Part shown: positions 1 through 38,975 of the stretch, piece after piece
Position numbering within the stretch: position 1 is the first letter of the stretch
Layout of the letters: each line of letters opens with the position of its first letter
Source: Dethiobacter sp.
Lineage (GTDB): Bacteria > Bacillota > Dethiobacteria > Dethiobacterales > Dethiobacteraceae
Length of the DNA stretch: 38,975 nt
Direction: 5' to 3'
Assembly: GCA_018333635.1 (NCBI GenBank)
Contig: JAGXTL010000027.1
Location: 1-38,975 of the forward strand
Program-made: the position numbers and the translations under genes
Notes under the pieces: model-generated
Told to the model about the DNA's origin: nothing
Seen by the model: the letters and a program-made list of their open reading frames with translations, nothing else
Databases searched by the model: none

Positions 1-1
1 A

Positions 2-1237
2 ACTTATCTCCTGACTTGCTTGCTAGCCTTCTCCCTAATCTTTGCCGGCGGCTGTTGGGACCAAGCCGAGATTGAGTCCTTGGCGATTGTCCGCGCTGTA
101 GCGATAGACTATTTGCCGGGCCGCCGTGCTCCTTATCTGGTGACGCTGGCTGTAAAGCGTCCCGCAGCCATTGGTCAGGAAGGCGGCGGTGGCGGTGGCG
201 GTGGCGGCCAAGTCACTCTCTATTCGGGCGTCGGCGCATCTATCGAACTGGCAATCCGGCAGGCCGCCTTACACATTCCGCGCCGCATCTTTCTCACCCA
301 TAATGACCTGATAATTGTCGGCAGGGAACTGGCTGAGCACGGCCTATTTCCGGTGCTGGACTTTGTCGTGCGAAATCCTGACATGCGCTTGAGCGCTTCT
401 CTCTTAGTTGCCAAAGGGACCGGCCAAGAAATCCTCCACACGGCAGAGCGCTTGGAGGGAAGCGTTACCGATGAAATTCACGGCTTGCTTGACCAGGCAG
501 AAGATACATCTGAAACACAACCGGAACCCATTTTTCGCTTCCTGCGCAAAATGACGACACCCGGGGAAGAAGCTTATACTGTCTCCATTACAACAGCGCC
601 GCTGCCGGAGGATAAACCCTCGAAAGCTAACGGCGCAGGCGGAAGCGGAGAGGGTAACGGCGGCAACGGGGGCGGCGGTGCAAAGCAGGAGAAAATGTTA
701 GCCATGGACGGCATGGCAGTCTTTCGTGGCGACCGGCTGGCCGGCATTCTCAATCACAGTGAAGCCCGCGGCAAACTGTGGCTAGCCGGCATGACGACGC
801 GCGGCATTATGGCGGCACATGACCCCGTTCACCCGGAAAAGACTGTCACTCTCTCCCTGACGCGTTCGCAAACTAAAATTACGCCCTCCGTTCAAGGCGG
901 GCGTATCTCCTTTCGGGTGGAAGTTGAAGCTGAAGGAAATCTCATCAGCCAGAGCAGCCAAGCCGACCTTTCCACACCGGAAATGATTGAAAAACTAAAC
1001 AGTGCCAAAGCAGGCGCCATTAAGGTGGAAATGGAAAAAGCGCTGCAGAAAATGCGGCAGCTGGAAACTGATGTTGTCGGCTTTGGCGTCCTATTAAATC
1101 GCCGCGAGCCGAAAGCATTCCGGGAAGTGGCTGACCGCTGGCCGGAAACGTTCGTTCAGCTGCCTGTCGAGATCCACGTCAAAGCCTATATCCGTCGGAC
1201 CGGCATGCAGTCCAAGCCTGCGCGGATAACCCGTTAA
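2..1237 (+). CDS. Ger(x)C family spore germination lipoprotein, 5' end outside window
   Basis: This is the C subunit type of the GerA-family germinant receptors, a lipoprotein on the outer face of the spore inner membrane. The reading frame is open to the left edge, so the true start lies upstream; the first internal start would be TTG at 20. A hydrophobic signal segment ends in a lipobox with the sequence FAGGCWD, after which the Ger(x)C N-terminal and C-terminal domains follow to the usual length of about 400 residues. Two glycine-rich tracts (nine consecutive Gly near residue 60 and a Gly/Asn/Ser linker near residue 210) look like low-complexity insertions. The A and B receptor subunits would be expected just left of the window. 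The family assignment rests on overall resemblance and the lipobox. Confidence 0.85.
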   Translation, partial: TYLLTCLLAFSLIFAGGCWDQAEIESLAIVRAVAIDYLPGRRAPYLVTLAVKRPAAIGQEGGGGGGGGGQVTLYSGVGASIELAIRQAALHIPRRIFLTHNDLIIVGRELAEHGLFPVLDFVVRNPDMRLSASLLVAKGTGQEILHTAERLEGSVTDEIHGLLDQAEDTSETQPEPIFRFLRKMTTPGEEAYTVSITTAPLPEDKPSKANGAGGSGEGNGGNGGGGAKQEKMLAMDGMAVFRGDRLAGILNHSEARGKLWLAGMTTRGIMAAHDPVHPEKTVTLSLTRSQTKITPSVQGGRISFRVEVEAEGNLISQSSQADLSTPEMIEKLNSAKAGAIKVEMEKALQKMRQLETDVVGFGVLLNRREPKAFREVADRWPETFVQLPVEIHVKAYIRRTGMQSKPARITR

Positions 1238-1261
1238 TCATGGCAGTTAGGAGGGTTTAAG

Positions 1262-1462
1262 CTGCTGATCCTGCTGATTCTTGGCTTGTTGTTTATTGTT
1301 CTGCTGGAAGCGCCCCGCCTGGTTGTAGCTCAAATGCGAAAAGAACTGCTCGTCTTTTTAGTCCTTTGGTCGTTGGCATCTTTTCTTGCCGTTGCCCAAT
1401 TTATGGGCATGGAGCTGCCAAACCCAACCGATTTAATTAACAATATTTTTGCCGCCAAATAA
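1262..1462 (+). CDS. small two-helix membrane protein after the germination gene
   Basis: A 66-codon frame follows the Ger(x)C gene by 24 bases and is preceded by GGAGG at 1250-1254, seven bases before a CTG codon at 1262, which I take as the start; no ATG, GTG or TTG is better placed. The product has a leucine-rich first helix, a short charged stretch with QMRKE, a second hydrophobic helix, and ends NIFAAK. Small membrane proteins are often found at the end of ger operons, but I do not recognise this family. Function unknown. The well-spaced ribosome binding site and the hydrophobic pattern are the reasons to believe it is real. Confidence 0.5.
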   Translation: MLILLILGLLFIVLLEAPRLVVAQMRKELLVFLVLWSLASFLAVAQFMGMELPNPTDLINNIFAAK

Positions 1463-1978
1463 AAGGACGCTACGCGTTTTCTCTCAGCTGACGCGTCTTG
1501 CAGGGCGGGTTTGAAACCCGCCCCTACGGGTTGCCCCCCCTACGGGTTGCCACCCCTGCGGGCGACCCTCAACACCTCTTTTGTAGGGGCGGGTTTCAAA
1601 CCCGCCCGAAAGGCGACACCCCTCATTGCGTTGGAAGCTAGATAGTTTCCTGATATGCTACAGAAATTCCCCTCCCTTGGAGGGGTGCCCGCAAGGGCGG
1701 GGTGGTCGCATGCCGCCTCAACAAACTCACAGAATACGAACATCAAAAAGGCAGAAAATCCACCAGAGGAACCACCCCGGCGCTTTGCGCCACCCCTCCA
1801 CAGGAGGGGAATCGTTTTGATATAATTTCCTGGTATAAAAGGAAGCTACGCGTTTCATCCAATCGGGTTTCAAACCCGCCCGAAAAGGCTGCCACCCCTA
1901 AGCACCTGTCATTCGGCAAACAAACACATTTTCCCCGCCGGCAGGCTGTTAATTTTTGTCAATATTTCCTGGGAAATG
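1463..1978. repeat. gene-free stretch full of palindromic repeats
   Basis: No convincing coding sequence. It holds two perfect palindromes with arms GGGCGGGTTT/AAACCCGCCC (1503-1523 and 1587-1607), a shorter copy at 1864-1878, copies of CTACGGGTTGCC around 1524-1552, and a larger inverted repeat (next entry). The first two palindromes carry the flank CCCCTAC / GTAGGGG in opposite orientation, so they are two inverted copies of one unit. This resembles REP/MITE-type dispersed elements between converging transcription units (the germination operon and leuS). Confidence 0.7.
1657..1835. repeat. MITE-like element with imperfect inverted ends
   Basis: The left part (about 1665-1708) contains CCCCTCC-CTT-GGAGGGG followed by GCCC-GCAA-GGGC and GGGGTGGT; the right part (about 1770-1813) is its imperfect reverse complement, with ACCACCCC, GGCGCTTTGCGCC and CCCCTCC-ACA-GGAGGGG. 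The outer flanks also match loosely (TTTCCTGATAT on the left, ATATAATTTCCTGG on the right, read on opposite strands). The whole can fold into one long branched hairpin. No transposase is encoded, so it would be a non-autonomous or REP-like element. Confidence 0.6.
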
Positions 1979-4447
1979 TCAGCGCACCACCAAATTCAAC
2001 AGTTTATCGGGAACAATGATGGCTTTAAGCAGCTGCTGACCTGCCATTGCCTGGGTAACCTTTTCGTCAGCCAAGGCTCGCTCCTGCATTGCCGTCGCGT
2101 CGAGTCCTGCCGGAATGATCAGCCTGCCTCGTACTTTGCCGTTTATCTGCACAACAATTTCCACATTTTCCGCCCGCAAAATTTGCGCGTCATACTCCGG
2201 CCATGCCTGCAGATGCACACTTTCTTCTTTCCCCAGCCTGGCCCACATTTCCTCTGCTAAGTGGGGGGCAAAAGGCGCCAGAATTAAAGTCAGCATTTCC
2301 AGCACTTCCGCCAACACAGCTCTGTCGATATCGGCTTCCTTTTCGTTAAGATAGACATACGCCGCATTTACAGCTTCCATCACCGCGGAAATTGCCGTAT
2401 TAAAGTTAAAGCGTAGCTCTATATCATCAGTAACTTTTTTCAGTGCCAGATGGAAGGCACGGCGAAGCGCCAACGCTGACTCAGCGGGAGCGGCAGATGC
2501 CACGTTTTCTGACCGCACGATCTCGGCGTAGCCATCGACCAGCCGCCAGACGCGCTTCAAAAAGCGATAGCATCCTTCCACTCCTCGCTCATTCCAGTCC
2601 AAATCCTTTTCCGGCGGCGCGGCAAAGAGAATAAACAGGCGGCCTGTGTCGGCACCATATTTTTTGATTATTTCATCGGGACTTACTACATTGCCTTTTG
2701 ATTTGGACATTTTCGCGCCGTCTTTATTAACCATCCCTTGAGCCAGCAAACGGGAAAAAGGCTCCACCGCCTGAGTCAGGCCGGCATCATGGAGCACCTT
2801 TGTAAAGAAACGGGCATAGAGCAAATGTAAAATGGCGTGTTCAATCCCGCCGATATACTGGTCGACCGGCATCCAGGCATCGCTTTTCTCCCGCGCAAAG
2901 GCTTGCTCCGCATTTTTTGGATCTGTGTAGCGGAAAAAATACCAGGACGAGCAGATAAATGTATCCATCGTATCAGTTTCCCGCCGCGCATCAGCGCCGC
3001 AGAGCGGACATTCAACGTGTAAAAAAGCGGCATGCTGCTCAAGCGGTGACCGTCCGCCGGCTTTAAAGACGACATCCTCCGGCAGCAGCACCGGCAAATC
3101 CTTCTCCGGCACCGGCACTGTACCACAGCTTTCACAGTAAATAATAGGAATTGGGGCACCCCAATAACGCTGCCGGGAAATCAGCCAGTCCCGCAGGCGA
3201 TAGCTTGTTTTGCCCTCGCCCCAGCCCTTTTCTTTTAAGTAGGCAGTAATTGCTTGTCCGCCTTCTCCGCTAGCCATGCCGGTAAAGTGAGCGGAATTAA
3301 CTAACACGCCTTGAGCAAGATAAGCTTCCGTCATTTCCGCCGCATTAAGGTCATCATCCAGCGGAGAAATAACAACCCGGATAGGTAAATTATATTTTTT
3401 AGCAAATTCAAAGTCGCGCCCGTCATGAGCCGGCACCCCCATCACCGCGCCGGTGCCATAACCCATCAGAACGTAATTGCCAACTAAAATCGGCACTTCC
3501 TCGCCGGTTACCGGATTTAGGCAATAAGCGCCGGTGAAAACACCTTCTTTGACCATCTCTGTGGAGGAGCGGGCCACCTCAGTCAGCTTTCTTGTTCGCG
3601 CCACCAAGTCACGCACGGCAGCTTCCTGCTCCGCCCCGCCAATAAGCTCGTCAAGTAACGGATGTTCCGCCGCCAGCACGAGATATGTGACGCCATAAAG
3701 CGTATCGGGGCGGGTCGTAAATACCGGCAACTCGAAAGTTTTGCCCTTGACCGGGAAACGGATCTCCGCCCCCTCACTTTTGCCGATCCAGTTTTCCTGC
3801 ATGACCCGCACCCGTTCGGGCCAACCCGAAAGCAGGCGCAAATCAGCTAGTAATCGCTCGGCATAATCCGTTATCTTTAAAAACCACTGCTCTAGATCTT
3901 TGACTGCCACAATTTCGCCGCAGCGCCAGCAGCCGCCTTCTTCCACCTGTTCGTTGGCCAACACTGTGGCGCATTGCGGACACCAGTTTACCGCCGCCTT
4001 TTTCTTATATGCCAGATTGCGCTGGTAAAAAAAGAGAAAGAGCCACTGTGTCCACTTATAATAGTCCGGAGCGCAGGTAGTCACTTCCCGCTCCCAGTCA
4101 TAGCTAATCCCCAGTGCCTTCTGCTGTTTTTTCATCGCCGCAATGTTTTCGTAGGTCCACTTGGCCGGATGAACCTGATGCTCAATGGCCGCGTTTTCCG
4201 CCGGCAACCCAAAGGCATCCCAGCCCATGGGATGTAAGACATCATAGCCCCGCATCGTCAAAAATCTAGCCAACACATCACCGATGGAGTAGACACGCAT
4301 ATGGCCCATATGCAATTTGCCGGAGGGATAAGGGAACATCTCCAGCAAGTAATACTTTTTTGCTCCGCCTTCAACCGTTTTATAAAAACCATGTTCTTCC
4401 CAGTATTTCTGCCATTTCGGCTCAATAACTGCCGGATTATAATCCAC
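1979..4447 (-). CDS. leuS: leucyl-tRNA synthetase
   Basis: Class I aminoacyl-tRNA synthetase that charges tRNA-Leu in the cytoplasm. The HIGH signature appears as HMGH (residues 46-49, after PYPSGKL) and the KMSKS signature is intact (KMSKSKGNVVSPDE); the inserted editing domain and the C-terminal anticodon-binding and LeuS-specific domains follow, giving about 822 residues, normal for bacterial LeuS. I choose GTG at 4447 because GGGAGG lies seven bases upstream and the protein then begins with DYNPAVIEPKWQ, the usual LeuS start; the ATG further upstream overlaps a TATAAT box. No T-box leader fits in the short space upstream. Confidence 0.97.
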   Translation of the reverse strand: MDYNPAVIEPKWQKYWEEHGFYKTVEGGAKKYYLLEMFPYPSGKLHMGHMRVYSIGDVLARFLTMRGYDVLHPMGWDAFGLPAENAAIEHQVHPAKWTYENIAAMKKQQKALGISYDWEREVTTCAPDYYKWTQWLFLFFYQRNLAYKKKAAVNWCPQCATVLANEQVEEGGCWRCGEIVAVKDLEQWFLKITDYAERLLADLRLLSGWPERVRVMQENWIGKSEGAEIRFPVKGKTFELPVFTTRPDTLYGVTYLVLAAEHPLLDELIGGAEQEAAVRDLVARTRKLTEVARSSTEMVKEGVFTGAYCLNPVTGEEVPILVGNYVLMGYGTGAVMGVPAHDGRDFEFAKKYNLPIRVVISPLDDDLNAAEMTEAYLAQGVLVNSAHFTGMASGEGGQAITAYLKEKGWGEGKTSYRLRDWLISRQRYWGAPIPIIYCESCGTVPVPEKDLPVLLPEDVVFKAGGRSPLEQHAAFLHVECPLCGADARRETDTMDTFICSSWYFFRYTDPKNAEQAFAREKSDAWMPVDQYIGGIEHAILHLLYARFFTKVLHDAGLTQAVEPFSRLLAQGMVNKDGAKMSKSKGNVVSPDEIIKKYGADTGRLFILFAAPPEKDLDWNERGVEGCYRFLKRVWRLVDGYAEIVRSENVASAAPAESALALRRAFHLALKKVTDDIELRFNFNTAISAVMEAVNAAYVYLNEKEADIDRAVLAEVLEMLTLILAPFAPHLAEEMWARLGKEESVHLQAWPEYDAQILRAENVEIVVQINGKVRGRLIIPAGLDATAMQERALADEKVTQAMAGQQLLKAIIVPDKLLNLVVR

Positions 4448-4483
4448 TTTCCTGCCTCCCATACAGATAAAATCTTTTTTCAT

Positions 4484-4515
4484 TATATCCGATTTACAGC
4501 AAAAAGGAAATCGTA
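4484..4515 (-). promoter_or_regulatory. candidate leuS promoter
   Basis: On the minus strand, TATAAT (4485-4490) is preceded 17 bases upstream by TTTCCT, a passable -35. The transcript would start about 30 bases before the GTG start of leuS and include its GGGAGG site. This is a reading of consensus elements only. Confidence 0.45.
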
Positions 4516-4548
4516 CGCAGCTTATCTGCGATCAATCAATAGTCAATT

Positions 4549-4557
4549 TGGTATAAT
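4549..4557 (+). promoter_or_regulatory. extended -10 promoter for the heme lipoprotein gene
   Basis: TGGTATAAT matches the extended -10 consensus TGNTATAAT exactly. No good -35 is visible, which is normal for extended -10 promoters. It would give a leader of about 100 bases before the TTG start at 4666 and runs divergently from leuS. Confidence 0.5.
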
Positions 4558-4665
4558 CTTAATAAAAAATAAAAGATTAATCGCGATGATTCATTTGCAA
4601 TTATCTGGCAGGTTTTTCCTGAGAGATGAGGAACTAAAATTTTAAGAAAAGTGGAGGTGAAAAAA

Positions 4666-4971
4666 TTGATTCTAAAAAAGTTAAGCATCTTCCTCCTGAT
4701 TTTAACAACCTTTACAATCCTCACAACAGGCTGCGGCAGGAGCGCCCCGGCGCAGCCGCCTGCACAAAACGGTCCGTCGCCGGACGTGGCGGCCGCATTA
4801 GTGGAGGGTCGTTGCGCCCGCTGCCATACACTCGATAAAGTATACCGCGAGCGGAACGCCCAGCTTTGGCCTGGGATTGTCACCAGGATGGTTAACATGT
4901 CTCCAGGGCTGCTGACAGACGATGAGTATAACTTGGTGGTCGAATACCTGCAAGAAAACTACGGAAAATAG
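4666..4971 (+). CDS. single-heme c-type cytochrome-like lipoprotein
   Basis: A small exported lipoprotein: hydrophobic signal, lipobox LTTGC, a Pro/Ala-rich linker, then one CARCH heme-binding motif (CXXCH) and a short helical C-terminus ending YLQENYGK with a Met-rich WPGIVTRMVNM segment that could supply a distal ligand. I place the start at TTG 4666 because GGAGG (4653-4657) precedes it by eight bases; the GTG at 4651 would overlap that site. Length about 101 residues, typical of small monoheme cytochromes. The gene lies upstream of hcp on the same strand, but a repeat and a separate promoter lie between them, so joint function is only a possibility. It implies cytochrome c maturation machinery elsewhere. 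Confidence 0.8.
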   Translation: MILKKLSIFLLILTTFTILTTGCGRSAPAQPPAQNGPSPDVAAALVEGRCARCHTLDKVYRERNAQLWPGIVTRMVNMSPGLLTDDEYNLVVEYLQENYGK

Positions 4972-4988
4972 AGAATTGTGCAGACTAA

Positions 4989-5020
4989 CCCTCACCCTAG
5001 CCCTCTCCCAGAGGGAGAGG
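4989..5020. repeat. palindromic repeat before hcp
   Basis: CCCTCACCCTAGCCCTCTCCC is followed by AGA and GGGAGAGGGG. CCCTCTCCC and GGGAGAGGG pair as a hairpin. The same core recurs downstream of hcp at 6846-6882 and as a half copy at 7342-7351, so hcp is bracketed by members of one repeat family. Confidence 0.65.
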
Positions 5021-5106
5021 GGAGTTTGTTGAGCAGGAGAGGGGGTTGCGGCGGCCATTCTCAGACTAGCAAAGCAGAAAATTTCTTGCAGAAAAAAACT
5101 TCATGG

Positions 5107-5122
5107 GGTGACTTGCATCACA
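5107..5122. promoter_or_regulatory. candidate Crp/Fnr-family operator upstream of hcp
   Basis: GGTGA-N6-TCACA, one mismatch from the TGTGA-N6-TCACA palindrome recognised by many Crp/Fnr-type regulators, including nitrosative-stress regulators of the HcpR group. Its centre lies about 61 bases upstream of the start site predicted from the -10 below, the classical class I activator position. The assignment to a particular regulator is inference; no regulator gene is in the window. Confidence 0.5.
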
Positions 5123-5139
5123 GCAAAGTGATTGGCAAA

Positions 5140-5169
5140 TTGTTAAACTGGACTCAACTCCAAAATATA
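5140..5169 (+). promoter_or_regulatory. candidate hcp promoter
   Basis: TTGTTA (5140-5145) and AATATA (5164-5169) with an 18-base spacer. The -35 and -10 are both imperfect, as expected for an activator-dependent promoter. The leader would be very short, with the GAGAGG site at 5175-5180 almost at the 5' end, which weakens the call. Confidence 0.4.
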
Positions 5170-5188
5170 CGAGTGAGAGGTGTTTTAA

Positions 5189-6811
5189 TTGAGTATGTTC
5201 TGTAACCAGTGTGAACAAACTGCCAAAGGAGTCGGCTGTACCACCCATGGTGTTTGCGGCAAAGATGCTGATGTGGCAGCGCTGCAGGATCTTTTGCTCC
5301 ATGCTCTGATGGGCCTGTCCATCTACGCAGACGAAGCGCGCAAAAACGGCATTACAGACGAACCTGCCAACCGCTTTACAGCAAAAGCCATCTTCTCCAC
5401 GCTCACCAATGTGGACTTTGACCCGGAGAAATTCCAGCAACGCATCAGCGAAACGGTATCGCTCCGCAAACAGCTAAAAGCAAAAGTCGGCAATCTTGCT
5501 TTTGAGCATCCTGCAGCAAACTTTACTCCTGCAACAGACATCCCCGGTCTGGTAGAGCAAGGCAAAAAAGTAGGGCTGCTTGCTGACGAGGAAACGGACG
5601 CCGACATCCGCTCGTTGCAGCAAATTCTCCGCTTCGGCGTAAAAGGCGTGGCTGCTTATGCTGATCACGCCGCAGTGCTTGGTCAGGAGGATGATAAAGT
5701 TTACGCATATCTGCATGAAGCTCTCATCGCCCTGACAAGAAATGACCTGGGGATAAACGACTTGCTTGGCCTAGTCTTAAAGTGCGGCGAAATGAACTTG
5801 CGTGCCATGGAATTGCTCGATGCCGGCAACACCGGCACATACGGCCACCCCGTACCGACTGAAGTGCCGCTGGGACATCTTGCGGGCAAAGCCATCCTCA
5901 TCTCAGGCCATGACTTAAAAGATCTGGATGAACTGCTGAAACAGACGGCAGGCAAAAATATCAACGTCTATACCCATGGTGAAATGCTGCCCACCCACGG
6001 CTACCCTGAACTGAAAAAATATCAGCATTTCTATGGACATTATGGCACTGCCTGGCAGAATCAGCAGAAAGAGTTTGCTAACTTCCCGGGTGCGATTCTG
6101 ATGACGACCAACTGCCTGCAAAAACCACAAGGCAGCTACCTGGACTATATCTTCACCACCGGAAATGTCGGCTGGCCGGGCGCCAAGCATGTGGACAATT
6201 ATGATTTCACCCCGGTGATAGAAAAAGCGTTGGCAATGCAGGGTTTCCCCACAGACGAAGTGGGTGACGGCGTGCTGGTAGGCTTTGGACGAAACACTGT
6301 GCTGGGTGTGGCACCAAAAGTAATTGACGCGGTAAAAAGCGGCGACATCAAGCACTTCTTTTTGGTAGGCGGCTGCGACGGCGCTAAACCGGGTCGCAGT
6401 TACTACAGCGATTTTGTGGAGAAGGCTCCCAAAGACACGGTGATCCTGACACTGGCCTGTGGCAAGTTCCGCTTCTTTGACAAGAAGTTGGGCGATATCG
6501 GCGGCATTCCCAGGCTGTTGGATGTGGGCCAGTGCAACGACTCTTATTCTGCCATCCAAATAGCTCTTGCCCTGGCTAACGCCTTTGAATGCGACGTCAA
6601 TGAACTCCCCCTGACACTCGTTCTTTCCTGGTATGAGCAGAAGGCGGTGGCAATTTTACTGACACTCCTCCACCTAGGACTGAAAGACATCTATATCGGA
6701 CCCAGCCTGCCAGCCTTTATTAGCCCCAATGTACTGAACGTGCTGGTGGAAAAATTCAACCTTCATCCCATCTCCACCCCGGAAAATGACCTTGCGCAAA
6801 TCTTAGGCTAA
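5189..6811 (+). CDS. hcp: hybrid cluster protein (hydroxylamine reductase), class I
   Basis: Cytoplasmic Fe-S enzyme that reduces nitric oxide or hydroxylamine and is linked to nitrosative-stress defence in anaerobes. The N-terminal cluster motif C-X2-C-X8-C-X5-C is present (CNQCEQ ... HGVCG), and all expected ligands of the hybrid cluster can be picked out in order: His in SGHDLKD, Glu in THGEMLP, Cys in TTNCLQ, the persulfide-type Cys in VGGCDGAKPGRSYY, Cys in LACGKF, Cys in GQCNDSY, and Glu and Lys in WYEQKA. Length of about 540 residues with two complete helical bundles marks class I. Start: TTG at 5189, eight bases after GAGAGG; ATG at 5195 is an alternative that changes only two residues. 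No Hcr partner is adjacent. Confidence 0.95.
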   Translation: MSMFCNQCEQTAKGVGCTTHGVCGKDADVAALQDLLLHALMGLSIYADEARKNGITDEPANRFTAKAIFSTLTNVDFDPEKFQQRISETVSLRKQLKAKVGNLAFEHPAANFTPATDIPGLVEQGKKVGLLADEETDADIRSLQQILRFGVKGVAAYADHAAVLGQEDDKVYAYLHEALIALTRNDLGINDLLGLVLKCGEMNLRAMELLDAGNTGTYGHPVPTEVPLGHLAGKAILISGHDLKDLDELLKQTAGKNINVYTHGEMLPTHGYPELKKYQHFYGHYGTAWQNQQKEFANFPGAILMTTNCLQKPQGSYLDYIFTTGNVGWPGAKHVDNYDFTPVIEKALAMQGFPTDEVGDGVLVGFGRNTVLGVAPKVIDAVKSGDIKHFFLVGGCDGAKPGRSYYSDFVEKAPKDTVILTLACGKFRFFDKKLGDIGGIPRLLDVGQCNDSYSAIQIALALANAFECDVNELPLTLVLSWYEQKAVAILLTLLHLGLKDIYIGPSLPAFISPNVLNVLVEKFNLHPISTPENDLAQILG

Positions 6812-6845
6812 ACAGCTATACTGAAAACTCCCTTTCCCACCCCCC

Positions 6846-6882
6846 ATTATATCCCCTCTCCCTCTGGGAGAGGGGATATAAT
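6846..6882. repeat. perfect 17-bp-arm palindrome after hcp
   Basis: Arms ATTATATCCCCTCTCCC and GGGAGAGGGGATATAAT are exact reverse complements around a TCT loop. It lies 35 bases after the hcp stop and could also act as a transcript-end hairpin, although no clean T run follows. Same CCCCTCTCCC core as 4989-5020. Confidence 0.75.
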
Positions 6883-7070
6883 AAAATGGGACAAGGGGAC
6901 AGGTGATTTGTCCCAGATTGCAAACATTAACTGCAAACATTAACTGATTGAGAAGATTTAAATAACTGGACTACCTAACTATCTACTCTCCAGATTTGTT
7001 GTGTTCACATCAGCGCTGTGGTAGAATCGGTGACAAGTGACGCTTATCCCTCCTTTGACGAATTGCCTCG

Positions 7071-7205
7071 GCTACTCCTCCCAACGCCATGGTTATGGCA
7101 GCAGGGAATTATACTTTTTTTGACTTTGTCCGAGTCGGGGTACCCCTGCAGATTTTCATTGCTCTGATTACAGTATTCATTCTGACTCTGTTTTTTCCTT
7201 TTTAA
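7071..7205 (+). pseudogene. C-terminal remnant of an SLC13/DASS-type anion transporter
   Basis: The frame reads ATPPNAMVMAAGNY, then a hydrophobic helix, ending TLFFPF and a TAA stop at 7203-7205. The motif (V)ATPPNA followed by a helix is the characteristic end of sodium/dicarboxylate-sulfate (SLC13/DASS) symporters. Upstream of 7071 the match fades: the residues are wrong and a TGA lies in frame a few codons before, so only about 44 codons of what should be over 400 remain. It sits inside the inverted repeat at 6887-7339. The family call comes from recognising the motif, not from a search. Confidence 0.6.
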
Positions 7206-7265
7206 CACAAAGAGTAACTATTCATTCAGCATCAGGCTGAGCGGGCTAAACTCTGCTCCGCCCCT

Positions 7266-7292
7266 AAAAACCGTGAACTTTCACGGTTTTTT
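7266..7292. terminator. terminator hairpin, usable on either strand
   Basis: AAAAACCGTGA, loop ACTT, TCACGG then TTTTTT. Six base pairs of strong stem extended by A-T pairs, with a T run on both strands. It probably ended the transporter gene that is now a remnant upstream. Confidence 0.65.
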
Positions 7293-7352
7293 CGTAAGCT
7301 ACGGTGTTTTTGGGACAAATCACCTGTCCCCTTGTCCCATTCCCCTCTCCCT

Positions 7353-7406
7353 CACAAAAAAAGGGACGTAACGAAACTTTAGTTTCGCTACGTCCCTTTT
7401 TTTGTG
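7353..7406. terminator. long bidirectional terminator at the end of the CODH/ACS operon
   Basis: A nearly perfect palindrome with about 25-base arms: CACAAAAAAAGGGACGTA then CGAAAC, loop TTTA, GTTTCG then TACGTCCC and seven T. One unpaired base in each arm. It starts 36 bases beyond the stop of the last operon gene and has A/T runs on both sides, so it should stop transcription from either direction. Confidence 0.85.
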
Positions 7407-7441
7407 CTACTTTATGAGAGAAAAAACTTTGCGCTCTTGCC

Positions 7442-10141
7442 TTACCAGGTAGCCGTCAATGGTGCGCTGAATTTTTCTGCCGCCTGTCCGTGGACTTTCA
7501 ACTTCCAGGAGCGCAGGTCAAGTGCCGCTAAAAGTTTTTCCGCCGCCCGTACCGGGTCAGTCTCCCAGATAAAATGGCCGCCGAAAACATCATGCGCAAT
7601 CTGCAGAAGGATTCCATTGACCAAGTCGCTGCCAAGCACAGGCGGGATAACACCTACATGAACAGGCAAGCCCATGGCCACATTCCAGGAACCGATCGAG
7701 AGGGATTTCTCCGTCATCGCCTCCGGTGCGCTGGCCACAAAAGGAATTTTAGGCAGATCGACACCTAAGTCGTCAGCTATGGCAGTCGCCAAGTCGGCTG
7801 CCCTGGTGTTGTCCACACAAGAACCCATGTGGAAAACGAGCGGCAAGCCGCCTTGCAGCTTTCCTTCATTTGCCTGCTCCAGACGCCGAATGAAAGATTT
7901 AAGACCTTCTCCCGCATAACTATCAACCGCATCGGGAGCAAGCAGGCCCAGCTTAGCATAGGCGCCGGCGGCACAGCCGGTGGCCAACAGCAAGACGTTT
8001 TCTTTTGCAAGTGCTTTGGCAATCGTCAGATAGTTATTATCCTGTGTCGTCTTTAAATTATTGCAGCCGGCAAACAGCGCTACGCCCCGCAGCTCACCAC
8101 TCTTTAGCGCCTCGGTCAACACTCTGACGGGAAGATCCGGATTTATAGCGGCAAATAACTCGTAGAGTGCCTCCAGACTAAACCCTGCCACAACCTGTTT
8201 CTTTACTGACGGGATAAAGCAAGGCGAGCCTACTCTTTCCCGATAAGAGGCAATAGCCAGGCGAATAACTTCCTTAGCCTTTTCCAACGCCTGCTCCGTG
8301 GTGAAATCCACAAAATGCGAACCGGGAATGCGCGCGTTCTGGGAAGTTGTGACAATCTTCGTTTTAAAACACTCCGCTACCGCCTGGATACTAGGCATTA
8401 TGCATTGCACGTCTACCACCATTACATCAAGCGCCCCCGTCATGATGGGCAACTCTTGCGACATAAAGTTGGTTGCAAGCGGTACCCCCTGGCGCATCAG
8501 AACCTCATTGCCTGTACAGCAAACACCCATGAGCTGGATGCCCGCAGCACCTGCATCTCGCGCCTCTTCATCCAAATCGCGCGCTGCCATCACAATCAAT
8601 TCCGACAAGAGGGGGTTGTGGCCATGGACGGCTATATTAACCTTCTGCTCGTCTATCACGCCTAAGTTTGCCTCGGTGTAAATCGGAGCTGGAACACCAA
8701 AGAGGATATCAGATAGGTCAGTACCCACATGCATGCCTGCAAAATCAGCCAAGGCCGCCTCCAGCGTCTTAAAGATAAGGCTGACCGGGTCGGCATCCAT
8801 CCCCAGATGGGTTTGGCTCATAGCCGTGGCGACTGTGTCGAAAATACTTGTGGGCAAAATATCTGTTTCCTGAAATATCCTGAACCTGCCGGCGGTAACC
8901 GTTTTCTCCACCCACTGCAGGTGGCCGTCCGCCAGGCGGCTGTACTCAGCTAAACAAAGAGCTACCAGCTCGCGCAGGATATCCATGTCGTCCCGCCCGA
9001 CGGTGGTGATGCCCATTCTTGTAGCCACAGCCTTCAGTTTTTGCGGACTGGCAATGCCGTAGTCTTTACCGGCGCGCCCTTCAACCACAGCCTTTAAGGT
9101 GAGCAGGATGTGCTTTGCGTGGTCTGAATGGGCCGCCGTGCCGCCCAGTACGGAACGAAGCAGGTTGCGCGCTACAATGGTATAAGCTGTTGCACCACAG
9201 ACCCCTTTAGGAGCCGAAGAAGTAATCTGACACGGGCCCTGGATACAGATGCGGCAGCAAATTCCGGAATCTCCGTAACGACATTGCGGCTGTTGCGCCA
9301 AGTAACGTTGATAAGCAGTATCAACAGGCATAACTGTGGCCAGCATGGCTGTAACGGCAGGATCCGCGCTTCTGCGCCGATCTTCTGCAATACTGGCAGC
9401 CATGTCCACTCCTTCGCGGTGCAGCTCGCCCGCAAAATGCAGTACGGTATCTTTTAACTCCCTGTCCATTTTCATGCTGCCGGTGCAGGGATAGTTGTGC
9501 CATCTATTGCCAACTACTTCATGCAACTTCTCATCATCAGGCACGCCCGCCAAGTTATGCGCCACAAAGTAGGCAGCCCCGCAGGGGGAACTCTGCACAA
9601 CCCTGGCTTCCTGGATCACCCCGTCCATCTTCCTGATAGCAAACAAGGGGAAGCCTATGCGAAAATGGCGGATAAACTTGTTAACTTCCGGATGAGCCTC
9701 GTTCTCCCGCAGGGCACAAAAAGGTTTGGGAAAGATGATTTCCAAGTCTGTCCCCTTAGCCTTCTGTTCCACCTGCCTGCGGGCACCACCCTGCAGCCAG
9801 AGCGGATCCTCCAGCGGCACAACCAGCGCCTTCACCCCCGCCTGGAGACAAAGCTCCGGCAGGGAGAGAAGGATGTCCTGATGCAAGTTAATGGCCAGCA
9901 CAGTATGCACACCACTAAATTGCGAGGCGGGCGGCAGGTACTGAAGCGGGTCATCTTCCAACATGACCGGCAGGTTATCAGGCTGCTCCCAAACAACGGC
10001 GATATCACGGGAATAGTTCAAATCGTACTGACGACGACACTCAGTGCAGTCTGTACATCCGGTGCAGAACTTTTCCACATCGCGCAAATGACTGAGAACT
10101 TTTAAGCCGAAGGCTCCACTATACAAAAATGCTATTTTCAC
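7442..10141 (-). CDS. fusion: DUF166-like domain + CooS-type Ni-Fe carbon monoxide dehydrogenase
   Basis: CO dehydrogenase interconverts CO and CO2 with low-potential electrons. Residues from about 265 to the end match a complete CooS: D/B cluster Cys at 287, 295, 296, 299, 304 and 315 (CRYGDSGICC..C....C), and all C-cluster ligands, His in VHGHNP and Cys in GVCCTGNE, DVQCIMPS, FAGCNN, TGCAAG and GSCVDNTR. The first about 255 residues are a separate domain resembling DUF166 (PF02593) proteins of archaea and anaerobes (FPKPFCAL, SSPCGAAYFVA, NYPCTGSMKMD), with an added C-X2-C-X2-C-X2-C at 26-35 that could bind an Fe-S cluster. CooS alone is about 630 residues; this is 899. Start: GTG 10141, eight bases after AGGGGG. 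It is the last gene of the CODH/ACS operon, 32 bases after acsC. The role of the added domain is unknown. Confidence 0.88.
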   Translation of the reverse strand: MKIAFLYSGAFGLKVLSHLRDVEKFCTGCTDCTECRRQYDLNYSRDIAVVWEQPDNLPVMLEDDPLQYLPPASQFSGVHTVLAINLHQDILLSLPELCLQAGVKALVVPLEDPLWLQGGARRQVEQKAKGTDLEIIFPKPFCALRENEAHPEVNKFIRHFRIGFPLFAIRKMDGVIQEARVVQSSPCGAAYFVAHNLAGVPDDEKLHEVVGNRWHNYPCTGSMKMDRELKDTVLHFAGELHREGVDMAASIAEDRRRSADPAVTAMLATVMPVDTAYQRYLAQQPQCRYGDSGICCRICIQGPCQITSSAPKGVCGATAYTIVARNLLRSVLGGTAAHSDHAKHILLTLKAVVEGRAGKDYGIASPQKLKAVATRMGITTVGRDDMDILRELVALCLAEYSRLADGHLQWVEKTVTAGRFRIFQETDILPTSIFDTVATAMSQTHLGMDADPVSLIFKTLEAALADFAGMHVGTDLSDILFGVPAPIYTEANLGVIDEQKVNIAVHGHNPLLSELIVMAARDLDEEARDAGAAGIQLMGVCCTGNEVLMRQGVPLATNFMSQELPIMTGALDVMVVDVQCIMPSIQAVAECFKTKIVTTSQNARIPGSHFVDFTTEQALEKAKEVIRLAIASYRERVGSPCFIPSVKKQVVAGFSLEALYELFAAINPDLPVRVLTEALKSGELRGVALFAGCNNLKTTQDNNYLTIAKALAKENVLLLATGCAAGAYAKLGLLAPDAVDSYAGEGLKSFIRRLEQANEGKLQGGLPLVFHMGSCVDNTRAADLATAIADDLGVDLPKIPFVASAPEAMTEKSLSIGSWNVAMGLPVHVGVIPPVLGSDLVNGILLQIAHDVFGGHFIWETDPVRAAEKLLAALDLRSWKLKVHGQAAEKFSAPLTATW

Positions 10142-10173
10142 TTTGGCTGCCCCCTTAGAGATTACCAAGCAGA

Positions 10174-11538
10174 CTATGCAACATTCTCCCGACGCTTTTT
10201 CAGCTCGTTTAGGTACTTAGGCAGGTCGCCCGCTTCCCTTGGTCCCACAAGAATTTCCCAATCAGGCAGTTCTTCTTCCAAATCGCCTTTGATGCGAGCG
10301 ACATAGCCGGGAAGAACCAACTGCTTGTGTGTCACTTTATCGGCCAAAGCCTGCTTTTTAACCATTTCCGCAATTGTTTCCGGGCCGAAGGTACCTGTTG
10401 ACCAAGCCGCCAGTACACACAAGCCGCCGGTATCTTGACAAAGCAGGAAGACAGGCAGTTTGCTGTTTTCCGCTTCGCCGGCGACAGCGTAATATGTCAG
10501 GGCAAAATTGGTAGTGACAAGCACTGCGGCGCTCTCGTCAGCCTCGTTAAAACCGTAGACTTTGCTCTCTACAGTGGGCGGCACGCGCGGGTCGGTATAA
10601 ATATCCTGACGCACCGTCAGCAAGGCCTGGAAATTTTCAGTGGAGATATCATCCAGGACAATAACGCCGGCGTATTTAGCTACGCCTGCGATAGCCAATA
10701 GCATCTGCTGTTCTTTATCAGCTGTTACTCTGGCAGCGAGGAACAAGGTCGGGAAGCCAAAAGGTCTGAATTTGTGGAGCAGGGCGGCACGATGGATCAC
10801 CGTCTGATCGAGCACAAGCTCGGCCAGGCTGCTGGAACCGGGGTCGAGTACCAGGTTTTCCAGACCGGCATCCTTCAGCTTGCCGACCAAATCTGCCAGA
10901 TTAGCCAAGCCGTCAGCGCTGGCGCAGACGGCCGCACTTTTAGCCAAGTGAGGAACAACTTGCGCATAATTGGCGTCAGTAACACAAACCAACGGGTTTC
11001 TTGACTTGCTTGCCTCATAAGCCGGCAACAAAACATCAGGCTCTGCCGCCAGCAGAATCAGACCGGCATCAGTCTCGGCCATTACCTTTTGCACCAGTTG
11101 CAGATATTTTCCGCTGTCGGCGCTGGTATGGCTTAGAGCGACTAAATCGAAGCGGGAAATCTTGTCCAAGCGTTCAAACTGCCAGCCAATCTTGGCAATT
11201 TTAGCAGAGCAAGATGCCTCCTCTTCCCCGTCCGCAATCAACAGTGCCATGCCGGGAGCACGGAAAAATGTCTTCTGGTGACGAAACATGACTTCCTCTT
11301 CACCGATAGCCACTTGCCGGGCACCTTGGCCGATAAAAACCTGCCTGATTGGCGGCTGCAGCATATCTTCCAGCTGCAGCCGCGCCTCGGCGGAAAGGTA
11401 AGTGCACTTATCGAGCGTGATTCCGGCATTGGCCAATTTCATCGCAAAAGCGAAACAGGTGGCCAAACCGCATTCCTTACAATTTTTTTTGCCGTTTTCC
11501 GGCAACATTTTCTGAATGTCTGAAGCTTTGACAGGCAT
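10174..11538 (-). CDS. acsC: corrinoid iron-sulfur protein large (gamma) subunit
   Basis: With AcsD it forms the corrinoid Fe-S protein that accepts the methyl group from methyl-tetrahydrofolate and hands it to acetyl-CoA synthase. The N-terminal [4Fe-4S] motif is intact with Cys at 20, 23, 28 and 45 (C-X2-C-X4-C-X16-C), followed by the TIM-barrel domain and a C-terminal B12-binding domain ending in KKRRENVA. Length 454 residues is normal for bacterial AcsC and archaeal CdhE alike. ATG at 11538 follows AAAGGAGG. It lies 23 bases after cdhC in the operon. Confidence 0.93.
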   Translation of the reverse strand: MPVKASDIQKMLPENGKKNCKECGLATCFAFAMKLANAGITLDKCTYLSAEARLQLEDMLQPPIRQVFIGQGARQVAIGEEEVMFRHQKTFFRAPGMALLIADGEEEASCSAKIAKIGWQFERLDKISRFDLVALSHTSADSGKYLQLVQKVMAETDAGLILLAAEPDVLLPAYEASKSRNPLVCVTDANYAQVVPHLAKSAAVCASADGLANLADLVGKLKDAGLENLVLDPGSSSLAELVLDQTVIHRAALLHKFRPFGFPTLFLAARVTADKEQQMLLAIAGVAKYAGVIVLDDISTENFQALLTVRQDIYTDPRVPPTVESKVYGFNEADESAAVLVTTNFALTYYAVAGEAENSKLPVFLLCQDTGGLCVLAAWSTGTFGPETIAEMVKKQALADKVTHKQLVLPGYVARIKGDLEEELPDWEILVGPREAGDLPKYLNELKKRRENVA

Positions 11539-11561
11539 AAAAATCCTCCTTTACGGCAACC

Positions 11562-12749
11562 TTAGAGGCGCCCGGCATTCTGCATAAATTCAGTCAATTC
11601 ATCCACATTCTGGACATCCTTCTCTGTCGCAATTTTGGCAAGCAGCTCTTCAGACACACTTTCCCGCGCCAGTTCTTTGAGAGTGGAAGTCATCCAGGCT
11701 ACGCGGTTAAAACCGCCGTCAGCAATCAGAAACTTGGGAGAGGTAAGGTACTGGACGCCGATGCCAAGATACCCTTCGTTCTGTTTGCCGCCGCTTGACA
11801 TGCCGGCCAAGGTGGAAAACGGATCACCGATTACGGTTGAGCCCACAAAATCTCTGGAAACTATTCCAAAGCCGTCCACTTCCGGGATATAGAAGACAAT
11901 TGCTTCAAAGCAACCACATGATGTGTGCGGGAAAGAGAGGGCGCTGTGCAAGCTGAACTGCGTAGTTTCACCCATGGAACGCTCGGCTACCACTTCGTTG
12001 ACGTTATCATAACCGATGCCTTCTTCATCAATAAGATTGCCTTTGGGGATAGCAAACTGCGCGCCTTCCGGATCTACCTTGGTAGCCGCCCGGCCGTCAA
12101 ACCAGTTGATAGCACCGCAGAGAGAAATGCGCTCCGGGGTGATGATGCAGACATGGGTAGGGGCAAAACTCTGGCAGAGCACGCAGCCGTAAAATTCTTC
12201 TACGTCTTCTTCGCGCAAGCCTTTGACTTTGGCATCCCTTTCCTTGTAGACTTTTAACGCCTCAGTCAGTAGTTCCTGCACCTTAGCAGGGTCGGTGACA
12301 AATTCAATCGACATTTTCTCGATAACCGGCAGTTCAGCCGTAAATAGGTCAATTAAAATCCGTCCGATCTCTTCCAGGGAATTTAATCCTTTTTTGAAGG
12401 CATTTTTGTGAATTCTAATCCAGATGTCATAGCGCTGCGCCATATGAAAGACGCCTTCAATATAGTTGATATACTGATGGACACGCCTTTCCAACACGGC
12501 TTCCAAATCCTTTTCCAGCACTTCACCCGCCACGTCTACCTTGATAAAGATGGGGTTGGAAGAGCCTTCCGGCAAGTCCTTGATATCCGGGCCGGTGACA
12601 AAAATTTTATCGTGCTCTACCTCATCTAACCCCTTAACAGTCACCAGTTCACCTTTATGACTAACATCAGGACCACCAAACTCCACATAAAAATCGCTCT
12701 TTCTGATTCTCTCTCCCTCATACTGAGGACCTACGTCTGCTGAATACAT
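11562..12749 (-). CDS. cdhC: acetyl-CoA synthase, short archaeal-type (CdhC/beta subunit)
   Basis: Catalyses the joining of methyl, CO and CoA on the Ni-Ni-[4Fe-4S] A cluster. All A-cluster ligands are visible: Cys 189, 192, 201 and 211 for the cubane, and the CGC pair at 278-280 that holds the two nickels (SFPHTSCGCFEA). At 395 residues it has only the central and C-terminal domains; bacterial AcsB is about 730 residues, with an N-terminal domain that docks on its CODH. That makes it like archaeal CdhC and fits the CdhA/CdhB neighbours. ATG at 12749 follows GGGAGG. Gap to cdhB of about 50 bases. Confidence 0.93.
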   Translation of the reverse strand: MYSADVGPQYEGERIRKSDFYVEFGGPDVSHKGELVTVKGLDEVEHDKIFVTGPDIKDLPEGSSNPIFIKVDVAGEVLEKDLEAVLERRVHQYINYIEGVFHMAQRYDIWIRIHKNAFKKGLNSLEEIGRILIDLFTAELPVIEKMSIEFVTDPAKVQELLTEALKVYKERDAKVKGLREEDVEEFYGCVLCQSFAPTHVCIITPERISLCGAINWFDGRAATKVDPEGAQFAIPKGNLIDEEGIGYDNVNEVVAERSMGETTQFSLHSALSFPHTSCGCFEAIVFYIPEVDGFGIVSRDFVGSTVIGDPFSTLAGMSSGGKQNEGYLGIGVQYLTSPKFLIADGGFNRVAWMTSTLKELARESVSEELLAKIATEKDVQNVDELTEFMQNAGRL

Positions 12750-12800
12750 ATTCTATTCCTCCCGCTTGTTTAATATTTTCTACTTGTTCAAAGCTCGTGC

Positions 12801-13358
12801 TTACGCAGTTCCCAATTCACCGATTACGCCTTCCAAATACCCGCGCCATTTCTCCGTTTTGGTAATTATCGGCACCGCAAAATCAGCATTCGGGTGGCTG
12901 CGGCGGCAGATGGCAAATGTTTTCAGGTGCGGCGCGAAATGCTTGAGCGTGGACAAACCGCGCTCCGCCAGGTCGCACCTAACTCCGGTAAACAAAACCA
13001 AATCATGGAATCCTTTGCCGCGAACACCCATCCAGTTCTTATCTTTTAGAAAGTGAACTATTTCGATAATGTCATAAGTCGAATCAGGCAGAACTCCCAA
13101 CTCCATCATCTTTTTCTTAACATGGGCCGTAGCGCAGATAGGAATATTGCGAGATTTGGCAATATCCAAAGCAAAGTCAATTAGCAGCTTATCGCCTACA
13201 GGAGAATCGATAACTTCTGCACCAAAAACGTAGAGCGGGTTTGTAGCCTTGTCGATTATGCTTGCCGCCTCTGCCGGTTCAGACACCACCTTGGCCGCTT
13301 TAGTGCCGGTCAGGATGTTAACCTTGTAATAAGGCATGGTCATTAACTCAGATGCCAC
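12801..13358 (-). CDS. cdhB: CODH/ACS epsilon subunit, archaeal-type (CdhB)
   Basis: CdhB is the small subunit that, with CdhA, forms the alpha2-epsilon2 CODH component of archaeal complexes, perhaps helping electron transfer; classical bacterial acetogens lack it. The sequence has the DHS-like Rossmann fold pattern (NPLYVFGAEV, IPICATAHVK, FHDLVLFTGVR) and the length (185 residues) expected. Start at GTG 13358, six bases after GGGGGG; later ATG codons at 13340 or 13334 are possible. Its stop lies about 50 bases before cdhC, and it follows cdhA by 20 bases. Confidence 0.9.
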   Translation of the reverse strand: MASELMTMPYYKVNILTGTKAAKVVSEPAEAASIIDKATNPLYVFGAEVIDSPVGDKLLIDFALDIAKSRNIPICATAHVKKKMMELGVLPDSTYDIIEIVHFLKDKNWMGVRGKGFHDLVLFTGVRCDLAERGLSTLKHFAPHLKTFAICRRSHPNADFAVPIITKTEKWRGYLEGVIGELGTA

Positions 13359-13378
13359 TTAAATCCCCCCTGTTTCAA

Positions 13379-15685
13379 TTATTTAATGGTTGCCTCGATG
13401 GGAACTTTAGTCTCATAAGTGCCGATAATAGTCGGCAAAGAAAGAACTGTCTTAGGCTTCCAGCCTACTTCTTTCAGATAGGCGATTACTTCCCGTTTAT
13501 AGACGATAGGAATCTCCTTTTCTGTCCGAACGAAGTTTTGCAAATCATCAGGCAGACCGCCAATAACCTGCTTGTAAGCAGAAATATAGCTGTTTAGCTT
13601 AATAGCGCGGCCGGGAGGCGTGTCGTTGCGACGGAAACACTGTTTAATGATGGTGACCAGCGCTCTTTCTTTCGTCTCTGTCACGAGCATCATGTGTTCC
13701 GGCGTAGGCTCTTCTGTGTTTACCACCTGTTTGGTACGGCCATCGATGACATTCCAGTCGCCGGCTTCCTTCTTACTCATGAAAAGACGGCGATATTTGG
13801 AGCCATGAGGACCGAGCACTACAGGAATGCCCCAACGCACTGCTCCGGTACCAATTGACAGCGCCTTTTGGGAATAAGGACCCCATACAACGCCGCAGGC
13901 GCCGACCCTGTTTAAAATATAGTCGGCCATCAGCTCAAAGTTGGCACGGTTTGGCAGTGTGGCAAAGATGTTGGCGATTTTAATCGCCGCGCCCACCACA
14001 TGAGCGTTGGAAACACAGGAGCCGACGTTTACAATACAACCGGCGTCAAACTCAGGAATATATTTTTCGTAGATAGTTTTACCGTCCTCATCTTTGCGCA
14101 TGGACGCAGCCATAGCCGCACAGCCGGAGAGAGTAACGATATATTTGCGCCGAGCCAATTCTTCAGCCAACCAAGCCACGTCATCGATGTCGCCGGGGAA
14201 GTTGGAGCAGCCGGCAAACAGGACTACGCCGGGGATAGTACCAAGAACGATAGGAGAGCCAACCTTCCGAATTTCCACATCATGAATCGGACCGCGGCCG
14301 GCACGTATCTTATAAGTGTCCGAAGCTGCAGCAGCCTGCATAACTTTTTGGATGGGGATATCATTGACACACGCCTCTTCACATTTAGCGCAGCCGATGC
14401 AGCGCAGAAAAACGCTGCCTAACTTAGCGAAATCGCCCTGCCTGGCCTGATTAATGGCTACGTTGATCGGCAAAAGGTTCGGACAAGCCCGGTTGCAAGC
14501 CTCACAAGTGCCGCGGCATTTAGCTGAGACAAGCGCCGCTTCTTCCTGAGTCATGATCTTCTTTCTCTCCTGGCGGACAGGCGCCAGCGCCAGCGCGGCC
14601 CGCACAATCACTTCAGCCGCCTTTTCCGAATCCAGTATCAGAAACTGCTTTTGGTTCTCAAGCATGTCCTGAAGTATTTCATCCGCCGTCTTTGCCGAGG
14701 CTTCTTCCAGTCCGTAACAAATTTTATCCGAGCAGGCAACCATCGCTGCACCCGCTTCGCTGGCCATCTGCGGAATGTCGGTAACGACGCACTGTTCATC
14801 GGTTACCACCACGTCAGCCAAACCTGCTTTCAGGAAAAAGCGCTGGCGGGAAAGAGGACCGATAACTTTGGCGCCGCTGTCATAACGGGTCATATCAAGC
14901 GCCGTACAGCAAAGCCCCGCAACCTCAACTTTATCATAGAGGTCATGCTGACGCAGATAGTCAACAATCGCATTCGCGGTGACTGCGTTATGACCTACTA
15001 CTACAATGGTAGGCTTCTTGACATCTATGGCACCCCAACCCAAATCAACCAGAGCCGTATCAGCGATTGATGTGGGCAGGCCGTAGCCGACTATTTGAGC
15101 TATGTCAGCCGCTTCCAGCGCCACATGGTCGAGCATGCCGGCGTGAAACGCCTTTGACTCAAAATCGCGATAGCTGCCTTCCTGACCCATATGGGTAGCC
15201 GAGACTAAATGAATCATTTCCCGCTCCACATATTCAATGGCTTTGCGCAGATCGCCGAGATTTTCAGGCTTCAAACCCATTACCGTTCTAATAATCGGCG
15301 CCTCTACGTTCACTTGACTGCCTAAGTCGATTTTGAAATCTTCGCCGTATTTTTCAATCAAGTGCTCAATCATATGCCGGCCGTGGGCGCCATGAGCAGC
15401 TGTGCCCATCAGGGAACAGATGAGAATCCACCTGGCCTGCTGCGCGGCAATATCAATGCCGCATGCGCCTTTCTTATCTCCCGTCAGGTCACACTTGCCA
15501 AAAGTACAGAGACAGCACAGGTCGCAAAACGGGGCGTAAAAAGGCTCATAAGTGTCCAAAAGACGGAAATCCCAATTGCGCAGATCTGTCAGTGAAGGCA
15601 TGGGCGTAGGGCCCACGGGCTCCCACTCATCGTCTGCTCTAATAATTCTTCTAATTTCTTCTTCCCTCAATTTCCCTTTGCTCAT
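13379..15685 (-). CDS. cdhA: carbon monoxide dehydrogenase alpha subunit, archaeal-type (CdhA)
   Basis: Ni-Fe CODH of the CODH/ACS complex, reducing CO2 to CO for acetyl-CoA synthesis. B/D cluster Cys lie at 54-75 (CDLCCLC....C.........C). C-cluster ligands are His 232 and Cys 259/260, 299, 493, 522 and 557. Between them sit two extra ferredoxin-type clusters, Cys 390, 394, 397, 401 and Cys 429, 432, 435, 439, the hallmark of archaeal CdhA and absent from bacterial AcsA/CooS. 768 residues, as in archaeal members. ATG 15685 follows GAGGGAGG. Its pairing with cdhB and the short cdhC indicates that the whole carbonyl module is archaeal in type. Confidence 0.95.
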   Translation of the reverse strand: MSKGKLREEEIRRIIRADDEWEPVGPTPMPSLTDLRNWDFRLLDTYEPFYAPFCDLCCLCTFGKCDLTGDKKGACGIDIAAQQARWILICSLMGTAAHGAHGRHMIEHLIEKYGEDFKIDLGSQVNVEAPIIRTVMGLKPENLGDLRKAIEYVEREMIHLVSATHMGQEGSYRDFESKAFHAGMLDHVALEAADIAQIVGYGLPTSIADTALVDLGWGAIDVKKPTIVVVGHNAVTANAIVDYLRQHDLYDKVEVAGLCCTALDMTRYDSGAKVIGPLSRQRFFLKAGLADVVVTDEQCVVTDIPQMASEAGAAMVACSDKICYGLEEASAKTADEILQDMLENQKQFLILDSEKAAEVIVRAALALAPVRQERKKIMTQEEAALVSAKCRGTCEACNRACPNLLPINVAINQARQGDFAKLGSVFLRCIGCAKCEEACVNDIPIQKVMQAAAASDTYKIRAGRGPIHDVEIRKVGSPIVLGTIPGVVLFAGCSNFPGDIDDVAWLAEELARRKYIVTLSGCAAMAASMRKDEDGKTIYEKYIPEFDAGCIVNVGSCVSNAHVVGAAIKIANIFATLPNRANFELMADYILNRVGACGVVWGPYSQKALSIGTGAVRWGIPVVLGPHGSKYRRLFMSKKEAGDWNVIDGRTKQVVNTEEPTPEHMMLVTETKERALVTIIKQCFRRNDTPPGRAIKLNSYISAYKQVIGGLPDDLQNFVRTEKEIPIVYKREVIAYLKEVGWKPKTVLSLPTIIGTYETKVPIEATIK

Positions 15686-15710
15686 TTTCTTTCCTCCCTC
15701 TTCTAAGGTT

Positions 15711-16595
15711 TTAGCTCATCATCGCCTTGACGCGTTGCAAGCTTTCCGGATGGCGTAAAGTCACAATGTCGGCACCAGCCAGTAACAGGGAAAAGGCGGT
15801 GGCCGCCTCCCAAACTATTCCTTTGCCGGCGTCCTGGATAGCTTCTTTCGTTTTCCATGCCTCTTTTCCTACCCTGGCAATCAATGGAGACTGCAGAGTT
15901 TTATCGTCGTGCACGACGGCGGAGAGACGAATGCGCTCCATGGTTGAGTACGCATACTCAAGGCCATAACCGGCGGCACAAGTCAGCGGGTCGATAACCA
16001 CCCTATCCAGCGGGAAATACTTGCCCAGCCTGATATTCAGGTCTTTAGCCAGATTGATATCCATGGGAATCTGAGCAATGATGGCATGGCCATGTTCCAG
16101 TGCCGCCGAAGCTATCTCTTGATGATTCTCCTTTAATACCGGCCCAATCAGCAGATTCAGACCGCTGCACACCTCTGCCACAACCGGCAAAACGGCAGCG
16201 TCTTTCTCCTTCTCTCCCAAACCAAAAACAACCACCGGCACATTTACTGCCTCTGCCACTCTCTTTACACCGGCGGCAATTTCTGCGGCAGGCACATCTT
16301 TTTCCATACTGTTTAAAGTAAGAAAGATTAAATCAGCACCAAAGACTTCCGCACTCTTTTTAGCCCACGCCTCAGGAGAAGATTTGACGTCGGCATAAAA
16401 CTCCTGCAGCCAGGGAGTCCAGTCTGTCGGCTCACTGTCAGACACTTCCAGCGCAAATTTGAGTTGCCCTGTTTTCCCTTCAAAAGAATGGAAGGGAAGT
16501 GTGTTTTGTCCACCCGCAACGCTCTTCTTCCCTTCCGAGCCTAACACCAATTCTTTAATCTCACCCGTGTATTTCTCCAGAAAACTCTCTAACAT
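15711..16595 (-). CDS. acsD: corrinoid iron-sulfur protein small (delta) subunit
   Basis: Partner of AcsC in the corrinoid Fe-S protein; a TIM-barrel subunit without its own metal cofactor. The sequence shows the family pattern (HSFEGKTGQ, ALEVSDSEPTDW, ADLIFLTLNS, VVIDPLTCAAGYGLEYAYSTMERIRL). The length of 294 residues is close to bacterial AcsD (about 310) and much shorter than archaeal CdhD (over 400), so it belongs with the bacterial side of this mixed operon. ATG at 16595 follows GGGGGAGG. Gap of 21 bases to acsE upstream. Confidence 0.92.
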   Translation of the reverse strand: MLESFLEKYTGEIKELVLGSEGKKSVAGGQNTLPFHSFEGKTGQLKFALEVSDSEPTDWTPWLQEFYADVKSSPEAWAKKSAEVFGADLIFLTLNSMEKDVPAAEIAAGVKRVAEAVNVPVVVFGLGEKEKDAAVLPVVAEVCSGLNLLIGPVLKENHQEIASAALEHGHAIIAQIPMDINLAKDLNIRLGKYFPLDRVVIDPLTCAAGYGLEYAYSTMERIRLSAVVHDDKTLQSPLIARVGKEAWKTKEAIQDAGKGIVWEAATAFSLLLAGADIVTLRHPESLQRVKAMMS

Positions 16596-16616
16596 TTTCC
16601 CGCCTCCCCCGAAATT

Positions 16617-17495
16617 TTAGATTTCCAGCCAGGCCGGAGAATACAATTCTCGTCCCATAACAACCCTGGCTGTTTTATAATAATTCCTCTCTGTTTGCGA
16701 CATGGCTGACATGTCGAGGTCTTGCCCGTCCATTACTTTCAGGATAATATCTATAATTTCTTGCTCTTTCCCCGCATTAAGGGCAACTAGTTCTTTATCG
16801 AAGCTGTCCACGATCGCAGAGTACAGACCGGCTTTATTTAAGATTACAATAGCAACCTGATTAATAATGTGACGCAGGTCACGCGGTACACCGTTTGACA
16901 GATTAGAAAGACCAATAGTCGATTTTACGCCGGGAGCAATATCAGGCAGCATGCCCACAAATTCAATTACTTCCAAGAAATCGGACTGGCTCACACCGAT
17001 CGGCAGCATAATCGGGTCAACCCAAATATCTTCGTTAGGGATGCCAATGCTGTTGGCATAGTCGATTGTTTCCATGATTGACTCGGCGCGGGAAGCTGCA
17101 TCAGAAGGGATCCCGGCATCATTAAGCACTGAAATAACCACATTAGAGCCATACTTTTGCGCTAGGGGCATCATCTTTTCCTTGCTCTCCTGGGTACCGG
17201 CGGCGGAATTTATCAGCGGCTTCTGCCGGCAAATAGTCAACCCTGCCTCCATCGCCACAGTGTTCGTAGTGTCAAGCACAAGGGGCAGATCCACAACTTC
17301 TTGAATGTTGTTAACAAGCCAACTCATTGTTTCCGTCGGGTTCTTGCGTGCAGGACCGATGTTTAAGTCTATCCAGTGCACACCCGCCTTGACCTGTTCT
17401 TTGGCCAATTCCTGCAATGGAAGGGCGTTTCTGCCGGAGAGAGCCTCCGAAACCACCTTGGAGAGAATCTGAATGTTTTCTCCGATTAAAATCAT
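16617..17495 (-). CDS. acsE: methyl-tetrahydrofolate:corrinoid protein methyltransferase
   Basis: Transfers the methyl group from 5-methyl-tetrahydrofolate to the cobalt of AcsC/AcsD, joining the methyl branch to the carbonyl branch. It is a pterin-binding TIM barrel: WIDLNIGPARK, LVLDTTNT, PLINSAAGTQESKEKM, VVISVLND, DIWVDPIMLPIG and TIGLSNLSNG match the family, and the length (292 residues) is usual for AcsE. First gene of the operon; ATG 17495 follows GGGAGG by seven bases. Its presence implies a folate-based (bacterial) methyl branch feeding an archaeal-type CODH/ACS. Confidence 0.93.
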   Translation of the reverse strand: MILIGENIQILSKVVSEALSGRNALPLQELAKEQVKAGVHWIDLNIGPARKNPTETMSWLVNNIQEVVDLPLVLDTTNTVAMEAGLTICRQKPLINSAAGTQESKEKMMPLAQKYGSNVVISVLNDAGIPSDAASRAESIMETIDYANSIGIPNEDIWVDPIMLPIGVSQSDFLEVIEFVGMLPDIAPGVKSTIGLSNLSNGVPRDLRHIINQVAIVILNKAGLYSAIVDSFDKELVALNAGKEQEIIDIILKVMDGQDLDMSAMSQTERNYYKTARVVMGRELYSPAWLEI

Positions 17496-17920
17496 GCTTT
17501 TTCCTCCCTTATTTTTCTAAAGCTCTACCTCAAAACCGCTGCTGCGGTATTTCCGCCAAGACTTTTGCCACTATTCGCTAAATTTCGCACAAAAAACATC
17601 GGTGACAGAAATTGTAATTTTCAAAAAAAATAACACCTGACACCGGACGGTTTTTATGCACATTAACCCTAATGGACAATCACCCTAATTGTTATTCGAC
17701 TGCACACTAAAAAATCCTCTTTTTTTTCAGAATTTTTAATAAAACTTCATATATCTATTAGTGTTTTAATTCACACCATCGACATAATTCTTCATTCTAA
17801 AAAAAGCGCCGGCAAAAATAAATTTTATTATACTGCAGGGATTATTTTTAGGCGAGAAGAATATACTCAATGAATCTGTCAGAAAATTCAAAATTTACAA
17901 ACAATAAGGAGGAAGGCCTG
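17496..17920. promoter_or_regulatory. divergent control region between acsE and acetyl-CoA synthetase
   Basis: 425 AT-rich bases without a gene. Notable: a direct repeat CCCTAAT at 17667-17673 and 17683-17689 (16 bases apart) overlapped by ACAAT/ATTGT inverted arms (17675-17679, 17688-17692); on the minus strand TTGTCC with TAAAAA 17 bases on, a weak promoter for the operon; on the plus strand TATACT at 17829-17834 as a possible -10 for the synthetase; and AGTGT-N6-TCACA at 17760-17775, a poor Crp/Fnr-like palindrome. None is decisive. Confidence 0.4.
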
Positions 17921-19822
17921 ATGCAGAACGAAAGCTTAGATGCATTATTGACGAAACAAGCGGTGATCCAGCCAAATGCGGAGCTAATTGCCCAGGGCGC
18001 ATTTGTCGAGGACTGGCAGGCAGAGCATGCCCGTTCGGTGGCAAACCTTGAATCGTTCTGGGGCGAAGTTGCAAAAGAATATGACTGGTTTGCGCCTTGG
18101 GACAAAGTGCTGGAATGGAATTATCCCTATGCAAAATGGTTTGTAAATGCTAAATGCAATATTACCTTTAATGCGCTCGACCGCCATGTAAACAGCAATC
18201 GCAAAAATAAGGTGGCGCTATACTGGGAAGGGGAAAACGGCGAAGAGCGGACCTATACTTACCGCCAGCTTCTTTTCTGGGTTAATAAAATGGCTAATGC
18301 CCTAAAAAAACTTGGCGTGGAAAGGGGCGACAGAGTCTGTATTTACATGCCCCTGACACCGGAAGGCATTATTTCCATGCTGGCCTGCGCCCGGATTGGC
18401 GCAGTCCATAGCGTGGTCTATGCCGGTCTTGGCCCTGTAGCCCTGCGCGACCGCCTTGCCGATGCTCAGGCGAAAATTATTATTTGCGCCGATGTCGGTT
18501 TCCGCCGCGGCAAGCCGGTACAATTGAAGAGTATCGTCGACAAAGCCAGGGAAGGCCAAAACTACATTGAGAAAGTCATCGTCTACAGCCGGATGTCGAC
18601 AGCTGCCGAGCTAAGCCACGATGAAGTGGATTTTGAGGAAATTATCAATGCCGGCTCCCATGATTGTGAGGCTGCGGTAATGGATTCACATGATCTGCTC
18701 TTTATTCTCTACACCTCCGGCACCACAGGACGGCCTAAAGGCTGCGCCTTTGCCCACGGAGGCTACATGGTGGGCACCAGTTACATGGGAAAAGCGTTCT
18801 TCAATCTATACAAGGACCAGGATATTTACTTCTGCACATCTGATATTGGCTGGATCGTCGGTCACAGCTATATTGTCTACGCCCCCCTGGTGAATGGCTC
18901 GACCGTACTTGTGCGGGAAGGAGCCCCTGACTATCCGGACCCCGGAGCAGTCTATCGGCTTATAGAAAAATATGGTGTTACTCGTGTTTTCACCTCTCCG
19001 ACTCTTGTCAGAATGCTGATGAAATTCGGGGAAGAATGGGCCAACAAATATGACCTATCCTCCCTCCGCCAGTTTAACTGTGCCGGCGAACCGCTAAACC
19101 CGGAAGCTTGGTGGTGGGCCTTTAGACACATCTGCGCTGAAGGCAAAGCACATATGGCAGACAATATGTGGCAGACGGAAACGGCAGCACCCTTGGTTTG
19201 CTCACCTATCACTCTGCCAATCAAGCCCGGCAAATGTGGCGTGCTGGCCATTGGGATTGACGCCGACGTGGTTGACAACACCGGTGCTTCCGTACCTGTC
19301 AACAAGGGGGGCAACTTTGTAGTTAGAAAGCCGTGGCCCAGCATGTTCAGCACCGTTTACGGAGACCCAAAACGTTATGAAGAATACTGGGTCACAATTC
19401 CCAATGTTTACCTCAGCGGAGACGTAGCCACCCGCGATGAAGACGGGTACATTATGTTCCTTGGCCGCACCGATGACGTCTTAAATCCTGCCGGTCACCG
19501 CATCGGCACTGCTGACGTGGAAAGCGCCCTGGTCAGCCACCCCGCCGTGGCAGAAGCGGCTGTCATCGGCAAGCCGGATCCGGTAAAAGGCGAAGCAATA
19601 AAGGGTTTTATCACTCTCCGCATAAGCTTTACCGCTTCGGAAGAACTGGCAAAGGAAATAAAGAACCACGTAAGAGATACACTTGGCCCCATTGCCACAC
19701 CCTCTGAGCTTGAATTCCGCGACAAACTTCCCAAAACCCGTTCCGGCAAAATTATGCGCCGACTGCTCAAAGCTCAGGAGCTAGGGCTGGAGATTGGCGA
19801 CGTATCCACACTGGAAGACTAA
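17921..19822 (+). CDS. acs: AMP-forming acetyl-CoA synthetase
   Basis: Activates acetate (possibly propionate) to acyl-CoA through an acyl-adenylate. The adenylation motif YTSGTTGRPKG, the WQTETA motif, the SGDVATRDEDGY segment, GRTDDVLNPAGHRIGTADVE and the C-terminal KTRSGKIMRR with the acetylatable Lys are all present; about 633 residues is normal for Acs. I chose ATG 17921 because AAGGAGGAAGG precedes it by eight bases; the frame is open further up to 17870 without such a site. It is transcribed away from the CODH/ACS operon, so acetate activation and CODH/ACS may be used together. Substrate choice between acetate and propionate is not settled by what I can see. Confidence 0.9.
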   Translation: MQNESLDALLTKQAVIQPNAELIAQGAFVEDWQAEHARSVANLESFWGEVAKEYDWFAPWDKVLEWNYPYAKWFVNAKCNITFNALDRHVNSNRKNKVALYWEGENGEERTYTYRQLLFWVNKMANALKKLGVERGDRVCIYMPLTPEGIISMLACARIGAVHSVVYAGLGPVALRDRLADAQAKIIICADVGFRRGKPVQLKSIVDKAREGQNYIEKVIVYSRMSTAAELSHDEVDFEEIINAGSHDCEAAVMDSHDLLFILYTSGTTGRPKGCAFAHGGYMVGTSYMGKAFFNLYKDQDIYFCTSDIGWIVGHSYIVYAPLVNGSTVLVREGAPDYPDPGAVYRLIEKYGVTRVFTSPTLVRMLMKFGEEWANKYDLSSLRQFNCAGEPLNPEAWWWAFRHICAEGKAHMADNMWQTETAAPLVCSPITLPIKPGKCGVLAIGIDADVVDNTGASVPVNKGGNFVVRKPWPSMFSTVYGDPKRYEEYWVTIPNVYLSGDVATRDEDGYIMFLGRTDDVLNPAGHRIGTADVESALVSHPAVAEAAVIGKPDPVKGEAIKGFITLRISFTASEELAKEIKNHVRDTLGPIATPSELEFRDKLPKTRSGKIMRRLLKAQELGLEIGDVSTLED

Positions 19823-19835
19823 GGGGAAAAATTCT

Positions 19836-19854
19836 CCGGAGCTCTAAGCTCCGG
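19836..19854. terminator. weak terminator hairpin between converging genes
   Basis: CCGGAGC, loop TCTAA, GCTCCGG. A seven-pair GC-rich stem between the ends of acs and nrdJ. The T-rich tail (TTATTGCTTTTAT) is interrupted, so termination efficiency is uncertain. Confidence 0.45.
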
Positions 19855-19878
19855 CGGTTATTGCTTTTATCGGCTGTC

Positions 19879-22059
19879 CTAGCACTTTGCATAACCGCAG
19901 CTTCTGCAAACCATGCAACCCTCAGCCCTTTCCAGTTGTTGTCCGCATTCGCAGAGCAAACTACCGTCCGTCACTGCTTTTGGTGCACTGCCGTTAATCT
20001 TGCCCATCGTCTGGAGAATCTCGTGGGCGATCGCCGAAGCGCAGGACTTACCAGGAGAAATATTTTTCCCCTTACCACGGGCCAGCAGATAAGCCGGGCA
20101 AGAATGGGTGCTCTGTAACTGCTCGGCGATCTCCTCGATGGAAACGCCGGCACGAATTGCTAGGCTAACCAGTCTCGACGTAGCCTCAGTATAAACCAAG
20201 CAACCTCCATCAGAACCGGTGGTGATAAATGTTTCCATAATTTCACCGCTGTCAGCTTGATAATTTATCGTCAAATATAACTTGCCGCAGCCGGTATCCA
20301 GACGATGGGTTACGCCGCTGGCGCTCTTGGGCCGCGGCAATACTTCGCCGTGCCTTAACGCCGACCCTTCCACCCGGCGTTCTTTCTTGCCGACCGTTAC
20401 CGTTCCTTCCTTGCATCCATCGCGGAATACGGTAACTCCTTTTAACCCCAGTTGATGTGCCAGCTTGTAGCAGCGCGCAATTTCATCTGCCGTAACAGTA
20501 CTATGCAAGTTAATAGTCTTGCTTACAGCATTGCAGACATACTTCTGCACCGCGGCTTGCATCAATAGGTGATCTTCGGCAGATATTTCCTGAGCGCCTT
20601 TAAAAATCCGTGCTACTTCTGAGGGAATCCCTTCTACACCCTGGCATGTGCCGCGCTCGGCCACTTCAGCCAAAACGCTCTCCTCTACCTTATGCTGCAG
20701 GCATGCCGCGAGAAAAAGCGGGCTGAACACTTCAAAGTCGCCTGCTACATTAGTCGCCTTCCTGTAGGCGACCGCAAATAAAGGCTCTACGCCATAACCT
20801 TCACAGCCTGCCATGGTAGTCACCGAGCCGGTGGGGGCAATAGTTACGCAAGCGGCGTTTCTTCGTTTTTCTTCCGGATAGAAGATGCTGTCCTCCCAAT
20901 CCGGGAAACAGCTTTTTTCGCTTGCCAGCTCCCGCGATGATTCGATGGCTGTTTCCTGTATTAGCTTTGTTATCTCACCGGCATACATCCTGCCTTCTTC
21001 AGAATCATAAGCCAAACCGGCCTTAAGCAAAGCGTCGGCAAGACCGGTAAACCCAAGGCCGATTTTTCGCGTTGCCCTGGTCGCTGCCGTTATTGCCGGT
21101 AGGGGATATTCCGCAACATCGATGAGATTATCCAAAAAACGGACGGCAACGGTAACGGTGTCTTTAAGCAGCTCCTCATTTATTCGCCCGCTACCAGAAA
21201 CCATGCGTGCCAGATTAACGCTCCCGAGCAGACATGACTCTCCGGGAGAAAGAATCTGTTCTCCGCACGGGTTAGTGCAGTTTAACAGGTTCTTCGGCAC
21301 AGGGTTATTCTTTTGAATAGCGTCCATAAAAATAATACCAGGATCGCCGCAAGCGTGGGCAGCTTCAACTATCATCCCCCACAGCTCAGCGGCAGAAACC
21401 ACCTCATGCACTTGACCGTTGAAGACAAGAGGCCACTCCAATTCTTTTTCAACCGCCTCCATAAACTCATCCGTAATCCCCACCGAAAGATTGAAATTTG
21501 TCAGACTGCCGTTTCGCTTAGCGCTCACAAAATCAAAAATTTCCGGGTGGTCAGCGTTGAGAATACCCATTGACGCTCCGCGCCGCACACCGCCCTGCAT
21601 AACCATATCAGACGATGCGTTATAGAGCTTGATCAACTCTACCACACCGGATGCCTTGCCTTTGGTGGAATGCACCAGGGAACCTTTTGGTCTTATGCTG
21701 CTGAAATTGTATCCTACACCGCCGCCGGACTTAAAAACAAGGGCGGTCGCTGCCAGCGTTTCGTACATCGACTGCAGGCTATCTTCAACGGCCAGAACAA
21801 AGCAAGCAGACGGCTGCCAAGGAAGATCTGCCTTCCCCATATTAGCCCAAACGGGGGTTGAAGGAATAAAAAGAAGGCCGCCTATTAAGTCGGCAAACTT
21901 TTCTTCCCATTGCTCGTGGTTTTCTTTTTCCGCGCCGGCGGCTACGCCGGCAAGACGCCAAACTGCCTGCTCAAAAGTTTCAATCACGTTGCCGCACTCA
22001 TCTCGCAACGCATATCGTGCGTCAAAGACTCTTTGTCCTGCGGCGGAAAGCTCTCGCAA
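19879..22059 (-). CDS. nrdJ: adenosylcobalamin-dependent ribonucleotide reductase, class II
   Basis: Makes deoxyribonucleotides using a B12-derived radical, independent of oxygen. Active-site features: Cys in QPSACFVL, the thiyl-radical Cys with its Asn and Glu in NPCGEQ, and Cys in GESCLLGSVNLARM; the phosphate loop SGGGVGYNFS is present. The C-terminus has a TSCPD-like domain (STHSCPAY) and a Cys-rich ribbon (CECGQQ ... CMVCRSCGYAKC) that carries the redox-active thiols. About 726 residues, without an N-terminal ATP cone. Start TTG at 22059, six bases after GGGGGAG. I see no cobalamin riboswitch in front of it. Confidence 0.93.
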   Translation of the reverse strand: MRELSAAGQRVFDARYALRDECGNVIETFEQAVWRLAGVAAGAEKENHEQWEEKFADLIGGLLFIPSTPVWANMGKADLPWQPSACFVLAVEDSLQSMYETLAATALVFKSGGGVGYNFSSIRPKGSLVHSTKGKASGVVELIKLYNASSDMVMQGGVRRGASMGILNADHPEIFDFVSAKRNGSLTNFNLSVGITDEFMEAVEKELEWPLVFNGQVHEVVSAAELWGMIVEAAHACGDPGIIFMDAIQKNNPVPKNLLNCTNPCGEQILSPGESCLLGSVNLARMVSGSGRINEELLKDTVTVAVRFLDNLIDVAEYPLPAITAATRATRKIGLGFTGLADALLKAGLAYDSEEGRMYAGEITKLIQETAIESSRELASEKSCFPDWEDSIFYPEEKRRNAACVTIAPTGSVTTMAGCEGYGVEPLFAVAYRKATNVAGDFEVFSPLFLAACLQHKVEESVLAEVAERGTCQGVEGIPSEVARIFKGAQEISAEDHLLMQAAVQKYVCNAVSKTINLHSTVTADEIARCYKLAHQLGLKGVTVFRDGCKEGTVTVGKKERRVEGSALRHGEVLPRPKSASGVTHRLDTGCGKLYLTINYQADSGEIMETFITTGSDGGCLVYTEATSRLVSLAIRAGVSIEEIAEQLQSTHSCPAYLLARGKGKNISPGKSCASAIAHEILQTMGKINGSAPKAVTDGSLLCECGQQLERAEGCMVCRSCGYAKC

Positions 22060-22205
22060 TGCTTTCTCCCCCTATCCTGTTGCTTGTTCTCCTCTTTGTC
22101 AATTATAGGCTTATAAAATTACTATTCTCGCTTTAACGGTGATTATCCTGCACTGAGAGCTTCTAAACCGGGAATAAATGACAAATAATCCTATTAGCGG
22201 CTACC

Positions 22206-22226
22206 ATCATAAATTTATATTATGAT
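22206..22226. promoter_or_regulatory. palindrome in the nrdJ / membrane-protein divergent region
   Basis: ATCATAA, seven-base spacer, TTATGAT. It lies just upstream of TATAAC (22242-22247), a possible -10 for the plus-strand gene, so it could be an operator overlapping the -35. It does not match the NrdR box closely. Regulator unknown. Confidence 0.35.
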
Positions 22227-22273
22227 TAACTTTGCGTAGACTATAACTAATGCGTATCACAAGGAGGAACTCA

Positions 22274-22852
22274 ATGACGAAGAATACGCCGATAACTAAA
22301 GACTGGCTGATGATGGGAATCGCGACTGGAGTCGCCGGAACACTGGCTAAAGATTTATTCAATTACGGACTATACAAGAAAAATATCCCGACTGTGCGCT
22401 ATGCCAGTATTGCGAGCGGCACCATCCTTGGTAAAAGAGCAACATTTGGTATTATACCAAAAAAAGCAAAGACCAGAGGTGAATTAGCGCTTGGCTTAGT
22501 TGCCGATATAATTCTTGCCAGCTTTTTTGGCACAACTTTAACACATCTAATCATAAAGAGCCCGCCGGGCAATGAAATTATTAAAGGCATTGCCGGTGGC
22601 GGGATTCTTTGGGCAACCACTTTAGGCTTTGGCAACCTTTTAGCTATAGACGGACTGGCTCGCATAAAACCCAACCAGATGGCGTCATTGCTTGGAAGCA
22701 GCGCTCTCTTCGGCGGCGTTCAGGGATATTTCCTTGGCAAATATCGAGAAAAGATGATTGAACAATCATATCCAATTATGGTACAGGAAACGAGCGATCT
22801 GCAGTTTAGAAAAAAAAGAATGGCAAAGAAACGAGACGAGCAACTGCCTTGA
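22274..22852 (+). CDS. membrane protein of unknown function
   Basis: 192 residues with about four hydrophobic segments (WLMMGIATGVAGTLA near the N-terminus, LGLVADIILASFFGTTLTHL, a GIAGGGILWATTLGFGNLLAI helix pair, and LLGSSALFGGVQGYFLG) and a basic, soluble C-terminus ending KKRMAKKRDEQLP. The glycine-rich helices recall small conserved membrane proteins of Clostridia, but I cannot name the family. ATG at 22274 follows AAGGAGG by six bases. It stands alone between nrdJ (divergent) and a terminator, so context says nothing about its job. Confidence 0.75.
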   Translation: MTKNTPITKDWLMMGIATGVAGTLAKDLFNYGLYKKNIPTVRYASIASGTILGKRATFGIIPKKAKTRGELALGLVADIILASFFGTTLTHLIIKSPPGNEIIKGIAGGGILWATTLGFGNLLAIDGLARIKPNQMASLLGSSALFGGVQGYFLGKYREKMIEQSYPIMVQETSDLQFRKKRMAKKRDEQLP

Positions 22853-22925
22853 CTGTAACTGCCGTAGCCGCCGGCTCTTCCTGAGACAAAGCCTGCTCTG
22901 CAATAATAACTATTTTCGAAACTTG

Positions 22926-22952
22926 AGCCTCAGCCGAGGCTTTCTTTTTTTT
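22926..22952 (+). terminator. rho-independent terminator
   Basis: AGCCTC, loop AGCC, GAGGCT, followed by TTCTTTTTTTT. A clean stem and T run about 70 bases after the membrane-protein gene and before the efflux operon. Confidence 0.8.
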
Positions 22953-23068
22953 CTTCTTCTGTCATCAGTTTTCTTCAAAATAACATATTTTCACATTTTT
23001 CCCCAATAATTATTCCACATTAATTCGTTATGATTGATGCTAAGAGAAAAATAGCAGGAGGTTTTTAA

Positions 23069-25399
23069 ATGAAGATATCCAAAAGAGTCATGACCAGGCT
23101 GCTTGCAGCAGTAATTATCCTTTCTGCCATAATTGCCACAGTGACTTGGCACGGTACAGCCGCCCAGAGAAGTTCGACTAGCCCGGCAGCAGAAATGACC
23201 GCAGTTACCACCCGCGGGGATTTGGAGGTAATTGTATCAGGTTCCGGCACTTTGCAGTCAGAAGTACGGGAAGACGTTCGTGTCTCCCTCAGCGGCAGCA
23301 TAGTGCGCTTCGATGCCGAAGCAGGTCGCAAAGTCTCCGCAGGTGATATTCTGGCGAAACTTGATGTGCAAGATATGGAGCTGCAACTGGAGAGAAAACG
23401 TTTGGATATCGAAATTCAGGAACGGGAGCTGCAAAAGCTTCGTGAAGAAGAAACAGAGGCGGTTCTTACTGCGAGAGAATCCGGTCAAATAGACTGGAAT
23501 ATGCGTGACGGCGATCGTGTCCAGTCGGGAAGCAATATCGCAACCATAACCGACCTGGAATATATAGAAGTGACGGGACGCTTCTCTGCGGCAGATGCTG
23601 CCGGCATAACAGAAGGGCAGACGGCTACATTCAGCCTCCCTAATTATTTGCTTGAATTTCCCGGTCAGGTTACTAGTGTCAGCACGATTCCCCGCCCCGG
23701 CAATAGCCTGCCCGCTCTGACTGCCTTTTATGAAGTCACGGCCGAATTCGACAATGCGCAGAACCTGCCAAATGGAGTGCGTGGGAGGATGACTGTGCAT
23801 ACATCCTCAGAGAAATTCCAGGCTGCTCAGCCTGCCACCCTTCAGCTTATGGAAGCCACGAATATCCGTGCTCCGCTAGCGGGGACCATCTCCAAACTCC
23901 ATGTAGACAGCAACTCCATGGTATCGGAAGGAAGGCAGATTGCAGAAATAACCGATTCACAACTAGACAGACAGATTTCTGAGGCAGAGGCACGTTTGCG
24001 GCAGTATGATTTCGAATTGAGCTATCTGCTAGCGCAGCAAAGCTCTAGCGCAGTACAGCAGAGCATTTACGGGAGCGGGTCACAGAACCCTAGTGAAGTA
24101 CAGATTCAGCAGCTGCTGATGGAAATCGGCAATCTAAACGCGGAAATCGACCGACTTTATGATAGACGCTCCTCAGGAAAGCTATCCACTCCGGCGAAGG
24201 GCAAATTGCAATGGCAGGTGAAAGAAGGAGATCGCGTTCAGGAAGGCAGTATCATCGCCACAGTGCAACCTCTGGAAAAAATTAACGCTACCGGTATTTT
24301 TAGCAAAGAACATGTCAATAAAATCTCCGCAGGGCAAGCGGTGGAATTCTATCTCTTCGAACACGGCATAACCGTTCAGGGGAGAATTTCAAAGATCAGT
24401 ACAGTCCCAGAGACGGGCGTAGCAGCCGCAGGGCTTGATGCACTTTATGATGTAACTGTGAGAATGAAAAACCCCGGCAATCTGGACACCAATAAAAGTG
24501 GTATATTAAAAATTGCTACGGCCTTTGGAGAAAAAAGATCTGTTGAAGCTGTTTCCGCTAATACGGAACCACTAGTACAGCGCGCTCCGCTTAGCGGCAC
24601 AATCAGTATCTTTGCTGACAATGGCAGCTACGTTGATAAAGGGCAGATTTTAGCGCAAATATCTGATCCCGACAGAGCAGAACAACTGCAACATCAGATT
24701 GCCACTGCCGAACTGCGTTTGCGTCAGGCGCGCCTCGACCTTGAAGATATAGTCCGGCAGCAGACAGACCGCAACGATGAAGCTGTGATCACCGCACCGA
24801 TTAGCGGGACCATCTTGCTCCCCACACAAGCGGCGGGTGTCGGCTCTCATGTTTCCCAAGGAACCATCTTAGCTACAGTGGTGGATTATGAGCGCATGCA
24901 GGTGGTCATCCCTGTTGACGAATTGGATGTGGCGAGAATTATTCCGGGACAGTCGGTCCGAATTACAGCGCACGCTCTGCCGGATACAATAATCAAGGGA
25001 CATGTGCTTAAGATAGCGGAGGAAGGTTCCGACAGAGGAGGAGTATCTGTTTTTAATGTAACAGTCGCGATTGAGGCTACCGATGGCCTGCGCGCGGGGA
25101 TGACAGTTGAGGCCGACATTTTGGTAAAAAGTTTACAGGATATTCTGCTTATCCCCATTGAATCGGTTACCTCCCAAGGCGGCAAGAGCATTGTCCACCT
25201 CCTCACAAACGATGGCGGAACACTTCCGGTGGAAATTCAGGTGGGCGAGAACGACAACTCAAAAATCCAGATTATCTCCGGTTTGGAAGAAGGGCAACAA
25301 ATCCTTATCCAAGGCTCAACTGCCGGAAGCGTGCCGATGCCCTCGCCCGGCGGAGGAATGTTTGGCGGAATGCGCCAGCAACAGGGGATAGACCAATGA
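23069..25399 (+). CDS. MacA/HlyD-type efflux adaptor with internal duplication
   Basis: Membrane-anchored adaptor that links the MacB-type ABC transporter to the cell exterior. One N-terminal helix (residues 8-26) anchors it. The 776 residues are about twice the usual 370-400 because the barrel-lipoyl-coil unit is duplicated: GQIDWNMRDGDRVQSGSNIA (139) aligns with GKLQWQVKEGDRVQEGSIIA (378), and RAPLAGTIS (267) with RAPLSGTIS (505), an offset of about 239 residues; a third lipoyl-type half starts at APISGTI (576) and leads to a normal MacA C-terminus. The end is Gly/Met rich (GGGMFGGMRQQQ). ATG follows AGGAGG. Its stop overlaps the next start (ATGA), so the genes are translationally coupled. 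Confidence 0.88.
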   Translation: MKISKRVMTRLLAAVIILSAIIATVTWHGTAAQRSSTSPAAEMTAVTTRGDLEVIVSGSGTLQSEVREDVRVSLSGSIVRFDAEAGRKVSAGDILAKLDVQDMELQLERKRLDIEIQERELQKLREEETEAVLTARESGQIDWNMRDGDRVQSGSNIATITDLEYIEVTGRFSAADAAGITEGQTATFSLPNYLLEFPGQVTSVSTIPRPGNSLPALTAFYEVTAEFDNAQNLPNGVRGRMTVHTSSEKFQAAQPATLQLMEATNIRAPLAGTISKLHVDSNSMVSEGRQIAEITDSQLDRQISEAEARLRQYDFELSYLLAQQSSSAVQQSIYGSGSQNPSEVQIQQLLMEIGNLNAEIDRLYDRRSSGKLSTPAKGKLQWQVKEGDRVQEGSIIATVQPLEKINATGIFSKEHVNKISAGQAVEFYLFEHGITVQGRISKISTVPETGVAAAGLDALYDVTVRMKNPGNLDTNKSGILKIATAFGEKRSVEAVSANTEPLVQRAPLSGTISIFADNGSYVDKGQILAQISDPDRAEQLQHQIATAELRLRQARLDLEDIVRQQTDRNDEAVITAPISGTILLPTQAAGVGSHVSQGTILATVVDYERMQVVIPVDELDVARIIPGQSVRITAHALPDTIIKGHVLKIAEEGSDRGGVSVFNVTVAIEATDGLRAGMTVEADILVKSLQDILLIPIESVTSQGGKSIVHLLTNDGGTLPVEIQVGENDNSKIQIISGLEEGQQILIQGSTAGSVPMPSPGGGMFGGMRQQQGIDQ

Positions 25400-26070
25400 T
25401 TCAGTTGGAAAACATCAGAAAAACGTATAAAATGGGAGAGATAGAGGTTCATGCGCTGGATGGGATCAGTCTGGTAATTTCCCAGGGCGAAGCGCTGGCC
25501 ATCGTGGGACCATCCGGATCAGGCAAGTCTACTTTGATGAATATCATCGGCTGCCTTGATACTCCCACCTCAGGAAACTACATTCTCAACGGCCGGGAAG
25601 TCAGCCGTCTGTCAAAAAATGAATTGGCGGAAGCACGCAATACACAAATCGGTTTTATTTTTCAAAGCTATAACCTTCTCCCCCGCCAAACCGCGCTGGA
25701 AAATGTCGAGCTGCCATTAATCTACAGGGGGCTGCCCGGAAAAATTCGCCGGGAATACGCCGTAGCCGCGTTGGAAATGGTTGGCCTGACCGGCAGGTTG
25801 CACCACCGGCCGACGGAACTGTCTGGCGGCCAGCAACAGCGCGTTGCTATCGCCAGGGCGCTCGTCGGAGACTCGCCGGTGATCCTGGCTGACGAGCCAA
25901 CAGGCAATCTGGACAGTGCCTCCGGACGAGAAGTAATGAATGTTTTAACAAAGCTGCATAGTCAGGGTAAGACACTGGTTCTGATAACGCACGACCCTAA
26001 CGTTGCTAAACTTTGTGAACGCCAGGTAAGGATTATAGACGGACGCCTTGAAACGGGAGGTGCAAACTGA
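25396..26070 (+). CDS. ABC transporter ATP-binding protein, MacB/LolD type
   Basis: ATPase of an efflux or stress-type (MacB-like) exporter. Walker A GPSGSGKS, Q loop IFQSYNLLPRQTALENVELPLIYR, signature LSGGQQQRVAIARA, Walker B VILADEPTGNLD and the His switch LVLITHD are all present in 224 residues, the standard size. It overlaps the adaptor gene and the permease gene by four and one bases. The family moves substrates by transmembrane force rather than through a central pore; typical cargo is antibiotic peptides, toxins or membrane-active compounds, but the cargo here is not knowable from sequence. Confidence 0.95.
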   Translation: MIQLENIRKTYKMGEIEVHALDGISLVISQGEALAIVGPSGSGKSTLMNIIGCLDTPTSGNYILNGREVSRLSKNELAEARNTQIGFIFQSYNLLPRQTALENVELPLIYRGLPGKIRREYAVAALEMVGLTGRLHHRPTELSGGQQQRVAIARALVGDSPVILADEPTGNLDSASGREVMNVLTKLHSQGKTLVLITHDPNVAKLCERQVRIIDGRLETGGAN

Positions 26071-27239
26071 TGGGATTGCTGCAGGCCTTTCGGCTATCTG
26101 TCTCAGCGATGCTTGCTAAAAAACTCCGTTCCTTTTTGACGATGCTAGGGGTAATTATCGGCGTATTTTCCGTCGTTGCCCTCATTTCCCTAGGTCAAGG
26201 AGCAACCAGCTTAGTAACGGAACAGGTTCAGGCCATAGGCTCTAATTTAATTGTCGTCAACATTACTGGCAGGGGCGCACGGTCAGGCCTAACTCTCGAG
26301 GAGGCGCTGGCGCTTGCTTCTAGACCAGGTGTGAGCGCTGTTGCACCAATGCTCTCCGGGCAGGCCACCTATAAATATCAGGCCCAAAATATATCGGCCT
26401 CGCTTTCAGGTGTTACGCCTGACTATAACGCTGTCCGCAACCACAACATCGCGTACGGACGCTCTCTCGTGGCTGCAGACTTAGACCATCGTCAGGAAGT
26501 TGCCGTTCTGGGCTCTGAAGTGGCACAGGAACTTTTTGGCAGAGAAAACCCTCTTGGCGCAAATATCCGCATCAACGGTAATGCGTTTACCGTTATAGGT
26601 GTGCTGGAAGAAAAAGGCGACGGCATCGGCGAATCTAATGACAACAGAGTGCTCATCCCGCTTACAACCGCGCAACGCCTGCTTCGCAATATGAATATTA
26701 GCACCATCTATATTCAGGCCGAATCACCGGAGTCGGTTGACCGTGCGGTGGTGTCTGTGGAAGCGTCTCTAAAGCAGATCTTCAGAGACGAAGATGCGTT
26801 TGGAGTTTTCAACCAAGCCGATCTTTTGTCCACAGTCAACCAGATAACAGGCACTCTGACCTTAATGCTGGGTGGGATTGCCGCCATTTCCCTTTTAGTC
26901 GGCGGGATCGGGATTATGAACATTATGCTCGTCTCCGTAACAGAAAGAACCAGGGAAATCGGCATTTGCAAAGCACTTGGTGCCAAAAAGAAAGACATTC
27001 TTTATCAATTTCTGATTGAATCTGCGGTGATCAGCGGCACAGGCGGCCTTATCGGCCTGATGCTCGGTCAGTTGGCTGCCACACTTGTTAACCGCTTCAG
27101 CGATTTTCCGACAGCCGTCACTTTTCAGGTTGCTGTTCTGGCACTTGCCTTTTCCGTGGGAGTAGGAATTTTCTTCGGCATTTGGCCGGCCAATAAAGCG
27201 GCCGACTTAAATCCGGTCGAAGCTTTGCGGGCACAATAG
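26070..27239 (+). CDS. ABC transporter permease, MacB/YknZ type
   Basis: Four-helix permease of the MacB family: N-terminal helix after LRSFLTMLGVIIGVFSVVALISLGQGA, a large extracytoplasmic MacB_PCD domain (about residues 45-265), then three C-terminal helices with the FtsX-domain pattern GGIGIMNIMLVSVTERTREIGICKALGA. 389 residues, normal for this group. With the adaptor and ATPase it forms a complete tripartite-like exporter of the type found in Gram-positive bacteria (YknXYZ-like). Confidence 0.94.
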   Translation: MGLLQAFRLSVSAMLAKKLRSFLTMLGVIIGVFSVVALISLGQGATSLVTEQVQAIGSNLIVVNITGRGARSGLTLEEALALASRPGVSAVAPMLSGQATYKYQAQNISASLSGVTPDYNAVRNHNIAYGRSLVAADLDHRQEVAVLGSEVAQELFGRENPLGANIRINGNAFTVIGVLEEKGDGIGESNDNRVLIPLTTAQRLLRNMNISTIYIQAESPESVDRAVVSVEASLKQIFRDEDAFGVFNQADLLSTVNQITGTLTLMLGGIAAISLLVGGIGIMNIMLVSVTERTREIGICKALGAKKKDILYQFLIESAVISGTGGLIGLMLGQLAATLVNRFSDFPTAVTFQVAVLALAFSVGVGIFFGIWPANKAADLNPVEALRAQ

Positions 27240-27265
27240 AAACACAATTGCAAGGAGGAGGAAAA

Positions 27266-27943
27266 GTGACATTCCGGGTATATTTAGTGGAAGATGAAGC
27301 CAATTTAAACAGTTTGCTGGTATCATATTTTGAGCGTGAAGGCTGGAATGTTACACCCTTTCTCACCGGAGAGAGCGCACGCCAAGCCATACCAACCAGC
27401 CCCGACCTCTGGATTCTGGATATTATGCTGCCGGATATAGACGGCTATCAGTTAATCTCGGAAATCAAAGAACTTACACCTCATGTGCCGGTGATATTCA
27501 TCTCCGCCCGGGATGCGGGCCTCGATCGCATTATCGGCCTGGAAAAAGGCAGCGATGATTACCTGCCCAAACCATTCCTGCCCCGTGAGTTGGCTATCCG
27601 GGCCAGGAAACTTCTGGAGCGAATGCGTCCCTCTGCTTCTTCCATTGAAGCAACTCATCCCATTACTCTGCCACCTTACCGCATAGAACCACTAAGGCGC
27701 ATTGTGACCAAAGCCGACGGGCAAATCGAACTGACGGCCAAAGAATTTGATTTGCTGATGCTGTTTGCCGCTCAGCCGGGTCGCGCGTTTTCCCGCGAAC
27801 AAATCCTAGTGCAAATTTGGGGAGACGCTTACTTCGGCAGCGATCGCGTGGTTGACGATTTGGTCAGAAGGCTGCGCAAAAAAGCGCCCGCATTACACAT
27901 TGAAACTATTTACGGTTTCGGATACAGGCTGGCATCGGCATGA
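27266..27943 (+). CDS. OmpR/PhoB-family response regulator
   Basis: Two-component regulator: receiver domain with the acidic pair (VED near residue 9), phosphorylation Asp 52 in WILDIMLPDIDGY, Thr/Ser and Lys switch residues (FISARD, DYLPKPF), then a winged-helix DNA-binding domain (LTAKEFDLLMLFAAQPGRAFSREQIL ... RVVDDLVRRLRKK). I start it at GTG 27266 because GGAGGAGG lies just upstream and the protein then begins TFRVYLVEDE; the TTG at 27248 precedes the ribosome binding site. It follows the permease closely and probably controls the operon in response to the exporter's substrate. Confidence 0.95.
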   Translation: MTFRVYLVEDEANLNSLLVSYFEREGWNVTPFLTGESARQAIPTSPDLWILDIMLPDIDGYQLISEIKELTPHVPVIFISARDAGLDRIIGLEKGSDDYLPKPFLPRELAIRARKLLERMRPSASSIEATHPITLPPYRIEPLRRIVTKADGQIELTAKEFDLLMLFAAQPGRAFSREQILVQIWGDAYFGSDRVVDDLVRRLRKKAPALHIETIYGFGYRLASA

Positions 27944-29259
27944 AAAACAAACCTTTATCCGTCCAAATCTGGCTTTTCCTTGGCGCCACATTGGCAGCCG
28001 TTCTGCTTGTGGTGGTGTTGGGGCCGATTGTTTTTCGCGGTTTCTTCATTCCAGACATTTATCAGCTAATCGAAACGTCCCAGGAATCGTTCCTTGCTGA
28101 TGGATTGCCCGACCCGCAGGAACACTTGCCGCCGGACTCACGAGGTCCGCAGTTGCCACGCATTACGCATTTCTATCTCAGCAAAACAGAAGGAAAAATA
28201 AGCCCCCCGCACCTGCACCCGGCCTTTCTCGCCGAGGTAAAGGAAAACGCCGGCTTGCAACGGGAGCAAAGTCGTCGTTATAAAACGCAAGCTGGTGGCG
28301 GTGCGAGTTTCTACGTTATTCGTCGTGTTGACGATGATTTTTTAGTCTCTTTTATGAGCGACGTATTTCATGACAACGTTTTTCTGACTCTTTTCCGCCG
28401 CCTCATCAAATTAATCCTGCTCATTTTTCTCGTTAGTCTGCTCCCTTCACTTTGGCTGGCAAAATATATTACGCGGCCCCTTGTTGCCCTAGAGGCTCAT
28501 GTCAGACAAATCGCCAGCCGGGACTGGTCAACACCGATTCAGCTTGACCGCAGCGATGAGATCGGGCGATTGGCTGCATCGGTGGAGTGGATGCGTTCAC
28601 AGCTCTCCAGCCAGGAACAGGAGCGGCGCATCTTCCTGCAAAATATTTCGCATGAATTAAAGACTCCCGTTATGGTTATTCGCAGCTATGCACGCTCAAT
28701 TAACGACGGCATCTTCCCTAAGGGAGATATCTACAGCTCGATTGAGGTCATCGAACAAGAAGCAGAACGCTTAGAAAGACGCGTCCGCCAACTTCTTTAT
28801 CACACCAAACTGGACTATACAGCAGGCAAATTTAATTTAGAACCATTTGCATTAGCAGAGTTAGTTGAAGATATCATTGACAGAATGCGTTGGCGGCGTC
28901 CCGAACTGGAATGGAATCTGGAACTTGTCCCTGTCACACTAAACGGCGATCGTGAACAGTGGATGGTGGCACTGGAGAACCTGTTTGACAACCAAATCCG
29001 TTTTGCAAAGAAACAAATTGCCGTCTGCCTAACCTCTTATCCTGCCTATGCCGCTTTGAGCATCCAAAACGACGGTCCGCCGATAGACCGCGAAATAAAG
29101 AACACCCTTTTCGAACCATACCGCAAAGGGCCAAGCGGTGAATTCGGCCTTGGGCTCTCAATCGTACGCCGTGTCGCAGAAAATCATTCTGCCCAAATCA
29201 AGGTTTGCGAAGAAGAAGGCGCTGTTGCCTTCCGCCTGACCATCCCACACAGTCGTTAG
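27940..29259 (+). CDS. sensor histidine kinase
   Basis: Membrane kinase partner of the preceding regulator (four-base overlap). Helix 1 about residues 8-32, an extracytoplasmic sensor of about 115 residues, helix 2 about 152-174, a HAMP domain, the phospho-acceptor His 238 in NISHELKTP, and an ATPase domain with N box ALENLFDNQIRF, a divergent G1 box (NDGPPID rather than DxGxG) and G2 GEFGLGLSIV. The sensor has a Pro/Asp-rich stretch (DPQEHLPPDSRGPQLP). It ends the operon. Confidence 0.94.
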   Translation: MKNKPLSVQIWLFLGATLAAVLLVVVLGPIVFRGFFIPDIYQLIETSQESFLADGLPDPQEHLPPDSRGPQLPRITHFYLSKTEGKISPPHLHPAFLAEVKENAGLQREQSRRYKTQAGGGASFYVIRRVDDDFLVSFMSDVFHDNVFLTLFRRLIKLILLIFLVSLLPSLWLAKYITRPLVALEAHVRQIASRDWSTPIQLDRSDEIGRLAASVEWMRSQLSSQEQERRIFLQNISHELKTPVMVIRSYARSINDGIFPKGDIYSSIEVIEQEAERLERRVRQLLYHTKLDYTAGKFNLEPFALAELVEDIIDRMRWRRPELEWNLELVPVTLNGDREQWMVALENLFDNQIRFAKKQIAVCLTSYPAYAALSIQNDGPPIDREIKNTLFEPYRKGPSGEFGLGLSIVRRVAENHSAQIKVCEEEGAVAFRLTIPHSR

Positions 29260-29337
29260 CAAATAACAGAATTTTGTCTCCCTCTAGCAGGATTAGTTTT
29301 GGCCTATTTCATTCATGAAGCAAAAGAAGAACCGTTC

Positions 29338-30003
29338 CTACAGCAGTTTTGTGTTATTCATAAACAGCTCAAAGGTGGCCCCGAGAAAAATGGCCGCCTT
29401 TCTGCACATCATCATCCTGTGCAAAAATATCTCAAAATACTCCATTTTAGAAGAAATTTTAGTGTCGATGCTTAGCAAAAGGGAAACAAGCTTTTCTTCC
29501 CCACACACTGATAATATGGATTCTTCCACAGCGTAATTGACCCTGTCATGGATATCGAAGGTGGCGAAATCCTGGTTTCGCACACGACTGCGTCGCACAT
29601 CGCTCTTATCCGCCAGGGCAAGCGCAGCAGCTATTGAATTGACAGGAGATCCGTTGCCTTCGTCATGATTGCCGATTGCTGCAACAACTTGGGCTATCTC
29701 CGCCGGTTCCATTCCCAGTCGTGTCAGAATGTTAAAAGCGATGAGAGCCCCTGATTGGGCATGCCCATCCCTGTTGACAATATTCCCGATGTCATGCATA
29801 AACCCCGCTATTCTTGCCAGCTCTGCTTCCCGTTCACTGTAGCCAAACTCCAGCAAAATATAGGCTGCTGTACAGGCTACCTTATCCACGTGGTTAAAGG
29901 CGTGCTCAGTATAGCCCATCAACCCCAGCACCACGTCGCTTTTCTGGATATACGCGCGGATCTCTTCATTGTTTTTGATATCATTATAAGTAGTAAGCTT
30001 CAT
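29338..30003 (-). CDS. HD-domain phosphohydrolase
   Basis: A 221-residue HD-superfamily protein. The metal-binding pattern is His in NHVDKV, the HD pair in FMHDIGNIVNRDGHA, His in GNHDEGNG, and Asp in LALADKSDVRRSRVR, so the catalytic site looks complete. Members act on nucleotides or cyclic nucleotides; the substrate here is unknown. I start it at ATG 30003, five bases after AGGAGGG; the frame is open 23 codons further up without a site. It is transcribed divergently from the EAL-GGDEF gene, a hint, no more, that it belongs with signalling. Confidence 0.88.
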   Translation of the reverse strand: MKLTTYNDIKNNEEIRAYIQKSDVVLGLMGYTEHAFNHVDKVACTAAYILLEFGYSEREAELARIAGFMHDIGNIVNRDGHAQSGALIAFNILTRLGMEPAEIAQVVAAIGNHDEGNGSPVNSIAAALALADKSDVRRSRVRNQDFATFDIHDRVNYAVEESILSVCGEEKLVSLLLSIDTKISSKMEYFEIFLHRMMMCRKAAIFLGATFELFMNNTKLL

Positions 30004-30138
30004 CTTACCCTCCTGCTCTAGTGTGCATGGTATACCTTGGACTTGACTAACATCCTGGTTAAATTTAACCAAAATTTAATCTAACCTTAACCTAATATTT
30101 ACATATAATGGTTGCAGCAAGACTAGTGACGGCATAAG

Positions 30139-31972
30139 ATGGTATTACAAGCTGAAGCTGTACAACGCGCTGCGGGATGCTCAGAAAGTAGCAAAAGCAA
30201 CACTTGGCCTGGACGCCCTTAAGTACAAACAAGAATTTCTGGACATTCTCGAAAACAAAAAGCTAAGCACCGTTTTCCAGCCAATCGTCTCACTGTCGTC
30301 CGGTGAAATTCTGGGATGGGAGGCACTGACCCGCGGTCCGGAAAACGGCTACTTTCACCGGCCCGACACCCTTTTTGGGTTTGCAGAAGAGCTGGGGTTG
30401 CTGTTCGCCCTGGAAAAGGCCTGCCGAGAAAAAGCTGTCAGCAGTATCGGTGGCTTAGACCCTGAACAAAAAGTTTTTCTGAATGTGCATCCCAGAACCA
30501 TGAGCGACCATAGCTTTGTTAAGGGAGAAACGCTGCAAATATTGCGCAGCCATGGCCTGACCCCCCGTAATATTGTATTTGAAATTACGGAGCGGCACGA
30601 CATCAAAGACTTCACCTTTTTTAAACAGGTGGTAGAGAACTACCGCAGCCAGGGATACCGTATTGCCATCGACGATGTGGGTGCCGGTTTTTCCGGATTG
30701 CAGTCGATTGCCGAGATTCGACCGGATTTCATTAAAATTGACATGTCATTGGTTCGGGATATTGACAGTGATTACAGCAGACAATCAGTTGTGGCCGCTC
30801 TGACCAACCTGGCTGATAATATTAACTGCAAGGTTATTGCAGAGGGAATCGAAGCACAAAAAGAGCTAAACACCCTGCTTTTAAAAGGCGTACACTACGC
30901 GCAGGGCTATTACCTGGCCCGTCCGCTCTTTCCTAAACCGGCAGTTTCAGGCAACATAATTACTTACATCCGGCACCGTAAAATTACTGGTCTCACCAGC
31001 CGGAGCCGTTATTTGAGTATTGGGGATCTGGCAGTGCCGGCACTGGCCGTCAGCGAGAACACATCTGTCGCGATAGTCAGAGAACTGCTCGATGCCACCC
31101 GGCAGTCAGACAGCAGTTTAGTTATAGACAAAGGACAAAAGACGATTGGATTAGTCATGCGGCACAACCTCCACCGCATTCTGAGTGCCCGGTATGGCGT
31201 GTCCCTCTATTACCAGCGCCCGATCACAACGTTAATGGACCACGCGCCATTAGTACTGGAGAGCTACACGGCTTTGGAGTTGGCGGCTGAACTGGCGATG
31301 AACCGTGAGCAGGACAAGCTGTACGATGACCTCGTGGTGGTAGATACCAACGGTGCCCTGGTAGGTGTAGTATCGATACAAAGACTTTTGGAGAAGCTTA
31401 CCAGGGCGCAAATCGAACTTGCCAAAGGCACGAACCCTTTAACCGGCCTGCCTGGCAATTTGACTATTGATGAAGAACTGTCCAGAAGGGCCCGCCACGC
31501 GCCCGTCAGCAGCATAATTTACATTGATCTTGACGAGTTCAAGTCCTATAACGACACCTATGGATTCAAACGCGGTGATCAGATGATTGTGCTGCTCTCC
31601 AAAATAATTTTACACTGCACCGGAAAATACGGCGCTGAAGAAGATTTTGTCGGCCACATCGGCGGTGACGACCTGATTGTAATTACCTTGCCGGAATGTG
31701 CAACGCAAATCTGCCGGAAGATTGTGCAGCTGTTCGACCGCCTGGTAAGTGGCTGCTTCTCCGCTGAGGACCGGGTCAGGAAAGCGTTTTACGGTCACGA
31801 CCGTTTTGGCAATCAGGAGTGGTTGTCCCTAACTTCCGTCACTCTGGCTATTGTGGAATGTAAAGAACAAAAGGATTACGGGTCACTGGCGGAGACTGCC
31901 GCTCAGCTAAAGAAGCATGTCAAGGCAATACCTGGCAGCATTTTTGTCAGGGATAGACGCGCAAAGAACTAA
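30139..31972 (+). CDS. EAL-CBS-GGDEF cyclic-di-GMP protein with a damaged or unusual start
   Basis: Cyclic-di-GMP turnover protein. An EAL phosphodiesterase domain comes first (GWEALTRG, EITERHD, DDVGAGFSG, KIDMSLVR, AEGIE), then a pair of CBS modules (about 31010-31400), then a GGDEF cyclase domain whose signature reads GGDDL, with IDLDEFKSYNDTYGF. The EAL domain clearly begins upstream of the first standard start in frame, TTG 30398, which would cut away the EAL motif. Coding-like sequence runs back to YYKLKLYNALRDAQ, preceded not by ATG but by TGG; ATG at 30139 is one base out of frame. One extra G in ATGG would explain this. So either a frameshift, a sequence error or a non-standard start. 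The domain content is certain; activity is not. Confidence 0.8.
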
Positions 31973-31986
31973 TAGTGCCGTCAAGA

Positions 31987-32008
31987 GTGCGGCTAAGCAC
32001 CTTTTTTT
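31987..32008 (+). terminator. possible terminator after the EAL-GGDEF gene
   Basis: GTGC, loop GGCTAA, GCAC, C and seven T. The stem is only four pairs, so it is weak, but its place and T run fit. Confidence 0.45.
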
Positions 32009-32178
32009 CATGGTCATGCTTTCCAGGCAAAGCACTTAATCTTCGCGAATCAGCTTGATTGAAAAAATTTAAAGGGAAACCCGTTTCTCGCAGCGAAGTA
32101 AGATATATATTGCAAAAAGCTGCACGCCGCTGATAAAACCCGGTGTCCAGCCCAATAGAAAGGACAGGTGAATTTTCC

Positions 32179-32328
32179 ATGAAAAAGTTACTTAGAGGAT
32201 TTTGCTTGCTGCTGCTTCTGACGATCTTCTTTGTTTTTACGGCAGGCTGCACCCCAGGTTCTAACCAACAAATAGACGGTGAAAATGGCACGGAAAATGT
32301 TAACGGTGAAGAAGAGGAGAAAGAATAG
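32179..32328 (+). CDS. very small lipoprotein
   Basis: 49 residues: a basic N-terminus (KKLLRG), a hydrophobic stretch, lipobox FTAGC, then a hydrophilic acidic tail rich in Glu and Asn (NGEEEEKE). ATG at 32179 is preceded by AGGACAGGTG. The complete signal and lipobox argue for a real gene although nothing can be said of its role. Confidence 0.6.
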   Translation: MKKLLRGFCLLLLLTIFFVFTAGCTPGSNQQIDGENGTENVNGEEEEKE

Positions 32329-32379
32329 AACACCAGTCATCATAATACAGCTTGCTCTGCTCTAGACCAATAAAGCTGC

Positions 32380-32694
32380 TCAATTTGAGAATATACGTTT
32401 AATATAGTCGGTACTTCCATGAACAATATGATAAACTAAAATCTGGTCGTCAATCACCTGATAAAAACAAAGATATTCGTCCACGATTAATACACGGAAA
32501 CCTGCCTCAGCAATCATCTTTGCCGGAGGAACATTTCCCATCTCGGGGAAGTCAACAAGACGATCAAGAGCGCCTAAGATGCGGTCTGTTATTCTACGAG
32601 CAGAATCAATTCCCACTTTCAGCTTGCGCAAAACTGCAATATCGCGAAGTTCCATCCTCGCCTCATTCAACAGAACGACTTTCTTTTTATGCAT
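32380..32694 (-). CDS. RelE/ParE-family toxin
   Basis: 104-residue toxin of a type II module. The pattern AHxDLxxI-like N-terminus (LNEARMELRDIAVLR), the FPEMGNVPP loop and the strand pair GFRVLIVDEYLCFYQVIDDQILVYHIVHG are typical of ParE/RelE toxins. It overlaps the antitoxin gene upstream by eight bases and would be co-translated with it. Whether it cleaves mRNA (RelE) or poisons gyrase (ParE) cannot be told from sequence. Confidence 0.85.
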   Translation of the reverse strand: MHKKKVVLLNEARMELRDIAVLRKLKVGIDSARRITDRILGALDRLVDFPEMGNVPPAKMIAEAGFRVLIVDEYLCFYQVIDDQILVYHIVHGSTDYIKRIFSN

Positions 32695-32950
32695 TGAAGA
32701 TGTCCTCTAACTCTCTGCGCAAAGAATCAGTCGTATGGGTCGACAATCCGGCAAGCCGGTTCCTTTCCGCAGCCAGCAAAAGCTGTAGCAGCTTAAGCTC
32801 TGCTTCACGTTTTTCAAATGCCTCAATAGACAAAAAAACCATTTCGCCTTCGCCGTTACGCGTAATATAAATCGGCTCATTCTTTTCCTTTGTTAGTTTC
32901 ACAAGATTATCATAATCATTGCGCAATGTGGAGGAAGACTTAATTATCAT
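32687..32950 (-). CDS. Phd/YefM-family antitoxin
   Basis: 87-residue antitoxin of the toxin downstream. The N-terminal DNA-binding half shows the family look (STLRNDYDNLVKLTKEKNEPIYITRNGEGEMVFLSIEAFEKRE); the C-terminal helix binds the toxin. It should repress its own promoter, which would lie in the 130 bases upstream. Confidence 0.88.
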   Translation of the reverse strand: MIIKSSSTLRNDYDNLVKLTKEKNEPIYITRNGEGEMVFLSIEAFEKREAELKLLQLLLAAERNRLAGLSTHTTDSLRRELEDIFNA

Positions 32951-33090
32951 GACAACACGCTCCTCTCTGCCTAAAAGCTAGATATGCAGATATTCTGCTA
33001 TTATTATACGCAGATTTCTTTACAATATCAACTTTCAAACTTGTCATATGCCCCGCGTCTCCTTATCGCCCATTTTGGGAAACAGGCCAA

Positions 33091-33351
33091 TTAAAGCCGA
33101 TAGAAAAAAGCGATTATGCTAAACACCCCTACAATAAAGTATATGTATCCTAATTTACTTTTATCAAAAACCAAACTTTCTGTTCCATTTAAAAACATGA
33201 AGACACCCAATAATAATTGCTGTATCATTATTAAAATATTATCTCTTTCTGAACTCTCAGACATTAAAACTGACCCACTAATAATCAAAATTTTTACTGA
33301 GACGATTGCTTTAGCAAAATGAAGCAGTTTTAACTTATTGATTATATTCAT
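33091..33351 (-). CDS. small membrane protein, DUF3953-like
   Basis: 86 residues with three hydrophobic segments (AIVSVKILIISGSVLM, ILIMIQQLLLGVFMFLNG, LGYIYFIVGVFSIIAFFY). The pattern QLLLG..MFLNG ... K..GYIYF..G.. recalls DUF3953 proteins of Bacillota, from memory. Lower GC than its neighbours. ATG at 33351 with GGAG upstream. Function unknown. Confidence 0.6.
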   Translation of the reverse strand: MNIINKLKLLHFAKAIVSVKILIISGSVLMSESSERDNILIMIQQLLLGVFMFLNGTESLVFDKSKLGYIYFIVGVFSIIAFFYRL

Positions 33352-33403
33352 TTACTCCAATCTCCTCGGGTTAAAATGTAAGCACCTATGAGGTCTTGGC
33401 GGG

Positions 33404-34045
33404 TCATAGACCGCACCTCCCGCATGTTTTATCAAGCGGACAACCCTTGCAGGACGGCTTTTTCCGGCAATGCTCCTTAGCGTTAATCACGATAAGGGCG
33501 TGAAAGCTGTTGTAAACGTCCGCGCTTCGCGGCAAGTTGCCCTCAAAGTACGCCTTGATCTCAGCGTAGCCCTTGCCCGCATTTATCGGATACCGGTTGC
33601 AAAGCCGGACAGTGTAAGCGTCAACCACAAAGGTCGGGAAGCTGAAAGCATAGAGCAATATTGAATCAGCAGTTTCCTGCCCGATACCCTTTGTCGAGAG
33701 CAGTTCGGAGCGCAGCTTGGTGAGCGACTCCCGCTGAACGGTTAGCGCGTCATAATCGTAATTGACGTACCAAGCCGTGACTGCTTTCAAGTATCCAGCC
33801 TTCTGGTTGAAGAAACCCGCAGGACGAATTATCTCCGTCAATTCAGCAAGATCGGCGTTCTCCACAGTATCAGGCGAAAGCTTCTCGCCAAAATTGGCAA
33901 TTGCCTTCTCGACGTTACTCCACGCCGTGTTCTGAGTCAGCACCGCACCTACGATAACCTCATACGGCGTTTTCGCAGGCCACCAATGCAAATCACCGTA
34001 ACGGGCAAGGAGTATTTCGTATATAGATATCAGTTCTTCTCCCAT
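33404..34045 (-). CDS. HhH-GPD DNA glycosylase, endonuclease III-related (MagIII/COG2231-like)
   Basis: Base-excision repair glycosylase of the helix-hairpin-helix superfamily. The hairpin reads KGIGQETADS (119-128) and the catalytic Asp 142 is in FVVDAYTVR. At the place of the lyase Lys of endonuclease III there is Glu 124, so it should be a glycosylase without beta-lyase activity, as in MagIII-type 3-methyladenine glycosylases. A C-terminal Fe-S loop is present (Cys 193, 199, 202, 208). 213 residues. ATG follows GGGGAG. The damaged base it removes is not evident. Confidence 0.85.
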   Translation of the reverse strand: MGEELISIYEILLARYGDLHWWPAKTPYEVIVGAVLTQNTAWSNVEKAIANFGEKLSPDTVENADLAELTEIIRPAGFFNQKAGYLKAVTAWYVNYDYDALTVQRESLTKLRSELLSTKGIGQETADSILLYAFSFPTFVVDAYTVRLCNRYPINAGKGYAEIKAYFEGNLPRSADVYNSFHALIVINAKEHCRKKPSCKGCPLDKTCGRCGL

Positions 34046-34163
34046 CGCGGTCTCCCCTTGTCACATATTGAACCCTTGTATCTCCTCACCTATCTCACAG
34101 TGGCAGCCTTTTCTTGTTAAATATCATAGCCGCGCCCACAAACAACACAATAATAATCCCAAT

Positions 34164-34892
34164 TTAAACTAAATTTACCCCCCACACAGAATTTTCGGCA
34201 ATTAGCTTGACCGGATCGTAGAAACCGAAAATTGAGATTTCCGATAGGACCTTCAAATCGGGCGCGGATCCGCCAAGCATATTCATCAAAAGAAAAGCAA
34301 TCGGGATTCCCGCCCCAAAACTTAGCGACAGCCTTGCTTCATTGAACAGGCATGAGAAGAAAAAGGCTATCATCATTACCACCATGTTTACTAGTATTGT
34401 TGTAACATTGAGTCTGAAAAAGGCGCTTATATTCAGCTCTCCCGGAAACATAGCCTCAGCAGACAGCACACCTACAGCAAATAGCGCTATAAAAAGGATG
34501 AGAAGCGATGTGAGCGCGTAGATGCCTTGGGTAACGATGATTTTAACCCTAGGAGTAGGCGTAGATAACAGATAAACGAACGACCCGTTATCTACCATTT
34601 TGGCTACGAGAGCATTTCCCAAAATGATGGAGTATACCATCGGAAAGCCAATCATCAGCATTCCATAGAGCCAACTGGCTAGATAAGCTGTCAAATCGGT
34701 GACCAAGGCATCAAACCCAAACGCAATCCTTAGCCCTTCAGGAAACGCCTCGATCATACCGATTAGCCCAGCCATATCCTCCGGGTTGTACATGGAAATT
34801 ACTACGGTCATATACATGGTCAACACACCGAAAAAAATCACCAGCAATATCCAGCTTCTCCTCAGAGTATGTTTGAAAAGGGCTAAGCTCAT
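34164..34892 (-). CDS. ABC-2 type permease with a premature stop before its last helix
   Basis: Integral membrane part of an ABC-2 exporter: five hydrophobic segments in 242 residues, beginning SLALFKHTLRRSWILLVIFFG. The frame stops at TAA (34166-34164) after GVNLV, but continues in the same frame as IGIIIVLFVGAAMIF then NKKRLPL and a TGA at 34097-34095. That is exactly the last helix and the usual KKRDLPL-like tail of the family, so an in-frame nonsense change has cut off the sixth helix. The full gene would be 34095-34892. It overlaps closely with the ATPase gene upstream (gap of six bases). Confidence 0.85.
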   Translation of the reverse strand: MSLALFKHTLRRSWILLVIFFGVLTMYMTVVISMYNPEDMAGLIGMIEAFPEGLRIAFGFDALVTDLTAYLASWLYGMLMIGFPMVYSIILGNALVAKMVDNGSFVYLLSTPTPRVKIIVTQGIYALTSLLILFIALFAVGVLSAEAMFPGELNISAFFRLNVTTILVNMVVMMIAFFFSCLFNEARLSLSFGAGIPIAFLLMNMLGGSAPDLKVLSEISIFGFYDPVKLIAENSVWGVNLV

Positions 34893-34898
34893 GGCTGT

Positions 34899-35783
34899 TT
34901 ACTCCCCTTTACCGTAATAGTTGATAAAGATGTCCTCAAGAGATTGCTGTTTGACGCTGAGGTTCAGCACTGTAAACTTCGCGGCTGTTTTAACGAAAGA
35001 GTCCATTTTTTCGCCCGACACAAAGACTTCAAACACCCCATTCTGCTCAACCCGCATGTCAAATCCTCCGGCTTTTAGAATACCGGCAGCTACATCGGGT
35101 TCGCCGGGCCTTAAAACAAAGATCCGGCGCTGTTCGTCTTTGAGCTTTTGCACATTCGCCTGCTCCACTATCCTGCCATCCTTGATAATAAGTACGCTGT
35201 CGCACATCTTTTCGACTTGTTCAAAAATATGGCTGGACATAAGAATCGTTTTGCCGTTAGCTTTTTCGCTTAGGATAAGCTCGGCAAAGCGGTTTTGCAT
35301 GAGAGGGTCAAGCCCGCTCGTCGGTTCATCCAAAATCAAAACTTCGGGATTGTGCATGAAGGCTGCTATGATGCCCAATTTTTGCTTCATCCCCTTGGAA
35401 AATTTCTTTATTCTGCCCCTCGGGTCGAGCTCCAACATTTCAAGGAGCAAGTTTTTGCGCTCTGTGCTTTTTGTTCCTCGCATCGCGCTCATAAACGCCA
35501 GAAATTCATCCCCGCTCATACCTTCGGGGAAAGATATCTCGCCCGGAATATAACCTAATTTCTTTTGTATCTCCGGCGCTTGCTCAACACAATCTAGATT
35601 CCCAACCGAACACTTGCCGCTGTCGGGACGCATAAAGCCGAGCAGCGCTCTGATCGTGGTGGTCTTGCCTGCCCCGTTAGGCCCCAGGTAACCCATCACC
35701 GCTCCTTTTGGAACAGTAAAGTTCAGGTCAAATACGCCTTTTCCACTGTGGTAGGTTAGGGTCATTCCTGAAACAGTTATCAC
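34899..35783 (-). CDS. ABC-2 transporter ATP-binding protein
   Basis: ATPase partner of the permease: Walker A GPNGAGKTTT, signature FSKGMKQKLG (a common variant of LSGGQ), Walker B VLILDEPTSGLD, His switch ILMSSHIFEQ, and a C-terminal extension of about 80 residues usual in this group. I start it at GTG 35783, seven bases after GGAGG, giving ITVSGMTLTYHSGKG; the frame is open 41 codons further, but those codons overlap vapC on the same strand. The exporter's cargo is unknown; its permease looks damaged. Confidence 0.92.
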   Translation of the reverse strand: MITVSGMTLTYHSGKGVFDLNFTVPKGAVMGYLGPNGAGKTTTIRALLGFMRPDSGKCSVGNLDCVEQAPEIQKKLGYIPGEISFPEGMSGDEFLAFMSAMRGTKSTERKNLLLEMLELDPRGRIKKFSKGMKQKLGIIAAFMHNPEVLILDEPTSGLDPLMQNRFAELILSEKANGKTILMSSHIFEQVEKMCDSVLIIKDGRIVEQANVQKLKDEQRRIFVLRPGEPDVAAGILKAGGFDMRVEQNGVFEVFVSGEKMDSFVKTAAKFTVLNLSVKQQSLEDIFINYYGKGE

Positions 35784-35799
35784 AGGCACTCCTCCTGAA

Positions 35800-36207
35800 T
35801 TATAACATATTAAGGATCCTAAAATCCGGCATATGATCGGCCATTGCATTAAAATCGCTGTCATTATGTAATAGCGCCAAATCATTGTCAATAGCGGTAA
35901 GAGCAATCAGTATATCTAGTGTGCTGCGTGGAGTAATTCCCTTTCGTCGCATATTGAAGTAGAGCTTGGCTGCTCTTTCATAGGTAGCTGCTCCCTGTTC
36001 AAGAAAGTAAATGTGTTGCGTTGAAAGATAATCCTTCAGCGTTTGAAATTCTTCTTCATTTCTTGTTCCCTGCAAAACCTCCTGATAAGTATAAGATGAT
36101 ATGCCAAAAGGTATATCCCGGGAAAGAATTTCTTTAAATAGTTCTGTCCTATCATTGTCTTGACCTTTTAGGAACCCGATCAAGACAGAGGTGTCAACTA
36201 AAATCAT
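35800..36207 (-). CDS. vapC: VapC-family PIN-domain toxin
   Basis: 135-residue PIN ribonuclease toxin. Acidic active-site residues are visible: Asp in ILVDTSVLIGFLKG, Glu in YQEVLQG, Asp in TLDILIALTAIDNDLALLHNDSDF. ATG 36207 starts one base after the antitoxin stop, so the two are coupled. VapC toxins cut tRNA or rRNA; the target here cannot be read from sequence. Confidence 0.9.
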   Translation of the reverse strand: MILVDTSVLIGFLKGQDNDRTELFKEILSRDIPFGISSYTYQEVLQGTRNEEEFQTLKDYLSTQHIYFLEQGAATYERAAKLYFNMRRKGITPRSTLDILIALTAIDNDLALLHNDSDFNAMADHMPDFRILNML

Positions 36208-36208
36208 G

Positions 36209-36409
36209 TTAACGCCCCTTCCTGGCTGCTTTATAATCATAACTATCCGCAAATTGAATTTTACCCCTTAACTCTAACAAATCTTTACGTGTGTGACGCA
36301 GTACAAATTCTGAGAGTGCCCTATTTACTACTTCCTTTTTTGTGGATAATCCGGAAACACGCATGGCCTGTTCCATAAGGTTATCATCAATAACAATATT
36401 GGTACGCAA
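36209..36409 (-). CDS. vapB: VapB-family antitoxin
   Basis: 66-residue antitoxin beginning RTNIVIDDNLMEQAMRVSG, the ribbon-helix-helix pattern of the VapB group (DUF2191-like), with LSTKKEVVNRALSEFV and a C-terminal toxin-binding tail (LLELRGKIQF). I start it at TTG 36409 because GGGAGGTG lies a few bases upstream and the family sequence begins there. Confidence 0.88.
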   Translation of the reverse strand: MRTNIVIDDNLMEQAMRVSGLSTKKEVVNRALSEFVLRHTRKDLLELRGKIQFADSYDYKAARKGR

Positions 36410-36628
36410 ATAAATACACCTCCCTATACACATTATATTATGCATAGACGCAATTTGTCAACCGACAATTAACACAGGGGGAACATGAGCTTTTTATTAA
36501 GCAGCGAAAGCGTAATTATTGTTCTCAGTTAAGTCTTTTCCCCGTTATTGACCGGATTTTCAAGGAATTAGTGGTATCTATTGCACAGCGTGTAATACAA
36601 ATGTTATAATATTATTGAGGTGAGAATT

Positions 36629-36853
36629 ATGAAAAAAGTGAAATTGAGAAAAGTGGGTAACAGCTATGGGCTTACACTCCCAAAGGAGTTACTTGAGAAA
36701 TATAATATTAAAGAAGGCGAAGAGCTTTATGTGGTGGAAAGTAGCTATGGTTTTACCCTGACTCCTTATGATCCTGATTTTGAAGAATGGGCTTCTCCTT
36801 TTGATAAAACCAATAAAAAGTACAAGAATGCTCTGAAGGAATTGTCAAAATGA
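36629..36853 (+). CDS. AbrB/MazE-like antitoxin paired with Doc
   Basis: 74 residues. The swapped-hairpin DNA-binding fold is seen in KVKLRKVGNSYGLTLPKELLEKYNIKEGEELYVVE; the acidic, aromatic C-terminus (DPDFEEWASPFDKTNKKY) would neutralise the toxin. ATG 36629 follows GAGGTGAG. Its stop overlaps the toxin start (ATGA). Upstream TATAAT at 36604-36609 is a possible -10. Confidence 0.87.
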   Translation: MKKVKLRKVGNSYGLTLPKELLEKYNIKEGEELYVVESSYGFTLTPYDPDFEEWASPFDKTNKKYKNALKELSK

Positions 36854-37242
36854 AATCCATCGTGTTTATTCCGAAACACATCATAATTAACTTTCACGAG
36901 CAACTAATCAAACTATACGGAGGCACTGCTGGAATACGCGATGAGGGCCTACTCAATTCTGCACTTGAACAGCCCAATGCCATGTTTGGTGGTTCTTATT
37001 TGCATAATTCGCTAACTAAAATGGCTGCAGCCTTTGGGTTTCATCTATGCAAGAATCATCCTTTTATTGATGGAAACAAAAGAATAGCGCTAGTTGCTAT
37101 GGATACCTTCCTGCAGAGGAATGGTTATGAAATATGCGCATCAGAAAAGGAAGCCTATAAAGTTATCATTAAATTAGCATCCGGTGAATTCTCCAAAGAA
37201 GAACTTGCTGAATGGTTGGAAAAAAACCTAATTAAACTATAA
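36850..37242 (+). CDS. doc: Doc/Fic-family toxin
   Basis: 130-residue death-on-curing type toxin. The Fic motif is HPFIDGNKR at 70-78, the Doc version (Lys-Arg in place of the second Gly-Arg), which in the known Doc phosphorylates EF-Tu. The N-terminal IRDEGLLNSALEQPNAMFGG is also characteristic. It overlaps its AbrB-like antitoxin by four bases. The motif is intact, so it should be active. Confidence 0.93.
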   Translation: MKSIVFIPKHIIINFHEQLIKLYGGTAGIRDEGLLNSALEQPNAMFGGSYLHNSLTKMAAAFGFHLCKNHPFIDGNKRIALVAMDTFLQRNGYEICASEKEAYKVIIKLASGEFSKEELAEWLEKNLIKL

Positions 37243-37317
37243 CTTTCAGGCAGCAGCACACACGCAGCGGCATATGGTCAAAAGAATCGGCGTCTTCCGT
37301 GTAACTCACTTTCCATA

Positions 37318-37513
37318 TCATACGCCATACCGCCATTGTATCTTTTTCCTGACATCCTCAGACGATACAACCCTTCCCGCTTCCAAGCCGGTGATTCCTT
37401 TTTCAATTTCCGCATCAAATTGCTCAGCCGTTAACGCCGAATAATTAAGGGGCACATTCGAAGGCAGACTGACACTGAACGGAATCCCCTTACGTAAAAC
37501 AACTTGATGCAAT
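37318..37513 (-). pseudogene. C-terminal half of a RelB/DinJ antitoxin
   Basis: The reading frame carries LHQVVLRKGIPFSVSLPSN, then LTAEQFDAEIEKGITGLEAGRVVSSEDVRKKI and ends WRYGV. This is the second half of a RelB/DinJ antitoxin; the N-terminal dimerisation strand and first helix are missing, replaced by MERDVTRDYC that is out-of-frame sequence of the neighbouring toxin gene. Just beyond its stop (37250-37316, minus strand) a frame without a start reads WKVSYTEDADSFD, like the start of a RelE-type toxin, so this may be the rest of a decayed relBE pair. Confidence 0.7.
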
Positions 37514-37822
37514 CTACAATAATCCCTCGTAACGTCTCTTTCCATATAGAATGCGCCTTATCTCCACCGTCATGTTATTTACAACATAGAACACCAAATA
37601 ATTTTGCACAATTAAAACCCGATATCCCTTTGCACGAAGCTCGGGATTTTTTAAGAAAGGTGAACGCATAGGCATATCTTCCAAAGCAATAATACTTTCT
37701 ACAATGTTATCATATGTTTTAAGCGCTGCATCAGGGGAAAGCTCATTGATATAATCTACAACTTCTTTTAAATCCTGCTGAGCTGAAGGAAAAATCATTA
37801 CATTATATCTTTCCATGGACAT
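37514..37822 (-). CDS. RelE/ParE-family toxin
   Basis: 102 residues with the ParE look: FPSAQQDLKEVVDYINELSPDAALKTYDNIVESI, then MRSPFLKNPELRAKGYRVLIVQNYLVFYVVNNMTVEIRRILYGKRRYEGLL. The C-terminal RILYGKRRYEGLL matches the usual toxin end. It overlaps its Phd/YefM antitoxin by 20 bases and is distinct in sequence from the ParE-like toxin at 32380. Confidence 0.9.
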   Translation of the reverse strand: MSMERYNVMIFPSAQQDLKEVVDYINELSPDAALKTYDNIVESIIALEDMPMRSPFLKNPELRAKGYRVLIVQNYLVFYVVNNMTVEIRRILYGKRRYEGLL

Positions 37823-38075
37823 TTTCCCTTAAACTTTTAGCGAAAATTTTAAAATCCTCTCCCTTTTCCCCATTTGCAATTCCAGCTTCTGCTTGTAATA
37901 GTTTTTCGTACAACTTAACTAAAGCCTGCTGACGCTCATAGAGTTCAATACTCATTACAACCATATCACCCACACCGTTTCTTGTTATGAAGACTGGTTC
38001 ACGCTCAGCACGACAATACTCAGAAATTTCATTTGCACTATTTCTTAAGTCCGATATCGGTCTAATTTTAGGCAT
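37803..38075 (-). CDS. Phd/YefM-family antitoxin
   Basis: 90 residues beginning PKIRPISDLRNSANEISEYCRAEREPVFITRNGVGDMVVMSIE, a textbook Phd/YefM N-terminus, then a helical toxin-binding part (LVKLYEKLLQAEAGIANG). I start it at ATG 38075, eight bases after GGGAG; a GTG three codons up is possible. Partner of the toxin downstream. Confidence 0.9.
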   Translation of the reverse strand: MPKIRPISDLRNSANEISEYCRAEREPVFITRNGVGDMVVMSIELYERQQALVKLYEKLLQAEAGIANGEKGEDFKIFAKSLRENVHGKI

Positions 38076-38629
38076 AACTAACACTCCCTGTTATCAATAT
38101 TTATACCTTAAATATAGCATTATTTTGAGAGCAGCGCAAGGCATCTTTATATAGAGGTAACCCCCAAAGAAACGAGATAAATTATTGCCAATAATCTTTT
38201 ACGTGTTGGCAACAACACCCAAATGGTTCTCCTGCTTTAAAGTAAGAAGAGATGAAAATTGGATGGTTACGTCGGTATCCTCCTCGACCTCGCCTTAGCT
38301 GGCGGCACTACAGCTATCAGGCGTGTTATGGACTTTCGAGCAATTCATCTATAGCAGGCCTCGTAAATCCATATTTCAAAAGGTCTGACTCTTCCGCAGA
38401 GCAGGCAGAGCATTGCCGTCCTATAGTGGATGATGGCCTGCTCCTTGCTCATGTCGCATTACCATCGTACGGTTGTTGCACGCTTAGCATAATTATGATA
38501 ATATTAAGCTAAACATTACCGCGTAATCTATATAATGCGGGATTTCGACAAACAGCTATAATGTGACGTTTCTCCGGGCGGCCTCACTCACTCACCTAGC
38601 TTAATTGTTGTTATCAAGTAGTTAAATAT
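38076..38629. other. stretch without a recognisable gene
   Basis: Frames here have stops or a composition unlike protein; the longest plus-strand frame (38252-38512) is rich in Arg/Ser/Tyr/Cys with no motif and no good ribosome binding site. A TATAAT lies near 38531 without an obvious gene behind it. No tRNA, hairpin-terminator or repeat that I can support. Confidence 0.5.
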
Positions 38630-38809
38630 TTATAGTTTAGCTATAAGAAACAAAATAGATAAAAACAAAATCATAGGCAATAAACTTATAGTTACTACAA
38701 AAACGAAATCGCTATTCTTATGCCCCGACGATTTACTCGTTCTTAGTCCTAATTTATGCCCTTTTATGAGAAATGCAAATACAATAGTAACAATTAGTAA
38801 AGAACTCAA
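38630..38809 (-). CDS. small two-helix membrane protein
   Basis: A 59-codon frame with two clear hydrophobic helices, SSLLIVTIVFAFLI near the start and FVFVVTISLLPMILFLSILF near the end, joined by a basic loop (KGHKLGLRTSKSSGHKN), stopping after AKL. The best start is TTG 38809 after GGGAAAG, a weak site; the frame is open about 10 codons further. AT-rich like its surroundings. Family unknown. Confidence 0.45.
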   Translation of the reverse strand: MSSLLIVTIVFAFLIKGHKLGLRTSKSSGHKNSDFVFVVTISLLPMILFLSILFLIAKL

Positions 38810-38854
38810 CTTTCCCAGCCTAAAAGTGAGTACAAACCTTTAAAAATCAAGAAG

Positions 38855-38974
38855 TTACGCGCACAATAACAACTTCTGCTTTAATGGCAGCGGTATCGTA
38901 TTCAAAAATGCAGTCATTATTTGATTCGCCATTTCCTGACTGAGCAAAGGAAGCTTTTTGAGAACATCCCGAAG
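38855..38974 (-). CDS. possible 3' end of a gene running off the right edge
   Basis: On the minus strand the frame from 38974 reads LRDVLKKLPLLSQEM, then a helical stretch, and KQKLLLCA before TAA (38857-38855). It looks like an amphipathic C-terminus. A second frame, from 38975 to a TGA at 38849-38847, is also open, so which of them is coding cannot be decided from 120 bases. Confidence 0.3.
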   Translation of the reverse strand, partial: LRDVLKKLPLLSQEMANQIMTAFLNTIPLPLKQKLLLCA

Positions 38975-38975
38975 G

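Follow-up and report, generated by a model that had tools for sequence, protein, structure and literature searches.

Few known enzymes are as old as the carbon monoxide dehydrogenase/acetyl-CoA synthase (CODH/ACS), whose structure has been well studied; its CODH carries out the CO2-to-CO step of one of the most ancient carbon-fixation pathways. A hybrid CODH/ACS has been reported from NPL-UPA2 Unc8 and Ca. Desulforudis (PMC6305446), and in Hakubella SAG S03 the hybrid operon is given with the order acsED-cdhABC-acsC (PMC7325909). Firmicutes from Hakuba and The Cedars are described as carrying the hybrid CODH/ACS and retaining the bacterial AcsABCDE too (PMC9751293). As far as the relevant passages of these three papers go, the genes of the known six-subunit hybrid complex are the same as those of an operon in the DNA analyzed here, a stretch of 38,975 nucleotides from Dethiobacter sp. 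(contig JAGXTL010000027.1, hereafter the window), and the gene order given for Hakubella SAG S03 is identical to that in the window. The operon joins archaeal-type cdhABC with an acsCDE-type methyl module:

10174..11538, minus strand: acsC/cdhE, corrinoid protein gamma subunit (PRK04165, 475 bits)
11562..12749, minus strand: cdhC, archaeal-type acetyl-CoA synthase of 395 aa that lacks the N-terminal domain of AcsB (TIGR00316, 558.6 bits)
12801..13358, minus strand: cdhB, epsilon subunit (TIGR00315, 109 bits)
13379..15685, minus strand: cdhA, archaeal-type CODH (TIGR00314, 1025 bits)
15711..16595, minus strand: acsD/cdhD, corrinoid protein delta subunit (PRK04452.1-2, 332 bits)
16617..17495, minus strand: acsE-like methyltransferase (PF00809, 64.8 bits; PRK07535.1, 215 bits against a cut-off of 259)

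The main-text passages on the published hybrid operons carry no mention of DUF166, whereas in the window acsE-acsD-cdhA-cdhB-cdhC-acsC is followed on the same strand by DUF166 as the final gene, fused to AcsA. A hybrid-cluster protein gene (hydroxylamine reductase family, 5189-6811) lies convergent with the hybrid operon, and its arrangement is the same in G007 and G008, two genomes of the window's genus.

The fusion gene and its two parts are located as follows:

7442..10141, minus strand: DUF166-AcsA fusion gene, 899 aa (ORF; Pfam and NCBIfam; also in G007, G008, G010, G061, and G129)
9377..10141, minus strand: DUF166 domain, residues 1-255 (PF02593, 156.8 bits; dN/dS 0.02-0.08)
7442..9376, minus strand: AcsA (CODH) part, residues 256-899 (TIGR01702, 708.6 bits; PDB matches; tree)

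The initial annotation had described one uninterrupted 899-residue frame joining a DUF166-like domain to a CODH, and this was borne out on the minus strand by ORF analysis and by both profiles. The N-terminal part matched PF02593 (E 8e-46) far above the cut-off of 24.4 bits, and the C-terminal part exceeded the curated TIGR01702 cut-off of 478 bits. The longest form of the ORF runs from 10168 to 7442, with PF02593 at residues 14-258 and TIGR01702 at residues 268-890 of that form. The 899-aa product starts from a GTG at 10141 with AAGGGGGCAG just ahead of it, and most relatives of the gene use the equivalent start codon. No linker separates the two parts: the DUF166 end AEDRR passes directly into RSADPAV, whose counterpart in the alignment with Moorella AcsA is RTVDPAV at residue 27.

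The CODH part carries the cluster ligands at two sites:

9197..9283, minus strand: D- and B-cluster cysteines, C287-C315
7817..8620, minus strand: C-cluster ligands, H508 to C775

The D-cluster cysteines are C287 and C295, the B-cluster cysteines are C296, C299, C304, and C315, and the C-cluster ligands are H508, C542, C580, C693, C723, and C775; the catalytic Lys812 and the row of His338/341/344 are also present. Thus, every B, C, and D cluster ligand claimed at first is in place. The enzyme had been named a complete CooS; the completeness stands, but the protein is not a free-standing CooS. The best PDB matches were CODH/ACS subunits (7zkj and 1mjg, 783 and 753 bits), compared with 643 bits for monofunctional CooS. 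The nearest stand-alone relatives, in sister genera, have ~70% identity and ~655 aa and sit between cooC and acsB in a canonical acs operon. In the tree, all fused AcsAs formed one clade (100/100) that fell within the AcsAs of the class itself and joined with those of the host family; their carriers span four families (f1, f2, f6, and f40), and the unfused AcsAs of f6 and f4 formed a separate group. By PDB ranking, tree, and gene order, the CODH half is the AcsA of the bacterial CODH/ACS, grouping with acsB-linked AcsA and not with monofunctional CooS. It aligns with Moorella thermoacetica AcsA (1MJG/1OAO; 7ZKJ) over nearly the whole AcsA chain with all cluster ligands in common, and differs in having the 255-residue DUF166 domain in place of the first ~25 residues. 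In G010 and G129 the fusion immediately precedes acsB, as bacterial acsA does, whereas in the window's genus it is encoded away from acsB.

The other CODH-like genes of the window's genome are two at 48-50% identity, one at 30%, and CdhA. Given this gene content, no candidate AcsA other than the fusion is available to the separately encoded AcsB, and it would thus be the sole AcsA in the window's genus and the CODH partner of AcsB. Its AcsA part presumably turns CO2 into CO and back and hands the CO on to ACS. On contig C49 of the same genome, a 712-residue protein of the Prismane/CODH family (L171 7142-9280), ~29% identical to the AcsA part, has an N-terminal extension of ~126 residues and adjoins a Ku gene.

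A search for the same architecture in other genomes, as proposed at the outset, returned five further intact fusions with 72-98% identity: G007 and G008, G010 from another genus, G061 from another family, and G129 from another class, a genome that is 100% complete. A truncated copy is present in G081. A Hakubella single-cell contig (L051 1-3690) holds a copy with 90% DNA identity to the window, broken at both ends by insertion sequences or transposon-like sequence, which reflects either lateral transfer or a foreign contig. When 84,980 species genomes were scanned, the DUF166 clade of the fusion was found at eight loci, the hosts being, where named, Dethiobacter, Clostridium, Bacillota metagenome genomes, and Hakubella; a search of plasmids gave no match. 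The isolate codes CROMO, GPS1, and HKB of these hosts presumably denote serpentinite springs. Most carrier genomes are metagenome assemblies, which would be the ground for suspecting an assembly or frameshift artefact. We give this almost no credence, as the in-frame junction is identical in six genomes of different families, one of them 100% complete, and dN/dS was as low as 0.02-0.08 in both halves (pairs with estimable dS), indicating that both are under purifying selection.

The genome G010 points to how the fusion probably arose. Its gene order is clpC-cooC-[acsE-acsD-cdhA-cdhB-cdhC-acsC-DUF166]::acsA-acsB-acsC-acsV-acsD-acsE, with the hybrid operon placed exactly between cooC and acsA, and that of sister genera is clpC-cooC-acsA-acsB. 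The fusion probably arose where the hybrid operon inserted between these two genes. Since the fused AcsAs form one clade although the carriers belong to four families, there was probably a single fusion event, followed by lateral transfer between families. In the window's genome, contig C52 reads clpC-cooC-acsB with acsA gone, and acsA is missing at that very place in the acs operons of G000, G007, and G008; G061 has acsB without a neighboring acsA. These gene orders indicate that the fusion replaced the stand-alone acsA in the window's genus and in G061. The order in G129 is fusion-acsB-acsC-acsV-cooC2-acsD.

Two genomes, G009 and G044, lack the AcsA part and keep an intact DUF166 that ends just past the domain, with dN/dS about 0.07, indicating purifying selection. 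Because both keep DUF166 in this way, it is evidently useful without AcsA. In G009, a large deletion removed the AcsA part and AcsB is in three fragments (L032 8165-9206; L162 9202-9770), with the hybrid operon and DUF166 intact; this genome appears to be in the course of losing its bacterial CODH/ACS, though an assembly fault could give the same picture. In G044, which is 66% complete, cooC follows DUF166. We considered G044 as a pre-fusion state. It was weakly basal in the DUF166-only tree (80/64), but the joint operon tree nested both G044 (98.6/90) and G009 among the fused lineages, which weakens that candidate.

The insertion route visible in G010 is simple, and DUF166 in G009 and G044 persists without AcsA and so does not need it. 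Both points would fit a joint that is a functionless by-product of insertion, with DUF166 serving the hybrid complex only and AcsA serving AcsB only. We regard this as rather improbable: the joint was retained in at least six genomes across lateral transfer and relocation, in the window's genus and in G061 the acs operons no longer hold a stand-alone acsA, and no internal start with a recognizable ribosome site was seen near the DUF166/AcsA junction.

When hybrid operons were collected through CdhA or CdhC instead of with DUF166 as bait, DUF166 was present in all of them (10 distinct genomes): 8/8 in the window's class with CdhA as the start, and 3/3 in a 398-genome phylum sample with the ACS C-terminal domain as the start. 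In the phylum sample, 16 of the 17 DUF166-bearing genomes encode ACS, versus 100 of the other 381 (Fisher 1.6e-8, uncorrected for kinship; seven families). DUF166 is absent from the majority of genomes with ACS (100 of 116 in this sample) and is therefore inessential to CODH/ACS in general. Across the window's class as a whole the DUF166-ACS link was not significant, because a separate, stand-alone DUF166 subfamily has a distribution of its own, with no fixed neighbors and no tie to ACS within the class. The window's genome also encodes a second, stand-alone DUF166 on contig C35 (L048 8007-8732), 28% identical, which adjoins a ferric-reductase-like flavoprotein gene and belongs to a subfamily without fixed neighbors.

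In other Bacillota families, stand-alone DUF166 genes occur in Wood-Ljungdahl clusters (L178, L182, L183, L184, L185, and L188). In the acetogenic clusters checked (L178, L182, and L185), DUF166 is flanked by fhs and fchA; cooS-cooC precedes this region and metV-metF-acsDCEB follows it. We take the archaeal COG1810 (MMP0976) to be DUF166, the support used here being that M. jannaschii and M. acetivorans both have proteins matching DUF166. To our knowledge, Methanosphaera stadtmanae has no CODH/ACS. COG1810 has the same distribution as CdhB (MMP0984): the two are given side by side as common to methanogens and A. fulgidus, and both are absent from M. stadtmanae (PMC1852104). From its genome context and distribution, DUF166 most likely serves CODH/ACS.

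The position between fhs and fchA could point to the folate branch, and it counts against the adaptor role favored below, as does the subfamily without fixed neighbors or ACS link in the class. Methanogens use pterins, and DUF166 might contribute to C1 transfer or the methyl (folate/pterin) branch and not act on CODH. This is highly improbable in our judgment, as the hybrid operons lack fhs, fchA, and metF and yet always contain DUF166, either on its own or as part of a CODH or NuoE fusion.

The second fusion was found in G387, G520, and G521, a Desulforudis-like genus:

L176 9282-10544, L193 9052-10284, and L194 8750-10312: fusion of DUF166 with a NuoE-like [2Fe-2S] protein

As in the window, a hybrid CODH/ACS operon contains DUF166 joined to a partner gene; unlike in the window, the partner is a thioredoxin-like [2Fe-2S] protein, and the domain comes from a DUF166 clade that is only distantly related and has no four-Cys motif at its N-terminus. 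In these three genomes NuoF and NuoG-like proteins come after the fusion, all within the interval from cdhAB-cooC to cdhC. In G493, a free DUF166 lies between NuoG and cdhC, beside NuoEFG (L195). The NuoE fusion and the NuoEFG neighbors place DUF166 in a redox context.

Conserved residues were located in the DUF166 domain from an alignment of 24 diverse sequences:

10037..10066, minus strand: CX2CX2CX2C at residues 26-35, confined to the CODH-operon clade (7/7 F-clade sequences)
9716..9718, minus strand: invariant Cys142 (24/24)
9581..9583, minus strand: invariant Cys187, in PCG (24/24)
9485..9487, minus strand: invariant Cys219 (24/24)
9437..9451, minus strand: invariant Asp231 and His235 (24/24)

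The cysteines at 26-35, 142, 187, and 219 are present as the initial annotation had listed them. Its impression that the last three are conserved was confirmed, and further invariant positions include P138, P186, G188, and G199. The motif at 26-35 was in 7/7 sequences of the CODH-operon clade and absent from the other DUF166 sequences of the alignment, and because other DUF166 families lack it, it cannot be the core function. We therefore rejected CX2CX2CX2C as the functional site of the family. The clade with the motif is also the one whose hybrid operons lack NuoEFG, and the extra motif might replace the electron input of NuoEFG, although this is a correlation only.

DUF166 gave no match against PDB chains. 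AlphaFold2 models were of too low a quality to place the cysteines, with pLDDT 56.5 for DUF166 alone (8 sequences) and 41.7 for the whole fusion (5 sequences), and Foldseek with the poor domain model returned nothing at E <= 0.001. The fusion matches its family relatives, namely PF02593, DfsP (NF041372), and archaeal COG1810, and shares Cys142, Cys187, and Cys219 with them. It differs from DfsP in scoring far below the NF041372 cut-off (35 against 200 bits) and in having an uninterrupted frame with no selenocysteine codon, and from other PF02593 members in the added CX2CX2CX2C and the attached CODH. Selenoprotein relatives of DUF166 are listed in two selenoproteome reviews (PMC9312934, PMC13188914), and these were the only open-access articles found to name DUF166. 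No mention of DUF166 together with carbon monoxide dehydrogenase was found in the main texts of 5.4 million open-access papers. Likewise, the initial annotation knew of no described protein with this layout, and none came up in those papers.

The NuoE fusion, the cooC neighbors, and the co-distribution give genome-context backing to a putative electron-transfer or maturation role for DUF166. Our leading reading, tentative and held at slightly less than even, is that AcsA obtained DUF166 from the hybrid operon, that the fusion spread laterally, and that DUF166 is a cysteine-based redox or docking adaptor for CODH/ACS. The hybrid operon, acquired laterally (archaeal-type CdhABC with AcsCDE), ends in DUF166, which would have become the N-terminal domain of AcsA, joined ~30 residues ahead of the D-cluster cysteine, the electron exit of CODH. 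There it may connect CODH/ACS to an electron donor through an Fe-S or dithiol site, and, being tied to AcsA, one DUF166 could serve both the hybrid and the bacterial complexes. The sequences establish the gene structure, the distribution, the residue invariance and, most likely, the single origin of the fusion, whereas we infer what DUF166 does chemically, where it sits in the complex, and that one AcsA serves two complexes. A wider version is somewhat doubtful: in organisms ranging from methanogens to some acetogens, CODH/ACS would have in DUF166 an overlooked subunit for electron transfer or gating, and the fusion would be a CODH whose built-in electron entry is shared by the archaeal- and bacterial-type complexes of a single cell.

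The main rival to the adaptor is a maturation or reactivation factor, acting in metallocluster or Ni insertion or in reductive activation, in cis with its client. The Ni-insertion ATPase gene cooC adjoins DUF166 in G387, G520, G521, and G044, the three invariant Cys with the Asp and His could hold a metal, and DUF166 is retained where the hybrid CODH alone remains. However, a maturase and its client are not required in equal amounts, DUF166 is missing from many CODH/ACS-bearing genomes, and electron transfer fits the NuoE fusion and the NuoEFG neighbors better. We consider maturation unlikely and favor the redox or docking adaptor.

Neither the DUF166-AcsA fusion nor a link between DUF166 and CODH has apparently been described before, and the results suggest that DUF166 is an overlooked partner of CODH/ACS. 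It accompanies the archaeal-form CODH/ACS in every bacterial operon examined here, seemingly unnoted until now, and has been fused to two redox partners of the system. The fusion offers a direct way into DUF166 function, as a soluble protein of known chemistry that can be compared with and without the extra domain. The host is related to bacteria of alkaline, rock-hosted springs, and the hybrid operon is known from serpentinite bacteria. In such relatives of the bacteria of CO2-poor alkaline springs, two forms of one complex would have come to share a subunit.
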